Source of the DNA: Picochlorum sp. 'celeri'
Taxonomy: Eukaryota; Chlorophyta; Trebouxiophyceae
Direction: 5' to 3'
Assembly (NCBI GenBank): GCA_010909725.1
Contig: JAACMV010000008.1
Coordinates: 930,001-994,000, forward strand
Length of the DNA: 64,000 bases
The first letter of the stretch is position 1, and every line of letters begins with the position of its first letter. Under the pieces are notes generated by a model. The model saw only the letters and a program-made list of their open reading frames with translations, was not told the origin of the DNA and searched no databases. Of the stretch, positions 1 through 64,000 are shown piece by piece. A program made the position numbers and the translations under genes.

Positions 1-119
1 GAATCCGTATCATATACCTCATGATACCCCACAAGTGCAGTCGTGTAACCCCAAAAACCAAAAAAAAGAAAAAGGTGTTCGAATAAGCGAATAGACCGAC
101 CTCAACCCTTTTCCGAATA

Positions 120-428
120 TCAATCACGTCTCTTGATAAGGCTGTAATATATATGAAGAATATATTTCAGCTTGAGGATGCCCGTGGTCTCATCATCATT
201 GTGTACCACTTCCGATAGTTGTCGATGTCTTTGAAAGAGGCGCGACCTGCAGAATTCAAGTTTTTTCATTTTCGAATTAAGAATAGATGCATGTGCTGAT
301 TTCCCTTTGCTTTCAGCATACCATAATGCAAAATCATATGCATTGAGAGCTATTGTATGGATACATGTTCTGTAGCCTTGTATTGGGTACCCTTGAGCTT
401 GCTTGAGTGACACAAGGCTGTTCGGCAT
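120..428 (-). CDS. Doubtful small ORF, hypothetical
   Basis: An ATG-initiated frame of 102 codons runs away from the STK19-like gene. I recognise no domain. The sequence is rich in Lys, Arg and His and has no signal peptide or membrane segment. Its ATG lies only about 10 bp from the divergent ATG of the next gene, which leaves no room for two promoters. It is therefore either the last part of a spliced gene whose 5' exons are not visible, or a chance frame in upstream DNA. The first 119 bases of the window hold nothing I can name. Confidence 0.15.
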   Translation of the reverse strand: MPNSLVSLKQAQGYPIQGYRTCIHTIALNAYDFALWYAESKGKSAHASILNSKMKKLEFCRSRLFQRHRQLSEVVHNDDETTGILKLKYILHIYYSLIKRRD

Positions 429-437
429 GGATACAGC

Positions 438-1545
438 ATGGCACGTGAAGAAAAACGGTTGCAGGATGCGGAGGGATTAGAAAAATTGTGTAGCGAGGCG
501 GAAGGGGGTCAGGGAAGGAAGAGGATGAAGACTGGCGTGCCAGGGGCACCTGGTGAGTGTCAACAGGCTCCAGCAGTGGATTGGGGTGATGATGAGGTCG
601 AAGAACATGATGCTGTGTGTGATGTTCTTGCTGCGATTCGGCTGTTGAGAAGCGAGTTTCCAATGTGTCCATTTGTGTTGAAGTCGCATGTGTATACTAT
701 TGTGAGGGATAAGACGGATGCTGATGTGCAGTTGGACCATTTACGAAGGACAAACGCGATACGAGTTTTGCATATACCTACAGAATGGGATGACGGATAT
801 GTAGAAACTTCAGAGTATTGCAGCGTGATTCAGAAATGCATGGAGGGGAGCAGTGGGAGATTGAGATCAGTGTTGGAATGGTTCAAGGATGATGTGGTGT
901 CTAGACATACTGCATCGAGTATTGCCGAAGAGGATTTGAAACGAGGGCTCTCAGTCCCGAAGGGAATGGAAGGGTGCGTATGTGTGTTGATGAAAGGCTC
1001 CATGTGTTAGTTCCAAGTGCATGGCAACATAATCATCATGTGCTGGGGTGTGCAACTGGCCCATGACAATCATCTTGCCAAAAATGATGGACACGTGCAT
1101 CGTACACAATAGTCATAGAGCGCACTGGACCATGAGAGAATCATCGTACAGAAGCATGTGATATGATGTGATGGGTGTGTCAGACATGTCTTTGTGCAGG
1201 AAAGGGGTCCGAAGAGGTGTGACAGAGAAGGATATTGATCTGCTGATGCAGCAGTCATTGCTTCAAAGAGATAGCTCGTTGTCATCTCACGGGCAGCGAT
1301 TCGTGTTTTCTCTTCCCGGATCAGGGCATGTTGTGAAATCACTACTTGCTGGCAGGAGAGAACTGCTATCCATTATAAAGAGAAAAAAATATGGGCAGAT
1401 GCTACAGTCAAAAATACAACAAATAAAGCTAAAAAGCTCACAGTTGAATATTGGATGGCATTTAAAAGATTTAATAGGGTCTGGTGTAGTGCATGTAGAA
1501 GACACCACGGTTGGGCCTCTCATACGGGTTGTTCAAGACAGCTAG
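438..1545 (+). CDS. STK19: STK19-like winged-helix protein (two exons)
   Basis: Two exons, 438-973 and 1200-1545, give a 293-residue protein. The 226-nt intron has a GTGCGT donor and a TTGTGCAG acceptor; the two half codons join to a Gly codon and restore one frame. The product matches STK19 (G11) along its length: an acidic N-terminus, an LLRSEFP-like segment near residue 70, and a C-terminal block with FSLPGSGHVVKSLLAGRREL, KKYGQML and HLKDLIGSGVVHVEDTT. STK19 was named a kinase, but the family is now described as tandem winged-helix, DNA-binding proteins acting in transcription-coupled nucleotide excision repair; no kinase motifs are visible here. Human STK19 is about 254 residues, so this copy is slightly longer through its charged N-terminus. 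It converges on Pol eta with 26 bp between stop codons. Confidence 0.8.
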
Positions 1546-1571
1546 CTGATGATTCAATCAAATTCATGTAT

Positions 1572-3164
1572 TCATTTGGGCTGAAAAAATTTTTGAATGC
1601 CCCCCGTTTTTATTCGTTTGGATACTTGCTGATTCTTTTGAGTTATATTTGCTTTCGATTTTTCTAGCCTGTGCAGCATGGATGCTTCTCTCAATAGTTT
1701 TTCCTGCTCCTCGACATTCACACTGTCGAGCAGAGGGCAAGAGATACCATCCTGTTTCTCCTCTACTTTGGAATCTAGATGCATTGAAGTCTTTTGGGCC
1801 GTATTATCATCGCAAGAAGATATTTCCTTTCTTTTGACCTGCGTTAAAAATCTCGTGATTGCCTTGGATTCATTTGGGCATTCAACAAAGTCTGAGGCAC
1901 TTAACGCCAGGCGTACACAAGGCATTGCCTCTGATGCACACCTGGTTTTGAAAATTTCCATAGCTGCCTCCGTCAAAATCTTCTTGCATGGCATCTGGGG
2001 TGGCATCCTTGGCATTGGAGACTGCCTTGTTCTATCTGATGAGAATTGACCAGCCTTCTTCGGCTGCTGCCTGAAATGGACCCCGAGCGTCTTTGGCCTT
2101 CTATTATATGTCTCATAATCCGATTTCATTCTAGGAGCAAGCTCTGCTGCCAAAATAGAAATCCACCGCTCTATCACTGTGATATCGCTTGATGCTGCAA
2201 ACGATTTTGCTGCAAGCATACTTTTTTGCTTCTCTCTCTCCTTCACATCCTCTGAATCCCTTCCCTGTATCATATCATGGACCCAAGAAGATTTCTCAGT
2301 CCCAAACTTTGCAACAAGTGCATTATACGGAATCGAATGAACATCTGCCACGACAAGCTCGCGACCAGAGTCCTCAATGTAACCTTTACAAAGGCTCGCC
2401 AATTCTTCCCCAAATTTGCCCCCCAACAATCGCAATTTTCTGAGTGGCAACTCTGACATTAACTCTTGAACCACTCTAGGCCGTATGAGAGTTTGTTGAT
2501 TGGGCTTATTCTTCGCTGAACCAATTTTAGCCAACAATTTGTTCACTGAAATTCCAGCAGAAGAAGAAAACCCAGTCTTTGTCTGTATCGCTCCACGCAA
2601 TCTCGACGCGATCATCGCACCATATGATAGCCTTTTCTCGATCACATCCAGAGGATCGAGGGACCCTGTCCCATACACAACGCTTCCCCAGGAAAACAAA
2701 GGCTGCCCCTCAGAATCTCTTCCAGGTCTGTCTGCCTCAAACTTTGGCATCTCCAAATCCACCAAATCCGTCACATCAATGTAAACTTCATCAATACTAG
2801 CCTTTTCGATTCTTGAATTAGGCACCTCAGTATGTAGAACATCCAAAATCTCTGCATTTGCCAGTCGATATCGTTCTAAACAAGCCTTTTGAGTCAGTCT
2901 CACCTTGTCCACCGGACCATCGAGGGAATCACCATCTCCAATCGTTTGCACATGAACCAACCTAATATTTGGACAAATTGCCAATGCTTCAGTTGTCCTC
3001 ATATGCCGCGTGACCCCTTGTTCTCTTGCTGGATAGTTTACAGCTATTAAACCATCCCATTGCTGAACTGCGAGTGGCACCTCCCTTGGGATCCCTAATC
3101 TCCTATGTTCTACTTGACAATAGAAACAGTCCAAATCGATGTGCAAAATTATCCGATCGTCCAT
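1572..3164 (-). CDS. POLH: DNA polymerase eta (Y family, translesion synthesis)
   Basis: A 530-residue Y-family polymerase that copies past UV photoproducts. The start is the ATG at 3162-3164. The frame extends about 100 nt further upstream, but without another ATG. Visible motifs are HIDLDCFYCQVE (residues 8-19) and KASIDEVYIDVTD (around 121-133), giving metal-binding Asp10 and the Asp125-Glu126 pair. These are followed by the thumb segment and a little-finger (PAD) domain ending near SASDFVECP. The wording of these motifs fits eta rather than kappa or Rev1. The C-terminus reads TGGIQKFFQPK, a PIP-like PCNA-binding motif with Thr in place of the usual first Gln. I see no C2H2 UBZ ubiquitin-binding finger, which most animal and plant eta proteins carry before the PIP box. 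Confidence 0.88.
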   Translation of the reverse strand: MDDRIILHIDLDCFYCQVEHRRLGIPREVPLAVQQWDGLIAVNYPAREQGVTRHMRTTEALAICPNIRLVHVQTIGDGDSLDGPVDKVRLTQKACLERYRLANAEILDVLHTEVPNSRIEKASIDEVYIDVTDLVDLEMPKFEADRPGRDSEGQPLFSWGSVVYGTGSLDPLDVIEKRLSYGAMIASRLRGAIQTKTGFSSSAGISVNKLLAKIGSAKNKPNQQTLIRPRVVQELMSELPLRKLRLLGGKFGEELASLCKGYIEDSGRELVVADVHSIPYNALVAKFGTEKSSWVHDMIQGRDSEDVKEREKQKSMLAAKSFAASSDITVIERWISILAAELAPRMKSDYETYNRRPKTLGVHFRQQPKKAGQFSSDRTRQSPMPRMPPQMPCKKILTEAAMEIFKTRCASEAMPCVRLALSASDFVECPNESKAITRFLTQVKRKEISSCDDNTAQKTSMHLDSKVEEKQDGISCPLLDSVNVEEQEKLLREASMLHRLEKSKANITQKNQQVSKRIKTGGIQKFFQPK

Positions 3165-3824
3165 GTGGGCGAGCGCAAACGCCTTCAAAATACTGTACAA
3201 TATTTCACTCTGGACAACTCTACTTTGAAAACGCCTACACAGGATGGAATATCCATTCACTGGAATGATACATATCCATTATTCTATTCGATTACAATGA
3301 TAATAATAGTTTTTAATCATGTGACAAGTAAGAACATTTTCATAACTTCATAACGTTGCTGTGAGTTGACCATTAATATTGATGGCCACCTCACCACATG
3401 CATCCTGTTCTTGTTGTTTACTCTGTATCATCATTCATTGCTGTTGAATCAGCACATTTATGTGGACATGCCACTCTTCTTGGACTTTACGATAGTAAAC
3501 GCTTCGGGACAACCCACATACAACTCTGTTCTCACGATAGCGACCTAGACAATGCACAGTATACTACTCTTGTAAAATGAGTGCCTAAGCTCAAAACTCA
3601 AAACCTCGACTGGGGAAAGAAAGCATCCCAGAAATCTCTACCCAAAAATAAAAAAAAACCAGTGGCATCTTTGCATACCCTTCTCACGCAGGTGATGTGC
3701 AAATCCATCAACCCTGCTCCAAAATAATCTATGCAATACGAAATATGGGAATAAAACCCATCGAAGAAAAAAAAGTCCAAAGAGCTTGCATGTAATTTGC
3801 GGCGTTGCTCGCAAAAGAATGCTA
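3165..3824. other. Intergenic: Pol eta upstream region and cyclin 3' flank
   Basis: 660 bp without a credible gene. The part next to 3164 should hold the Pol eta promoter and 5' leader, and the part next to 3825 the cyclin 3' UTR. It is AT-rich with short A and T runs. Frames of about 60 codons occur on the plus strand, but they are low-complexity and resemble no family I know. I find no tRNA, snRNA or repeat. Confidence 0.5.
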
Positions 3825-4670
3825 TTATGCATCTGTATCCAGAATGGGTCCCAATCTCCATTCAAGTTTAGACAAGCATCGAGCCTCCAAGTCACAAGCG
3901 GTTTCCTCCGAGACGTAGGAATCAAGCATAGAAAACAAAAGTGCACTGAGAAGTCTCTTGTACTTGATGCGATCAGCGAACTTTGCTGCAATGTAAATGC
4001 ATGTTGTGTAAATGACCAGTAGGCCTGTATTGGTGGGTGAGTACACAGCTCTCATCCGTGTCTGCACATCCCCATTTTTCTCATTATAAGTCTGTACAAA
4101 CCATCCTGTTTCACGAGCTGCAGCCTTCATGGAAGGCTTCTTCTCCAACAGGCGCTGAAAGTATGATGCCCCAAGAGCCACAGATATCGCATCAATGTCG
4201 CAATAATCGAAAATTGGGAGCATTGGACAGCTGTAGTCAACTGGAATAAACTCTCCCGTACCGGGCAATTTGCACTTGGAAATACTGTCGTTCGCCTTGT
4301 CGATGTTCTGGCAAAGCACCGCATGGGGGCGCACCTGCCCTGGCATCCATGACTGCAGGTGGCGGATACACTTGTGGATGAACGCTTCTCTTTCGCTCTC
4401 TCGAGCAGAAACTGGGTGTAAAATAGATCGTGGACTGCCATAGAATGCCTCAGTTGTATCCACAGAGCTCGAATCCGACATCAAGCTCACCATCTCGGTG
4501 TCACCACTTGCTTCAATTGGAACTCCGTTGACTGAAGGCACCACCTTGAATGCCTTCTGCGACAAAGGCGCCCCATCTTCCGATTCGCAGCACACGTGCA
4601 CCTTCTCCCCCATTTTATTCTCCCGACAGGTCGAATCTTCAGGCTTTCGCTTGTTCAGCAAGAACCTCAT
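3825..4670 (-). CDS. Cyclin-box protein, single fold
   Basis: A 281-residue protein starting at the ATG at 4668-4670. The C-terminal half carries a cyclin box: helices with VIYTTCIYIAAKFADRIKYK, then LLFSMLDSYVSEETACDLEARCLSKLEWRLGPIL, where the LE...LSKLEWRL segment matches the usual cyclin helix-5 pattern. The protein ends about eight residues after WRL, so it has only one cyclin fold and lacks the second, C-terminal fold of A/B/D cyclins. The first 150 residues are Ser- and charge-rich with possible phosphorylation sites and no recognisable destruction box. It should bind a CDK-like partner, but the subtype cannot be assigned; a P/U-type or algal-specific cyclin is possible. Confidence 0.62.
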   Translation of the reverse strand: MRFLLNKRKPEDSTCRENKMGEKVHVCCESEDGAPLSQKAFKVVPSVNGVPIEASGDTEMVSLMSDSSSVDTTEAFYGSPRSILHPVSARESEREAFIHKCIRHLQSWMPGQVRPHAVLCQNIDKANDSISKCKLPGTGEFIPVDYSCPMLPIFDYCDIDAISVALGASYFQRLLEKKPSMKAAARETGWFVQTYNEKNGDVQTRMRAVYSPTNTGLLVIYTTCIYIAAKFADRIKYKRLLSALLFSMLDSYVSEETACDLEARCLSKLEWRLGPILDTDA

Positions 4671-6263
4671 CCTCGTACCAAATCTACTCTAGACTGAGAT
4701 GTGGATTTCAATACCAACACGTCCCTGATGAATAGCAGTAGAAAAACCAGATTTTTCATACAAAATAAAGGCTGCACCTGATGAAATGAAATATGCTCCT
4801 CCTTTCAAAGAGAACAGTGCAAAATAAGAAAACCCTGGAGAGACTCAAACACCCATCCAAGGACTCCAGATCTGTATGCCTATGTGGTATCTACGGCTGG
4901 ATGGCAACGACCTACACAACTATCTCCTTCCCTACAGCGACACACCCATGTCAAACGTGCGTTCAAAATGTAGACAGACTAATTCGAGGCACTCGCGAGG
5001 GTTGCGTCCAAGGGCACGAGGATCCGCGATGCGGGCACCAGAACCCAATTCCGCCTCCGATATTCCCTCAATGTACAATATAGAATAAATAAGACCCCCT
5101 ACACATGCGTATAGGGCATGTGATGGAGACCTAACCCTCCCACGACAGGGGTTGATGATGCGGCCCTCGATTTGAAACAACCCCAACTGAAACCACGGAC
5201 GTACAACTAGAATTCCAAGAATGGAAAAACAATGCCTCACTATCCTATATAAAATATGAGAATTCATTTATACCAATCCCACCCATCTCCCGCCCACTCT
5301 AGTACATCCATCAGAGAATCTACAGATGAGGAGGCGCCAAGGGGTTTTGCATGGGGCGCTCTCTCAAGATATGGGCACCTGCCATCCACACGGTTTGGTT
5401 GCTACACCCTCCTCCTCATTCACCACATAGTTTTTTCATCAATGTGTTTCTATACATCTAGGATAGGGCACTCACAGATACGATGACAGGAGCAGCATGC
5501 CTCGAACTGCATGATGCTCTCTGCAGCTTATTATCTGATCAGAGATCTCCCTAAAGAAGAGAGAGAGAGAGAGAGAGAGCGCCACCCTGAGGGCGGGATA
5601 TCGGTGCGCGCGCACACACGTCCGCCATACCCACCCTCAACACCCCCAAATGGTTTCTTGGAGATGAATTCTATGCATATGTTCCACCAATGAATTCCCT
5701 ACCTCCCTCAATCCCGTCATCTTGGAGCGGGCTCTGCTGGTTGGTAGGAGCCTCTACGATGCTCACGCCGCAACCCTCAATTCCCCTTCCCCCGAGGCCA
5801 AACCCACCCGTTGGTAGCAAAACCCGATATATAACATACCTGTGATAAAATTATTGAGCGCACGATGCAGATGACGCAGCAAAAGGTGTTTCCCGCTCGG
5901 CGTGGATCGTCCAACCTTTGATGCTCTCGTACGGTTTAAGGATCCTATTTAGAGTTCACTCCAAAATGGGATGCAATTATCTACTGCTACTGAATTATTT
6001 GCAATTTTACTTTGGGTGGAGGGGGTATCTCGACCCACTTGGTCAAATCATTCGAAATTTCCAATACCGTTGAATTACGAATTTGGAAATGCTCGAGTGG
6101 GAACTCGGCCGGAGAGGACCCTCTTCCATGCCGAGGATGGAGGCCTCAGCACTACGGGGTTTGGGCTCCGCGGTGACGCTGAGGCAATTCATTCTGTGCG
6201 ATAGATGTGGTAGCACTGAAGGTTTGCTCATATTCTTACACGATGCTTGCAGTCTGTATCCAT
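4671..6263. other. Gene-poor stretch of about 1.6 kb
   Basis: This is the longest stretch without a credible gene and stands out in so compact a window. Frames of 60-110 codons occur on both strands, but they are Pro-, Ser- and His-rich and match nothing I recognise. There is a (GA)n tract at about 5558-5579, a 12-bp palindrome GTGCGCGCGCAC at 5604-5615, and an 8-bp inverted repeat GCCTCAGC/GCTGAGGC at 6143-6150 and 6178-6185. Parts of 5.6-6.2 kb look more GC-rich than the surroundings. A structured non-coding RNA or a decayed gene is possible. I could not recognise tRNA, 5S, U-snRNA, SRP or RNase P signatures. Confidence 0.5.
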
Positions 6264-7673
6264 TTATTCATCATCCAGAGGCACGGCATTGCCCTGTGCA
6301 TCATCATCATCATCGTCATCATCGTCATAGATGAATACGCCACCTCGGTGGAATCGGTCCAATGATGCCTGCAATTCCCTCTCGTTTGGCTCAGGGATGT
6401 TCTCTAAACTGTCAAGGAATGCATTGAACTGATGCTGGGTTGTGTACATTTCGCTCTCTGAGGAACTATCATCATATAGAGTCTCATATCCCAGTTTTTC
6501 TCCTGAGAACAGTTGCCTGTTTGCTGGGTCAAAACCATACGTCCAATTGCTCTGTTTTGAAAAGTCAGCATAAAATCCTGGTAGGGGATGGCCGGTGATG
6601 CATACTCTACCAAGGCAGGTATAGTACTTGTTGTCAATTTCTTGGCGAGAATTTCTGCCTATCAGATCTATCCGTAGATAGCCACCAATGCAAAGTATTC
6701 CAGGTATATCAAAGCTCTGTAATTCGTCTTCATTTCGTATGTCGTATTGTGGACTCGTCCATGTGGCCGTGGCCTCATCCCATTGGCCAGCAGGTACTGC
6801 TGCAGTATCATTTGATCTGGAACGAATCCGTGCGACTATTTCCTGGGCTTGAGCATCTACATCTGCACTATTTTCATTTCTTTTTCTATATGTTTCCATT
6901 AATACCGTTTTTGAGAGAGTGACACAGGCCCCATCAATGCCCAGGTCAGCAGCAGCAAGATCCACTTGCTGCATTGGGTTTAGCTTGGTGTGGTGTCTAA
7001 ACATGGGAATTCCGCCAATTCTAAACTGTATCTTCTTAGAGCCGTAAATAGGAAATTCATCTTGGAACCATGCCTGGAATGGTCTCACAGAGATTGATTT
7101 GATGACACATACTGGCATATCCAATGCAAATGCCAGAGATTCTCCACTACTCTCATCATCACTACCGACAGACGACCAGTATGAAAACCCCCGTAAGCTT
7201 TTGACAATTGGAGAAAGTACATTGTCGAGGTTTTCATGATTATTATCGTATGATGTGGCACAGAGTGGCCACATCCTCAGCCGAGCCTTGTCACCCCCCC
7301 ATGACAACAATTTTGCGACATACTTTTCTATGGCTGCGCGGCATGGTACGAGTGATGAATCATCTTGCGTACTATGTGTCATACACGGTGAATTTTTCTG
7401 TGTAGGGCAATCAGAATAGGACAAACCATCTAGCAGGGCTCCTATATTCTTCACCTCTTTGGTGATACTATTCCAACAACTGCAACCTGTTATAACTCTT
7501 CGAATGCGTATGCAAGTCAACTCAAATGCAGAAAGATCTTCTACTCTATTCAAAAATGTACATATATGTGCAATGGAGTCATCCTGCGGTGCAGTACGAC
7601 ATGTTCGTCTTCATATAGTGCACTGAAAACGGAAATTCTGCATCAAACGTACCGATAAATCCAAGATATTCAT
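6264..7673 (-). CDS. F-box protein, plant At4g00755-like
   Basis: Two exons on the minus strand: a 21-nt first exon (7653-7673, coding MNILDLS) and 6264-7583. They are separated by a 69-nt intron with GTACGT donor and CCGCAG acceptor. Splicing creates the F-box start LDLSDDSIAHICTFLNRVED, which would be broken without the intron; the main frame has no ATG of its own. The 446-residue product continues with a domain seen in land-plant F-box proteins of the At4g00755 type, with FSYWSSVGSDDESS, VRPFQAWFQDEFPIYGSKKI and a later LCIGGYLRIDLIGR block. F-box proteins bring substrates to SCF ubiquitin ligases through SKP1; the substrate is unknown. The C-terminus has a run of nine Asp residues made by GAT/GAC repeats at 6303-6330. 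The gene diverges from TCF25 across 170 bp. Confidence 0.75.
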
Positions 7674-7843
7674 CATTAAGATATTCTAATTGAATATGGA
7701 TTGCCGTATGGCATTTGAAAAGCCTTGTGATCTGTCCCAGTGGGACAGCGTTTCTTATTTTGATAATTCTCGAGCGAGTCACGGCGGAATTCCGTCATGT
7801 CATCATCGAATGCAGTGCTATACTCCAAATTATATTCCATAAA

Positions 7844-9814
7844 ATGGGTGGTAGACAGTTGCAGAAGCTGCTAAAGGAGCGAGAGAGTCTGCTGAAGGTA
7901 GAGGAAGATGAGCAGGACCAAAGCTCTCCTGCTGCTCAGTCTCCACTGAGTAGTGCATCATCTGATGACGTAGGTGGCACGGTGTTCAACCCATTCAGTT
8001 TATTGACTGGGGATGAGGAGCATTCAGAGCCGGAAGCGTGTGAAGAGGAAGAGGAGGAGGAGGAGGAGGAGGAACTGACTGTTCAAGGCACCCACAAAGC
8101 CAAGAAGACTAAGAGGAAGAAGAAAAAGGCGTCGCTGGCATTTAAATCAACTGCAGAGGCTGGAGGTAGTGAGGAGAAGGAAGAAGAAGATCTTGAAAAA
8201 GTTTTCCGAGAGCTAAATATCGAAATGCCAGTCAAATGTGAGGATACTGCTACTTCATCAAACAGTAAAAGAGGTGATCTTCTACAAATTCAGTCCAAAT
8301 ATCTTCGGGCTGAGGAGGAGTTGAAACGCTTGTTCGGATCTGACGTGACACGTGAATCAAGAAGTGAACGAGAACTCTCTAACGGGGATGGGTTCTCAGG
8401 GGCGAGCAGGAGGATCCGTCGCTTGGCTGCCCGTGGATTGATCAGGCAGCACGAACTCCGAGACGGACTCCTTATCCATCCAAGGAATACATGGCCCGCG
8501 TTTCGAATTGATGATCTTAAATTGACACAGACGGGCACAAGTCCTGACGGAAAGGCAATTATGACATATATTGGATCCCAGTTTTATGAGTCTGTGCAAG
8601 CCAAATTCGCCGAGTGCCAGGCATCATTCAATCCTAGGATGCTGATGGGATTGTTACAAGCCTATCCGTATCATGTAGATGGTCTTTTGACGATGGCAGA
8701 CGTATATAGATCCACAGGTGATGGAGCCTACTCCGATGAGTTGATAGAAAAAGCATTGTACATCCTAGAGCGAGGTTGGCCTAGAACATTTATAAATTCA
8801 ATCAATACTGGGCCAGGGATCCATGTTCCGTACGAGAATCATAATAAATCATTCTTTCGCTGTCTAATGAGATATATCCAGATACTTGGAAAGCGAGGGC
8901 TGCACAGGAGTGCATTGGAAATTTCAAAGCTGATGCTCTCATTGAATTCGCACGATCCATGTGGCATTCTCTTCACAATTGATTACTACGCCCTGAGGTG
9001 CAAAAAGTATGATTTCTTGCATCAGATGTCCCAAGAATATGACGACGGGGGAATCGCAATCATGCCAAACATTGTATATTCTGTTGCATTGGCAAGGTTT
9101 TATCAAGAGCTGGATGCTGGGCAAAATGGCCATGCCAATGAGAATAGAGATACATCGGCTGAAAATTTGTTGATGAAAGCTATAATGATACATCCCGAGG
9201 TACTCGTCAAGCTTCAAAAGAAGTTACAAGAGGATGTCAAGGTTGCTATCTCACATTCTTGGGAAGAGGTACTACAGATGGATCCATTCGGGTCTGCTAC
9301 TGCTGAAGCACTGGCTGAGAACGCTTCTTTGGAAAGAATTGTAGATATTTTCATCGAAAGGCACCATTTGCTTTGGAAATCATCCGCTGTCCAGGATTTT
9401 ATGCTGAGAGCAGCAAAGAGAGTGGCATATGCAGCAACAGATCCATCAGACGTGCAGAGACAAAAATTACCTTTTGGTCTCGCCATCGACGATTGGACAA
9501 GTATGAGGAAACAAGCATTTCCTGCAAGTGAAGAAAATTCCTACAATCATCTCCATGTTCATGATTTCTCAGATTCGGTTGCTGCATTACCCCCAGAAGA
9601 AGTGCAAGATGCTCTTCAACAGCATCCTGATCCAATGGACGACTTACAGCCACATGAAATGGAGGCTATTCTGGCGAACGCCATGCAAGATGGCCAGATC
9701 GAAAATCTCGAAGATACTGGTGCTTTGGCAGGATTTCTTAGAAGCCTGCTTCCATGGGTCAATGCTGGTCAGGTGCCTTCATATTCTGACGAGGACGAAG
9801 AGCCTGCTTCTTGA
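7844..9814 (+). CDS. TCF25: TCF25/Rqc1-like protein
   Basis: A 656-residue protein. I chose the ATG at 7844 (MGGRQLQKLLKERE) because it matches the usual basic, Leu-rich N-terminus of the family; the frame continues upstream but without an ATG. Acidic Glu-rich and Lys-rich stretches (about residues 60-110) are followed by the conserved body: HPRNTWPAFRIDDL, FNPRMLMGLLQAYPYHVDGLLTMADVYRSTGD, a helical repeat region with SFFRCLMRYIQILGKRGLHRSALE, and a C-terminus with LPWVNAG. In yeast, Rqc1, and in animals TCF25, act with Listerin/Ltn1 in the ribosome quality control complex that ubiquitinates stalled nascent chains. That role is transferred from the family. No breaks are seen, in contrast to the genes just downstream. 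Confidence 0.85.
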   Translation: MGGRQLQKLLKERESLLKVEEDEQDQSSPAAQSPLSSASSDDVGGTVFNPFSLLTGDEEHSEPEACEEEEEEEEEEELTVQGTHKAKKTKRKKKKASLAFKSTAEAGGSEEKEEEDLEKVFRELNIEMPVKCEDTATSSNSKRGDLLQIQSKYLRAEEELKRLFGSDVTRESRSERELSNGDGFSGASRRIRRLAARGLIRQHELRDGLLIHPRNTWPAFRIDDLKLTQTGTSPDGKAIMTYIGSQFYESVQAKFAECQASFNPRMLMGLLQAYPYHVDGLLTMADVYRSTGDGAYSDELIEKALYILERGWPRTFINSINTGPGIHVPYENHNKSFFRCLMRYIQILGKRGLHRSALEISKLMLSLNSHDPCGILFTIDYYALRCKKYDFLHQMSQEYDDGGIAIMPNIVYSVALARFYQELDAGQNGHANENRDTSAENLLMKAIMIHPEVLVKLQKKLQEDVKVAISHSWEEVLQMDPFGSATAEALAENASLERIVDIFIERHHLLWKSSAVQDFMLRAAKRVAYAATDPSDVQRQKLPFGLAIDDWTSMRKQAFPASEENSYNHLHVHDFSDSVAALPPEEVQDALQQHPDPMDDLQPHEMEAILANAMQDGQIENLEDTGALAGFLRSLLPWVNAGQVPSYSDEDEEPAS

Positions 9815-9928
9815 TGCAGAAATATTTAATGAAATTTTGGTCGGTCACCTGTGGATATTCGTCTGTGTAAACATTCAGACTCGCAACCTCCAACTGGTGA
9901 GTGAACAAACGCTGTGGTTGAACCACAA

Positions 9929-10990
9929 ATGGCTAGTATCACGCATATTCCTCTCAGGAGGCTCTATATTAGCAATCAAAGCATTAATAGCCAAGGGGCA
10001 CATCGATCTGTGGTTGCCAAGGCGAATGCTTCTAGGAGGGATGGGCTGATGCTAGTGACTGGAGTTTTGATCAATCAGGTATCTCAGGCTGCATTTGGAT
10101 CAGACGATTTGCCCAAATCTTCCCAAACAGAGGGATCCTGCAATGGACCTGATTGTATCGGGGAAATCAATGAAACACTGAATACCTGTTCAATGAACTT
10201 GGACTCTTGCGTATCGACTTTAAACGACGACGAGTCTCATTTCATAGCCCCTTGGGAGTTCGAGAGTGACAGGTCAGAAGCCATTGAAAAGCTTATTGAC
10301 GTTGCGACTGGGGGGGCATATGATCCTTCGTTCATTGATTCACCGTTTGGTGTGCAGCAGACTGATGCTGCTGCATACATAGCAAAGGGCGTGATCGCTG
10401 TCCTGCGAAACGGAGAGATGCCGGAGAAGCCGAAGAGAAAGCTTCAAGATGCTGTGGTTCCATTCAAGGGTGAACTTATCGATCGACATACCACGCAGGG
10501 TGGTTCCGAGTATGTCAGGATCACTCTGTACCCTTCAGGAGGAGAAAATGAATCTTCACAGGATGTTGATCCCATTGAGATCATTGATGCAGAGTTCTTG
10601 TTCTTAAAGGGCGATTCGATTGTAAATGTGAGAGCTGTTTCTAGAGGGCAACCAGAAAGTGAGGGATTTGATAGAGGTCAGATTTCATTCAGCACGACAT
10701 CTGGGTTCTTGGTGGACAAGAATGTTGCCAGGCGAAGAATGGAAGGGCTTCGCAGAGCATTAAGATGGCAGCTAGCTCCCGTTCTTACAGATTTTGATCC
10801 GAAATTCAATCCAGAAGTTCCTGAAATCGTTGAGAGGATATTCCAGCCATTTTCTGAAAGAATAGTTTCAAACCATCTGGCGAGCCATATCCTGTTGAGT
10901 AGGGGCCCTTGTGAGTTCTTGTTTTCAAAATTCCTTCACATGAATAATGTATGTAATTATGGGATACACAATGATCATGTCTCATTCTGA
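9929..10990 (+). CDS. Plastid-targeted DUF1499-like protein
   Basis: The first ATG is at 9929 (MASITHIPLRRLYISNQ), giving up to 353 residues. The N-terminus is Ser-, Arg- and Asn-rich and acid-free, like a chloroplast transit peptide. The body has the DUF1499 pattern seen in bacteria and plastid/thylakoid proteins: DSCVSTLNDDESHFIAPWEF, then a region ending in LAPVLTDFDPKFNPEVPEIVERIFQPF. Function is unknown. The last 40 or so residues after QPFSE do not look like the family, and a TGTAA polyadenylation-type signal lies inside this frame at 10952-10956. The frame also runs 16 bp into the convergent FKBP gene. The true stop may therefore be near 10,870, displaced by a one-base error of the kind seen next door. 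Confidence 0.6.
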   Translation: MASITHIPLRRLYISNQSINSQGAHRSVVAKANASRRDGLMLVTGVLINQVSQAAFGSDDLPKSSQTEGSCNGPDCIGEINETLNTCSMNLDSCVSTLNDDESHFIAPWEFESDRSEAIEKLIDVATGGAYDPSFIDSPFGVQQTDAAAYIAKGVIAVLRNGEMPEKPKRKLQDAVVPFKGELIDRHTTQGGSEYVRITLYPSGGENESSQDVDPIEIIDAEFLFLKGDSIVNVRAVSRGQPESEGFDRGQISFSTTSGFLVDKNVARRRMEGLRRALRWQLAPVLTDFDPKFNPEVPEIVERIFQPFSERIVSNHLASHILLSRGPCEFLFSKFLHMNNVCNYGIHNDHVSF

Positions 10991-12711
10991 TCTTCCTTGG
11001 CATCGTTCTCCTCCTTGTTCGCATCGTTTGCTTGTGCCTCCTCCAATTTCTTTGATTCCTCTTCCCTTGCCTTCTCGATCTCTCGCTCCTTCTTTGCCTG
11101 AATCTCTAACTTCTGGAATGTAGATGACCACAAAGACTTTTCTTTCTGGGATGATTTTGCCTCTGCAGTTTTGAGCCGCTTGCGAAGGATCTTGAAATCC
11201 CCGTTATCTGGATCATTTCCGAGAGCAAGCTTAATATCTTGTGCTGCTTCAATCCAATCTTGAGTATCAATATATGACTGTGCCCTGCGGTACAACGCTT
11301 TCATATTATATGGATCAGTTTCTATTACTTTTGACGCTGCTTCTCTCGCTCTCAATGGCTCTTTCATCTTCAGATATGCTGCTGCAGAATTCAACTGCAG
11401 AGACTTGAGAATCTTCTTAGCTTCCTCCTTGTTCTCTGCACTGAAGTTGTCATTGAATTCCACACATGTCTTTGACCGGTCCCAATATTTGATAGCACGA
11501 GAAACTTTACCAGCTTTAAATGCAGCATTGCCTTTGTCTTTCAGCAAAGAAGCATTGGAGATCTTCTCCTCCTCATCCATATCCCAAGATTCTTTTGCCT
11601 TCTCCATTTCCAACAATTTGATGTCATAGATTACTGTAGCTGCACCAGGCACATTCAAATCTTCGGATCCCGAGTTTCCAAAGGCATATTCCGGGTCAAT
11701 TTTGACAAGAGCATGCTCATGCAATTTCATCTTCATGATTGCTAGTTCCAAACCCTCACAAGGGCACTGATCCTCCTCAGTCACAAACTCAAGGGGAGAA
11801 TCCTCTGGCTTCTCATCAAATACAGTCCCATCCTCAAGCCTACCAATATACTTACTTTCACAGTGGCACCTGCATTCGGGTGCTTCCAGTCATCGATAGA
11901 ATTCAGAGACTTTTTCACAACCTTGTGGTCTGCAGTCACAAATTCGACCTTGTGCCAATCAATAAGCGACACCTGAATCTCCAAATCCAAACTTGCATCG
12001 ATCCCATACTGCTCTGCACTTGACGCAGACAATCCATACTCTCCTGCCCGTATAATCACGGTGGCCTCTTCAGTTTTCTTCATCTTTCTCACTGCCATAT
12101 CCAACCCTGTGCAGCGAAAGCCGGATGTCGCCTCAGTACCCATGAAAAGTGCCGCGTTATGGTTTCCAACGATGACCTCTTGCTCCCCCTTCTTCGTAGA
12201 ATAGATGATTTTCTCGCTGCCCTTCTCCTTGACAGTCAGATGAACAAGAGCGTCATCCTGCTCATTTGGGGTAGCCCATCCCTCACCCTCCTTTGTCACA
12301 AACTTCAAAACCCCCTCCATCACCAGACTCGGTGATATCTGCATGGCTTTTCCAACCAAGTAGCTCCACCTCAAAGACCAATGTGGCATTGCCAGGAATA
12401 GACCTCACCAGCTCCATTCTCACCGTATCCGTATTCTGGATCTATAGTGAAGCGTGAAATCTCGCCTTTTTTCATTGTGGCCACTCCAACATCCATCCTT
12501 TGATCACAGATCCCTTTCCAAGCTCAAATGAGAACGGATCTCCTCGCTTGCGTGATGAGTCGAACTCAGTGCCGTCAGACTGGAGGGTCCCAACATAATG
12601 CACCCTGACCGTATCCCCAGGCTCGGGCACACCATCCTCCTCCCCATATTTCAATATTTCCTTGATAACTTTCTGGGGGCTAGCAACCTCAATTGTCTCA
12701 AGCACGCTCAT
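10975..12711 (-). CDS. Multi-FKBP plus TPR co-chaperone (ROF1/FKBP62-like), frameshifted
   Basis: A peptidyl-prolyl isomerase and Hsp90 co-chaperone of the plant ROF1/FKBP62 or animal FKBP52 type. Three FKBP units can be read: the first from the ATG at 12709-12711 ([26 protein letters not shown]), the second between 12.3 and 11.9 kb, the third around 11.85-11.6 kb ([13 protein letters not shown]). They are followed by a three-repeat TPR domain ([38 protein letters not shown]) and a charged Glu/Lys-rich tail. The coding frame is broken four times: a missing G near 12,490-12,497, one extra base near 12,403-12,412, an extra C in the run at 12,311-12,315 (plus strand), and a missing T in plus-strand sequence near 11,851-11,856. 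The shifts sum to zero and every conserved residue is present, so about 578 residues would be made if they are not real. Confidence 0.82.
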
Positions 12712-13230
12712 CGCAATTGTGGGTTGTTCTTCTTTCCGTGATCAATTGTCAAATACAGTGGGTGCAAGCAGCTAGATTGAGTGCTGCAGGATGCAGAAAT
12801 ACTTAACGCCTAATTCCAAAGATGTTATGTACTGAACGGATTCCAATGATAGCTCTGCATACGTTTGTGGAGATGCCATGGCATCGCATCCAAGTGCTTC
12901 TAGAAAATTCTACAAGGTCGCGCCCAAAGGGCCAGGCACATGCACTGTGCATCTTGGATTTAAATTAGGAATTCCTTATTTAAATATACCCCGACACTCT
13001 CCTGTAGCACTGTCCAGGCTAATACTCCGGGTGATAGGCCTTCAGTTGCTCAATCTAGACTATAAGGAGAATATTAGTATCCTTGGATATCCGAAATATG
13101 TGCATGGAATCTGAGAGCTCTCATTGACGCCACTTCCATGGTCGTACAATAAGAGTCCGGCCACTCGCTGGGGCTCATCTACAATCATTATTGATTAATT
13201 GAAAATTTTCATGTCATATAGGCGTCCCCA
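12712..13230. other. Divergent spacer between FKBP-TPR and SETX-like genes
   Basis: 519 bp that should hold the two promoters. The main visible structure is the near-perfect 28-bp palindrome described separately. A plus-strand frame at 12878-13114 is AT-rich and not protein-like. No RNA gene was recognised. The 5' end of the SETX-like gene is uncertain, so some of the right part may be coding. Confidence 0.45.
12958..12985. promoter_or_regulatory. 28-bp near-perfect palindrome in divergent promoter
   Basis: The arms ATTTAAATTAGGAA and TTCCTTATTTAAAT pair at 13 of 14 positions around a central AATT. It lies about 250 bp upstream of the FKBP-TPR start and a similar distance before the SETX-like gene. 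Symmetry and position suggest a dimeric regulator site or a shared promoter element. AT-richness makes chance more likely than the length alone implies. Confidence 0.3.
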
Positions 13231-16200
13231 ATGTTGCCGGGAAGCACTCTAAGGGAGTCGCACCGAGACATTTTTGCTGGCAGGTTTGAAGGGGATGTTG
13301 TGAGTGGAGGGTTATTGGTACCAGTCTTGTGGTGCATGGAACGATCATGTCCGTACAAAAGATGGCCCAGGTGAAGAGTCAAAGCCAAAGTACGAAGCGA
13401 TTCCATCGGAATTTGATTCTGTGGATGAATATATACGGGTATTTGACCCTTTGGTAGTTGAGGAGGCAAAGGAGTGTGTGAGGTCATCATGGATTGAGCA
13501 CTGCCAGGGGGGGCATGGCATGTATGCAGTTATCACAAGTGTAGATGATTTAAAAAATCAGGGGGATGCTGCAGCGCAATATAGACAGATATGGAGCGTG
13601 GTGAAATTGGGGGTACGAAAGGGGTCTGTGAGCGAGTTGATACGATTGTGTCCCACCAAATATGGTTGTTGTTTTATCATCGAAAAGACCGTCCTACGTC
13701 AATGTCCGGAATACATGATTGGATCTGGTGCTGGAGCGGAGTGCAAGATAAGGAGGAAGGTGTATTGGTCGCTGGCGTGGCTCTACGAAAGGGGAGTGGG
13801 GCAACAGCAGGGGTTGTGGATCAAGGTGCATCCCATTTGTCAGCGACACGTGAATGCAGTCTTCTCGAAAGAATCGGACAATCAGAATGAGTGTCATGCA
13901 TGCATATCATCATTTCAACGGCTCAAGGATTCTGTCCAAAAGGAATGGTGGGTAACGCCAACACAATGCTTGTGAGTTCTGAGCGGGAATTCGATGCTCT
14001 TCACTCCGTGAGAAGTATTGACTCTAGCCTGATGCGATATATTCTGAAGCCATCTTTGCTTGTTTCTATGAATCGGGTGTATATGAATGATACTGTTAGG
14101 AGGGATATGTGGCCAAAGCATGCTCAGCACAAGCCGTTCATTCAATTTTTGAAATCCAAATATGATTACAGGCAGCTGGAAGCAATAGAAATGACGGCCT
14201 GTCAATTGACGTCAAGAAACGGAGGGTCTTCAAATACTAATTTGCCGTTTGTACTGATTCAGGGTCCTCCAGGAACAGGTATGCACATGTTTCCCATGTT
14301 GTCATTTGTATGGCACATCTCAAAAGCTAACACTGCTGTTGCAGGCAAAACGCATACAGTCCTTGGTGTTTTAAATGTATGGCATTTGTCCGCGTATCAG
14401 CAGTATTATTCCATCATGATACAGAGTGTTATTGAGAGAACAAAGAAGACTGGCTCTGGACTCAACTCTATGTCTCATGCATTGGGACTTGGCGCAAAAA
14501 AGCCTAGGATATTGGTTTGCACGCCATCTAATGCAGCATGTGACGAGTTGATGGCACGTGTGATGAAAGATGGTTTTGTGATGGCAATGGAAAGGCGTAC
14601 AAGCCAAATATTGTTGAGGATAGGTGGGGAGCAGCAGTCGATCCTAGGGTGAAGGATAGATTCCTGAATTCGTTGGTTTCGCGGTACTCATCTATGTCTG
14701 AGACGGATTGGCAGAATAGCTACCTAGAATGTGTCCATAATTGCAAAATGTTTGAACGAGAAGGGCGAATAATGGAAGCTTCACTGTCAAAAACATCCTC
14801 ACAGTCTGAAATAATGCTGCGGCTCATGCCTTGGTGGACATTTCCCAGTCAGTAGACAGGGTCTCAAAGCAGATTGAGAAGCTTCAGGCCTGTAAGCCAT
14901 TGGTATCGGGAGCAAAGGATGGGTCCTTTGGCCGCCAGGCTATAAGTGAAGTGGAGACTTTACTTTTGGCAGAGGCAGAAATGGTTTTTTCCACGCTTTC
15001 TTCTACTCAAAGGAAAAATTTTCAAGGATGCATGCTCCAGAGCTCCATTTCACACGGTACTGATTGATGAAGCTGGGCAGGCATCGGAAGTTGCTACATT
15101 ACAGCCATTGACTGCTGGCGCAAAAAGTGTTGTGCTTGTTGGGGATCCCCAGCAGTTGCCAGCCACAATTCTATCCGAGGCCGGAAAAGCTGTACAAATG
15201 GAACGCTCTCTATTTGAAAGGCTTCAACGCAAAGGCTGTCCAGTAGCATTATTATCTGTGCAGTATAGAATGCACCCAGAAATTAGAAAAATTTCCCTCG
15301 CAGCATTTCTACAATGGCAAATTGGAGGATGCCAAGGAAGTGTGTGATATGCCTTCAGAGCCATACCATAACACAAATTTTCTTGGTCCCTACCAAGTTT
15401 TTGATGTTGCAGAAGGTCAAGAAAAGAGAGGAAAGAATGGTGGCTCTCTAAGCAATGCTGCAGAGGCAGATTTAGCAGCGGGTCTCTATGGCCGCCTCAT
15501 GCAGGAATTAGAGCTGCAACTTGCATCGACGACCATCTCAGTTGCTGTAATTACACCATATAGGGAACAGAAAGCGCTTCTACGTAAACGATTTGAAGAA
15601 TTATGGGGAAGTAAATCTCTCAAAAATGTCGCAATCGAGACAATCGATAGCTATCAAGGCAGGCAAGTTGATGTTGTAATTCTGTCTTGTGTAAGGGCAG
15701 GCTCTGGTGGAGGACTCGGATTTGTCAATGATGTGAGGCGAATGAATGTTGCCATCACAAGGGCAAGGAGAAGTTTATGGGATCTTAGGCGCCTTAGCGA
15801 CCCTTCGGGCAAATAAGGAATGGAAGGCTCTCATCCAGGATGCAGAGGAGAGGAAGCTCGTTGTGTCACCAGCTTGTGCAGAGAAGCTGTTCCCTGAATT
15901 AGATTCTTTGCGAAAGAAGAAGGTCCCTGATAAACAGCCCATGAGTTCCGCGAGGAATCGTCAAATTGCGTTAACCTGGTTCCCATGAGGCCTTTGGCTG
16001 CTCGACCCATGGCCCCTGTTGTACCAATGAAGAAAGCTACAAAGCATCAGCCTATAAGTACTTCTTCCAGGCCCATGAAGAAATTACAGGATGCCGAGAA
16101 GAAAGAATATGGAAGGACCTCCATGCATAATTCGAATGAGGCAAAGGTTGTTGTATCACAAAAGAGAAAAAAGAGAACTCGCTCAGAGCAAAGCAATACT

Positions 16201-16251
16201 GGAACGACATATCCTAGTATAACCCGAAGGGCGTTAACTTTCGATATCTGA
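13231..16251 (+). CDS. Sen1/SETX/MAA3-type superfamily 1 RNA-DNA helicase, frameshifted
   Basis: The helicase family that resolves R-loops and helps end transcription. All SF1B motifs are readable: QGPPGTGKTH (Walker A, interrupted by an intron), CTPSNAACDELM, VLIDEAGQASE (Walker B), VLVGDPQQLPAT, VQYRMHPEIR, TPYREQKALL, ETIDSYQGRQVDVVILS and NVAITRARR. A 66-nt intron (14279-14344, donor GTATGC, acceptor TTGCAG) splits the Walker A Gly codon and is free of stops. The frame is broken at least eight more times, for example near 14,580, 14,613, 14,640, 14,811, 15,014-15,018, 15,287-15,291, 15,779-15,781 and 15,975, each repaired by one base, often in an A or G run. The N-terminal part (YEAIPSEFDSVDEYIRVFDPL) is clear from 13.38 kb. 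The start is uncertain: the ATG at 13231 is a candidate only. The stop at 16249-16251 lies 43 bp from the HUWE1-like stop. Confidence 0.8.
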
Positions 16252-16294
16252 TCATATAAATATTTATAATAGTAATTAATTATGATTAACGTGT

Positions 16295-19200
16295 CTATGC
16301 AAATCCAAATCCCTCTTTACCCTCGTGAATGGCGATCAGCAACCCTCTCTTTAAGTCTATCTTTTGAACTGTATTCTGGCAAGTCTAACTGATTAAACAG
16401 GTATGCGCAGTCGGAAGCCTATCTTCATCGCCGTACGCTTTGTGAATCTGAAACTTCTGCCTCCCAGATATCGCTTGAAGTTCACTAAATCCCCCCTACC
16501 GGGACCTTTGAAGTGCCCGTGACAAATTGGAGAAGAAGGGCCTTTTGCTCCCTGTCCATGGCAAAGCAATCTCCCAGAACCATAGGATGACTTGCGAAGA
16601 TGCAGAGTAACCCCCATGATATTCACAATTCGCTCTTAAATCCAATACATCCACATCTGGAAGACCCGAAATCATCAATTCCAATTCATGATCATTGAAT
16701 AGGGAGATTGAGATGCGTGGTACCACGTTCCAAAACCCATCTAGGAATGCATGAATCTGAGGTTGAATCGCATTCGTCATCCGATGGCGAGCTACAGCAT
16801 CCACGTAATCTCTTTTGTTTTGGTCAGTCACCTTGGTATTAGCACCATTGGAACATAGTTCAACGACTGACTTCTGCCCAAAGAAATCAGATTCTTCAGA
16901 GAATGTCAAATCCAAAACCCCATCAATATCATTCTCTAACATCCAGCTCAAGTTCTTGAAAAAGTCTGGATCAACCCCTTCAATATCACGATATGTCAGT
17001 GGTTGACCAAGCATATGTTTGTAGAAGGATCGCGTGAAGTGAGCATCAATGATCTGGTTATCCAGCAAAGCTTTGCCAACAACATGGCCCACAAATTTGA
17101 AATAATCCAGATGGGATATACCCCTAGCTTGATCTGTTTGTACAATGGAATTTGGATTTGGCTGATAGGTTGATGAACCCTGTGGAACAGCCTCGAAGAG
17201 AGATATTCCAGGGTTAAACATCTCTCTTGACATCACCTGATACCATTCTCTTGTCAAGCCTCCAACATCTACACCCTCTTCTCCTGAGAAAGTAACCTTC
17301 AAGGGTGACCTCATCTGAGACTTCGACACCACGCGGAGCTGATTGAAAGAATCCTCGAATACATGGGCGCGTCGCACATTCAGGGAGAGCCGTGAATGAT
17401 GTGCAAGCTGCCTTGCCAAGGTCTGAACGCGTTTTCTGAAATGAACTCTCTTATTCTCAAAGTCAAGCAGCTTAGGATATTTGAGCAACATATTCATCGA
17501 TCCATCCAGCACAGTCGGATCATTAGAGACGATCAAATTAATTAGCTTTCTGTGATTCTCAGCAAATCGAGAGAAGTTCGAATCTGATGATGGCAGACAG
17601 ACAACTTGAGATTTGTCAGGTGAACGAGATCCCTCTGCTTTTTTCCGATTTTTGACTTCCCGCCATCACATCGATTGATTGTATTCTAGTAAAACTCGCC
17701 ACAGTTTGCTCCTGTGCTGCTTTCGAGACTTCCTCTCTTTTGATCGTCCACGCTTGCTCCTCTTCTGTCAGCTCATTGATTTCCCTTGCAAGAACTTCCA
17801 GAGAGCATGAAGAGCACCTTAAGGTATCATGTATCAGAAAATATGATTCCACGTAAGGGCGTATCATTTTCACAGAGAGTGGCAAATGTTTTCCTGTCAC
17901 ATTTTCTTGCTTCTGCAATTCCTGCTCGATTGCTTTGGCAGCAATGTTGAATGGGCCCCACAAGGTTGTTTTAGTTCTCTCGAGCATCTTCTCCAAAACT
18001 TTCCCAGCAATGCTGCGCACTCGCTCTGCTTCAGCTGGCAAGCTTGGAGGATTTGGGTCGAAGCAATCAACAACAAGTTGGAAAATACCTTCAGCCACTG
18101 CTTGAAGACACCTAAATATGCCTAAGCCTTTGCTCTCTGGCCTCAAAATCTTGGTTGCAAGATTTGCACCATTGGTCAAATCTTGTAACTCAGTCATGGC
18201 AGTCAAAGAGAGGCGCTCAATAAATTCAGCTGCTGCGCTTCCTATTATTTCCCAGCAGTCTGAGTTGACAGATGTGATTGAATGTAATATCATTCTGACA
18301 CAGTCTGTTTCTGACTCTTTGAGAGATGGATACGTCAGCATCATCACATAGTTCCGAATAATATCTTTGTTAAGCACTTTAATCGCTTTGCGGGGTCCAA
18401 TAGCTTTCTCTTCCAACTCCTTGATCTCATTCTCTAGTTGTTCTATCTCTAGCGTATCAATAGCAGGGGAATCTGATGTACCCTCAACCCCTTTGGTATT
18501 TTTGTCCCTAATCTCCTTGATTTTCTTCTTCTTTGATTGAATGCTATTTTCCATTTCTTCGAAGTGGCTTAAAAATGTCCGAACAACTTCTAAAGACATG
18601 CTTCGTAAAGAACACTTTGAGATATCATGCCGCAAGGGCAAACTCAAGAGGACATCAAGAGCTGGTACAGAACTTCTGTGGTTTGTATCCATGATATCAA
18701 TGTGAATGATACCCATAGACTTATAAAGATCATAAAGAGACGATATATCCATCTCCAGCACATTATTTACCCCCCTTTCAACGAGATTAAAGCAATACCT
18801 GAGAAGCTCAAGCAGTCGCCTTGTAACTGCACTGGACAAAATTCCTGATTGAGGAATGCCAGTGTCATCATCAGGTTCCTCGAGATCCAGTAATTTCAAA
18901 ACGACTGAGGAACCATGTGTGTCTACAATATATTGATGGATATCTGTGAGTAGAGATGGCATAGGATGTTTCAGATTCGTAAGTGTAGCCTGCAAATTTT
19001 CTGTGTCTGTCTCCAGATTTGAAAGCGGGCACCTCAGTAGGCAGAAGATTTGCCTAAAAATTGCTTGAGCCGTGTGTTTGGATTCCGTTAAATGCCTTAT
19101 CGCTCTATTCAAATGAAGCTTGCCTTCCCAGCGTCCAAACTTGAGCAGCCTCAAAAGTTGTGGTATCTGATTCTCTTGCAGAAGAGGTTCACTATCGCTT

Positions 19201-22200
19201 TGAACATCATTTCTTTTGTCCAACCTTTCTGATTGTCTTCCCCTCTCAAATTGCAAATCGAATGAGATCCTATCAAAGTCAGGCGTCGAAAACTCAGACT
19301 GCAGTTGAGAAGCTCGATGCTGAGCAACTGGTTGGATCAACCTGCTCCATTCTCTATTAACAATTGGGTTTGATATGTTTTCCAATAGAGCATTTCTGGT
19401 ATTCCGGACACGAATCTCTCTTGGTCGGGTCCCTGAGGAATAAGTATTATCGATAAGCTCTCTAAGGGCTAATTCGATTTGATTTCCCGTGTCCTCTTCA
19501 TCAGCAATCTGATCTTGCTGAGGGTTGCTTGAATTCTCCATCCCAGCTAATGCTTCTGCTTGGAGTTCCTCTGGTATATGAGACATCATTTCTGCTACAT
19601 AATTTTCTCCGTTCATCTCGGTTGTTGTATTTCTATTTCTTTCTCGAGCAGATGCTGCTGCTCTTGAAATCCTCCTGGCTCGACGTTCCCTCTCATGGTT
19701 CTCAATCACTTCACCTTGCAAATCAGGGGGTAAAGCTGCCAAAAACTCAGGATCGATGGGTTCTATATCATCACTGTCATCATTGAGCTGATTTTCATTT
19801 GCATTATCCAAAGACGCTTCAGTTCCTGTGGGTACGACGACGGCATCGTCTGTGGGTCTCCTTGTGGATACCCCTGCTCCAGGTTCTGCAGTAGTCCGCT
19901 GCCGTTGCCTTGGACGCACGATGGGAGGACTGTTGGCTCGATTCTGGTCAAAATTAAGTATTTCACTCGTGATTGGATCACCTAAAGCATTTAGGCTGCG
20001 ATAGATACGATCTCTGCGCCTGTCCCTGGCACTGCTGTCGTGCTGTGCAATGTTTGCTGGGTCTTCAATCAATGCAGCAAAATGTTCAACTATTCTGACT
20101 CGGTAAATGCTGCTCTGGCAATCTGTTAAGACCTGGTTGTGACCGAAAGATACTGTTCCCTCGATGATCATGGCGATGGGCAGGAATCCATCTGCCAAAG
20201 TATCTAGATGGACTTGATTCATTGGACAGTAGTCCGTGCATCTCAGAGTGCCTTCCTGATTCACGAACCATTCCCGATATTGGCCGTGTTAAGATTGGAT
20301 GATGATATATTGAAGCAGGAATTTCCGTATCTTCATTAAATCTGGATGGTCGGAATGCAGGAACCAGCAATCTAGAGCTGATGAAAGCAGTCCAAATAAG
20401 GGGTCTTGGTTAAACTGCAGGTTGCTTCTCTCACCATCTTGTTCCTGTATCCAGAATCTTGCAACCAGCGTATTCGCAAAATTGTGATTAGAAACGATTG
20501 AGTCATCTCCATATGGACAAGCACCGTCTTCCTCGTACTCCTCATCACTATAATATTCCTCAGCGCCTTCTTCATTTCCATCGAGAAACTGATCATCATC
20601 ACTTGCGCCGTCTGCCATCGGTTCAAGAAGTGAATGAGGTCCTCTTTGCATGTTTCTCGCCAAAAATGGAGGTAGTCCTTCTCGGAAGAATGGTGCCCTT
20701 CTCCACTCAGAACTACCATCGACTGGGAAGATGTCATCAAAGTCGTACTCCATATCTAAAAGCATATCCTCCTCATCTCCTCCTCAACTGCCTCATCCTC
20801 AGCATCGCTATCACTCATATCATCGTCCATAGAGTCATCCATGGAATCATCATCAGAAGTACCTCCAACCTCAACCACAAGTGGGTTATCCGAGCTATCA
20901 TCTTCAATACTATCACCACTTTCTGTGTAGGACCACACTTCACTGTCTTCCTCACTATCCATGGAAGAGTAATATGAGGATTCTCCACCTCCCGAATCTT
21001 CCTCGTCTTCTAGAATCATAGCATCTTCATTGTCATCACTGCTCGCGTCAATGGGCTCCTCATGTGCAAGGAGCCATCCTCTCTCATTGAGTTGTGCAAC
21101 CAAATCTTCAAAGGGCACCCCCATGTCGCTTTCTTCTCCCATACCGTCTGCTATTTTCACTGTTGCTCTCACTGTAGTTAGCTTTTCAATAGAGCGAATG
21201 ATCGCCGATAGCAAGAGTTTCAGTCTCTCATCACTGGTATCTGACAAGTCCAACTGGTTTATGTATCAACGAGCAACGAAACCATGCCGCCCTGAAGAAA
21301 CCTTTCCATTAAATCCTTTGTGTAAGAAGCCTGATTATCTGAAGAAGAAGACGTTCCTTGCACGGATACCATTGTTGCTAAAAGAATTAATGCCCCCTCC
21401 AGGTCTGCAGAAATACTTCGCCTTTCACCAGCTTTATCTAGACTCCTTATATCTGTGTAGTTAGAAGGATTACCTTGGCCTGGATATGCAAATGAATGCA
21501 AAATTAACTGAATCTCCTGACAAATTCGCCTTTGTCCTTCTAGTGATTTTTGGGCGAGCGCAATCAGGAGTGAACATGCATCTTTGCTCAGGGACGTTCT
21601 CATGGGTACCTGTTCACCATGACCATGGTAGGAGACCTGATTCCTAAGGATGAACCCTATCAAGAAACAAAGATTCGATCCCTCATAGCCACCTGCTGCC
21701 TTTGTTGAACCTGATGGAATTGACTTCGTCTCTTTATTCTTGGATTTCTTTGAACTCTGCTTATCTTTCTTAGACACTTTGCTTTGTGGTGTTTGGAGGC
21801 CTTGTTTATTGATCACCCAATCTGGCAATGGATCAGCATCTCTGCGTAAAAATGCCGTGACACAATGGGTAGACGATATGAGAAACTCTGAGATCATATT
21901 GATACACAAAATTTGCTGAGAAAGCAAAAATCTTTCTGAACTCAGTTTCTTAGCTGATTTATCATCTAATTTTGATTGACTGGCCAGAAGGATCTTCTGC
22001 ACTGCTGCAGGCGATGCAAGATATATCAATCGACCAATAATAGCATCAATAATCTGCATTACTGGCGATGGAAGCTTTTTGTTCGACTTCTTTGGAGTCT
22101 TTTATCTGCCTGGGAGTTCTCTGCACCCTGCGCTCCTGAATTCTTTGCTCCTCCATCTTCTGTATCAGACATCTTTTGCTCAGTACAGCCGCCCTCTAGT

Positions 22201-25200
22201 CTATCGCTAGAGGAACGTAATTTCACTTCCACGCGATTGCCAATCCTTGAAAAGGTACACACATTATCCACAGCTCGACAGAAACATCCTGCGTCTCTGC
22301 AGGCCAGGGCAATAAAGTTAGCTGAAAATTGTTTGAGGCTCACTCCTCTCTCTGATAAACTCCTATTTCTCCTCATCAGTGTTGACTTGATTGAAGCCTC
22401 CATCCCTGCCTGTAATGACTGCTCATCTTGAATAAGCTGGTGCAGCACTAATGCAACAAAGCCATCACATTCTGCCGTGTGAGCACACTCTGGTATCGCG
22501 AGGATTAAATTATGGCCATTTTTGTTGATTATCGCATCTGAGGCTTTCCTGTTTTTCGTCGCCATAGTAAAAAATTCCAAGATGGCTGCAACAGAGGATT
22601 TTGGAGATGGGTCATAGAAATGTTTTGGGGATTCCATCTCCTCCTTTGCCAGGGGTCTCCACAGATGTTCAGCAAATCGATAAGAAATTTTCAAGCATTC
22701 AACGGCAATCTCTGAAGCCTCAACTAGAATAGATACTTGGCCAGACTCAAGAGGAGGCAAAGCTGCTTTAACTCTGGAGATAAAATCTTTCTTTGGGTCA
22801 GCTGGATTACTCTGCACGGTGGGAATCCTCTCTTTCGGTCGATATGATTCCTCCCCTAGAATCATGATGCACAGTAGGCAAGCATCCACCCAATGGGGAA
22901 CCTTGAGCAAGTTCCTAGTCTTTGCTCTCTTGCTGATATGAACAGCTTGTCTCCACACTTGCAGTAATTTCAGAAGCCGTTGCCCAAAGCCCTCAGTAAA
23001 AGGCTTTGATTTTCTTAGCACCGACGAAGTATTCAGCATGGAGGAAATCAGTTTTAGCAAAGCGCTAATCTCTTTGTCCTTCCCCAAATTCACCCATTCT
23101 TTCAAGGCTTGTTCTGACATCCCCGTTATTCTTGCTTCGATCTTATCGAGACGTCTGTCAACTATAAGTCTCAACTCTGACAAGTTCCCAGTGAATGACT
23201 GGACAAGGATATCTGACATGGGAAATGAACTGACAGGAAGGTCTTCGACCAACGATAACATATTATCAAGAGATTCCCTCACAAAATTTCCATCTCTTTC
23301 TTCCTCATAACGTAGAGCTAGACTATTTATAATATTGGATAGTCCCTTAGTTGCTTGAATGTTTAAACTGATTAGAGCGTCCATTGGGTCAACTAACAAT
23401 TTAGAAGAATGCGAAATACCGCCGATGTCAAAGAGTAGCTTGAATTCCTTTTCATTCAAAGATTTGATTTCACCCTCGGAAAAGATCCAATTTATCCCGC
23501 TATCAGATAATTCTTTATTCTTCCTCCTAGTTTCCAAAAGTGACTCAACAGCATCAGGCATGTAGCCGTCTTCGAGTGATCTGAAGGCGCTGTACAAAAC
23601 ACTAGTTGAGAGTTCAGGATCTTCCTTGAGACATTTATCTTTGACCTTGGAAACATGATCGGCTAATTTGAGCGCTTCAAATGCTTCTTCTTCAGATGGC
23701 CACTGTATTTTATCCAAACACTTCCGACAATGAAGAAGCACCTTCACATACTTTGCTAAAGGAAGAGGGCTCCTGCTCCATCCATCAGCATTGGCCAGGC
23801 TAATGTCTTCCAGGCAATTCCAGACATGCCAACAAATAGGGCCTGTTATCTCAGCAGTTGATACTGGTTTATAATTTCTGCTATCGATCCAGTCAGGCAA
23901 GCTGAATAGGTGAGGATCAAGAACCTTGGACCTGCTCTCTGAACCTTTATAGGCGTCCTTGCTGGTGATGATTTCTAAAAAGCCAAGCATTGAAAGCAAA
24001 GCATGTTGATTCGAAATAATTAAAGACCTTCGTATCCATTCGTCCGCCTCAATCTCTTTGCATAAAGGGGAGCGACCAATACCTGTGGTTTCAAACTGGC
24101 GCTCTTGTTCTTTCAACTCTTTGAGAGTAGGAATGAAAACATTTCCCTCATTTTGCACGGCTTCGAGGGCGACTCGAGACACATTGACGAGCTCTCCCAA
24201 GAAGAAATCAAGCAAGCCAAATCTGAACATGGCATTCATAGTGTATATATGGACAGACTTTTTCCTATGATCGAACACCAGGGCGGTGAGAATTCTACAA
24301 AGCCTGATCATATGTCTTTGTCGACGCCCATGTTTGAAGTCTCTTTGATTGTCAAACTTCAGTAGATACGAGAAACTATTCGTGATCAAGCCTGCAGATA
24401 ATAAAGCTATTGTTCGTGCAGCTTTATCGGCTTCAGTCTGATTGTTTTCCCATATCAATAATGACCCTTCAGAGATGCGGCCAAATATGTTGCAGAGATG
24501 ACAAGAAGCCCTAAAGAAAAGGTTAAGCGTATCACGTTTCTTTTCTACATCCAAGTCCTTGGTTTTCAATTGCTTTTCCTCAAGAGAGTCTTTTACTATG
24601 GCTTTCAATTCCATGTCCATTTGAAGTCTCCATTCATCCGACACTGTCAGGAGTCTTATTACTCTACTCAGTACCTTCTCCAAATCTGGCAGAATGCATA
24701 ACCCTTTATCGATGCATATCTTCATTGATTTGTTATTAGTGTTCATAAATGGAAGTGGAGCAAATGATCCAATTAAGATTGTGGACTTTGAGATTGATCG
24801 CATTAGTGGGCCCAGATCATGATCCGTGCATTTTGATATGCAGAAATCCTCATTGTAGTATCTTTGCTTTTCAAGCTCGTCAAATAGGGCATTGGCTTCA
24901 GTCAAAGAAACTCTTGCCTCCTTCATCAAAATCTCCAGCACATAATCTCGCTTATTCTCGAGAAGGATCAAATTCTTGAAAAAGTTGCCAGTGCTTGATG
25001 CAGCTCTTGTGCAACAAAAGCAATCGATGGCAAAATTAGGCTGAACCAAATCCATATACAATTGCAGCCCGCCTTGCTCGAAAAATTGCGTCGCTGCTGC
25101 CTCATTGACTTCGCAGACGGGATTAATTACTTCTGAGAGTCTTGATATAGCAATTGACACAAATGTAGGAAGGTCCTTGGCTAATCTCTCCTCCAATAGG

Positions 25201-27457
25201 ACTTCAATTTCCCCAGTAGATGCTATTTTCCTGACAATATCGACTGCCAAAACCATGGATTCCACGACTTCACCCAACATAGTCTCATGGTGCCGAACCA
25301 TTTCTTCCAATGCCCTACCAATGCTCTGTGACGTTGGGAGCAAACACAAAGCTCTGACATCCAAAAAAGTATCAGCAATGTACTGTACAGCTTTCCTAGA
25401 TTTTACTAATGACCTACCAGTTTCGTTCAAGCACATAGCAGACAGAGTCGGGATAATATTAAGAGTCACATCGCCGTCTCGGCCTTTCATGGAGGATACA
25501 GCATCCAGATAGGCGACATCCAAGCCAAAAGAAGACATGGTCTTGTATTGCAAAGGATCATGATTGAGGAGTTCACGGAAACACGTACAGGCGGAATCGA
25601 ATACTCCAGATTCGAAAAGTTCATAGGACTCGAATATTTCTTTGATCGCACTGTATAAGATCTGAACTCTCTTTTCCTCAATCCCAGAGGTATCAGAGGT
25701 CATGATCACCTTAGTCATTGTCTTCAAGAGTTTCTTAACCAAGAATTTCTGGCCGTAAGCAATGGATGATTCAGTCTTCGCTTTAGAAATCTCGAACTCA
25801 AGACGCTGTTCTAAAACCTCGGGACCATTGCAGGCGGCAAACTTCTCAGCTCCTGCAGATGTGCCACTGAACATGGCTTCAACTGCAAGCAAACAGCTTG
25901 CCACAATACTCCTCCTACAATAGCCACTCTGATCCCCAATTAAAGGTAATATAGATTCGAAAAACCGTGCATCTATCAATTCCTCGCAAAAAAATCTCAT
26001 GTTGCACAACATGGCTGCGGCATGCAGAGTCGCCTCCAGAATTCGAACATCTAGCTCTGAGCATGAACCAAGAACTCTTTCACTACGCGTTTGCAGAAAT
26101 CTTCCGAAAGGAGAAAATTCACCTCCTTTCAAGATGTTTTCTATCAGGCCCATCTTATACGTACTCCTATCCGAACCGACATATTTATTTGCTAGAGCCG
26201 TGAGAACCTCTGGAAGAATTGCCTCTGGGACAGAGGATTCCTCCCCAAAAGTCTTCTTGAACACCTCATCCAGGTCCATTTTCTTTAGTGCATCATGCGT
26301 CTTTCCCCATAGTTCTCCACCAATGCACACGGGAACTAGAACAGATCCTGCCAACAACCTATTCTTAGCCTCAAGCTCCAAGCGATCCTTCCCAGCACAA
26401 TCAAACAGTGAATATGCTCGTATTTCTGTCAGCAGTCTAAACCTTTGTCTTCTCCCTCGAATCGGCCCGTGTTGATGAATAAGATATCTCAAAGCTTTAA
26501 AATCATCGGCCGGGAGGTCTGTCCTTTTCCCGACCTTGAAAGATCTACGCTGACTGTAGTTGGAAAGCTTCTCCTCCTCAGGCCTCTCATCCACCTCCTC
26601 GACTGGATTTGGTTCCACAGCAAACTCCAAACGAGAAGCACCTCTCTTCTTCATCGGTAATTTTCCCTCCACGATATTCAACAGTGAAGGGCCTGAGGAT
26701 GGTGCCGCAATAGCCTCAAGAAAATAAGGCAAATCTGGGGGCACACTCTGATAAACTCCCATACTCCTTTGATACACAGTTACCAGCAGCACCAAGGCTC
26801 TATTAACGATACGGGAATTTGAACAGGCGAGTAAATCACAAACCTGATCCAAACTACTGTACTGCTCTTTGCCAGCAACGTTGGCAAGCACCTCTATCGA
26901 GCAATTCAGTGCACTGATGACATCCTCCTCCTCAACAGGGAGCTCCGTCTCCACCGTACACTCGGGATCGAGCATCTTCTTGACATAATCTTTGGTGCAG
27001 TATGTCAGAAATTCGTCCAGCCGATCCAGAAGTCGAATCCAGTGATAAATGGTATCCTGCAGACAAAGATGGTTTGTTACACCCCATGACGGTGAAGAAG
27101 ATCATACATGAGCGACACGAACAACTCATACACGCACCCTATCTCCTTGCCAAGAGAATCCTTGCACCGCCTTCCCAATGCCTTGGATAGGAACATCCCT
27201 GATCAATCCATCAATGCGCTTCTCAATGTGGTCTGGTACCGTCTGCACATGACACAAAACTCTCCGTCAACCACATCCATCCAACAGTCAGTCCATCCAT
27301 GATAAATTCCTTATTATGCTCCAAAAATAGTATACAGGCCCTTCCCTGCCCCACTCGCGTTGACTGCGAGTCTAAGACCGTGCCCAGAATGATGAACTCG
27401 GTCGAAATCAAGCACACGTACAGTACCGACACGAAGCCCTGATTTATTGATCTTCAT
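16295..27457 (-). CDS. Giant HECT E3 ubiquitin ligase, UPL1/HUWE1-like, frameshifted in 3' half
   Basis: An 11-kb gene for a protein of about 3,600 residues. I place the start at the ATG at 27455-27457: exon 1 27422-27457 (MKINKSGLRVGT), intron 27243-27421 (GTACGT donor), exon 2 27138-27242, intron 27057-27137 (GTGCGTGT donor), then a continuous frame from 27056. This reproduces the UPL1 opening, ending in WQGDRDTIYHWIRLLDRLDE. DUF908/DUF913-type helical repeats fill 27.0-22.1 kb, acidic Asp/Ser tracts lie near 20.8-21.0 kb, a DUF4414-like region near 19.5 kb, and the HECT domain at 17.5-16.3 kb, with catalytic Cys in PTAHTC near 16.4 kb and the terminal GFGFA. The first 5 kb are intact. After 22.08 kb the frame breaks about ten times, near 22,078, 21,266, 20,770, about 20,370, about 20,265, 17,641, 16,566, 16,493, 16,396 and 16,344. 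Confidence 0.85.
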
Positions 27458-27887
27458 TCATCCAATTATAAGTAAAAAACTATCAATCTAGTACAGGAAA
27501 CCCCTCAGAGTCCGGCGGACCAAGGATGCGCTTCTGACGAATTCAACTCGCAACGATACTCAAGGTCACTCCTCAACGGTACAATAGATACCACTGCAAT
27601 TTTACATACATAATATTGTGAAAGAGATCTATATAGCGCTATCCAAGAGCTTTCCTCTGCTCAAGAGGACATGTGTGTGTGTCCAATTTTTTAACAAGTG
27701 TTCCCACCCAGATTGCCTCAGTCGTGGTCGTCGCCTATGCAACGCATCCTCCTGCGCATGCACGCTGATACATTGTATCTTCTATAAAGTCATTACTACA
27801 CGCTTTCTGTCCATGCGCGCAACGAGGTGTGATCATATGACTGAAGAAGATGATGCTCTGCGCCTCTTCTTCTCATACAGTGTGGGT
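27458..27887. other. Intergenic: HUWE1-like promoter and RPN2 3' flank
   Basis: 430 bp between the first exon of the HECT ligase gene and the ribophorin II stop. A TG-rich patch lies near 27,670-27,682. Plus-strand frames here are Cys- and Leu-rich and not recognisable. I see no RNA gene and no strong palindrome. Confidence 0.45.
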
Positions 27888-28854
27888 CTATGCTGTCTTG
27901 TCCTTTGCTGTTTTTCCACCATGGGTGAAACATGACGATAACTTGATTCCTAGCAATATTGTGGCCGCTTCCACCGGAATCAACACGGGGAGAATCTGCA
28001 TTAGATTAAACTTGATCCAAAAGGCAAGATGGATTGCAATAATCCCAACAACGCCTGCATGGAACAGATTTGCCACCTCAGCTCTCTGCTGCATATAATA
28101 TCCCTTTACATTTGCTCCGAAATGCATCATGAGTCCCAACGCAGCTACAGTTGGGAGCATAGTGACTGCTGTGAAGAAGAAGGAGACGGGTGCGGCAACC
28201 ATCTTCTCCTCTGGTCTAAACTGATGGGTAATCTCTGGCTTCTGTGAAAGAGATGAAGACACTTCTGCAATTCGTGTCTTCACTGGGACTGTTCCCGGAA
28301 GTGGTGGGCTCACTGGGCCAGGAGCATGCTCCAGTTTGGCCACTGGTGTCAGCAAGGCTGTTTTTGGAGACGAGTGCCCAATGGCAATGGAGACATCCCA
28401 CTCGGCCTGGTCCTTAACAATAGGTCCAAATTGATTCTCCCAGGTATCCCAACTGAAGGTTCCTTCCAAGCTACCATCCTTGCTTTTTGTAGCAAAGGCA
28501 ACAATGTTCTTCACATCACCCTGGCGTGATACAATAATACTTGCCTGGTCGAGTGGGGTGGATACACCTGAAACACTGAATCGAACCTGCATTATGGAAT
28601 GGATCCATCATCGTAAGCAATGGCACCCGTGATCGAGTGAGACTCATCCAGCACATTTGAACGTGGCCTACACGCACCTTTAGAGAATATGATCCACGGA
28701 GAGTGATAGATTTGGGTGAATCTGTAGTGTATGTGAATGTTTCAAGCTCGGATCCTTGGCCACTGACAATAACAACCCGGAGCTCCTTGTCTAACGTCAC
28801 AGCGGCCAGCGCTGATGCTATGAACAGGTATGGAACGATGAGATACCGTAACAT
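27888..28854 (-). CDS. RPN2: Ribophorin II / Swp1-type oligosaccharyltransferase subunit
   Basis: Two exons, 28678-28854 and 27888-28586, with a 91-nt intron (GTGCGTGTA donor, ATGCAG acceptor) in phase 0. They give 291 residues. The first exon encodes a signal peptide (MLRYLIVPYLFIASALA) and the start of the lumenal domain. The second carries the C-terminal ribophorin II part: EEKMVAAPVSFFFTAVTMLP followed by three hydrophobic segments and a short cytosolic tail with GGKTAKDKT. The protein belongs to the ER complex that transfers the N-glycan to nascent chains. At 291 residues it is close to yeast Swp1 (286) and less than half of animal ribophorin II (about 630), so it is the short form without the long N-terminal repeats. 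Confidence 0.82.
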
Positions 28855-28912
28855 GGTTCCTATATCTATTTTTAAATTATTTATATGTAGGATTTGCCAC
28901 AGTATGAAAGCG

Positions 28913-30910
28913 TCATCTGTTCAGACATCCAAGGTAGAGTTGTTCATAACTGGCTCCAGATCCATCCCAGCTAAAGCATATGCTTTCCTTCATATTATTC
29001 GTACTGAGGGTATGCCAGGCTTGTGGCGACGTTGTGTACATGGAAAAGGCTCTGTCAAGGGCCTCTTCTATTGATCCTGCATCCACACCGTCAAAGACAA
29101 AGCCATTGCCACGGAGAGGTGGAGCGGCATCATTGCTGCCTGAGGCTGACACGTCCCTCACAGTGTCGGCAAGGCCTCCTGTGCGACGAACGATGGGGAC
29201 ACCACCGTATCGGAGGGCAATCATTTGTGTGAGACCACATGGCTCGAACATGGAGGGGACAAGGAACATGTCTGCTGCTGCATAGATCAAATGGGAGAGG
29301 GGTTCTGAATACATGAAGAGCATGGACATGTCCTTGTTGTCTCTGAACCTGTCATGTGCAATGCCCTGGAGGCCTCCGGAGGCATGGCCTGTGCCCAGAA
29401 GAACGAATTGCCCGCCTTTCTCCATCGTTTGTACTGCTGCGTGTTCGATGAGATGAATTCCTTTCTGTGGAACGAGGCGGGAAATGACTGCCACAAGAGG
29501 CTTTTCAGGGTCTTCATTCATGCCTAGGCCTCTCTGCAGGTACTTTTTGCACAATGATTTTCCATTAGGGATCTGGGAAGAGAAGCATGCGGGTAGGTAT
29601 GGATCTGTCGCGGGGTTCCATACGTCTGTGTCAATGCCATTCAAGATCCCCATGTACTTGTTGGTCACCTCTGGCTTGGCCAGAGTACTCTGCAGAAACC
29701 CTGCAGTTCCTCCGGTGAGCGTCTCCTGAGCATATGTTGGTGATACAGTGGTTACTGCAGATGAGTATACGATTCCTCCCTTTAATAGGCACAGCCTCTC
29801 CGGGTTGTGACCAATGGTCCTTTCATCCAATGCCTTGTCAACGGATGCAAACAAGGATCCTGATACTCCAGTAGCAGCAAACTCATCTTGCCTGCACTCT
29901 CCGGTGTTGTCCATGTTGTGAATCGTTAGTATAGGCCTGGCGTGGGGCATTCTAGAGGAGAACAATTCCCAGAACAGCATAGGGACTGCAGCCCCCTGCC
30001 ATTCATGTGCATGAATGATGTCCACTTCCATACCAGACTGTGCCATGTATTCTAATGACGCCCTACAGAACATTAAATACGCTTCCGTTTCATTGTACGA
30101 GCCTCCATATATAGCTCCACCTCTAAAATAAGGAACGTGCTGTGGTTTTAACAGCCTGACAGGACAGCCTTCAATCTTCCCTGTCCAACACTCAATGCTT
30201 ACTGTCGACATTGCCAGATGACCTCCATCCTCCTCTCGACCCATGAAACTGTCGAACGTTCTCTCCATTACTAAATCGTCGATTTGAGTTGTATCTATAC
30301 ATTCGTAAAAAGGCAGAATCACATCTACAATGTGTCCCTGACGTTTACTTGCCGCAGCTAGGCCGGTGACCACATCACCCAGTCCCCCAACCTTTGCCAA
30401 CGGTGCCATTTCCGCGGTGACATGTACTATATGAATTGGAGACTGGCTTTTGTTTGCGCTATACGATTCCTTCCGCGTATCTTGCAAATCTTCGGACAAG
30501 CACATGGTACCATCATCCCCTGTCCTTGGCCCTCGATTCCAAAATTCGTGTTCCCCTGCCTCAGGCCAAGCGATCCCATCCTCCAAAGCCTTGATCAATG
30601 CTTCTTTACTATCAAAATCAACTGCTCCATGTTGAACCTCTTCCTCTTCACACAAAGAGGAATGATGATTCTTAAAACCAGTATTTTCCTCCCTCATCTG
30701 CAGGATCAGTTCGACTAGCTCCGCCTTTGTCATTCTCATGAGCTTTTGCTCGCTTTCTTCATCACCCAGAGCGCTCGTGCACAATGGCAACCCGGACGAT
30801 GCAAATGGAAATGAGGACAGAGACCTAGAGTCCAATAGCCCAGCAGAAAGACCACCCCGGAGTTTCCTCTTCAAGGCCAATTTCCTTGCGATCGACCGTG
30901 ATTGAGCCAT
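28913..30910 (-). CDS. Soluble starch synthase, SSIII/IV clade (GT5)
   Basis: Transfers glucose from ADP-glucose to alpha-1,4-glucan ends in the plastid. The ATG at 30908-30910 gives 665 residues beginning MAQSRSIARKLALKRKLRGG, a Ser/Arg-rich, acid-free leader like a primary-plastid transit peptide. An in-frame ATG at 30962-30964 would add 18 residues that look less like a leader. After a short coiled region comes the GT5 catalytic core: HIVHVTAEMAPLAKVGGLGD with the substrate-binding KVGGL (Lys about 173), HAHEWQGAAVPML, ILTIHNMDN, a GT1-type half with VAVISRLVPQKGIHLIEH, and SMFEPCGLTQMIALRYGGVPIVRRTGGL near the end. NGFVFDGVDAGSIEEALDRA fits SSIII more than SSI/II. No carbohydrate-binding modules precede the core, so it is much shorter than land-plant SSIII. 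Confidence 0.88.
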   Translation of the reverse strand: MAQSRSIARKLALKRKLRGGLSAGLLDSRSLSSFPFASSGLPLCTSALGDEESEQKLMRMTKAELVELILQMREENTGFKNHHSSLCEEEEVQHGAVDFDSKEALIKALEDGIAWPEAGEHEFWNRGPRTGDDGTMCLSEDLQDTRKESYSANKSQSPIHIVHVTAEMAPLAKVGGLGDVVTGLAAASKRQGHIVDVILPFYECIDTTQIDDLVMERTFDSFMGREEDGGHLAMSTVSIECWTGKIEGCPVRLLKPQHVPYFRGGAIYGGSYNETEAYLMFCRASLEYMAQSGMEVDIIHAHEWQGAAVPMLFWELFSSRMPHARPILTIHNMDNTGECRQDEFAATGVSGSLFASVDKALDERTIGHNPERLCLLKGGIVYSSAVTTVSPTYAQETLTGGTAGFLQSTLAKPEVTNKYMGILNGIDTDVWNPATDPYLPACFSSQIPNGKSLCKKYLQRGLGMNEDPEKPLVAVISRLVPQKGIHLIEHAAVQTMEKGGQFVLLGTGHASGGLQGIAHDRFRDNKDMSMLFMYSEPLSHLIYAAADMFLVPSMFEPCGLTQMIALRYGGVPIVRRTGGLADTVRDVSASGSNDAAPPLRGNGFVFDGVDAGSIEEALDRAFSMYTTSPQAWHTLSTNNMKESICFSWDGSGASYEQLYLGCLNR

Positions 30911-31498
30911 AGGAAAGAATCCATCATGGACAGATATGCCATGATAACACACCATGTTACTCATATTTGCACACAGCTTGTCTACAGTTCGAAGAGCAGA
31001 TTGCACTGGCGGGGTCGCACAGATCCGCTGACAGTCAAAATGTGCCTGTTCTTGGGTTTCCAATATCCCTTCTCAACTGTATCTGTAAAAATATGCCCCT
31101 TGGGATGCAAAGTCATGTGATCTTTCTCATCCATTCTGGCAACAGCCTGCAGTTTACAGATCTGTAGAGATCCCAAAATTCCCAATTAAATACATTACAT
31201 ATCCTTTGTACAGACCTCGCTGTACTTCAGAAAATAGCATTTTGAAAATTACAAAAGTGATTATGATTGTCCGAAATAGATATTGGTGGTGAGCTTTGGC
31301 CTCGAGTGAGAAACTGCCTGTTCGGTAGTTGTCGCAACACACTTCCAAGAGCGAGGCTTCGTTCCATCCGAGATATGAAATCATAATCTCAATAATAGTG
31401 CAGATATTTCATAGGTAAGAGGGGTACTTGGCCAGCGAGAGGAAGGAGCAAGGGTAGTTGGTTGGGTCCAATACCCACTTTCAGTGATTCTTTTCAGC
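30911..31498. other. Divergent spacer between starch synthase and SLX1 genes
   Basis: 588 bp expected to contain two promoters and leaders. The left part is in frame with the starch synthase but has only one upstream ATG and no transit-like content. The rest is AT-rich with no recognisable RNA gene or repeat. Confidence 0.45.
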
Positions 31499-32926
31499 AT
31501 GTCTGGTGCTACCAATGGCCATGATTCGTTTATTGGATGCTATCTACTGCGATCGCATCATTCTAAAGCTCGATGGAGGACGTATATCGGTTTTACTGTG
31601 AACCCTCTGAGGAGGATTCGGCAGCACAATGGAGAGTTAACCCAGGGGGCATGGCGAACGAAGCGGTGGAGGCCATGGGAGATGGTGGTAGTGGTGTACG
31701 GGTTCGCTGATCAGAGGACTGCGCTTCAGTTTGAGTGGACATGGCAGCATGCAGAAACCAGTTTGGATGTCAAGGATGCATGTCGAGCCATGCGTGGGAT
31801 TGTGAGAAAAAGAGGAGCAGACAAGTTGAAGGGGGTGTCCGGGCAAATTTTGACATTGTTTGCAATATTGAGTACGTCTCCTTGGAAATATTTTCCATTG
31901 AAGATTAGGTTTCTGAGCGGAGAGGTGTGGAGGATGGTGGGCGATGTGCTGCAGGTGGTAGTGGAGCCTGACAATAATTGCCTCTGCCTCCCAGAGCATA
32001 TGGGCGTCAGTGTCGGTGCATTGCAGGATTTAGAGTGCCTTCATCTTCAGCAGGATGAAAGTAATAGTAGTAAGTATTGCGAGAACTATGCGTCTTACAA
32101 CGATGGGGGACATGATGAATCATTACTGGAAGATGCTGGTGTCCTCACTATGACTGAGGACATGGACACCACCATATCATCGCAGGGCCTTGCTGAGAGT
32201 CCCAAGAAGAAATCGAGGAAAAATATGAAGATTCGATGCATCTTTTGCGAAGAATTAGCGCAGCGAACATGGTCAGAATGCCCTGGTTGCGGTGGCCGGA
32301 GTCACATTGGATGTCTGGCAGAGCATTTTCTCTGTGTCATGCCACCGTCGAGTGTGGGATATGAATCCATAGGTACTATTCCCAGACAATATGCGTGTCT
32401 GCCTATATCAGGATCGTGTCCTCGATGTACCCATCCAGTAGAATGGAACGATGTCCTAGCCATGCTTAAAACTGCTGGGTGGAAGCGAGGTACTGGAGAG
32501 AACTCGTCACCCCAGAAGAAAGGAAAACACCCATGCAAAGGATCCACATCTGCTTCTCCTTTGAAGAATTCGTGCAAGAGCTTAGAAGATCGTCTTTTAT
32601 CTTTGATCGTCGATGATCAAGCACCAGTTGCCAAACCAACAGGGTCGGACGGATCTCCACCTGAAACCCAATCTCTAGCTTTCAGGGTGATTCGTCGATT
32701 ACGCGAGGAAGATAGAGATGACCCGTTCCATACCGATGAAAACAAATTCAATGGCAGTGACGGCTGTCAGGATATGATGGTGAGTCCCTTGCCCCCGCCT
32801 ACCAAGACCTCTGAGCCCAGTATCCAAGAAGAAGACCATCATGGCTGTCCCGTATCCCCAATCGACGTGATTGACTTGTGCTCGCCGGATAAGGATGTTA
32901 TTGATTTGGTAGATTCTCCAGAATAA
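31499..32926 (+). CDS. SLX1: SLX1 structure-specific endonuclease subunit
   Basis: Starts at the ATG at 31499 (MSGATNGHDSFIGCYLLRS), 475 residues. The GIY-YIG nuclease fold is clear: GCYLL near residue 14, TYIGFTVNPLRRIRQHNGEL with the catalytic Arg region, KRWRPWEMVVVVYGF, and the metal-binding Glu in ALQFEWTWQ. A C-terminal RING-like zinc domain follows (CIFCEELAQRTWSECPGCGGRSHIGCLAEHF, later CPRCTHPVEW). SLX1 works with SLX4 to cut Holliday junctions, flaps and replication forks. The protein is longer than animal SLX1 (about 275) through an inserted acidic linker and a 120-residue tail. The tail ends in IDVIDLCSPDKDVIDLVDSP, two VIDL-type SUMO-interaction-like motifs. No SLX4 gene is in the window. 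Confidence 0.87.
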   Translation: MSGATNGHDSFIGCYLLRSHHSKARWRTYIGFTVNPLRRIRQHNGELTQGAWRTKRWRPWEMVVVVYGFADQRTALQFEWTWQHAETSLDVKDACRAMRGIVRKRGADKLKGVSGQILTLFAILSTSPWKYFPLKIRFLSGEVWRMVGDVLQVVVEPDNNCLCLPEHMGVSVGALQDLECLHLQQDESNSSKYCENYASYNDGGHDESLLEDAGVLTMTEDMDTTISSQGLAESPKKKSRKNMKIRCIFCEELAQRTWSECPGCGGRSHIGCLAEHFLCVMPPSSVGYESIGTIPRQYACLPISGSCPRCTHPVEWNDVLAMLKTAGWKRGTGENSSPQKKGKHPCKGSTSASPLKNSCKSLEDRLLSLIVDDQAPVAKPTGSDGSPPETQSLAFRVIRRLREEDRDDPFHTDENKFNGSDGCQDMMVSPLPPPTKTSEPSIQEEDHHGCPVSPIDVIDLCSPDKDVIDLVDSPE

Positions 32927-32970
32927 ATATGATTGGCAATTTACAAGGTGTGTAAGACGTTGGCATACTC

Positions 32971-33045
32971 CACGTGGCGATCGCCACGTCATTACGATGA
33001 CACCTTTTTAAAAAAGATTACGCTACGCGCGTCAAGATTGACGCG
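32971..33045. promoter_or_regulatory. Two palindromes upstream of secreted-protein gene
   Basis: An 18-bp perfect palindrome ACGTGGCGATCGCCACGT at 32972-32989 overlaps a G-box CCACGTGG at 32970-32977. Further on, CGCGTCAA at 33028-33035 is mirrored by TTGACGCG at 33038-33045 with two bases between. Both lie in the 216-bp spacer between the SLX1 stop and the ATG at 33143, on the promoter side of the downstream gene. The G-box core is a binding site for bHLH and bZIP factors in plants and algae, and the second repeat contains an MluI-type ACGCG half. Regulatory use is inferred. Confidence 0.4.
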
Positions 33046-33142
33046 TCTTCTTGTTAATACTGCTTGAAAAGCACCGTACTTCGTTCCGGGACTTTCGCTT
33101 GCAAAGAAATTTTAGTTTTTTGCCTAACTCATTTGAAAATCA

Positions 33143-34558
33143 ATGACGATGAAAACTTCTGGGGCGCGTTGGGCGATGTCGATGGCTTCACAGAGTCTCT
33201 TCGCTGTCTTGCTGCTGGGACAGTATGTGTCGTCCACACGAGCACAAGAATACCCAACGAGTTCCTATGTTGCCTTGATGTCCAACGACACACTCATCAA
33301 TGCTGATCTGTGGGACGAGGAGCCAAAAATATTCACGGCGAATTATGCATTTGAAGGCATTCAGGGGGTTGAAGGTACTACCCAAGAGGCAATTGAGGCT
33401 GCAGGTGGAACATGGATTGAAAATGTCCCAGAGGCCTGCAGCAGCATGGTGTTTCCAGTGAGAACATCCTGTCAGACACCCAGTACCGTTGCCAGCAGTT
33501 TTGGCTGGCCGACATACTATGCCGATGCCATGCCAATTGTCTTCAGTTGGCCTGTCAAAGCATCAACAGTGAAGGCAAGTGATTTTCAATTCACTCTTAA
33601 CACTGGACGAGTGGTAAGTCCCGAAGTAGCATCTATTAAGCCCAATGATGAGTGGAATGAGCGATCAACTGTAGTCGTCTTTGGCCATTTCGGCAACAGG
33701 ATCGCTCCTGGACTGCCAGGAGCAGAGTACGTAGTAAAAGTTGACATTGTAGATGATGGAACACCGTTAATGCTCGTGGGAAGAGGAGGAAGGTTATTCA
33801 ATGCTGTTGGACTCTCTTATGATGCTTCATGCTGTCCTCCATATGGTCCTGATGCCAAGGGCCCCACATTAGTTGCAGCAAAGCTGTCGTATTTCTCTGA
33901 CAAGGGTGAATACACCTCTTCAGATGGAATTGCATACCCCAACAGCTGTTCTGATCTGTATGGAGATGGCGTTCAATACCGGCTTCGAATGTATACATCA
34001 GGGGGATTTTCACCAGACGGAGTCTCTGCTCTGACACCAGATGCGTATGACACATACTTTCGAGTACATGTCAGAGTTGATGCCAGCACAACCATGACAT
34101 TGGACACGAGTGGGAAGGAATACGACATTCCTGGGGCTGGTTCCCTGACAATTCTAGGCCTTGCTGATCTAACAATTCTTGGAGAGAACGGATATAATGC
34201 TTGCTCAATATCTGATGCAGATAATTACATCGATATCTGCATGGTGGGCAGCGAAGAAGCAGCACGCAAGGTTATTGCCTTGGAACTGCCAGCAGGAAAC
34301 GCAACAGCCAACCCAAATGACTCGTACAAGCACTTGTACAATCCAGGGGGGCCAGGAACCAATCCAGCTCCCGGCGTCAACTACACCAGCCCAAGCCCCT
34401 ACACATATCAACCAGTGCGCATATCACTGGATGACCCCTTTACAGTGACTGTTCTGACTGATTCCCCAACGCCATGCCAAACCAAGATTGATCCAGGATG
34501 CTCATGCAACAAACCATTTTGGCACCCCAGAAAAAGGATGTGCATTGCTCGCCCATGA
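33143..34558 (+). CDS. Secreted protein of unknown function
   Basis: 471 residues from the ATG at 33143. The first 36 residues form a signal peptide with a hydrophobic core (SLFAVLLLGQYVSS), likely cut after STRAQ. The mature part is Cys-poor, rich in Asp, Gly and Pro. It has several sequons for N-glycosylation (NDT, NAT, NDS, NYT) and a block FSWPVKASTVKASDFQFTLN followed by a beta-rich region. The end contains CxC and CSCN clusters. I do not recognise a named family. The layout suggests a soluble periplasmic or cell-wall protein made of beta sandwiches. A G-box-bearing palindrome lies upstream. Confidence 0.6.
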   Translation: MTMKTSGARWAMSMASQSLFAVLLLGQYVSSTRAQEYPTSSYVALMSNDTLINADLWDEEPKIFTANYAFEGIQGVEGTTQEAIEAAGGTWIENVPEACSSMVFPVRTSCQTPSTVASSFGWPTYYADAMPIVFSWPVKASTVKASDFQFTLNTGRVVSPEVASIKPNDEWNERSTVVVFGHFGNRIAPGLPGAEYVVKVDIVDDGTPLMLVGRGGRLFNAVGLSYDASCCPPYGPDAKGPTLVAAKLSYFSDKGEYTSSDGIAYPNSCSDLYGDGVQYRLRMYTSGGFSPDGVSALTPDAYDTYFRVHVRVDASTTMTLDTSGKEYDIPGAGSLTILGLADLTILGENGYNACSISDADNYIDICMVGSEEAARKVIALELPAGNATANPNDSYKHLYNPGGPGTNPAPGVNYTSPSPYTYQPVRISLDDPFTVTVLTDSPTPCQTKIDPGCSCNKPFWHPRKRMCIARP

Positions 34559-34673
34559 TACCTTTGCAGAAGGCATAATGCCTATCAGTTGGCAGAATTG
34601 ATGAATATGAACCTAGCCTGTATGACTGCTATCGATACCTGATCAAGACATATGTAAATCATGATAAAGACGA

Positions 34674-36269
34674 ATGATACGAGGATCAAAGCAGAGAAAG
34701 GCATCAAGGCACGTCACGCAAAGGAATGGAGCAGCGCATGTGAAATCCTCTTCTCGTCCCCACAGTGGGAGCACTCGCCCGCAAAACAAGGACTATTTCT
34801 GGATATATTTCATTATTTTTATTCAAACTATCATTATATTGGCCCTACTTCGCATTGGCCAGGCTTCTGGAGAGAATGCGCAGAGTTTTGACCAAACGCC
34901 TCGTTTGTTGACTCACGAGTGCCACTACATCTCCTATACCTCGAGGTATCCAGCCCCTCTGGCTATCAGAAATCTAACTTTGTTGTACACAGAAAGTAAT
35001 GTCCAATCATCGCAAAGAATGCGGAAGCATTTGGAAGCATTCAAGGAGTTTATGGCCTGGCCAGGCAGAGAGATTCCACGGATGCAGCAGGACATGGGGA
35101 TACTGATTGTTGTGGGCGGAGAGGACACTTGCTCGGATGCCGTTGTGACTGCTAGAGCAATTCGAGATGGGGTCGGTAGTAGTTTGCCAATCACGATTGC
35201 GTATTATGGTGCGCGAGGGTGCTCGCCGGCAAGCCTAGAATACGCGGAGATTGCTCTGTCAACGCTTTCTGATATCTGTCTTATGGATCTCAGCATCATT
35301 GAGCACCCCCTGCATCAAAGACCCCTGAATATGATTCATCCAGAGCTTTTGTTTGGCAGTGAGGAATGGCGCGAAGCCTTCCCGAAGGGGTTGATTAGAT
35401 TGATGGCCTTGTACCATGCACCCTACAGCAGGGTTGTGCTGCTCCACGCAGGGGTGATTCCTCTTCGGGACCCTATACAACTCTTTGACTCGTATTCGTC
35501 ATCTCCTTTTTCAAGGAACAGTATATCAATTTGGAGAAATTGGGATGCAGAGTTGGATGGGGAACACATCTCCACTGTACAAGGCATGCTGGGGATGGCG
35601 AGAGGCATATTGCCTTGTTCAATTGATGTCCAGCACATGATGCTGTATAAAACTGAGAACTGGGATTGGATCGAATGGACTCTCTTTCTGTATTCGTACC
35701 CAGAATATTTTGATCAAGTGGTCGGAGATGAAGCCATAATGCAGCTTGGGTTCTCCATGGTCAATGCCACAGGGTTGCCAGAGAGGATCATCAACTGCAG
35801 CACCATGCTGCCCAGCATGCTACTCGGCAATCTGAGTTCTCCATCACGGAGAACAGTCCCCACTTGGGGACCAGTCGCAGTGATACAGTCACATCCACGT
35901 GACGGAACGCCACTTTTTCTGCATGCTTGGAATGACCTGGGGGCATTCCTCCAAGCTTTGACAGACACTGGTGCCGGTCGCCATTGGTATACAACTGGTC
36001 CGATCGAACTTGACACCGTCTCGATCATCACTGATGCCCTTGATATGATTGAGAAGAGAAAGAGAAGGGCCATCGTGACAGCGGTCACGGATGATGCGAG
36101 CAACATCGAGAATAAACTGTATATGATTGAGTCTCAGGTCTGGTGGGATCATGTCTTTGATGGCACCCAAAGAGCAGCCCACTCAATTCCTTCCGAGGAC
36201 ATGATTCATGTACAGACAGCAGTTACACATGCACGTAAATCCATGCCCTTTGTGATTGAATCAATGTAA
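34674..36269 (+). CDS. GT71-like glycosyltransferase, DXD motif lost
   Basis: 531 residues with a type II membrane topology: a basic N-terminus, then a transmembrane anchor FWIYFIIFIQTIIILALLRIG around residues 42-62. The lumenal part resembles its neighbour at 36710 and the GT71 alpha-mannosyltransferase (MNN1-like) family: VGGEDTCSDAVVTARAIRD, LPITIAYYGARGC, RLMALYHAPYSRVVLLHAGVIPLRDPIQLFDSY, HMMLYKTENW, and a QSHPRDGTPLFLHAW end. Where the family has the DXD metal site before xPLxDP, this protein reads LLHAGVIPLRDP, so both Asp residues are gone. It may be a catalytically dead or repurposed paralogue. The tandem arrangement and same strand point to an old duplication. Confidence 0.68.
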   Translation: MIRGSKQRKASRHVTQRNGAAHVKSSSRPHSGSTRPQNKDYFWIYFIIFIQTIIILALLRIGQASGENAQSFDQTPRLLTHECHYISYTSRYPAPLAIRNLTLLYTESNVQSSQRMRKHLEAFKEFMAWPGREIPRMQQDMGILIVVGGEDTCSDAVVTARAIRDGVGSSLPITIAYYGARGCSPASLEYAEIALSTLSDICLMDLSIIEHPLHQRPLNMIHPELLFGSEEWREAFPKGLIRLMALYHAPYSRVVLLHAGVIPLRDPIQLFDSYSSSPFSRNSISIWRNWDAELDGEHISTVQGMLGMARGILPCSIDVQHMMLYKTENWDWIEWTLFLYSYPEYFDQVVGDEAIMQLGFSMVNATGLPERIINCSTMLPSMLLGNLSSPSRRTVPTWGPVAVIQSHPRDGTPLFLHAWNDLGAFLQALTDTGAGRHWYTTGPIELDTVSIITDALDMIEKRKRRAIVTAVTDDASNIENKLYMIESQVWWDHVFDGTQRAAHSIPSEDMIHVQTAVTHARKSMPFVIESM

Positions 36270-36709
36270 ATGCAAATCGTCAAACGCAGTTGACCAAAGC
36301 AGCGGGATATGGACCAATGCGGGGTATACGTATGGCTGCGTCCACAGACTGATTTCATTCCCATTATATATACTCGTTAAAAGACGAAAAAAAAACATAG
36401 CATTATTATCCTCGGAATCGCGATGACAGGGGATACATGGCATTTTTGTTTTTTTCCCAGCCGTTGCGAGAAAAGAAAACTGCGCACATCATCTGACATT
36501 GAATTGAAACATGGATGATGGTAATATGCACATGTGTAGGAGACATAGATTTCTGTGCGCGTTAGGTGAGTTGGCTGGTGGCTGTCAGGGGTGGGGAGGA
36601 CCCTGCAAGGAAATTTCATGTACATCTCAATCTGATCAGGTGATGGTTTGCTCATGAGGATAACAGGAATGTAATTTGAAATACAGTGTGTGTGTTGCAA
36701 TCTATTATC
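36270..36709. other. Spacer between tandem GT71-like genes
   Basis: 440 bp. Contains an A-run near 36,388-36,397 and AT-rich sequence with the 3' flank of the first gene and the promoter of the second. The glycosyltransferase frame continues upstream of 36710 by 24 nt, but only through a GTG codon. No other feature was seen. Confidence 0.45.
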
Positions 36710-38551
36710 ATGGCTTTGCTGATGCATAAAGTCCTTCTGTTGAGGAGAGCTACTGGAGGAGAGGAGGAAAGCCTGGTCATGTATGGGCAGAGGATACATG
36801 TCGGGGATGGACACCGATATCAGAGAGACGTTGTGTCTGTAGAGGCCTTCTTGGAGGCTCGTAGGTCTAGAATGCTTGCTCTTGACTCTATGAGATATGT
36901 GGAGGAGGATGCAGCATTTTTGAATGAGACACAGGCAGAGCAGAGCCTGGAGAACCTGTTCCATAACAAGAGGGTGATTGATCCAGGTGTATTTGATGCA
37001 GAGGTTGTTAAACTTATCGAAATGAGGACGGTGAATTACATGAACTCTAAAGCTCTGGCTGCAGAGAACAGCATGCTCTTTGAAGCAAGAGATGATTCGA
37101 AATTCAAGGAAAACTTGGTCAGCATGTCCAAGCAGTGGCGGGAAGAGGCGAAATCAAAGCGTATCAATGTGCTGAGGAAAGATATTCAGCTTTTTGAACA
37201 GTTTCTTAAAACGAGTGAGAGCGTCCGAAAGTATTGGAATACCCAACTTGGTGATGGGGTCATCCAGGAAAGAGGTGTTGTCATGAGTGTAGGGGGGAAA
37301 ACTGCTCTTGTCAATGCATTTGCATCTATTACGACTCTACGACAGGTAGGATGTAGCCTGCCCATTGCCATATTTTATTACGGAGACGAAGAGTTTGGAG
37401 CTGCCACAAAACAATATTTCAGCAAACATTTTGAGGGGTTGTTTTTTGAGGACTTGGAAAAGTCTGGACTGCCCCGTCATCATTGGAGGTTAGAGAGCCA
37501 TTTATCTCGACGAGAACTAGGTTACATGATCAAAATCGCATCCATGTATAAATCTCCATTCCGACATATGCTGTTTATGGACTCTGATGCGATGCCTTTA
37601 CAGGATCCATCAAAGTTGTTTGAGACTGAATCCTACACAAGGTTTGGCAACATATTTTTTCAAGATTTTTGGCAAGATCCTGTTGCTTTGTGGAGGTTGC
37701 TAAAGATCAAGGAGGATCCATGGGCAGGTGCGGATTCTGATATCACACAACTTTCTGAGGAAGAAAGGCTTGGCTTGCCATACCAGGGCGAATCTGGCTA
37801 TGTGTTGATCGACAAGGCACGTCACTGGAAAGTGCTTGAATGGCTTTTGTTTCTCAATACACATGACGCTGTATATCGATTTGCCTTGGGTGATAAGGAC
37901 ACGTTTCGACTGAGCTTTTATTTTGCTGGAATGCTCGACCACTACAACCATAGCCCTTTCACTCCAGCATTACCATTGAATCAAGCCGAAGACTGGGGCA
38001 GGCAGCGGGCAGGAGATACAGAACAGAATGAAGTTATCCGATTCAGATGTTTGGGAATGCTCCAACTGCACCCAGAGGATGGCACAGCCTTGTTCCATCA
38101 CAGGACAGCTGATGCAAAATTTCGGCCTGGAGGGCAGTCTGCCTATAGAACACCAATCACACATACAAGTGGACCCATCTCATCACAACAGGCTAGCATC
38201 ATGAATTTTGGAGCACCAGGTTTCAGCATCTATAAAACAGGCGATCGCATTGTGTGGGGTCTCAAAGACAGTTCAACCTGGGTGTTTCCTTGTTCATCCA
38301 GAGACCCAGGCTTCCAGTCAGCACATGCTACAAGATTCCCATTGAGACAAGATGAGACAGTTATACCTGGATGCCTTTGTAGTCCAGAGCGTTTGGACGA
38401 TATCAACAGTCGCTGTGCATTGTTGAACAGGACTGATGTCCTGGAGAATCCAAGCCTGATTCCTATTGTGCAGCTTCCTGAAAATTCAAACATGTTCCAG
38501 ATTTCCCAAATGGAGATTCGAGCATTAAATTTGATACCATTTATAGAATAA
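36710..38551 (+). CDS. GT71 alpha-mannosyltransferase-like (MNN1 family) glycosyltransferase
   Basis: 613 residues from the ATG at 36710 (MALLMHKVLLLRRATGG). The GT71 core is clear: VSVGGKTALVNAFASITTLR, LPIAIFYYGDEEF, RELGYMIKIASMYKSPFRHM, then LFMDSDAMPLQDPSKLF with an intact DSD metal site, followed by GNIFFQDFW, YQGESGYVLIDKARHW and DKDTFRLSFYF. Members add mannose or related sugars to glycoproteins in the Golgi. The N-terminus is only weakly hydrophobic, so the membrane anchor is either short or lies in an unrecognised upstream exon. It ends 22 bp from the convergent malic enzyme stop. Confidence 0.78.
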   Translation: MALLMHKVLLLRRATGGEEESLVMYGQRIHVGDGHRYQRDVVSVEAFLEARRSRMLALDSMRYVEEDAAFLNETQAEQSLENLFHNKRVIDPGVFDAEVVKLIEMRTVNYMNSKALAAENSMLFEARDDSKFKENLVSMSKQWREEAKSKRINVLRKDIQLFEQFLKTSESVRKYWNTQLGDGVIQERGVVMSVGGKTALVNAFASITTLRQVGCSLPIAIFYYGDEEFGAATKQYFSKHFEGLFFEDLEKSGLPRHHWRLESHLSRRELGYMIKIASMYKSPFRHMLFMDSDAMPLQDPSKLFETESYTRFGNIFFQDFWQDPVALWRLLKIKEDPWAGADSDITQLSEEERLGLPYQGESGYVLIDKARHWKVLEWLLFLNTHDAVYRFALGDKDTFRLSFYFAGMLDHYNHSPFTPALPLNQAEDWGRQRAGDTEQNEVIRFRCLGMLQLHPEDGTALFHHRTADAKFRPGGQSAYRTPITHTSGPISSQQASIMNFGAPGFSIYKTGDRIVWGLKDSSTWVFPCSSRDPGFQSAHATRFPLRQDETVIPGCLCSPERLDDINSRCALLNRTDVLENPSLIPIVQLPENSNMFQISQMEIRALNLIPFIE

Positions 38552-38573
38552 ATCTCAAAAAATGCTGAATATT

Positions 38574-40565
38574 TTATTGTACATCTGAGAGGCGAGGAGA
38601 AACCAGTGGCTTGTATTCTGGCCAATACATGTTACTCTTGATGTACCGCCTTAGCTCCTTGTCTCCCTTTTCCAGTGCTTGAATCAGCAGCTGATTTATA
38701 ACATTACCCTCCTCATGAGCTGCCTTGATCACTTCTTCTGCCACATGACAACTGATTTTTCGAATGTCATGCAAATCAGGATACACTTGGCCTTTTGCAA
38801 CCTCCTCTGCTGTAATCATATCTCTCAGGGATTCAGCAGCAGCAACAATCATGTTGTCAGAAACGACATTTCCTCTCGCCAAAAATGCACCGAGAGCAAT
38901 CCCAGGGAAAATATACATATTGTTTGCTTGGCTCGCGTGGAAGGTCTTGCCACCAATGGTCACGTCTGGCTGGGGACTTCCACAAGAAAATATAGCACGC
39001 TCCCCACAAATTCTTCGAACCGCCTCATGTGTACACTCCAGCCTCGATGTCGGATTTGACATTGGCATGATGATTGGCCTTTCGGTAGAATTGGACATCA
39101 ATGTCAATATGTCATCCGTGAAAAGGCGCCCAGCTCCTGTCAGTCCAAGCAATGCAGTTGGCTTGACCCTTTTGACGACATCAAGGAGGGGATCACCACT
39201 CTTGACCTGACCATCTTCCTCTCGCGCCAAAAATCGAATAGCATCCTCTAAATCGGGTCTCGATTGGGTCACCAGTCCGTTCACATCGAAAATATAAAGC
39301 CTCGATGTGGCCTCTCGATGGGTCAGCCCATGCTTCATCATCATGCGAATGATCATCGTCGCCACACCAACCCCAGCGCTCCCTGTTCCCATGACGACAA
39401 CTTTTTCCTCTGTAATAGCCGATGCAGGCTTTCCCTTCACCTGTAAGGCACCAATCAGGCCAGCTGATGCAGCAGCTGCAGTTCCCTGAATATCATCGTT
39501 AAATACACAGTGCAGGTCCCTATACCTCTCCAATAACACTCGAGCGTGATCGGAGCTGAAATCCTCGAATTGAACCACCGCACGAGGCCATCGATTCGTC
39601 ACCGCATTCATGAATTCGTCCATCAGTGCAAAGTACTCATCACCCATCAGCCTAGGGTGTTTCATCCCCATGTACCCCGTATCTTCTCGCAGCTCCTTAT
39701 TATTTGTGCCCACATCGATAACGCATGGTAGTACATTGCGAGGATCAAAGCCACCCGCAGCAACGTACAAGTCCAGCTTTCCAACGGGAATGCCAAGCCC
39801 GTTTGCTCCTAGGTCGCCCAAGCCTAAGATCCTCGATCCATCCGTCACAACAATGGCGCTCACTTCATCGGAGGGCCAATTATACATCATAGTCGACATT
39901 TGCCCCTGCATAAAAGTATTTACTTGAGATTTCATGCACAGGTACCAGTCAAATAATATACCCTAACTCACCTTGTCGGCAGAACAAAAAAACATCCCTC
40001 GAGGCCTCCTGTACAACTTGTGATAATTCTTACAAACATGCCCCACTGTTGGTGTGTACACAATAGGCGCCATCTCCACAAAATTATCCACTAATAGCCT
40101 GTAAAATAATGTCTCATTCCTATCCTGCAGCTCCGTCAGCATGGTCCATTTTCGAAGCATATCGTCAGTTACTCCAGTCGTCTCAGGGTCCTCAGCAACC
40201 AAACCAGGCCCAGACCCAGACAAATACCTTGCCATATTCCTCTCCAATTGCTCTTCCATCGTCAAAACACGAGGTGGCAGTAACCCACGCAGCCCCAAGC
40301 GTTCTCTCTCCACCAGAGAGTGCCCAGTGCCTTTGTTGAACACTGGGTCATGCAAAACATCCAGCCCACGTGACCGAGAGATCACACAATCGGACACATC
40401 GGTGGCATGATACACTGTAGAAGGAAGATCGCTTTTATACGCTTTTTGTATAGCATCGAAGATTGAAGATGAACCAGAAGAGCACCGTGCGGCCTCACAC
40501 AGAAACCCAATACCTCCCCTACTCTCAACCCAAACAGATGCTGACAGCAATCGTTTCCTAATCAT
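38574..40565 (-). CDS. NAD(P)-dependent malic enzyme
   Basis: Two exons, 39972-40565 and 38574-39905, joined across a 66-nt intron (GTGAGT donor, TATGCAG acceptor, phase 0) to give 641 residues. The enzyme oxidatively decarboxylates malate to pyruvate, yielding NAD(P)H. Seen: IVYTPTVGHVCKNYHKLYRRPRG, VVTDGSRILGLGDLGANGLG, GMKHPRLMG, CVFNDDIQGTA, the Rossmann motif VVMGTGSAGVGVATM and IMPMSNPTSRLECT. The N-terminus MIRKRLLSASVWVESRGG is basic and Ser-rich, suiting a mitochondrial or plastid presequence. Choice between NAD and NADP forms cannot be made from motifs alone. The gene diverges from the PsbP-domain gene across 212 bp, which includes a 12-bp palindrome AGTACTAGTACT at 40740-40751. Confidence 0.92.
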
Positions 40566-40777
40566 AATTTATAGAGGATTATTACACATCACTATGAATT
40601 TATTTGATATGACAAGCTTTGGGTTTGGGTCTGCGAATCATGACCGTAAAAAGAACATTACATACCTTATCTGGATGTGCTGATATGCTGGGAATGCTGT
40701 CCTCTGGGTGTATAATTTATTGCATAATTTATTTCACACAGTACTAGTACTAGTTTTGACGGGATCAATCAAGCAGT

Positions 40778-41665
40778 ATGTCGGTGCGATGCTGTTGCAC
40801 GGGTAGAGTGGGGGTGAGTGCCTCTGCCCAGCCTTTGATGTCAAGCAGAAAGAATGCTTTGCTGCGATCGAACAGCAGGCAGGTTGTGATTTGTTCTAGT
40901 AACATTATAGAATCTGGGGATGCAATGCCGGTGACCCGTCGAGGGGTGTCCTTGCTCCTGCTGGGAATGACCATGGTATCTTCGTCAGAGCAGGCTGTGA
41001 TTGCAGCAGAGAATGGTTCTGCAGAACAGGGATTTAAATATTTGAAAGATGAAACTTTAGCATATTCATTCGAGTACCCGGTGGCGACCAGTTCTGGTGC
41101 TGCCTTGCCACTGGTCCTCTCTAGGAAGCCAGAAAGGTATTCGTCTGCTGCACCCCTGACAGCAGATGCGCGGCAGAGGATTGTGTGTGAATTAGTGAGT
41201 TTGAAAGATGCTGTGACTGTGTCAGTGTCGGTGGGTCCTCCTGCGGGATCATTGAGGACGACGAAGCAGGAGGATTGGACAGCAAGGCAGATTGCTGAGC
41301 AGGTTCTTGTGGACAGATCCACTGGAAGAGTGACATCTGGGCAACGCGTGAGTCTCTCTAGCGTTGAAGACGCGTTTTTTGTTGAAAAGAATGGTATTCA
41401 ATACTGCGTGTATGAGCATATTTCGCAGGGCTCCCCAACACTGTTGAATGCAGAGAATGAAACCTATCGCCATGCCAGGGCAGTCACTGCTGCTCGGCCA
41501 GGCCTGGATGGGCAGACCTTCCTCTATACATTGAATGTATCATGTCCACAAGATAAATGGGGAGATTTGCAGGAACCTTTCCAAAAGACTGTAGACTCGT
41601 TCACATTGATCGAGCCTGGAAAGGATTATGTCCCACCAAATCAGGATCCATGGAGATTCTTCTGA
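40778..41665 (+). CDS. PsbP-domain thylakoid lumen protein
   Basis: 295 residues from the ATG at 40778. The bipartite leader has a Ser/Arg-rich stroma-targeting part, then TRRGVSLLLLGMTMVSSSEQAVIAA, a twin-arginine type lumen signal ending in an Ala-rich cleavage site around residue 76. The mature part is a PsbP fold: GFKYLKDETLAYSFEYPV near its start and a C-terminus GKDYVPPNQDPWRFF typical of PsbP-domain (PPD) proteins rather than the true oxygen-evolving complex PsbP. PPD proteins assist photosystem assembly or lumen functions. The leader type shows a primary green plastid. A TGTAA signal follows at 41704-41708. Confidence 0.85.
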   Translation: MSVRCCCTGRVGVSASAQPLMSSRKNALLRSNSRQVVICSSNIIESGDAMPVTRRGVSLLLLGMTMVSSSEQAVIAAENGSAEQGFKYLKDETLAYSFEYPVATSSGAALPLVLSRKPERYSSAAPLTADARQRIVCELVSLKDAVTVSVSVGPPAGSLRTTKQEDWTARQIAEQVLVDRSTGRVTSGQRVSLSSVEDAFFVEKNGIQYCVYEHISQGSPTLLNAENETYRHARAVTAARPGLDGQTFLYTLNVSCPQDKWGDLQEPFQKTVDSFTLIEPGKDYVPPNQDPWRFF

Positions 41666-41770
41666 TGACTGTTTCCTGCAAAGTGGCTCTATAGATCATC
41701 TCATGTAATAAAGAATCTTACAACAAAAGCAAACACACAAATAAGCCATTATTTGTGTTCTATCATGTGA

Positions 41771-43597
41771 TTAGCAAAACAAAGGGAATGGTGGTGCTGG
41801 CTTGATAAATGACTCTGTTTTACTCTCAAGAGCCTTCTCAATCAGGGATATTGGCACATGTATAATGGCAGGCTCGCCATCTGCTGGCGTTACCCCTGAT
41901 GACCATATGTGAGGTGACCAGATTTTTTTGCCAGTGGAAGCATGCTCCATCCTTGAAGAAATGGCATGCAGCAAACCTCCAAACATTTTCTCAGCAATCA
42001 CAATGCTCTCAGCAGTGTGAGATCTGGATATGGCTGACGCATTGTTCTGGGACTTGGCCAGAGGAGCTTTGCGTTCCGCTTGATTGGTGTACGCCTCCAA
42101 CAAAGCCTCCCTGCTGTTCTCGATCCTCTCTTCGACCTTTTCTAAATCCATGAGAGATACAGGAGATGATGGCATCTCTGTCAGTGCTTGCAGTGCTTCT
42201 TTCTCGTCAAGGCTGGTCAGAATTGCCATATTATGCATTGTCTTGGGGGCAAAAAACTGATCATCTTCCTCCTGTGCAAACGTCTTCCAGCCACCAACAT
42301 CCGATTCCATCATATCTACCTCAGTATCCACAGCGAATTCTGCATTATTGAAAATTGCCGCCCTCTTGGCTGCTCGCCGTGGTCGTGTGCGGCGAGTTTC
42401 CTGCTGCTCATTCTCCTCCGAATCCTCCTCTGATTTCTTCCCACTCTCTTCGTCTTCCTCCGTGGAATGGTTCCTTTTACTTCGGACTTTCCGCCCGAGA
42501 CGTTGCTGCCTTGACTCGCTACCCTCCTCTCCAACAGACTTTTTTCCTCGAGACTTCCTCCTCTTCCCCACAGTATCCTCACCTGTGATCGCTCCATCAA
42601 CCTGTAAACTTGGCGTCTCGACCGCGAGCGGTTGAGAGTTCCTTCCGAAATCCCCCACTGAAGCAGGTGGCACATCATAGTCCTCAGTTGTGATGATTCG
42701 ATTTCTGATGCCATTCTTGGGTACCCACGCCCCTTCTCCATGATATCTCCAATCCTTTCCCTTGTAGGATCCATACCATATCCTCTCACAATATTTAGGC
42801 AACCATAGAGACGGTATACTATGCTCAAAACCCGCAAACTCGACGAGAATTTTCTCTTTATTTTCCTTCAAAACTCTCGCACGATACCAATGGCCTCCTT
42901 GCTGCACCATTGGGAGCTTTGGAATACGAGGGGCTCCCTTCCGACCTCCCTTTGACTTTCTCAAAACCCCTCTCTCGCTATTATTGTTCTTATCCACAGA
43001 AGCCTGCTGCACATCCTCACCATCTGGGGCTGCTTTTGGCCTACCCTTCCTCGACCGTGCCTTCACACCATGGTCGCTATTATTGTTGTTTTTCTCTGTG
43101 TCGGATGAACCCTTTCTGGATAAAAATGGACTAGCAGACACTTTATCTGGCTCTGCCACCACCCTCTGTGACTTCTTCCGAGAACCTACAGTGCCTTCCC
43201 CATCATCCTCTCCCCCTCCCTTGGGACCCTTGTCCTGTTGCTTCTTACCACCGCCCTTCTTCCTCTTTTGCTGCCGCTCCAGCGCCCCTCCATTACCGAG
43301 AGAAGACTCTGCTAAATTTGACTTTTGCCTCCGTGACCTCGTTCTGAACATAGGAGATGTTGCATTCAACTCCTGATGCAATTTCCATGCAATCTCCTCA
43401 TCACTCAACAGCGTGGAATCCTCTTCCTCCGCTCTGCTACTCGTCCCACTTCCATTCAACACCCGTGTATTCACCGCAGCTAACCTCTTCTCCACCACTC
43501 CAGAATCATCCACGACATTGGCGCTCTTTTCCACACGTCCCTTGGCAGCCGTGTCAACACCACCTCCTTCGCCAGACTCTTTTGAAGCGCCTGCCAT
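41771..43597 (-). CDS. Nuclear protein with Tudor/chromo-barrel-like domain
   Basis: 608 residues; the first ATG is at 43595-43597 (MAGASKESGEGGG). The protein is largely disordered, with Ser/Lys/Arg tracts and several KKSxGKK or RKKS patches that look like nuclear localisation signals. One folded unit is clear near residues 225-295: GGHWYRARVLKENKEKILVE, FAGFEHSIPSLWLPKYCERIWYG and YKGKDWRYHGEGAWVPK, resembling Tudor or chromo-barrel domains that read histone marks. The C-terminal part has a helical region (SPVSLMDLEKVEERIENSRE). It is likely a chromatin-associated protein; the family name is not certain. A PWWP domain is an alternative reading. Confidence 0.55.
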   Translation of the reverse strand: MAGASKESGEGGGVDTAAKGRVEKSANVVDDSGVVEKRLAAVNTRVLNGSGTSSRAEEEDSTLLSDEEIAWKLHQELNATSPMFRTRSRRQKSNLAESSLGNGGALERQQKRKKGGGKKQQDKGPKGGGEDDGEGTVGSRKKSQRVVAEPDKVSASPFLSRKGSSDTEKNNNNSDHGVKARSRKGRPKAAPDGEDVQQASVDKNNNSERGVLRKSKGGRKGAPRIPKLPMVQQGGHWYRARVLKENKEKILVEFAGFEHSIPSLWLPKYCERIWYGSYKGKDWRYHGEGAWVPKNGIRNRIITTEDYDVPPASVGDFGRNSQPLAVETPSLQVDGAITGEDTVGKRRKSRGKKSVGEEGSESRQQRLGRKVRSKRNHSTEEDEESGKKSEEDSEENEQQETRRTRPRRAAKRAAIFNNAEFAVDTEVDMMESDVGGWKTFAQEEDDQFFAPKTMHNMAILTSLDEKEALQALTEMPSSPVSLMDLEKVEERIENSREALLEAYTNQAERKAPLAKSQNNASAISRSHTAESIVIAEKMFGGLLHAISSRMEHASTGKKIWSPHIWSSGVTPADGEPAIIHVPISLIEKALESKTESFIKPAPPFPLFC

Positions 43598-44319
43598 TCT
43601 CCTACCCAAGTCTACAAAATGAGTAGATAGATTACCCTTCTAAGAATTCCCTGCTCCTGCTCCTCGCTGGTACTATGAGTATCACAGACAACACGTGCCC
43701 TTCGCCTTCGTCTTCTTCCTCAGGACTACAGCACCGCGCATGAGAGAATTATACTCGAGTTAACAAAGGTAGTGTTAGGATAGCTTATGAAAGGCAGTAT
43801 TCTACAAACAAGGACACCAATGCTCCGACCGAGGAATCTTCGATGAGCACTGTATCTCACGAATGCCTCACCAACATGACCAGGTATACCTGGACAACAT
43901 TTATATACATTAGCTGAAAAATACTCTGAGTCCATTCACACGTGTCCTCGCGCTCGCCGTGGAACAAGTTGTGAGACCCACACATTCGTTCGGAGTCGTA
44001 ATGTTCGATTCAAGGAGAGCTGTGACGATTCAAATCTGTAATGTTCGATTCAAGGAATTAAAGAATTGTTAACAATATCAACGGAGCCATTCCGATCTGC
44101 CCATCATTCAAGAAGAATTCATCGGCTTTGCCGTTACGGTTCTCGAGTGATAGATAGGGCATATCTGCCTGCACGAGCTGCTGTCACAGAAGAAGACCAA
44201 TTTCGGCATTCGTTGGTTCGAACCGTCGTTCAGGAGACGAATGCATGCGCGTCTGTTATGACTGTGTACTGAACGAATTATAATTATTAATAAGATATAC
44301 ATCCATTTACCACTAGAGA
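43598..44319. other. Divergent spacer between Tudor-like and HAD genes
   Basis: 722 bp. Contains the 19-bp direct repeat at 43998 and 44038 (listed separately) and an 8-bp inverted repeat GCATTCGT/ACGAATGC at 44206-44213 and 44237-44244 around a GGTTCGAACC core. No protein-like frame and no convincing tRNA cloverleaf were found. Promoters for the genes at 43597 and 44320 should lie here. Confidence 0.45.
43998..44056. repeat. Two 19-bp direct repeats, 40-bp period
   Basis: GTAATGTTCGATTCAAGGA occurs exactly at 43998-44016 and again at 44038-44056. The two copies are 40 bp apart, about four DNA turns, and between them lies a partial third copy, GACGATTCAA. They sit about 265-320 bp upstream of the HAD nucleotidase ATG and about 400 bp from the Tudor-like gene start. 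Such spacing suits paired protein binding sites, but a local duplication is equally possible. Confidence 0.5.
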
Positions 44320-45210
44320 ATGAACGTTCGGGTAGTTTCGACGTGGAGGCAGCAGGGACAACGTGTCGCGTGCCGTCCAGCTGCCGGGGCGGACAGATTC
44401 TTGGCGGATAGTGGCCAGGTCATGGCGATTCGTGGGCGCCGATTGTATACTAATAGGTCGAGGCGTGCGTTGATGCCACAATGCATGAGTCAGAGTGTAC
44501 GGAAGAATAACATCATGGCTCGGCACGGCAGTGGAGAGGAGGGGGTCGGGGAGGTCAAAAGGGCTCGCGTCACGATTGCCGTGGATGTTGATGAAGTCCT
44601 TGGAAGGTTTGTTCACAGTCTGAATGCCTTCTGCTTAGAGAAGTACGGGCAGCAGTATAGAGTGGAGGATTATTTTGTGTACGACTTTGCTCGGGTATGG
44701 GAGTGTTCACAGGATGAGTCCAACCATAGGGTACATGAATTTTTCACGAGTGCTCACTTTAGAGATGGGATCGAAGTTATTCCTGGGTCATTTGACAGTT
44801 TGGATCGAATGAAAAAGGTGCACAGCGATGATTTGGCCCTGCATGTTGTCACTTCGCGGCAGCACGTGATTCAGGAGCAGACACTCGAGTGGCTGGACCG
44901 CCATTTCCCTGGTATATTTGATCAAGTTTTCTTTGGTAATCACTTTGCCCTCGAGGGCACGTCGAAGAAGAAGTCGGAGATATGCAAAGAAATTGGGGCA
45001 TCTGTGTTGATTGATGACAACCCATGGTATGCCATGGAGTGCGCAGAGGCTGGAATCCAGGTGCTCTTGTACGACTGGAAATCCCAGTATCCTTGGTCCA
45101 AGACCGACCAGGATGGTCCTCACCACGAGAATATCATTAGGGTGTCTGATTGGGAACATGTAGAAGCCACTGTTGTAGAAATCATGACAAACACATGTAC
45201 ATATGTTTAA
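44320..45210 (+). CDS. HAD-superfamily 5' nucleotidase-like hydrolase
   Basis: 296 residues from the ATG at 44320. A basic, Ser-rich N-terminal region of about 75 residues may be an organelle presequence; an internal Met (MARHGSGEEG) is an alternative start. The HAD core has ITIAVDVDEVLGRFVHSLN with catalytic DxD, then VVTSRQHVIQEQTLEWLDRH (motif II), FFGNHF, KKKSEICKEIGASVLIDDNP with the distal Asp pair, and VLLYDW. This matches the 5'(3')-deoxyribonucleotidase-like group in algae and plants. The natural substrate is unknown. It ends 49 bp from the convergent USP gene. Confidence 0.72.
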   Translation: MNVRVVSTWRQQGQRVACRPAAGADRFLADSGQVMAIRGRRLYTNRSRRALMPQCMSQSVRKNNIMARHGSGEEGVGEVKRARVTIAVDVDEVLGRFVHSLNAFCLEKYGQQYRVEDYFVYDFARVWECSQDESNHRVHEFFTSAHFRDGIEVIPGSFDSLDRMKKVHSDDLALHVVTSRQHVIQEQTLEWLDRHFPGIFDQVFFGNHFALEGTSKKKSEICKEIGASVLIDDNPWYAMECAEAGIQVLLYDWKSQYPWSKTDQDGPHHENIIRVSDWEHVEATVVEIMTNTCTYV

Positions 45211-45259
45211 GTATCATACAGTAACTCAACCCGTCGCCATCATGTACTACTACAATGTA

Positions 45260-45760
45260 TTATGAATTATAAATAGCGAGTGGTCTCGTGCAGTGCTTGA
45301 GACAGTAGTCTGTAACAGATCCCAGGAAGAATCGATGCAGTGCACTCTGGCCATGCCTGGCCATGACCACCACATCAGCTTGCAACTCGTCACTCTTTCT
45401 ACAAATAATCTCCCCGATCGACTCATTGTCAATCTCATACCTCAGGACGTGCAAGATGGTCTCCACCCGCTCGGTATCAGGAAAGTATTCGCCAATGTAC
45501 GACATTGCCCTCCTCTCCATAACCCCTTCAGCAGCAGCAATAGCATCCTCACCACCGCTGGATCCAGACACCATCATGGACGCCATTGTCGACGACACAT
45601 CCACGCGAGGTATCACATGAATCAAGTGCAACTGTATCGTGTCGTCGGCATGTGAAACGACCATGGGCGTGATGCAGTGCTCACATGCCCATTCGACTGC
45701 TTGCTCACAACCACTCGAGTCATCCACGCAGAGCACTACATTTCTGATGCGATGACCCAT
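45260..45760 (-). CDS. Universal stress protein (USP domain)
   Basis: 166 residues filling one USP fold: RNVVLCVDDSSGCEQAVEWACEH at the start, LHLIHVIPRVD in the middle, IICRKSDELQADVVVMARHGQSALHRFFLGSVTDYCLKH near the end. The nucleotide loop of ATP-binding USPs is G-2X-G-9X-G(S/T); here the first Gly is replaced by Ala (ARHG) while the rest is kept, so ATP binding is possible but not certain. Role in stress signalling is inferred from the family. It diverges from the mL43 gene across 130 bp containing several short GC-rich inverted repeats (45.79-45.85 kb). Confidence 0.8.
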   Translation of the reverse strand: MGHRIRNVVLCVDDSSGCEQAVEWACEHCITPMVVSHADDTIQLHLIHVIPRVDVSSTMASMMVSGSSGGEDAIAAAEGVMERRAMSYIGEYFPDTERVETILHVLRYEIDNESIGEIICRKSDELQADVVVMARHGQSALHRFFLGSVTDYCLKHCTRPLAIYNS

Positions 45761-45890
45761 GGGCCATGTATACTATAGAATATTCCTTTAGGGTGTGAAG
45801 GTGTATTTCCACACCAGATCAGCCCAGGTGGGCACTGCAGGGCGCCCATGATTCCATCATTAGAATATAAAAATATTTCTGAATTTCATC

Positions 45891-46376
45891 ATGGGAACAC
45901 ACCGAGGTTTAGCATTCTTTAATACATTGTTATTAGTACAAAGAAGAAGTTCCATCATGTCCCGACGGGGTGTGTGGCAGCTGCAGCGCATAGCGTTCAA
46001 CTACTGCGAACACTCGGGAAGCAGCAGAGGCGCCAGAGAATTCATCAAGCATTCAAGTAATTCCTCCAGTGGATATATGACATCGTTCATGGAGGATAAT
46101 CCTCAGATTGATGTCACTATGACGGTGCGACCTGGAAGGCATCCGTGGATTGAGGCCACCTATCTGAATGGCAGAGTTCGATCTGTGTCCATGAGGAATG
46201 ATGATCCTGTGGAGATACTGAGACAGATGATGAATCTGAGGTCATCTGTGGGAAGGAAGACAACGTGTGGAAGAAAGAGCAATAGGCAAATTAAGGAGAG
46301 GGTGGTGACCCAGCAACCAAGCATCCAAGGGAGGTGGACCCCAGCTTTGGCAACGGCTCTGGCCAATGGCAAGTAA
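45891..46376 (+). CDS. MRPL43: Mitochondrial large-subunit ribosomal protein mL43
   Basis: 161 residues from the ATG at 45891. The first 22 residues (MGTHRGLAFFNTLLLVQRRS) look like a mitochondrial presequence; an internal ATG at 45957 would give the bare domain MSRRGVWQLQRIAFNYCEHSG. The L51/S25/CI-B8 thioredoxin-like fold follows: NYCEHSGSSRGAREFI, NPQIDVTMTVRPGRHPWIEA, YLNGRVRSVSMRNDDPVEI, with the C-terminal VVTQQPSIQGRWTP shared by plant and algal mL43. It belongs to the mitochondrial ribosome. Confidence 0.85.
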   Translation: MGTHRGLAFFNTLLLVQRRSSIMSRRGVWQLQRIAFNYCEHSGSSRGAREFIKHSSNSSSGYMTSFMEDNPQIDVTMTVRPGRHPWIEATYLNGRVRSVSMRNDDPVEILRQMMNLRSSVGRKTTCGRKSNRQIKERVVTQQPSIQGRWTPALATALANGK

Positions 46377-46844
46377 GTGGAATGGATCATTGACGAGGTT
46401 GGAACCAATTGGGACGAGGGAAGTGCATGCCATTCAATTAGTGTGGGTTACAGCACCAGCCTTGGAGGTGATATGCATCACTCTCTGGATGAAGATGCAA
46501 GTACTGGTGGTGGTTCATCCACAGAATAGTCTCATATGAGATCTCATTCCATAAAATCTATGGATGGAATCCAACGAGTGACGTGAACGCAGATCGCGAG
46601 GTATGAGCTGATAAGCCTGCAGGCTTTTGATCGATAGCGTTATGTATTGCGTGATAGACGACATGGTAGTCCCATCGCGATGGGCCAACGATCGATCGCT
46701 GGCCACGCCCGTAGGGTGCAGATATCCAGATACGCTCTGATCCCCAGAATCTGAATTTATCTATACCTCTCCCGTCTGCTCCGCATAGTGCACAACCATA
46801 ATTTAAATATATAATTATTTGTGAATAGAGTACTGACTGCCACT
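46377..46844. other. Intergenic spacer with one copy of a 19-bp motif
   Basis: 468 bp after mL43 and before the Met/Asp-rich secreted protein. It contains one copy of the 19-bp element shared with 58.5 kb (46440-46458). The remainder, with GATCGATCG near 46,690, shows no gene, tRNA or terminator-like structure that I can support. Confidence 0.45.
46440..46458. repeat. 19-bp motif, copy 1
   Basis: AGTGTGGGTTACAGCACCA is identical to bases 58536-58554. It lies 64 bp beyond the mL43 stop and 387 bp before the next ATG. Two exact 19-bp matches in 64 kb of non-repetitive sequence are not expected by chance. Function is unknown. Confidence 0.55.
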
Positions 46845-47546
46845 ATGAAGATGCTCCTGTTGGCCATTCTCGCAGCTACGGCTGCGACAGCCGTTTCTGC
46901 TGATACAAGCATGAATGGGTACTTCATGGCGGATTTGAAGAATGCTGATGGTGAAATGACCGGTTCGATGAATGCTTCTTTGCAAGAAGGGGTGTGGAAC
47001 TGGATCATGACGTCGACATTCCCAGTGGAAAGTGTTGAGATTGTTGATCGCAAGGGGTCAGCTCTGGAACCAGAGTTCAGAAATATCGTCGATATTCCTT
47101 TTGGTTCTTCTGAAAATGGAACCTACGAAGGTACTTTTGACAACGCTGATGTGGACACGTCCAATACTCCGTACTTGTTCAAGGAGGAGAGGAACATGAC
47201 CAATGCCCACCAGTTGGCTGGTCACATGTGCATGGGTCATATCTTTGCGGTTGTGAACGGTACCGATGGAGTTTCTTCTTACGGTGCACTCATGTACATG
47301 GGTGATGGAGAGGATGACTGTTATGTGGGTACTGGAACAGAATCTATGAGAATGAAAATGGACATGGATGGAGACGCCGGCATGGACATGGGAGAAGAAG
47401 ATGACAGTGGTATGGACATGGGAGAAGAAGATACCGGCATGGATATGGGAGAAGAAGATGACAGTGGTATGGCTGCTGGCACGTCCTCTGCCACAGCTAT
47501 TGCTTTCTCTGCCAATGGAATGATGATGATGATGATGTTCATGTAA
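46845..47546 (+). CDS. Secreted Met/Asp-rich protein with tandem repeats
   Basis: 233 residues from the ATG at 46845 (MKMLLLAILAATAATAVSADT), a clear signal peptide. The mature part is CHRD-like in pattern: NGYFMADLKNADGEMTGSMN, WNWIMTSTFPVESVE and TFDNADVDTSNTPYL, then a Cys-containing HLAGHMCMGHIF-like block (reads HQLAGHMCMGHIF). Next come three repeats of MDMGEEDDSG or MDMGEEDTG (47382-47468), an Ala/Ser linker and a terminal hydrophobic Met run (FSANGMMMMMMFM) that could be a GPI-attachment signal. Met and Asp clusters suggest metal binding, for instance copper or manganese, at the cell surface. That is inference. I do not know a named family. Confidence 0.62.
   Translation: MKMLLLAILAATAATAVSADTSMNGYFMADLKNADGEMTGSMNASLQEGVWNWIMTSTFPVESVEIVDRKGSALEPEFRNIVDIPFGSSENGTYEGTFDNADVDTSNTPYLFKEERNMTNAHQLAGHMCMGHIFAVVNGTDGVSSYGALMYMGDGEDDCYVGTGTESMRMKMDMDGDAGMDMGEEDDSGMDMGEEDTGMDMGEEDDSGMAAGTSSATAIAFSANGMMMMMMFM
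47382..47468 (+). repeat. Coding tandem repeat, 30/27/30 bp
   Basis: Three near-identical units encoding MDMGEEDDSG, MDMGEEDTG and MDMGEEDDSG. Differences are mostly silent (GAC/GAT) or the loss of one codon. The high identity suggests recent slippage or unequal exchange. Confidence 0.85.
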
Positions 47547-47569
47547 GAGTCACTTCTTCCTATAGGAAT

Positions 47570-48799
47570 TTATAACGTATCTATAATTGCCTCGTCGCAA
47601 TCCTGCTCCATATCTAATCCTTCCATGTGCATTGCAAGGCGGCACTGGACTGTTCTACTGGCCAAGCAGAGGATTCGCCTGAATTCCTTGCTGTAAGGTC
47701 TCTTCTTCCACTCAAAATACTTTGCATATTCTTTTGGATCGCGAGCCGTTCTATTTAATAATACTGCCAGATCTTTGGGCGAATAGTCTTTTGCCGCAAT
47801 TATCGCCGATGGATCAGGAATAAACTTGTCAATGTTTGGAGCACCAAAATATACTGGTACTGCTCCTGCAGCGAAGGAGTCATACACCTTCTCAGTCACG
47901 TATGAGGGTGCATCAGAATTCTCGGCTGCGAATACAAAGTGATATTGCTGTCCTATCATCCGCTTCCTGTCCCATTTCGATACGCTTCCGTCAAAGGCTG
48001 GCTCATCCTTGTTGTGATGGCATCCCCCATAGGAGTGCACTGGCATGTTCTCCATGAGCTCGGTCAAATAACGCTCTCTTCCGTTCATAGATTCACAATT
48101 ACTGATGAAAACGGCAAGATACACGTCTTTTCTCTTCGGAAGTACTGGTGGCGCTCTGAAATCTATCTTTGTCGCTTCATTGGTGGGGTTTTGAAGATAT
48201 ACGGCAGGCACATCTGCCGTACCACTTGCGGATGCAGCATCGCTCCATATTCTATAATCCACCGTAACATCAATCTTCCCAGATTCTTTTATACCTACAA
48301 TATAAGGATAGTATGTTTCGCTTTCGAGGGACATGAAAACTTTCAATGAACTGCTTGGCTGCTCAGCAGACTCTGCCATGGAGGACATTGACTGTCCAGC
48401 TGTTGCACCATTATTCAGCACATTATACCACAGAGCATCAGCTTCCAAAGGATTATCAGTCCATTGCTTCAGTATAAAAAAGATACTCGTGTCAATCAAT
48501 ATGAAGATGAGATAATGGCTCTCAACAACCACACGCACCCATGCAACGGGACAAGTAAAATTCATATCATGGTACACTGACCCATAGTCATAGAACTTGT
48601 ACGCTTTATTATGATCGCGATCAGGGTATTTCTTGTCCACTTTGACTCGTATACTTGATTTCTGATACGTATCTCCTGATCTATATCGACCTGTAGCCGC
48701 GAAAAGGTGAAAGAGCAACACTGAGGCCGTTAGACCAACAAGAATTAGATGACCACAGCGTCGTCTATGTGACGTACGAATGACCCAACTTGGCCTCAT
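47570..48799 (-). CDS. GT10 alpha-1,3-fucosyltransferase-like enzyme
   Basis: Read as exons 48539-48799 and 47570-48466 with a 72-nt intron (GTGCGTGTG donor, CTGAAG acceptor), giving 385 residues. The intron has no stop and is a multiple of three, so an unspliced 409-residue protein would also be open. Splicing joins CPVAW to QWTDNPLEADALWYN, as in other GT10 proteins, and removes a hydrophobic segment absent from the family. The N-terminus is a type II membrane anchor (HLILVGLTASVLLFHLFAAT). The GT10 donor-binding motif is present: YHFVFAAENSDAPSYVTEKV, then YDSFAAGAVPVYFGAP and FIPDPSAI. Members add fucose to N-glycans in the Golgi. Confidence 0.83.
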   Translation of the reverse strand: MRPSWVIRTSHRRRCGHLILVGLTASVLLFHLFAATGRYRSGDTYQKSSIRVKVDKKYPDRDHNKAYKFYDYGSVYHDMNFTCPVAWVRVVVESHYLIFILIDTSIFFILKQWTDNPLEADALWYNVLNNGATAGQSMSSMAESAEQPSSSLKVFMSLESETYYPYIVGIKESGKIDVTVDYRIWSDAASASGTADVPAVYLQNPTNEATKIDFRAPPVLPKRKDVYLAVFISNCESMNGRERYLTELMENMPVHSYGGCHHNKDEPAFDGSVSKWDRKRMIGQQYHFVFAAENSDAPSYVTEKVYDSFAAGAVPVYFGAPNIDKFIPDPSAIIAAKDYSPKDLAVLLNRTARDPKEYAKYFEWKKRPYSKEFRRILCLASRTVQCRLAMHMEGLDMEQDCDEAIIDTL

Positions 48800-49107
48800 A
48801 ACTTTTCAACAAAATATAGTGCCATCAGCAGTGGCTCTCAGGCCAGGAGATTCCAAAAGCTGGCATTCAAACGTTCTTCCTTTCTGTCTCTTTCCGACTA
48901 TTCACTTCCATTGCTGGACGTGTGTTTGATAATCTACTCAAAAGATGCCAACTTTTCAATCCATTAGACAAATGACGGGGAAGATGAACACGAGGTGGAT
49001 CCTCCAGAAATTTGGATGTCGCTTGATTTAAGAATTTAAAAAAATGCAAGGCAACTTGCCGGAGGCCATATGGTCACGGTCGTTATGTATTGAATTCGGA
49101 ATCTGCA
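48800..49107. other. Divergent spacer between GT10 and SAMHD1-like genes
   Basis: 308 bp that should hold two promoters. No strong palindrome, RNA gene or protein-like frame was seen. The SAMHD1-like frame enters from 49090 but reaches its first ATG at 49108. Confidence 0.45.
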
Positions 49108-50796
49108 ATGGAGGATGAGTACTATGATCCACTGGTGAATGCGAGTCAATTGGCTCAAGAAGCATTCCAAGCCAACCCCGTGCAAGGTGAACGTTTGACC
49201 AATTTCTCGGAGTTCAACGCCTCTCGGAGGGATGGGGATCGATCAGGACCTTTATCAGGAGTTCAGTTGCATGGTAAAATTATAAATGATCCTATTCATG
49301 GCACTTTCCGCCTGGATGCCCAATGCAAGGTTATATTTGATACCAGGCAGTTTCAGAGGCTTCGTCGCTTGAAGCAGCTTGGAATGACGTACTATGTCTT
49401 TCCGGGTGCGTCTCACAATCGATTCGAGCATAGTTTGGGCGTGGCCCACTTGGCACAGAAGTTTGCCATGCAGTTGTGGTCCTTTCAGGGAGCTGCATTG
49501 GATGTGGACAGGTCTGATGTGAGGACAGTCGAAGTAGCAGGCTTGTGTCATGATCTAGGACACGGCCCATTCTCACATGTTTTCGAGAGAGAATTTTTGA
49601 AGAGGAAAGGTATCCTTGATTGGGATCACGAGGATATGAGTGCAAAGATGTTGGATTTTCTGATTGATGAGAACCACATTGATTGCATCTCACCAGATGA
49701 CGTCTCCCGAGTGAAGGCGTTCATCACGTCAGGGCATGGTGTTGGGGCGCAAGAAGCATCGAAAGTCACTCTTGGAGGGCCTACAAAGCGCTGGTTAGCG
49801 GAGATTGTCGCGAATGGGAGAAACTCGATCGATGTGGATAAGTTTGATTATCTTGCTCGGGATGCAACATATTGTGGTGTGAATCTATCCTGCAATTTCA
49901 ACCGATTGATGCAATTTTCAAAAGTCATTGATGACGAGATTTGCTACAAATATACTGAATACATGAATCTGTACGAGTTGTTTCATGCCCGAGCACTGAT
50001 GCACAGATCAGTCTACACTCACAAGAAGGCCAAAGCAATTGAGTTCATGGTTGTGGATGCCCTCTTGGAGGCCGACAAAGCATTAAAATTCAGTGAGAAG
50101 ATCTGGGATGCCTCTGAATTTGTAAGGTTGGACGACAATATATTGGACTATGTGGAAAATTTTGATTTCTATAGCAGCATCTTTTCTTTGCGAGATGACT
50201 CGACAGAAACACATATCCGTGCAGCACAGCGAATAATTGAGAGATTGAGGAGGAGACAATTGTACAAGTATGTCACGGATGCTCCAATTCCTTTCGAAGT
50301 TCTTGAACGAGGGAGGTGGGAGGCCCCCTCTGCACAAGATGTTATCAACTGTTACAAGGGCAGTGATGTCAACCTGTCTGCAGAGGATATTATAATCCAA
50401 GAGAACAAGATTAATTATTCGATGAGAGACAGGAACCCATTAGACCATGTTCACTTTTACGACTATATTGAATCCAATGAGAAGCGAAAATTACGTCCAG
50501 AGCAGATATCGTCCATGGTAGTGCAGAACTTTGAAGAAAAGAGATTGCGGGTTTATTCTAGGAATCCGGACTACAAATATGTGAATGCCTTGCATGAAGC
50601 ATTTGAGGAATGGCTTGGTAAAACATTTGGTACGAAAGCGATCGCTTCTACTCCGGCAAAAACATTGAGGAAAGAAAGGTACAATAAAATAGCCCGCATG
50701 ACAGGTATGCGTGGGAGGGAATTGGTTTTTGGCCCTAGCGATGACAAAGAACATGGTCCAAGCCAAAATAAATACCGAAAACAGATCAATCATTAA
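49108..50796 (+). CDS. SAMHD1-like HD-domain dNTP triphosphohydrolase
   Basis: 562 residues from the first ATG at 49108. The HD-domain core matches SAMHD1: GKIINDPIHGTFRLD, FQRLRRLKQLGMTYYVFPGA, SHNRFEHSLGVAHL, VAGLCHDLGHGPFSHVFERE with the HD metal pair, and NSIDVDKFDYLARD with the distal Asp, followed by NRLMQFSKVIDDEICY. SAMHD1 hydrolyses dNTPs to limit dNTP pools and has roles at stalled forks. The animal N-terminal SAM domain is absent, as in most plant and protist homologues. The last 11 bp overlap the convergent PLP-enzyme gene. Confidence 0.88.
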   Translation: MEDEYYDPLVNASQLAQEAFQANPVQGERLTNFSEFNASRRDGDRSGPLSGVQLHGKIINDPIHGTFRLDAQCKVIFDTRQFQRLRRLKQLGMTYYVFPGASHNRFEHSLGVAHLAQKFAMQLWSFQGAALDVDRSDVRTVEVAGLCHDLGHGPFSHVFEREFLKRKGILDWDHEDMSAKMLDFLIDENHIDCISPDDVSRVKAFITSGHGVGAQEASKVTLGGPTKRWLAEIVANGRNSIDVDKFDYLARDATYCGVNLSCNFNRLMQFSKVIDDEICYKYTEYMNLYELFHARALMHRSVYTHKKAKAIEFMVVDALLEADKALKFSEKIWDASEFVRLDDNILDYVENFDFYSSIFSLRDDSTETHIRAAQRIIERLRRRQLYKYVTDAPIPFEVLERGRWEAPSAQDVINCYKGSDVNLSAEDIIIQENKINYSMRDRNPLDHVHFYDYIESNEKRKLRPEQISSMVVQNFEEKRLRVYSRNPDYKYVNALHEAFEEWLGKTFGTKAIASTPAKTLRKERYNKIARMTGMRGRELVFGPSDDKEHGPSQNKYRKQINH

Positions 50797-52270
50797 AATG
50801 AGAGCTCAAGAAGTGATCTAATGTGTGTATCCACTGGGACATGTGAAAGCCACCTTGACAATACACGACATATGGAGGCCTGATTGGCCCATCTGCACTC
50901 ATCTCAGCTGTGCTCCCATCTATAAAGGTTCCGTCAGCAAATATGACTTCGTCCCCGTATCCAGGGGTGACACCCGGCACGGGCTGAACGTAAGACCCGA
51001 CAGGGCAACATAGCTGCACAGCATTGCAGAAGGCTACCATGGCATCCGGATTCTTCATTTCTATTGCAGTGATGAATGACCAGACATCTGGGTATCCTGC
51101 TTCTGGAATCACCTTATACCCCATTTTACTGAATACTTGAGCTATTAAACGCCCAGACTTCAGTGCTTCGCCCACTGTTGCTGGAGCCATGTACAATCCT
51201 TGGTATAGAAGCCTCAGAGTTTCTCCCGGCACTGATCCAGCATCCATGCCAACACCAGGGGCACTCATTCGTGCTATCGATCGCTCCACTAAGTCAGATA
51301 TACCCGCAACATAACCGCCTCCTGTGGCGATAGTCCCGCCAGGATTCTTGATAAAAGATCCCATGCACAGGTCTGCGCCAACAGACGGTGGCTCTCTCTC
51401 TTCTGTGAATTCCCCGTAGCAATTATCCACAATAACGTACGTATCCGTATTCTGGCTCTTGACACATTCAACAATTTGTTCAATTTCAGAGATTTTAAGC
51501 GTCGGTCGAAGAGCATAGCCGCATGATCTCTGCACCAATGCAACCCGTGTTCTACTGCTCACAGATGTCTTGAGAGCCTCAAAATCCACAGAACCATCCC
51601 TTCGGAGCTCCAGTTTTCTATATGACACTCCAAAATCTATTAAACTCCCGCTATTCTCTTGCCCCCGGGTGCCAATGACCTCCTCGAGGGTGTCATATGG
51701 ACTCCCAGCTACAGCCAATAACTCATCACCAGGCCTTAAACATGAAAATAATCCCGCAGCAATAGCATGCGTTCCAGACACAAATTGAATCCGGACAGCT
51801 GCAGACTCCGCACCCATAACATCTGCCATAATCTCATCGAGCGTACATCGCCCCAAATCTCCATGCCCATACCCAGTAGACCCCTGGAAATGATGTGGAC
51901 CAACCCTGTACTTCCGAAATGCCTCTTGAACCCGCCTCGTGTTGGCTACCACCAACCTGTCTACAGCTTCTATTTGAGGCCTTATATCATTCACGCAATC
52001 CCACACCGATACCCCTGCGTGTCGGGCTCCCTCACCGGCCTCAAGGCCACCTTGCCTACCCTCTTCCTCTTCCTCCTCCTCCCCAGTATTGCTGTCTTGA
52101 CTGGACCATTTCGATCTGTTTGCTGATCTGCCTTCCCCATAACATATCCATCTGGCTTTTTTCTTTCTGTTCATATGGCCCATAGCATGAGTGGACCCAT
52201 CTATTCTGCTGCAGTACTCATTAGGACATGCATGCTGCCATATGCGATGCAGCAAAGATTGAGACCACAT
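50786..52270 (-). CDS. Aluminium-resistance / methionine gamma-lyase-like PLP enzyme
   Basis: 494 residues from the ATG at 52268-52270. The N-terminal 75 residues are basic then Glu-rich and may be a targeting leader. The fold is the PLP type I family called aluminium resistance protein (YnbB-like), related to methionine gamma-lyase: STGYGHGDLGRCTLDEIMAD, IQFVSGTHAIAAGLFSCLRPGDE, VIVDNCYGEFTE with the PLP-binding Asp, and DLCMGSFIKNPGGTIATGGG with the Schiff-base Lys, then MSAPGVGMDAGSVPGETLRL. Homologues are common in Firmicutes, cyanobacteria and algae; the reaction is poorly known, probably a C-S lyase. Its stop overlaps the SAMHD1-like gene by 11 bp. Confidence 0.82.
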   Translation of the reverse strand: MWSQSLLHRIWQHACPNEYCSRIDGSTHAMGHMNRKKKARWICYGEGRSANRSKWSSQDSNTGEEEEEEEGRQGGLEAGEGARHAGVSVWDCVNDIRPQIEAVDRLVVANTRRVQEAFRKYRVGPHHFQGSTGYGHGDLGRCTLDEIMADVMGAESAAVRIQFVSGTHAIAAGLFSCLRPGDELLAVAGSPYDTLEEVIGTRGQENSGSLIDFGVSYRKLELRRDGSVDFEALKTSVSSRTRVALVQRSCGYALRPTLKISEIEQIVECVKSQNTDTYVIVDNCYGEFTEEREPPSVGADLCMGSFIKNPGGTIATGGGYVAGISDLVERSIARMSAPGVGMDAGSVPGETLRLLYQGLYMAPATVGEALKSGRLIAQVFSKMGYKVIPEAGYPDVWSFITAIEMKNPDAMVAFCNAVQLCCPVGSYVQPVPGVTPGYGDEVIFADGTFIDGSTAEMSADGPIRPPYVVYCQGGFHMSQWIHTLDHFLSSHFND

Positions 52271-52376
52271 TCGTATATCCTAGACGACTATGTATATTAT
52301 TAGACCATACACAATGTGTTTTGAACATTTTCGGCTCAATCAGATGACGCAAGTCGGAAATCGATGAGACTCGAGA

Positions 52377-52410
52377 TTTGAAAAGGGTCCTTTAAAAAGG
52401 ACATTTCAAA
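52377..52410. promoter_or_regulatory. Two-part hairpin upstream of DHX35-like gene
   Basis: TTTGAAA at 52377-52383 pairs with TTTCAAA at 52404-52410, and inside it GTCCTTT at 52387-52393 pairs with AAAGGAC at 52396-52402. The inner loop is two bases. The hairpin ends 72 nt before the ATG at 52482, in the 211-bp divergent spacer with the PLP-enzyme gene. It could be a dimer-binding promoter site or a 5' UTR structure. Confidence 0.4.
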
Positions 52411-52481
52411 TACGCGGATGTGACAATCATTATGATCCAAGACCAGTCTACTACTCCAAAACTGATATACATATTTGTATA

Positions 52482-54767
52482 ATGGGCCATCGGTATAGGT
52501 CTTCTGATCGAGAGGAAGGAAGTAGCAGTCGGTTTTTGAGGCCTGGTGAAGGAAGGAAAAGTGCTTTTGGAGTGTCGTTCCAGGATGTAGAGAGGCGGGG
52601 TTCTGATAATGCGTCTTCAATTCCTATATTCAATAGATACAGAGGATTGAGGATTGAGGAGCAGCAGCGGCTGCTACCAATCTTCAAATATAAAAGGGAG
52701 ATTCTGTATTTGGTGGAGAAACATGCCACGTGTATCATTGTCGGAGAAACTGGATCAGGAAAGACGACACAAGTTCCTCAATACCTCTATAGTGCTGGCT
52801 GGGCGCCGATAGGAAGTATGATTGCGTGCACACAGCCACGGAGGGTGGCAGCCATGTCTGTAGCCGCTCGGGTAGCAGAGGAAATGAATGTTGAGTTGGG
52901 GCAAGAGGTTGGGTTCGCTATTCGATTCGAGGATGTTTCGAGCCATCAGACTAGGATCAAGTTCTGTACAGATGGTGTGTTGATCAAGGAAATGGCGACG
53001 GACCCACTCTTGTCCAAGTACTCTGTCGTCATGGTCGATGAGGCTCACGAGCGATCTGCATCAACCGATGTTTTACTAGGACTTTTGAAAAAGATACAGA
53101 AGAGACGGCCGAGTCTGAGAATCATTATATCTTCGGCTACTATTGACGCTGAAAGGTTTGCCTCTTTCTTCTTTGACGCGTCAACGAGCATTTCTCAAGA
53201 AGAAGCCCATGCTGATCGTCCTTCTGGCATGCCTGGGATGTTATCTGTTCAGGGCCGAACCCACTCTGTTCAGGTCCATTACTTGGAAAGGCCTTGTCAG
53301 GACTATGTGCAAACATCTGTGGAAACGGTGTATAAAATTAATGATGCTGGTTTGCCCGGAGATATTCTAGTCTTCTTGACAGGCCAGGAAGAATGTGACA
53401 AGGCTGTATCCTTGGTCCAAGAATCCAATCATTCCCAGTATACAGAAGGGCGCAGTCAGAGGAGAAGCGGCACCAGACTTTATCCAGTCGCCTTATATTC
53501 AGGCCTTTCTGCAAAGCATCAGATGGAAGTCTTTGAGTCTCCTCCGAGGAACTGCCGCAAAGTTGTATTTGCTACAAATATTGCAGAGACGTCTGTCACA
53601 ATAGACGGGATCGTGCACGTTGTGGATTGCATGTTCTCGAAACAGAGGAATTTCGATCCATTTATTGGCTTAGAAAGTTTACTTGTGGCTCCGATAAGCA
53701 AAGCTAGTGCAGTACAGCGATCTGGTAGGGCAGGGAGAGTGAGGCCTGGCTTTTCGTACCGATTATGCACACAGGAGCATTTCGAAAATCTCGACACCGT
53801 AGAGATTCCGGAACTTCAGAGAAGTGATTTGACATCAATAGTATTACAACTCAAAGGCCTTGGGGTTGATAATATGTTGCATTTTTCATGGCTGACTCCT
53901 CCACCATCAGAGTGTATGGTGAGATCATTGGAAAACCTCCATGCTCTGGGAGCACTTGGCGACGATGCAAAACTTACACAATATATGGGAAGGTATATGA
54001 GTGAGATTTCTGTGGAACCCCAACTTTCTAGGGCGCTTTTGGTATCTTGGTCCGCAGGCTGTGTGTACGAAGTCGCAACAATATCTGCCATGTTGAATGT
54101 TCAAAGCATTTGGGCATCAGGGAGGAGGAGGGATCTTGACAGCGCGAAATCTCAATTTGCTGTCGAGGAGGGAGATTTAATAACCTATTTAAATGTATGG
54201 AAAGCTTGGGAAGAAAACAAGAGGAGCAAAAGTTGGGCGATTAAAAATTTTGTGAGCCACAGATGTCTCATTCGAGCATCTGATATCCGAGACCAAGTCT
54301 TGCGACAGATCATACGCCTGAAGAAACAAAGTTCTCCGGACGACCCAATTTTCTGTAGAAGATCTTTACAAGATATTAGAGATAATATTCTTCTGCGCAA
54401 AGATCTGAGCCGTGAGGAAATACACGATCGCATAATTGCCATTCAAAAATCACTTGCAGCTGGACTCTTTCTGAATTCTGTGCAGCTTAGATTTGGGCCT
54501 CGAGGTGAGCCTGAGATTGACAATGAAGGAAACTCAACGTATAGATTCCTGAGAAACACTGGAGATCCTCTGACGGAAATGTCCAGGCTTCGAATCCACC
54601 CATCATCTGTCATGTACGGGCGCCAGCCCCAATGGCTCTGTTTCTACATGGCACAACAGACTGGGAAACACAGTGTCGACATGCAAGAGGTTCACTGTGT
54701 GAAGCCTGAATGGCTCGCAGACGCAGCGCCAAACTTTTTCAATGCATCCAAAAAGAAAACTATCTGA
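52482..54767 (+). CDS. DHX35: DEAH-box RNA helicase, DHX35-like
   Basis: 761 residues from the ATG at 52482. Full DEAH-box set: GETGSGKTTQVPQYL (motif I), TQPRRVAAMSVAARVAEE (Ia), DGVLIKEMATDPLL, MVDEAHERSASTDVLL (II), ISSATIDAERFASFF (III), FLTGQEECD, TNIAETSVTIDGI (V) and QRSGRAGRVRPGFSYRL (VI), then the HA2 and OB regions. MLHFSWLTPPPSECMVRSLENLHALGALG fits DHX35, a spliceosome C-complex associated helicase, more than DHX8/15/16. The Fanzor element begins 15 bp after the stop codon, so this gene's 3' flank is element DNA. Confidence 0.87.
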   Translation: MGHRYRSSDREEGSSSRFLRPGEGRKSAFGVSFQDVERRGSDNASSIPIFNRYRGLRIEEQQRLLPIFKYKREILYLVEKHATCIIVGETGSGKTTQVPQYLYSAGWAPIGSMIACTQPRRVAAMSVAARVAEEMNVELGQEVGFAIRFEDVSSHQTRIKFCTDGVLIKEMATDPLLSKYSVVMVDEAHERSASTDVLLGLLKKIQKRRPSLRIIISSATIDAERFASFFFDASTSISQEEAHADRPSGMPGMLSVQGRTHSVQVHYLERPCQDYVQTSVETVYKINDAGLPGDILVFLTGQEECDKAVSLVQESNHSQYTEGRSQRRSGTRLYPVALYSGLSAKHQMEVFESPPRNCRKVVFATNIAETSVTIDGIVHVVDCMFSKQRNFDPFIGLESLLVAPISKASAVQRSGRAGRVRPGFSYRLCTQEHFENLDTVEIPELQRSDLTSIVLQLKGLGVDNMLHFSWLTPPPSECMVRSLENLHALGALGDDAKLTQYMGRYMSEISVEPQLSRALLVSWSAGCVYEVATISAMLNVQSIWASGRRRDLDSAKSQFAVEEGDLITYLNVWKAWEENKRSKSWAIKNFVSHRCLIRASDIRDQVLRQIIRLKKQSSPDDPIFCRRSLQDIRDNILLRKDLSREEIHDRIIAIQKSLAAGLFLNSVQLRFGPRGEPEIDNEGNSTYRFLRNTGDPLTEMSRLRIHPSSVMYGRQPQWLCFYMAQQTGKHSVDMQEVHCVKPEWLADAAPNFFNASKKKTI

Positions 54768-54781
54768 TATTTATTAATGTA

Positions 54782-54902
54782 CAGTAAAATTTTTTAATTT
54801 CGTTTGTCGGACGGAATGTTCCAAACTTGGAAGTTCCATCGTTCTCTCTGCTGTATCTTGAAGCATAGCGTCTGCAAAAAGCAGCCGACTTACATGCCGA
54901 AT
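54782..54902 (-). ncRNA. Candidate omega-RNA scaffold region of the Fanzor element
   Basis: 121 bases between the Fanzor stop codon and the element end. In TnpB and Fanzor systems the guide RNA scaffold comes from this part and its guide segment from DNA just past the end. Two small hairpins are visible: TTCCAA-AC-TTGGAA (54819-54832) and CTGC-AAAAA-GCAG (54872-54884). The region also includes the left TIR. Transcription is not shown by the sequence, so this is placement by analogy. Confidence 0.35.
54786..54820 (+). repeat. Left terminal inverted repeat of Fanzor element
   Basis: The outer 20 bases AAAATTTTTTAATTTCGTTT match the complement of 57324-57343 at 19 positions. Seven unmatched bases follow, then GGAATGT, shared with the right side. 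The outermost four bases (CAGT, 54782-54785) are less conserved. Confidence 0.7.
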
Positions 54903-57254
54903 TCATTGCCGTGTTGATGTCCTTTGCCTTTTCCTCGTCCTCTTGAAAGCCTTGATTCGAGATCCATTGTGACACTTTTCCAAAAACAAGTCTTTGATAT
55001 TGATACTGGCATTGACATCACGGTCCCAAACATTTCGAATGCATTCATTGTTGTGACAACGTTTCATCCTGAATTGTTTGTTGTACTGTTCCATTGCCTC
55101 ATGACAGCAAGAACAGAGTTTGGACGTATTGAATTCATTAACCAACACAACTGTGGCACATTCCGATACCTTGTTGAACAGTTTTGTGCTCATGATAGGA
55201 GCAGTGCCCCTCATTGTGCCGTTATTATCACCATCACCATACGCCACGATGACTCTCTTCTGTGCCTCTTTGTTTCTTGTTCCACAGATTCGAGCAACCA
55301 CATCCTCCATGGCCGACTTTTCCTTGCAAAATTTCCTCATCTTCTGTTTCTGATACCATTTTTTGTCATCGAAGAAGGCTTGTTGCAGTTGGGGCCACAT
55401 AGAAACTTGGAATCTGTAACTCTCAAAAATTTTCTCAAAATCTACTGTCTTGCATGTTGGCACAGACACCCATGCAGGACAGTATTCAGACATCCTTTTC
55501 TTCATTTTGGCTGTATACTGTTTCTGACTAGATAAGAAGATCCATTCTCCTGACCCCAGAGAATCACTTTTATATCTGTCTTCCACCTCTGCATGACGAC
55601 CATTTTCTGCATTCCACTTTGCATGGATCTTTTGCTTTTCCGAATCATGAAAAACCCACGTGGCCGCTGACTTTTTACCTGGGTCCAAACCGACAATGAT
55701 ACAATCTGTGTGATATATACCATGGTCATCTTTGCGTATGCCAGCCAACCTTTTGATCCTTTCTGTGATGACTGTCTTGTCTTTGTTTTTAGCCTTTCGT
55801 TTCTGTAGAACGTCCTTTTGTGACTTTAATGTATGCAACAATGGCTTCAGTAGAACATAATGTATGGTGGAAATGTCACCAAGGAGAATACGCAAAGGGT
55901 CATATCTGATCTTTTTTGCAATAATGTTGGTTGCAAACATCCCACAATAGGTGGCCCACAACTTTGCTTTGACGTAATTCATATCATCCTGCAGATGGAT
56001 TATCTTGCATTCCAGATCCGACTTCACAGTGTCTATAACAGCAGAAACAGAGACGCCATCAGTGCATATAGAGCATCCGAATCTGAGTTTCGTTTGGTCC
56101 TTCATGTGCTTTTTTTTCAATACTCGCTTCATGTTGAATATCGATTTCCAATAATAATACTTATTTGTATAGTCATCCAGTGCTGGACAGTCATCTACTA
56201 TCTTTCTGATATATGGATATTTCTTTGCGAGTTGCTCAACCATAGTCTTCACTGCTGTGCTGGAGATATGGATATGCTTTGGTTTCCAGGCCATCTGTGG
56301 ACACAGACAAAATGTCCATTTCTGTCTTCCAAGTATACTCTTCTTCCCTTCAAACTCTCCGTTTCTGAACCTCTGTTGCAGTGATTCCACGAATGGCTCC
56401 AAGTGACCCAAAATGAAGAAGCAAATTCTGGATTTCTCAGAAAGAGTTGTCGTCTTTGGCACCAACGAGCAAATGATATCCAAGGCTCTCTGTGCTTCAT
56501 CCCATACTGACACATCAGACGCAAATTCTGTCAATGATGGTCTACGTTCAACAATATCACTGACTTTCGTCCTCTCCCAGAATGCCTGTGTGATTGCAGA
56601 AAATACTTGTCCAAACTTCTTCTTTGACAAATTTTTGATTTGGTCAAAGTCCGTGTCGTCTCGAAATAGCAAATATCTCAGATACCGTAATGCATATACA
56701 TTAAGATTGGTTTCCAAATGCGTGGTATGCATAACAGACGACTGCTGGGCCATCTGCTCCATTGTTTTGCCTCTCCAAGAAGAGAGACAACCCTGTGGCC
56801 AATCTGTTTTTAACCCAGTCTCCTCACAATATTCCTTGCACAAGTCGCGCAAGTTGGTATCAACATCCTTTCTCTCCTTCTTTTGTTGCAAATGATTAGC
56901 AAGGTGTCTGTAGATTTTGTTGTAGAGTTCGTAGAGAGTTTCATCTTTGTGGTCTCTAAATGCCCCACCGTTCCTCAATAACAATAGATGCATGACATGA
57001 TGCACATGAATCTGTAGTCTACTCAGATAGAATACACATTCTTCAATTTCGCGTTGAACCACTTTGAACTTACAAAAAGGCTGCAAAGTGCACTTGACGA
57101 CTGTCTTATTGAAAAAACGGTCTTTATCCTTCTTTATAGCCACATCCAATCGAGTAAACTTCTTTTTCTTCACCTTTTTCGATGGTGTGGCGGACACCTT
57201 TCTCTTTTTTTTCATTTTGAAATGACACGGTTGGCGATGGCGGCTCGACTTCAT
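54903..57254 (-). CDS. Fanzor (eukaryotic TnpB homologue), RNA-guided RuvC nuclease
   Basis: 783 residues from the ATG at 57252-57254, without introns or breaks. The frame extends 14 codons further upstream with no ATG. The N-terminus is strongly basic and contains KMKKKRKVS and KKVKKKK, nuclear localisation signals, the first almost identical to that of SV40 large T. A long helical, Lys-rich recognition region (about 40-510) leads to the RuvC domain: IIVGLDPGKKSAATWV (catalytic Asp about 524), VIVAYGDGDN, VVLVNEFNTSKLCSCC (Glu about 707) and VWDRDVNASINI (Asp about 746). A zinc finger (Cys714, 717, 733, 738) lies between the last two. The Glu directly before TSKxCSxC is the arrangement described for Fanzors. 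Known members are programmable, RNA-guided DNA endonucleases. All catalytic residues are present, so activity is plausible. Confidence 0.92.
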   Translation of the reverse strand: MKSSRHRQPCHFKMKKKRKVSATPSKKVKKKKFTRLDVAIKKDKDRFFNKTVVKCTLQPFCKFKVVQREIEECVFYLSRLQIHVHHVMHLLLLRNGGAFRDHKDETLYELYNKIYRHLANHLQQKKERKDVDTNLRDLCKEYCEETGLKTDWPQGCLSSWRGKTMEQMAQQSSVMHTTHLETNLNVYALRYLRYLLFRDDTDFDQIKNLSKKKFGQVFSAITQAFWERTKVSDIVERRPSLTEFASDVSVWDEAQRALDIICSLVPKTTTLSEKSRICFFILGHLEPFVESLQQRFRNGEFEGKKSILGRQKWTFCLCPQMAWKPKHIHISSTAVKTMVEQLAKKYPYIRKIVDDCPALDDYTNKYYYWKSIFNMKRVLKKKHMKDQTKLRFGCSICTDGVSVSAVIDTVKSDLECKIIHLQDDMNYVKAKLWATYCGMFATNIIAKKIRYDPLRILLGDISTIHYVLLKPLLHTLKSQKDVLQKRKAKNKDKTVITERIKRLAGIRKDDHGIYHTDCIIVGLDPGKKSAATWVFHDSEKQKIHAKWNAENGRHAEVEDRYKSDSLGSGEWIFLSSQKQYTAKMKKRMSEYCPAWVSVPTCKTVDFEKIFESYRFQVSMWPQLQQAFFDDKKWYQKQKMRKFCKEKSAMEDVVARICGTRNKEAQKRVIVAYGDGDNNGTMRGTAPIMSTKLFNKVSECATVVLVNEFNTSKLCSCCHEAMEQYNKQFRMKRCHNNECIRNVWDRDVNASINIKDLFLEKCHNGSRIKAFKRTRKRQRTSTRQ

Positions 57255-57308
57255 ACCAATCCAAGGTTCTAGAAGATTCGGATTGACCAGAGTCAAATGG
57301 ACTAGATG

Positions 57309-57343
57309 TTACATTCCTTAATTAAACGAAATTTAAAAATTTT
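57309..57343 (-). repeat. Right terminal inverted repeat of Fanzor element
   Basis: Read on the minus strand, the outer 20 bases are AAAATTTTTAAATTTCGTTT, one mismatch from the left copy, followed by six unmatched bases and GGAATGT. The last four element bases (57344-57347) precede the TA at 57348-57349. The block carries TGTAA on the minus strand, which could serve as polyadenylation signal for the PGAP3 gene. Confidence 0.7.
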
Positions 57344-57350
57344 GGAGTAT

Positions 57351-58460
57351 TTATTTCTGCTTCCCAACAACATGGAACCCCCCAACATCTCTCTTGACAA
57401 ACTCAAAAAAGCAATAGACGAGAGGAACAGTTGCAAGATGCCACAATGCGTGGGCGTCTAGAAGATCTGCTATCGGTGGGAAATCCAATATTTCTAACAA
57501 AACCGCAGCATTAACACAGGCAACAAAGAGCAATAGATATCTTCTTCCAGGATGCTGCTTGCCATGTTTTGAAAACATGGCCCATCCGATCCAAACCAGA
57601 CTTTGCAGCACCCCTGCTGCCACACAGAGACCTACATGGTATCCGTAATCAAACTTGACGTAATGCATCATGTACATATGACGGAGATAGAAAAGAATCA
57701 GACCAGCGGCAAACAGCATCCTACTTGTCTGAGAAGTCTGAAGCAAGTCAGAAAAGGCTCTGCTAAAACTAAGGTATGCATCAAAAATCATCACTGCGCC
57801 CGCAGAGAAATAATCTAATCTTTCGGTGATTGCCGTATCCCTGCTGTGGAAGACGGCCGACCAGATCCATGCATTGCTTGCAAGAATAAAGTGGCCATAC
57901 CACAAGAAGTGATGGCTAAAACCCATCCTCTCCACACCTGTGACAGGTTCCATAGACCAAACGTACTTCCGTAGTAATAATATACAGTTTACATTAGCAC
58001 CCAAGTTCAACAACGATAACACCACTGAAGCTGGCTCTTGCATGCCCAAGATCCTCACAAATGGCCATTTCCCATGGTACTTGTACACAGTCTTGTCCTG
58101 ATCATCTGCGGTGCCCTGACGCCTCTTATCTCCCTCAATCTTCCACATACATTTGTATCGGCAATCACTCTCGCACCCCCACCGCATTATACGACGAAGA
58201 ATGAATTCATCAAGCCTGGACAACCTGTGACCAGAATCATCTCCTCTGGCACAAAATGGGCTCTCAGAAACGCCCCGTGCAACATCTTCCACACCACCTT
58301 TTGGTAATCCACCTCTACGGCATCCCACAAGACAGGACTGATAGATTGCACTTTGATCACCCTGACTTGCCCTTCCCAAAGCAGGCAGCAGTGTCATGAG
58401 CAGTAAGATGCGCCACACTGTACCCGATATGAAGCCTTCATACCCCACCATCGACTTCAT
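57351..58460 (-). CDS. PGAP3: PGAP3/Per1-like GPI-anchor lipid remodelling protein
   Basis: 369 residues from the ATG at 58458-58460. A signal peptide (ILLLMTLLPALGRASQG) precedes a Cys-rich lumenal part (YQSCLVGCRRGG, RWGCESDCRYKCMW). Then comes YKYHGKWPFVRILGMQEPASVVLSLLNLGANV, the Per1 hallmark, and six to seven membrane helices with conserved His (SHHFLWYG, VFHSRDTAITERLDYFSA, HALWHLATVPLVY). These proteins belong to the CREST hydrolase superfamily and remove the sn-2 acyl chain of GPI anchors in the Golgi or ER. The stop codon is one base away from the TA flanking the Fanzor element, so the 3' UTR is element DNA. Confidence 0.88.
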   Translation of the reverse strand: MKSMVGYEGFISGTVWRILLLMTLLPALGRASQGDQSAIYQSCLVGCRRGGLPKGGVEDVARGVSESPFCARGDDSGHRLSRLDEFILRRIMRWGCESDCRYKCMWKIEGDKRRQGTADDQDKTVYKYHGKWPFVRILGMQEPASVVLSLLNLGANVNCILLLRKYVWSMEPVTGVERMGFSHHFLWYGHFILASNAWIWSAVFHSRDTAITERLDYFSAGAVMIFDAYLSFSRAFSDLLQTSQTSRMLFAAGLILFYLRHMYMMHYVKFDYGYHVGLCVAAGVLQSLVWIGWAMFSKHGKQHPGRRYLLLFVACVNAAVLLEILDFPPIADLLDAHALWHLATVPLVYCFFEFVKRDVGGFHVVGKQK

Positions 58461-58535
58461 ATGCCTTGAAAAATCAAAATAATTTAGGTTTAGGGAATTT
58501 GCCAGTGCTTTTGTGGACGTCTTTCCAAATTAATC

Positions 58536-58554
58536 AGTGTGGGTTACAGCACCA
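58536..58554. repeat. 19-bp motif, copy 2
   Basis: AGTGTGGGTTACAGCACCA, identical to 46440-46458. Here it lies 125 bp upstream of the mS26 start and 76 bp upstream of the PGAP3 start, inside their 218-bp shared spacer. Confidence 0.55.
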
Positions 58555-58678
58555 TGCACATGCGAGTCTCTCTGCCTTTTTTTAAGGAAAGGAGGTCACT
58601 GTGGAACGAGTGTCATGCATGTTCACCTGCCTCTGAAGAGTTGTTAAATGATAAAATAAACAATTGATTGCCTTAATA

Positions 58679-59390
58679 ATGGGTGGTTGTCATCATGCTG
58701 GAAAATTGCTGCGACAGGTGGTGACCCAACGCCACGGAGACAATGTCGGTCGTGCCTTGTCCGATGCAGGGATCAAGGGTACAGTCGAAGCAGTATTTGG
58801 ATCTAGGTCGTTTTATTCTTCTCGATATCCCTCCGATGATGCAGTCAGTGTGGAGGCCACGAAGACCAGGCGTTCGTCCATAGAGTATGGGAGGGAAAGG
58901 AATGCGTATGAGAGGGATTTGTCCAACTTGAGAAAGAAATGGTACGAGGAAGTGCACTCCAAGAGAATACAGGAGGAGGAGGAGAAGGAGAAACTCATTC
59001 GAGCTCAAGAAGCAAGAAAAGAGGAGAGGGCGAGAGCCCAGGCTGAAAGGAATGCGCGCATGGCGATGGAGTTGGATGGCCAATTCCAGAAAATAGAAGA
59101 GGCTAGAAGGCAAAAGGTCGAAAGAAGAATAGAGAATGTGCGCAGGGAGTTTACACGCCAGTCAGTAATAGCTGCCTTCCGGGAGAAGAGGTATGTGTGA
59201 TGCTCATGTTGCCTTATTTTTCTCTTCCTTTAAGACATCGATATGTTTTCTTGCCAGCAGGAAAGAAGTTCTATTGGAACAAAGCAGGCATTGGATTGCG
59301 ACGGAAGCAGAATTGGAGTCAAGGATAGATGCAGCAGTTGAAAATCCAGAGCCTCTCTGGGTTTCTGAAAAGGTGGCCAGAAAGGCTTGA
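58679..59390 (+). CDS. MRPS26: Mitochondrial small-subunit ribosomal protein mS26
   Basis: Two exons, 58679-59190 and 59261-59390, with a 70-nt intron (GTATGT donor, CAGCAG acceptor) that joins AG|G as an Arg codon; 213 residues in all. The N-terminal 60 residues are basic and Ser-rich (mitochondrial presequence). The middle is a long charged helix (NLRKKWYEEVHSKRIQEEEE to RIENVRREF), and the end KEVLLEQSRHWIATEAELES then RIDAAVENPEPLWV matches the conserved C-terminus of mS26. It belongs to the mitochondrial ribosome. Without the splice the protein would lose this diagnostic end. Confidence 0.75.
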
Positions 59391-59504
59391 TTCTACTGTA
59401 TCCGCCGCCGCTTGGACAGTAGGGCGTGATGTACTGCGGCAGATTTACAACAAACAATAAACAAGACTTAATATATGAGCAAAACTTGATTCACATTCAT
59501 TTTT

Positions 59505-60902
59505 CTATTGCAACTTCACAAGGTTGAATTTTGTCCTCTTTGAAGCGTTTGCTAAAGGACACTTCACTTCCTCCACCACAGTATTATATCCACGTTTTTC
59601 AATCAAGACAGTATATGTTCCGGGGGCAATAGGGCGGTAAAATTGTCCTTTCTCTGTGGAGATCACGTAGGAATCCAATCCATCAATGTAAACTTTGGCA
59701 CCTTTCAAAGCCCGCTTTGATCCATTTCTATTCTTCGTCCGAACAACGCCATTGATCCCTTTGAATGCAGTGGTTTTGATGAATTCCAAGACAGATTTCC
59801 TGTTATCCTCAAAGAGGCCTGGCAGCATCTTTGAGTTTGGCCATTTTGTCTTGCCTGCCTCGATGGTCAGTTCATATACATGCTCCATCAAATAATTCCA
59901 ATCACCCATACCTCCATAGATCGGATACCAAGCAGCTCCATTTGTGATACCGCCTGGAAATTGTCTCTGACGGAAGCTGCTCAGGACTCTGTGATTCTCA
60001 GCATATTCCCTGGCCAGGTACCTGAATGTTTCGTCATCAGGGCTCTTTGCATAATGTGTTCTCCCATCAGCTGTGCCATCAAAGGGATAACTAACCACCA
60101 ACTCGCCACCGTGAAACACAAGGCTAGAGACAAACGGATAATCCTGTGTCCATCCCATGATTGCCACAGTCTCAGGTTGTCTCCCTAATGTGTTACTCGT
60201 CATCCCTTCGTCGTCGAAGCGATCGGGAAAATCTCTATTTAAATCCACGCCATTCGCATTCCATCTTGTTTTAGCCTCGAATCCATCTGGGTTCATCCCT
60301 GGAAGCACCCATGTATGCACCCCAGAGACAATAGCAGACGCAGTAGGATCTGATTCATACTTCTCACATAGCCACTCTGCAACTCCCATAGAAACCACCC
60401 TTCCAACAGCCTCATTCCCATGAATTCCTCCGACTATTTTCACATGAGGCTTGCCATCCTTGAGTCCCTTATCCAAGGTGTTGGATATCTCCAGTGCCTC
60501 AATAGGCCGGCCTTTTACAGACCTGCCAATCTGCACCAGTCGCGCGATATCGCCACATCTGGAAGCGAAATTCAGCATATGCACATGCAGCTCTTCGCTA
60601 TCTAGATATCGTGTTGTCACAAACTCCAAAGGCGTCTTGGTAGTACCATCATCCCTGTTCTTCCTTCCCAAGGAGAATCCCTTGGGGGGCACGTACCCCT
60701 CCCATGACGCTGTCACGTCCCCATAGGTGAGGTTTTCAAATCTCTCTTTCATTCGTATGGCATCACCATCCATATACGCCAGAAGACCCTCATTCCCTTC
60801 TCCGTGGGCGACTACCACCGTGGCTACTACCACCCAAAGCAGCAGCAGTCTGACAGAGTGCGATACGCACCCAACCATCTCCACAACACTCGGCTTTTTC
60901 AT
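59505..60902 (-). CDS. M14 zinc metallocarboxypeptidase, CPD/SOL1-like (N/E subfamily)
   Basis: 465 residues. The ATG at 60900-60902 gives MKKPSVVEMVGCVSHSVRLLLLWVVVATVVVAHGEG, a signal peptide. The catalytic domain has VKIVGGIHGNEAVGR (zinc His and Glu), WVLPGMNPDGFEAKTRWNAN, GVDLNRDFPDRFDDEG, SLVFHGGELVVSYPFD (third zinc His) and YELTIEAGKTKWPNSKMLPG with the general-base Glu. A transthyretin-like domain follows (GVVRTKNRNGSKRALKGAKV, YRPIAPGTYTVLIEKRGYNTVV). It resembles carboxypeptidase D and plant SOL1, which trim basic C-terminal residues from secreted peptides. Only one catalytic domain is present. Confidence 0.9.
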   Translation of the reverse strand: MKKPSVVEMVGCVSHSVRLLLLWVVVATVVVAHGEGNEGLLAYMDGDAIRMKERFENLTYGDVTASWEGYVPPKGFSLGRKNRDDGTTKTPLEFVTTRYLDSEELHVHMLNFASRCGDIARLVQIGRSVKGRPIEALEISNTLDKGLKDGKPHVKIVGGIHGNEAVGRVVSMGVAEWLCEKYESDPTASAIVSGVHTWVLPGMNPDGFEAKTRWNANGVDLNRDFPDRFDDEGMTSNTLGRQPETVAIMGWTQDYPFVSSLVFHGGELVVSYPFDGTADGRTHYAKSPDDETFRYLAREYAENHRVLSSFRQRQFPGGITNGAAWYPIYGGMGDWNYLMEHVYELTIEAGKTKWPNSKMLPGLFEDNRKSVLEFIKTTAFKGINGVVRTKNRNGSKRALKGAKVYIDGLDSYVISTEKGQFYRPIAPGTYTVLIEKRGYNTVVEEVKCPLANASKRTKFNLVKLQ

Positions 60903-61571
60903 TTGACAATATATACGTCTATTCGTTCAGATCAGTGCTACCTCTCTCTCTCTCTCTCCACCACCACCACGTAGACTGGCTTGTCAGAGACGTACCGGCT
61001 CTCTTCTTCCTGCGCCTTCAAGGATATGCCTGATTGCTCGTTCCCTTGAACTAGAACTAATGAAAAATGACACTGTAGTTCCAATTTCAACACACAAAGT
61101 CGCGCAGATCGCACCACGTGTGATGCTCAAACCTCCCCGTGATTCCAGAGAATCGTACTTCCCAAGCAGCAATGGTACCTCCGAAACACGACTTCCGGGA
61201 ATACTATCGACTTGAATAAGTAAATGAGGTGAAAGAACGTGGCTTTTTTAGTATGTACACGAATTGAGAGTCGGTGCAGCGGAAGTTGGTCATGACGTCA
61301 GATCTGGCGCCGCGTGCTCGAGAGGAGATCTGTTGCTGATTTCGTCCTCCACATCACTGAGATCCACTGGTCTGCTGATTTTTGACAGGGTGTTACATCT
61401 TGTCATGGACAAAATGGTGGACAAATTCACCTTGCATCGATCTTACAATGGAAAGAAAATGGTCCTGGTGTGAGCACAACAACCCCTGCCAAGACTAACG
61501 GGTATGCCATTGATCTTGCATCCATATCTTCCATACCGAGCAGAACGCCATAGATAGAGAGTACTCATAAG
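60903..61571. other. Spacer with (CT)n and (CCA)n tracts; possible small ORF
   Basis: 669 bp between the carboxypeptidase start and the S28 peptidase stop. A (CT)n tract lies at 60942-60958 and a (CCA)n tract at 60959-60970. A plus-strand stretch ending at 61473 reads VLHLVMDKMVDKFTLHRSYNGKKMVLV before its stop and looks protein-like. It follows a good acceptor (TTTTTGACAG) near 61,389, so it may be the last exon of a small unrecognised gene. I could not find a convincing first exon. Confidence 0.35.
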
Positions 61572-63296
61572 TTACGACAGATACTTTCTGAGATTATCCA
61601 GAACCTTTGCATTCACAGCATTCCACTGGGATAACACCTTGGGATTTAGCTGATTTGACTTTGGGGTGAGATCTATAGTGGACATGCAGTGAGATCCAAG
61701 AGGAACAAAGAGGACACTGTTCCCATCAGGAACCAGATTCTCATTCTGATTGCAGAATGTGCGATTTCCTGGATCTGGGCAGTAATTGTGCCATGGAGTT
61801 CCTGGAGGTGTGATCCCAAACATTTGCCATGGATCGAGTCCCTCATTGACAAATGTAACATTTGTCACCTGAATTTGTCGTCCAGCAAAGTTGGAATTGG
61901 TTGCCTCAACACCAGCTGCCACATCCTCCAATGTCCAGTTTTTTTCAAAATACTGTGCACATGTAGTATTCACCTTGTATTCAAGAGTATTACTTTGAAA
62001 AAGGTTGAAGACTTTCCATGCCGGAACCTCTTGTTGAGGGTCCACACCAAAGAAAGCCTCCAAATACCCAAACTGATGACAATACTGATACGCCCATAAG
62101 CGACCTGCCATTGTCGCTTCTTCCTCTGGAGTTTCAGGCCATGTTACTACCGAAAGAGCATCGCCATCATCCGTCGTGATGTTCAAGCAAGATCTCTTTG
62201 GAATGGATGCGGTTGGATCTACAGTATCATTAAAGAAGGCCTTTTCCACCAACCAGTTCAGCGCATTCCATGTCCCACCCTTGGTACGCATATTATTATC
62301 AGCAACCATACAAGAAAGTCGAATGTTTGATTTTTTCTGATCACCAGACACAGAATCAACCACGTTTTGAGTACCAGTAAGTGCCTCAAGCAGGTCGTCA
62401 ATAACATTGTCCAAAAAATAGCTTGCATTCCTTGCTGCGTCGTCACATGGCTTCAAAGGAGCTGGAATCTTTCCATTAGGATCCAACCATCGCGATGCAT
62501 ACAAATTCAACGCATCATCCCAAAAGTTGAAACAGGCGTCACTTCCACCCACATCAACATTTTTCATGTTATTGCTCAACACGGTAAAAAATGCATGGTA
62601 ATCATACTGTGGGGACAGTGGGCCAGAATATGAAATAGCACCAGAGATCACATCGCCGTATTTTTCCTTCATCCACGCAGCCAAACTCCCAGGGTAGGAG
62701 CCACCAGTCACAGCCCATCGAGTGTTCTTCATACCATATGTCAGGTTCAGAGGAGGGGTTGAGATCATATCAGGCTCTTGTGGCACGATATTGCTGATAT
62801 ACTCGATGAATTGCTTGGTATCTGCTAGCGCTTGTTCGGGGGTTAAGTATTGCAGATTTTCTGTGGACGCATTTGGGAGCACGGCTGGGTACGATGCCCC
62901 ATAATACCTGTGCTCCAATTCAATGTACACTCCATTCAGATTTCGCATCAATCCCCCACCGATTGTGACAAGGAACAAGCCATCAGTGCTTACAGGTCCT
63001 TCGCCTCCGACTTGGATCAGCGCCGGTGCATCATCATTAGCAGCATACTGTTGACACATTATGTAACGTTGGGAGAAGGTCCTGTCATCGCTTTCTGAAA
63101 AGTGGTCCAGTCTCTGGTCATTGTAAAAGTGAGATGAACATCCACTTGGAAACGTCTGTCTCTTGGAAATCTGAAAATGCTGACCAAAATGCCGCTGTCC
63201 GTGCATTCCACTGACGAAAGACAGCGGTGAAGCGGCAACGCGCCATACAGCTGCCGCAAGCACAAGACAGAGAGGAGGAGACAGAAAGCGAGCCAT
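61572..63296 (-). CDS. S28 serine peptidase (PRCP/DPP7-like)
   Basis: 574 residues from the ATG at 63294-63296, with a signal peptide (FLSPPLCLVLAAAVWRVAAS). The S28 core shows FYNDQRLDHFSESDDRTFSQRY, IQVGGEGPVS, YIELEHRYYGASYP, WAVTGGSYPGSLAAWM with nucleophile Ser in GGSYPG, GAISYSGPLSPQYDY, and the distal Asp and His in FVNEGLDPWQMFG and LGSHCMSTIDL. The family comprises lysosomal/vacuolar prolyl carboxypeptidase and dipeptidyl peptidase 7, which cut after or before proline. Several N-glycosylation sequons are present. Location is probably vacuole or cell exterior. Confidence 0.9.
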   Translation of the reverse strand: MARFLSPPLCLVLAAAVWRVAASPLSFVSGMHGQRHFGQHFQISKRQTFPSGCSSHFYNDQRLDHFSESDDRTFSQRYIMCQQYAANDDAPALIQVGGEGPVSTDGLFLVTIGGGLMRNLNGVYIELEHRYYGASYPAVLPNASTENLQYLTPEQALADTKQFIEYISNIVPQEPDMISTPPLNLTYGMKNTRWAVTGGSYPGSLAAWMKEKYGDVISGAISYSGPLSPQYDYHAFFTVLSNNMKNVDVGGSDACFNFWDDALNLYASRWLDPNGKIPAPLKPCDDAARNASYFLDNVIDDLLEALTGTQNVVDSVSGDQKKSNIRLSCMVADNNMRTKGGTWNALNWLVEKAFFNDTVDPTASIPKRSCLNITTDDGDALSVVTWPETPEEEATMAGRLWAYQYCHQFGYLEAFFGVDPQQEVPAWKVFNLFQSNTLEYKVNTTCAQYFEKNWTLEDVAAGVEATNSNFAGRQIQVTNVTFVNEGLDPWQMFGITPPGTPWHNYCPDPGNRTFCNQNENLVPDGNSVLFVPLGSHCMSTIDLTPKSNQLNPKVLSQWNAVNAKVLDNLRKYLS

Positions 63297-63609
63297 CTCG
63301 GTATATATTTATAATGCTGATACTATGGTTATTAAGATCTATTATAGATTTAATAATAATAACCCTAGGTAGAATACTGTCTGGCGATCTTGCCACATGA
63401 GGTACAGGTACATGTACCTGATCTCGAGGGCACTAGAGAAGTCACCCATATATAGTATATGGGTGCATCATCCGGATGGGGTCCTTTCAGAAGCTGATTG
63501 TGACCGGCCAACTTTGCGCAGGGGTATGGTCAAACTTTTTTTAAATGGTTCCACGCCACTGTGGCCCGTGTTAAAGCAATGATAGATTAGTGAGATAATA
63601 AGAAGAAAA
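63297..63609. promoter_or_regulatory. Divergent spacer with two palindromes
   Basis: 313 bp between the S28 peptidase and MORN genes. CAGGTACATGTACCTG at 63405-63420 is a perfect 16-bp palindrome. At 63443-63465 the arms CACCCATATA and TATATGGGTG pair perfectly around TAG. Both are placed like shared promoter elements. The second is TATA-rich, so it may also include a core promoter. Confidence 0.4.
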
Positions 63610-64000
63610 ATGGTGAACGTAGACACACTTGTTAACAGGATGCAATCTTCAGGGCGCCGTGGGGTGGATCAGCTAGAGAGTGGAATTGACCGAGTCAAAC
63701 GGCGTACTGGCGACAGCAAGGTGGATATAAGTGACGTCACTGATGATACAATAACATATGATGCGAGCAAGAGTGAGGATACTGTGCAGTATGCAGAGGT
63801 GAGGGAGGAGGTGAGGAGGAGCGTCGAAAGGCTTCGGCTGGAGGTGGAGATGGCATCTTCTCAACGGGAGATGGGTGGTGTTGAGCTGTCACCAGAGGCT
63901 CTGGCCAAAGGATTTACATGCCCGGAAGATTTCCAGATTCGAGAGGAGAGGATCGAATACGGAGATGGCGTGTACTACGAGGGCGAAGTGCTGGGGAAGA
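63610..64000 (+). CDS. MORN-repeat protein, 5' part only
   Basis: An ATG at 63610 opens a frame that stays open to the window edge (130 codons). The start reads MVNVDTLVNRMQSSGRRGVD, followed by a charged helical segment with EVREEVRRSVERLRLEVE. Near the end ERIEYGDGVYYEGEVLGK has the beginning of a MORN repeat (G-x-YYEGE-x-x-GK). MORN proteins often sit at membranes, flagella or plastid-division sites. The function here cannot be told from the fragment. Confidence 0.6.
   Translation, partial: MVNVDTLVNRMQSSGRRGVDQLESGIDRVKRRTGDSKVDISDVTDDTITYDASKSEDTVQYAEVREEVRRSVERLRLEVEMASSQREMGGVELSPEALAKGFTCPEDFQIREERIEYGDGVYYEGEVLGK

Follow-up and report, generated by a model that had tools for sequence, protein, structure and literature searches.

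An Intact Fanzor Gene in a Multi-Copy, TA-Flanked Element of the Alga Picochlorum sp. 'celeri' and a Lead Toward Possible RNA-Guided Copying between Homologues

Introduction

What does a Fanzor do for the element that carries it? The question is raised by a 2,566-bp insertion at positions 54782–57347 of a 64,000-nucleotide stretch of Picochlorum sp. 'celeri' DNA, which we refer to as the window. A preliminary description, made from the letters of the window, had proposed an intact Fanzor gene in an element that is bounded by terminal inverted repeats (TIRs) and carries no transposase. A young, intact, multi-copy Fanzor family, found in one genome together with its likely transposase source, bears on what Fanzors do for their carriers. 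The published Picochlorum celeri assembly is described as phased and diploid, with two sets that each have 15 scaffolds, a total of 27.43 Mbp, 46% GC, and a SNP heterozygosity of 0.8% (PMC7225527). The genome searched here comprised 27,412,692 bases in 30 contigs.

Results

The gene at the center of the insertion is unbroken over 783 codons, and RuvC residues Asp524, Glu707, and Asp746 and the four-cysteine zinc finger were each confirmed where the preliminary description had placed them (Table 1). Pfam identified a Cas12f1-like TNB domain (PF07282, 4.9e-08) at residues 701–753. Two homologue searches yielded 12 proteins each and 13 different proteins in all (sources ena, lgn, and jgi), with uninformative names; the profile search contributed a single partial relative more, P0013. 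Protein P0001 differed by one residue from the S10 copy described below and probably comes from this alga or one very close to it. In a 13-protein alignment that included the window protein, D524-P525-G526, E707, Cys 714/717/733/738, and R745-D746 all fell in invariant columns. The catalytic residues were conserved in 13/13 proteins, 11 of which were 47–57% identical to the window protein.

These residues (D524, T710-S711, the four cysteines, and R745-D746) fit the Fanzor formula D-X(125,275)-[TS][TS]-X-X-[C4 zinc finger]-X(5,50)-RD given in PMC3627910. The regular-expression match began at an earlier Asp (452–746), and the spacing from D524 to T710 is 185 residues. The layout that PMC10711439 describes for Fanzors, DPG at RuvC-I and a glutamate six residues ahead of the zinc finger, was also found, with six residues between E707 and C714. 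The strict TnpB search pattern of the same source did not match, both in its D-to-E spacing and in its second CxxC, which here is C-x4-C. A family profile searched against the PDB returned Fanzor1 of Guillardia theta (E 0.0016), and the other seven of the eight rows were non-Fanzor proteins at E of at least 0.23. A lectin, the sole row of a single-sequence PDB search (E 0.16), was taken as a chance match. Foldseek gave five matches at E ≤ 0.001, all to SpuFz, PpFz, or GtFz, with TM-scores of 0.20–0.28 from a low-confidence AlphaFold model (mean pLDDT 54) that served this search only. NCBIfam gave no match to the protein up to E 1.

By motif and, more tentatively, by fold, the protein is almost certainly a Fanzor, and a Fanzor1 in a Tc1/mariner-type element, as the preliminary description had proposed for gene and carrier. 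The features that mark Fanzor1, a eukaryotic non-IS607 carrier and a size larger than Fanzor2, are both seen here in the 783-aa length, the TIR/TA element, and a relative bearing a DDE_1 transposase. A single intact ORF adjoining host genes could also be expected of a domesticated host gene, and a prokaryotic TnpB contaminant would be another source for such a protein. Either origin is very improbable given that many large contigs hold copies of the gene with transposon ends, and that the DPG motif and the alternative glutamate mark Fanzor rather than ordinary TnpB.

Table 1. Features of the Fanzor element and its immediate flanks, in window coordinates.
Feature	Position	Strand	Basis
Predicted guide-encoding flank, first ~20 nt past gene 3' end	54760..54779	-	Analogy with SpuFz1 omega-RNA
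TA target-site duplication, gene 3' side	54780..54781	.	Sequence and comparison of sites
Candidate guide-RNA scaffold, 121-nt noncoding, stop codon to element end	54782..54902	-	Position as in SpuFz1
Terminal inverted repeat, gene 3' end	54782..54805	-	CAGTAAAATTTTTTAATTTCGTTT on the + strand
Fanzor ORF, 783 aa	54903..57254	-	ATG to stop, unbroken; motifs, Pfam, profile and Foldseek matches
Codon of RuvC-III Asp746	55017..55019	-	Alignment, residue check
C4 zinc finger, Cys714/717/733/738	55041..55115	-	Pfam, residue check
Codon of RuvC-II alternative Glu707	55134..55136	-	Alignment, residue check
Codon of RuvC-I Asp524 (DPG motif)	55683..55685	-	Alignment, residue check
Lysine-rich N-terminus with KKKRKV, presumably nuclear-localization-like	57150..57215	-	ORF translation
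Terminal inverted repeat, gene 5' end	57324..57347	-	Gene sense CTCCAAAATTTTTAAATTTCGTTT; usual form CCGTAAAAATTTTAAATTTCGTTT
TA target-site duplication, gene 5' side	57348..57349	.	Sequence and comparison of sites
Predicted target-adjacent motif 5'-ATA	57348..57350	-	A before 5' TA, 10/10 sites

The boundaries of the unit of about 2.57 kb, with TA on both sides, also held. Its inverted arms (54786–54805 and 57324–57343) are 20 nt long, 95% complementary, and the top of 11 inverted pairs in the region, and the terminal inverted ends extend over ~24 bp. No transposase was seen between these ends, where both ORFs of at least 150 aa other than the Fanzor ORF lie antisense inside it; other copies share the same ends, in agreement with the transposase-less element first described. 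The host neighbors are two convergent ORFs with ends at 54767 and 57351, whose stop codons would lie ~15 bases apart if the element were removed. Judged by sequence, one is presumably a DEAH-box helicase and the other presumably PER1-like.

In gene sense, most copies start with TA followed directly by CCGTAAAAATTTTAAATTTCGTTT and finish with AAACGAAATTAAAAAATTTTACTG followed directly by TA. At the gene 5' end, the TA is followed by CCGTAAAAATTTT in most other copies, compared to CTCCAAAATTTTT in the window copy on both homologues. The 5' start varies at three sites: ACGT at S2, TCGT at S10, and CTCC at the window site, S1. The window copy is four bases off the usual 5' terminus, and its mobility is therefore uncertain. 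The view that this copy is complete rather than decayed stands for the gene, which is unbroken, but not for its 5' terminus.

Searching the genome with the Fanzor protein gave 58 matching stretches, 13 of them full-length (1–783) and open, at eight sites (S1–S7 and S10); further copies had frame breaks or were partial. Broken copies with 1-bp gaps and no substitutions relative to the homologue were not counted as decay. The pattern of the element ends, allowing up to three mismatches, matched 48 times in the genome, related elements included, compared to 0 in the control. Copies with both ends had their boundaries at the same bases; the exceptions were S10, the S7 allele on C11, and truncated copies. 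TA flanked both sides of copies with both ends intact. The end pattern is not due to chance, because of the excess over the control and the common boundaries at other sites. Nine of the 11 listed copies lay ≤65 kb from a contig end (one homologue per copy counted, two 25-kb contigs excluded). When 20 kb of window DNA served as the query, the matches were six short repeats, and a C17 allele was not among them. By eye, the Fanzor-like matches on C10, C14, and C20 (at 48k) had no obvious common ends where their 3' ends lie or past them. Of 52 pattern stretches in viral contigs, none was a relative.

A larger relative was found on contig C20 (34490–40510; 6,021 bp). It is bounded by TA and holds a Fanzor 50% identical to that of the window, along with an ORF of 896 aa in which Pfam places a DDE_1 domain (PF03184, 5.7e-13) and which we take to encode a pogo-like transposase. 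One end of the element is two mismatches from the searched pattern; the pattern missed the other end, which is more diverged. The transposase had 21 genome matches, of which only the one on C20 was full-length and open. The C20 element is likely the mobilizing source of the 2.57-kb elements, which its transposase or close kin would move. TIRs with TA, other copies, and a DDE_1-bearing relative with related ends support the non-autonomous Tc1/mariner-type carrier that had been suspected.

An A directly preceded the 5' TA, in gene sense, at all ten sites counted (S1–S8, S10, and a truncated copy at C22:14,081). The count becomes 11/11 with S9, which was excluded due to its flanks being related to those of S8 and S10. 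In the window, a fraction of 0.378 of TA dinucleotides is preceded by A (both strands), and 0.378^10 = 6e-5. Directly after the 3' TA, T, the symmetric base, was found in one of nine cases (A in six, C in two), an asymmetry relative to the 5' side with a Fisher value of 1e-4. Because the two ends of the element are near-identical, one would expect symmetry if the preference came from the transposase only, but not if it came from a target-adjacent motif. We predict from these sites that 5'-ATA is the target-adjacent motif (TAM) of the Picochlorum Fanzor family. The C20 element, a single case, had T, not A, ahead of its 5' TA.

The 121-nt region downstream of the stop codon is a candidate guide-RNA scaffold that folded weakly better than its shuffles (z −1.27). 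The value was −1.44 for the 97 nt without the repeat and −0.02 for 150 nt including 29 nt of the gene. Rfam gave no match up to E 1 for window positions 54700–57450. The 3' region of the C20 relative showed a similar layout, with a hairpin just ahead of the terminal repeat in its fold; the two sequences are too few for covariation.

Copies at different sites (12 representatives) were 0–15 bases apart. The S10 copy was 37–55 bases from the other copies, and a copy on C21 (L024) was 14–25 from all except S10. The dN/dS of the S10 copy against three other copies was 0.28–0.31, which suggests purifying selection in these comparisons; in five closer pairs, it ranged from 0.38 to above 1 on 4–10 changes. 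Such values bear on whether the Fanzor could be a passenger of a recent spread by transposase alone, its gene intact as the copies are young and the enzyme not needed for retention. The small number of differences from one site to another, leaving aside S10 and one copy on C21, and a dN/dS of the closest copies that is not clearly low are what a passenger would show. The dN/dS of about 0.3 against S10, catalytic residues conserved even among proteins at the identities given above, and the orientation-dependent A at the 5' TA argue against it, and we consider a passenger role unlikely.

Seven of the eight open-gene sites were filled on both homologues, and no clean empty site was found in the own genome. 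At the eighth site, S6 (C27:10559), the flanks were non-syntenic and the C27/C15 site was rearranged. S6 was rejected as proof of an empty site: a subtelomeric repeat makes up the 5' flank (63 matching rows, counting the query), and the 3' side is in synteny with C15. The 3' flank of S8 adjoined an element at 5/5 places found.

Comparison of the seven allelic pairs showed 2 differences in 17,872 bases inside the element versus 114 in 16,873 bases of the flanks (Fisher 3e-33, a value that is overstated, as bases are not independent). Substitutions in element and flanks, respectively, were 1 and 0 at S1, 0 and 0 at S2, 0 and 8 at S3, 0 and 11 at S4, 1 and 9 at S5, 0 and 77 at S7, and 0 and 9 at S10. 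For S10, only the 3' flank was counted, the 5' side being inside the captured stretch of that copy. Without S7, the totals were 2/15,369 versus 37/14,115, and for S3, S4, S5, and S10 alone, 1/10,235 versus 37/8,551. S8, on the two 25-kb contigs and outside the seven-pair totals, showed 4/2,561 versus 35/2,697. Flanks were heterozygous in five of the seven pairs, and the near flanks of S1 and S2 were SNP-free; at S1, window positions 52,775–60,249 were SNP-free except for one base inside the element.

S7 was the strongest case. Its flanks differed at 77 of 2,758 bases, with SNPs at 22 bases on the upstream side and at 15 on the downstream side, compared to 0 of 2,503 bases inside the element. 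In the C11 allele at this site, 66 bases are missing, starting with the A of the 5' TA, and AG stands in place of the first 16 flank bases past the 3' TA. SpuFz1 is reported to cut after bases 16–17 of the non-target strand (PMC10432273), and by analogy the 16-base replacement agrees with that position, although this is one event and may be due to chance.

Near-identity of alleles could also result from repair after excision by the transposase, from ordinary loss of heterozygosity, or from effects of phased long-read assembly. Five allelic pairs without a Fanzor, three of them located close to S1 or S7, differed at 31 of 12,413 bases. Two of the five pairs were SNP-poor, with 1/3,083 and 0/1,401 differences, the latter with a transposase-like match, and a short C2/C22 stretch with related ends and no Fanzor differed at 0/801. 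SNP-free runs of element size are therefore not rare. The C20 element and its C5 homologue, near flank included, showed no mismatch over the compared stretches, with 13 single-base gaps in 3,789 columns and 2 gaps in 3,617; the former resemble unpolished read errors and would suit an assembly effect. Repair following the excision of cut-and-paste elements copies from the homologue, which is established for such elements. The contrast at S7 between flanks and element speaks against these explanations, and a global assembly collapse is countered by different sites retaining their own differences. Taken together, they are quite possible as the source of the allelic near-identity, if somewhat short of probable.

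Discussion

We regard it as moderately probable that the family is best explained overall as a Fanzor1 in a non-autonomous DDE_1 transposon that is moved in trans and is retained or spread by RNA-guided cutting. The transposase of the C20 relative, or one like it, would move the Fanzor1 element in trans. The Fanzor would bind RNA from the 121 nt after the stop codon and the adjoining host DNA, and the complex would cut the corresponding unoccupied site beside 5'-ATA. The element would then be restored or spread by repair that uses the occupied chromosome or sister as template. For the retention or homing part of this model, we see about an even chance.

The homozygous, near-identical insertions and the asymmetric ATA are a lead that would fit RNA-guided copying between homologues. 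In its strongest form, this reading would make the family a naturally occurring element that homes by RNA guidance in a diploid eukaryote: the empty homologue would be cut next to 5'-ATA, and repair would copy the element. We hold this form to be tentative and rather unlikely. Homing would explain why 7/8 sites are filled on both homologues and why a near-identical element lies inside flanks that are heterozygous in 5/7 pairs; the C11 allele of S7 would then be an imperfect copy. Among the matches listed for Fanzor with homing or gene conversion, none reported homing by a Fanzor in its title or the start of its abstract. TnpB acting as a gene drive in plasmids, a bacterial counterpart, is described in PMC11870625. 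Two predictions of the model can be put to a direct test: that the target motif is 5'-ATA and that the element is copied from one homologue to the other. Cas9 methods are reported for P. celeri.

Among the main articles listed on Fanzors, Picochlorum, Chlorophyta, and transposons, none showed a sign of this family by title or start of abstract. As far as the literature naming both Fanzor and Picochlorum was examined, it does not describe a Picochlorum Fanzor. As a kind, this is one more Fanzor1 in Tc1/mariner-type elements, which are already known. The elements PUl-4, PUl-1, and PGv-1, as described by Bao and Jurka (2013; PMC3627910), likewise have a Fanzor1 ORF inside TIRs with a TA duplication, and in that set some are Fanzor-only and some carry a mariner transposase. 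Compared by description, they differ in their hosts, and the transposase of the Picochlorum relative is of the DDE_1 type and shares its genome with the Fanzor-only form.

The SpuFz1 elements of Spizellomyces punctatus (Saito 2023; PMC10432273) are reported to be multi-copy with a single Fanzor ORF and inverted repeats, as in Picochlorum, and both have noncoding sequence that separates the stop codon from the 3' repeat. A conserved CA precedes their 5' repeat and the TAM is CATA; the Picochlorum layout is the same, with A. In contrast to SpuFz1, the Picochlorum element has a motif predicted as ATA rather than CATA, and the likeness of the proteins is by fold only. GtFz1 of Guillardia theta (PMC11423790), the best and only Fanzor match by sequence profile, shares with the window protein a glutamate close ahead of the zinc finger and a C-x4-C second knuckle. 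It differs in its third catalytic residue, which is Asn in GtFz1 and Asp746 here, and in its TAM, TTAA versus the predicted ATA. The Fanzor element of Auxenochlorella (PMC12633428), compared by description, resembles that of Picochlorum in being an abundant repeat of a trebouxiophyte alga that is diploid, and it is called uncharacterized in that source.

Variation and Relatives of the Fanzor Element

Several relatives of the window element were located on other contigs of the genome assembly (C-numbers), together with sites at which copies differed in sequence or structure. A TA-flanked element of 6,021 bp on C20 carried a Fanzor and a DDE_1 transposase together, and this element is apparently autonomous. 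Its homologue, the allelic stretch on the other chromosome set of the probably diploid genome, showed gaps only and no mismatches within the compared stretches. The C2 unit (527 bp) had TA and related inverted ends, was too short for a Fanzor, and matched its homologue without a difference over an 801-base comparison; it is taken to be a short derivative or ghost-like element.

Locations of the element's relatives, altered copies and variable segments
Feature	Location	Matches	Homologue or compared locus
Fanzor and transposase element	C20:34490-40510	L021, L061	C5 (L026, L069-L071)
Short Fanzor-less unit	C2:1322214-1322740	L063	C22:1296352 (L075)
Split copy	C15:912453-917771	L062, L012	C27
Edge-damaged allele	C11:4710-7182	L010	C19 (L011)
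Copy at breakpoint	C27:10466-13031	L009	C15 (L065)
Residues 144-165	window 56760-56825, minus		S10 type
5' terminus	window 57324-57347
Weaker matches	C10:1080021, C11:1142431, C14:386041, C16:1071868, C19:34320

The bases opening the element beside the 5' TA differed by site (CCGT, ACGT, TCGT or CTCC), unlike the 3' end, which was invariant among the listed copies. Within the protein, amino-acid differences between the window copy and the type at insertion site S10 (as in homologue protein P0001) were concentrated in residues 144-165, where 10 fell in a run of 22 positions, a pattern resembling conversion or diversification. Single-base gaps broke the frame in L014, L018/L019 and the C5 copies. 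These came without any substitutions relative to the homologue and look like residual long-read errors, not decay.

In the C15 copy and its homologue, the 5' terminal repeat was split from the Fanzor gene by another sequence of ~2.75 kb similar to the 5' flank of the C29, C13, C1 and C21 copies. Compared with the C19 allele, the C11 allele was damaged at both edges: 66 bases were absent, starting with the second base (A) of the 5' TA, and AG replaced the first 16 flank bases past the 3' TA. The element at C27:10466-13031 coincided with a breakpoint joining subtelomeric repeat (5') to C15-syntenic sequence (3'), which suggests recombination at the element.

The five weaker matches to the window protein covered part of its C-terminal half at 26–31%. 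They lay within open frames of 975–1034 codons and are probably additional Fanzor families.
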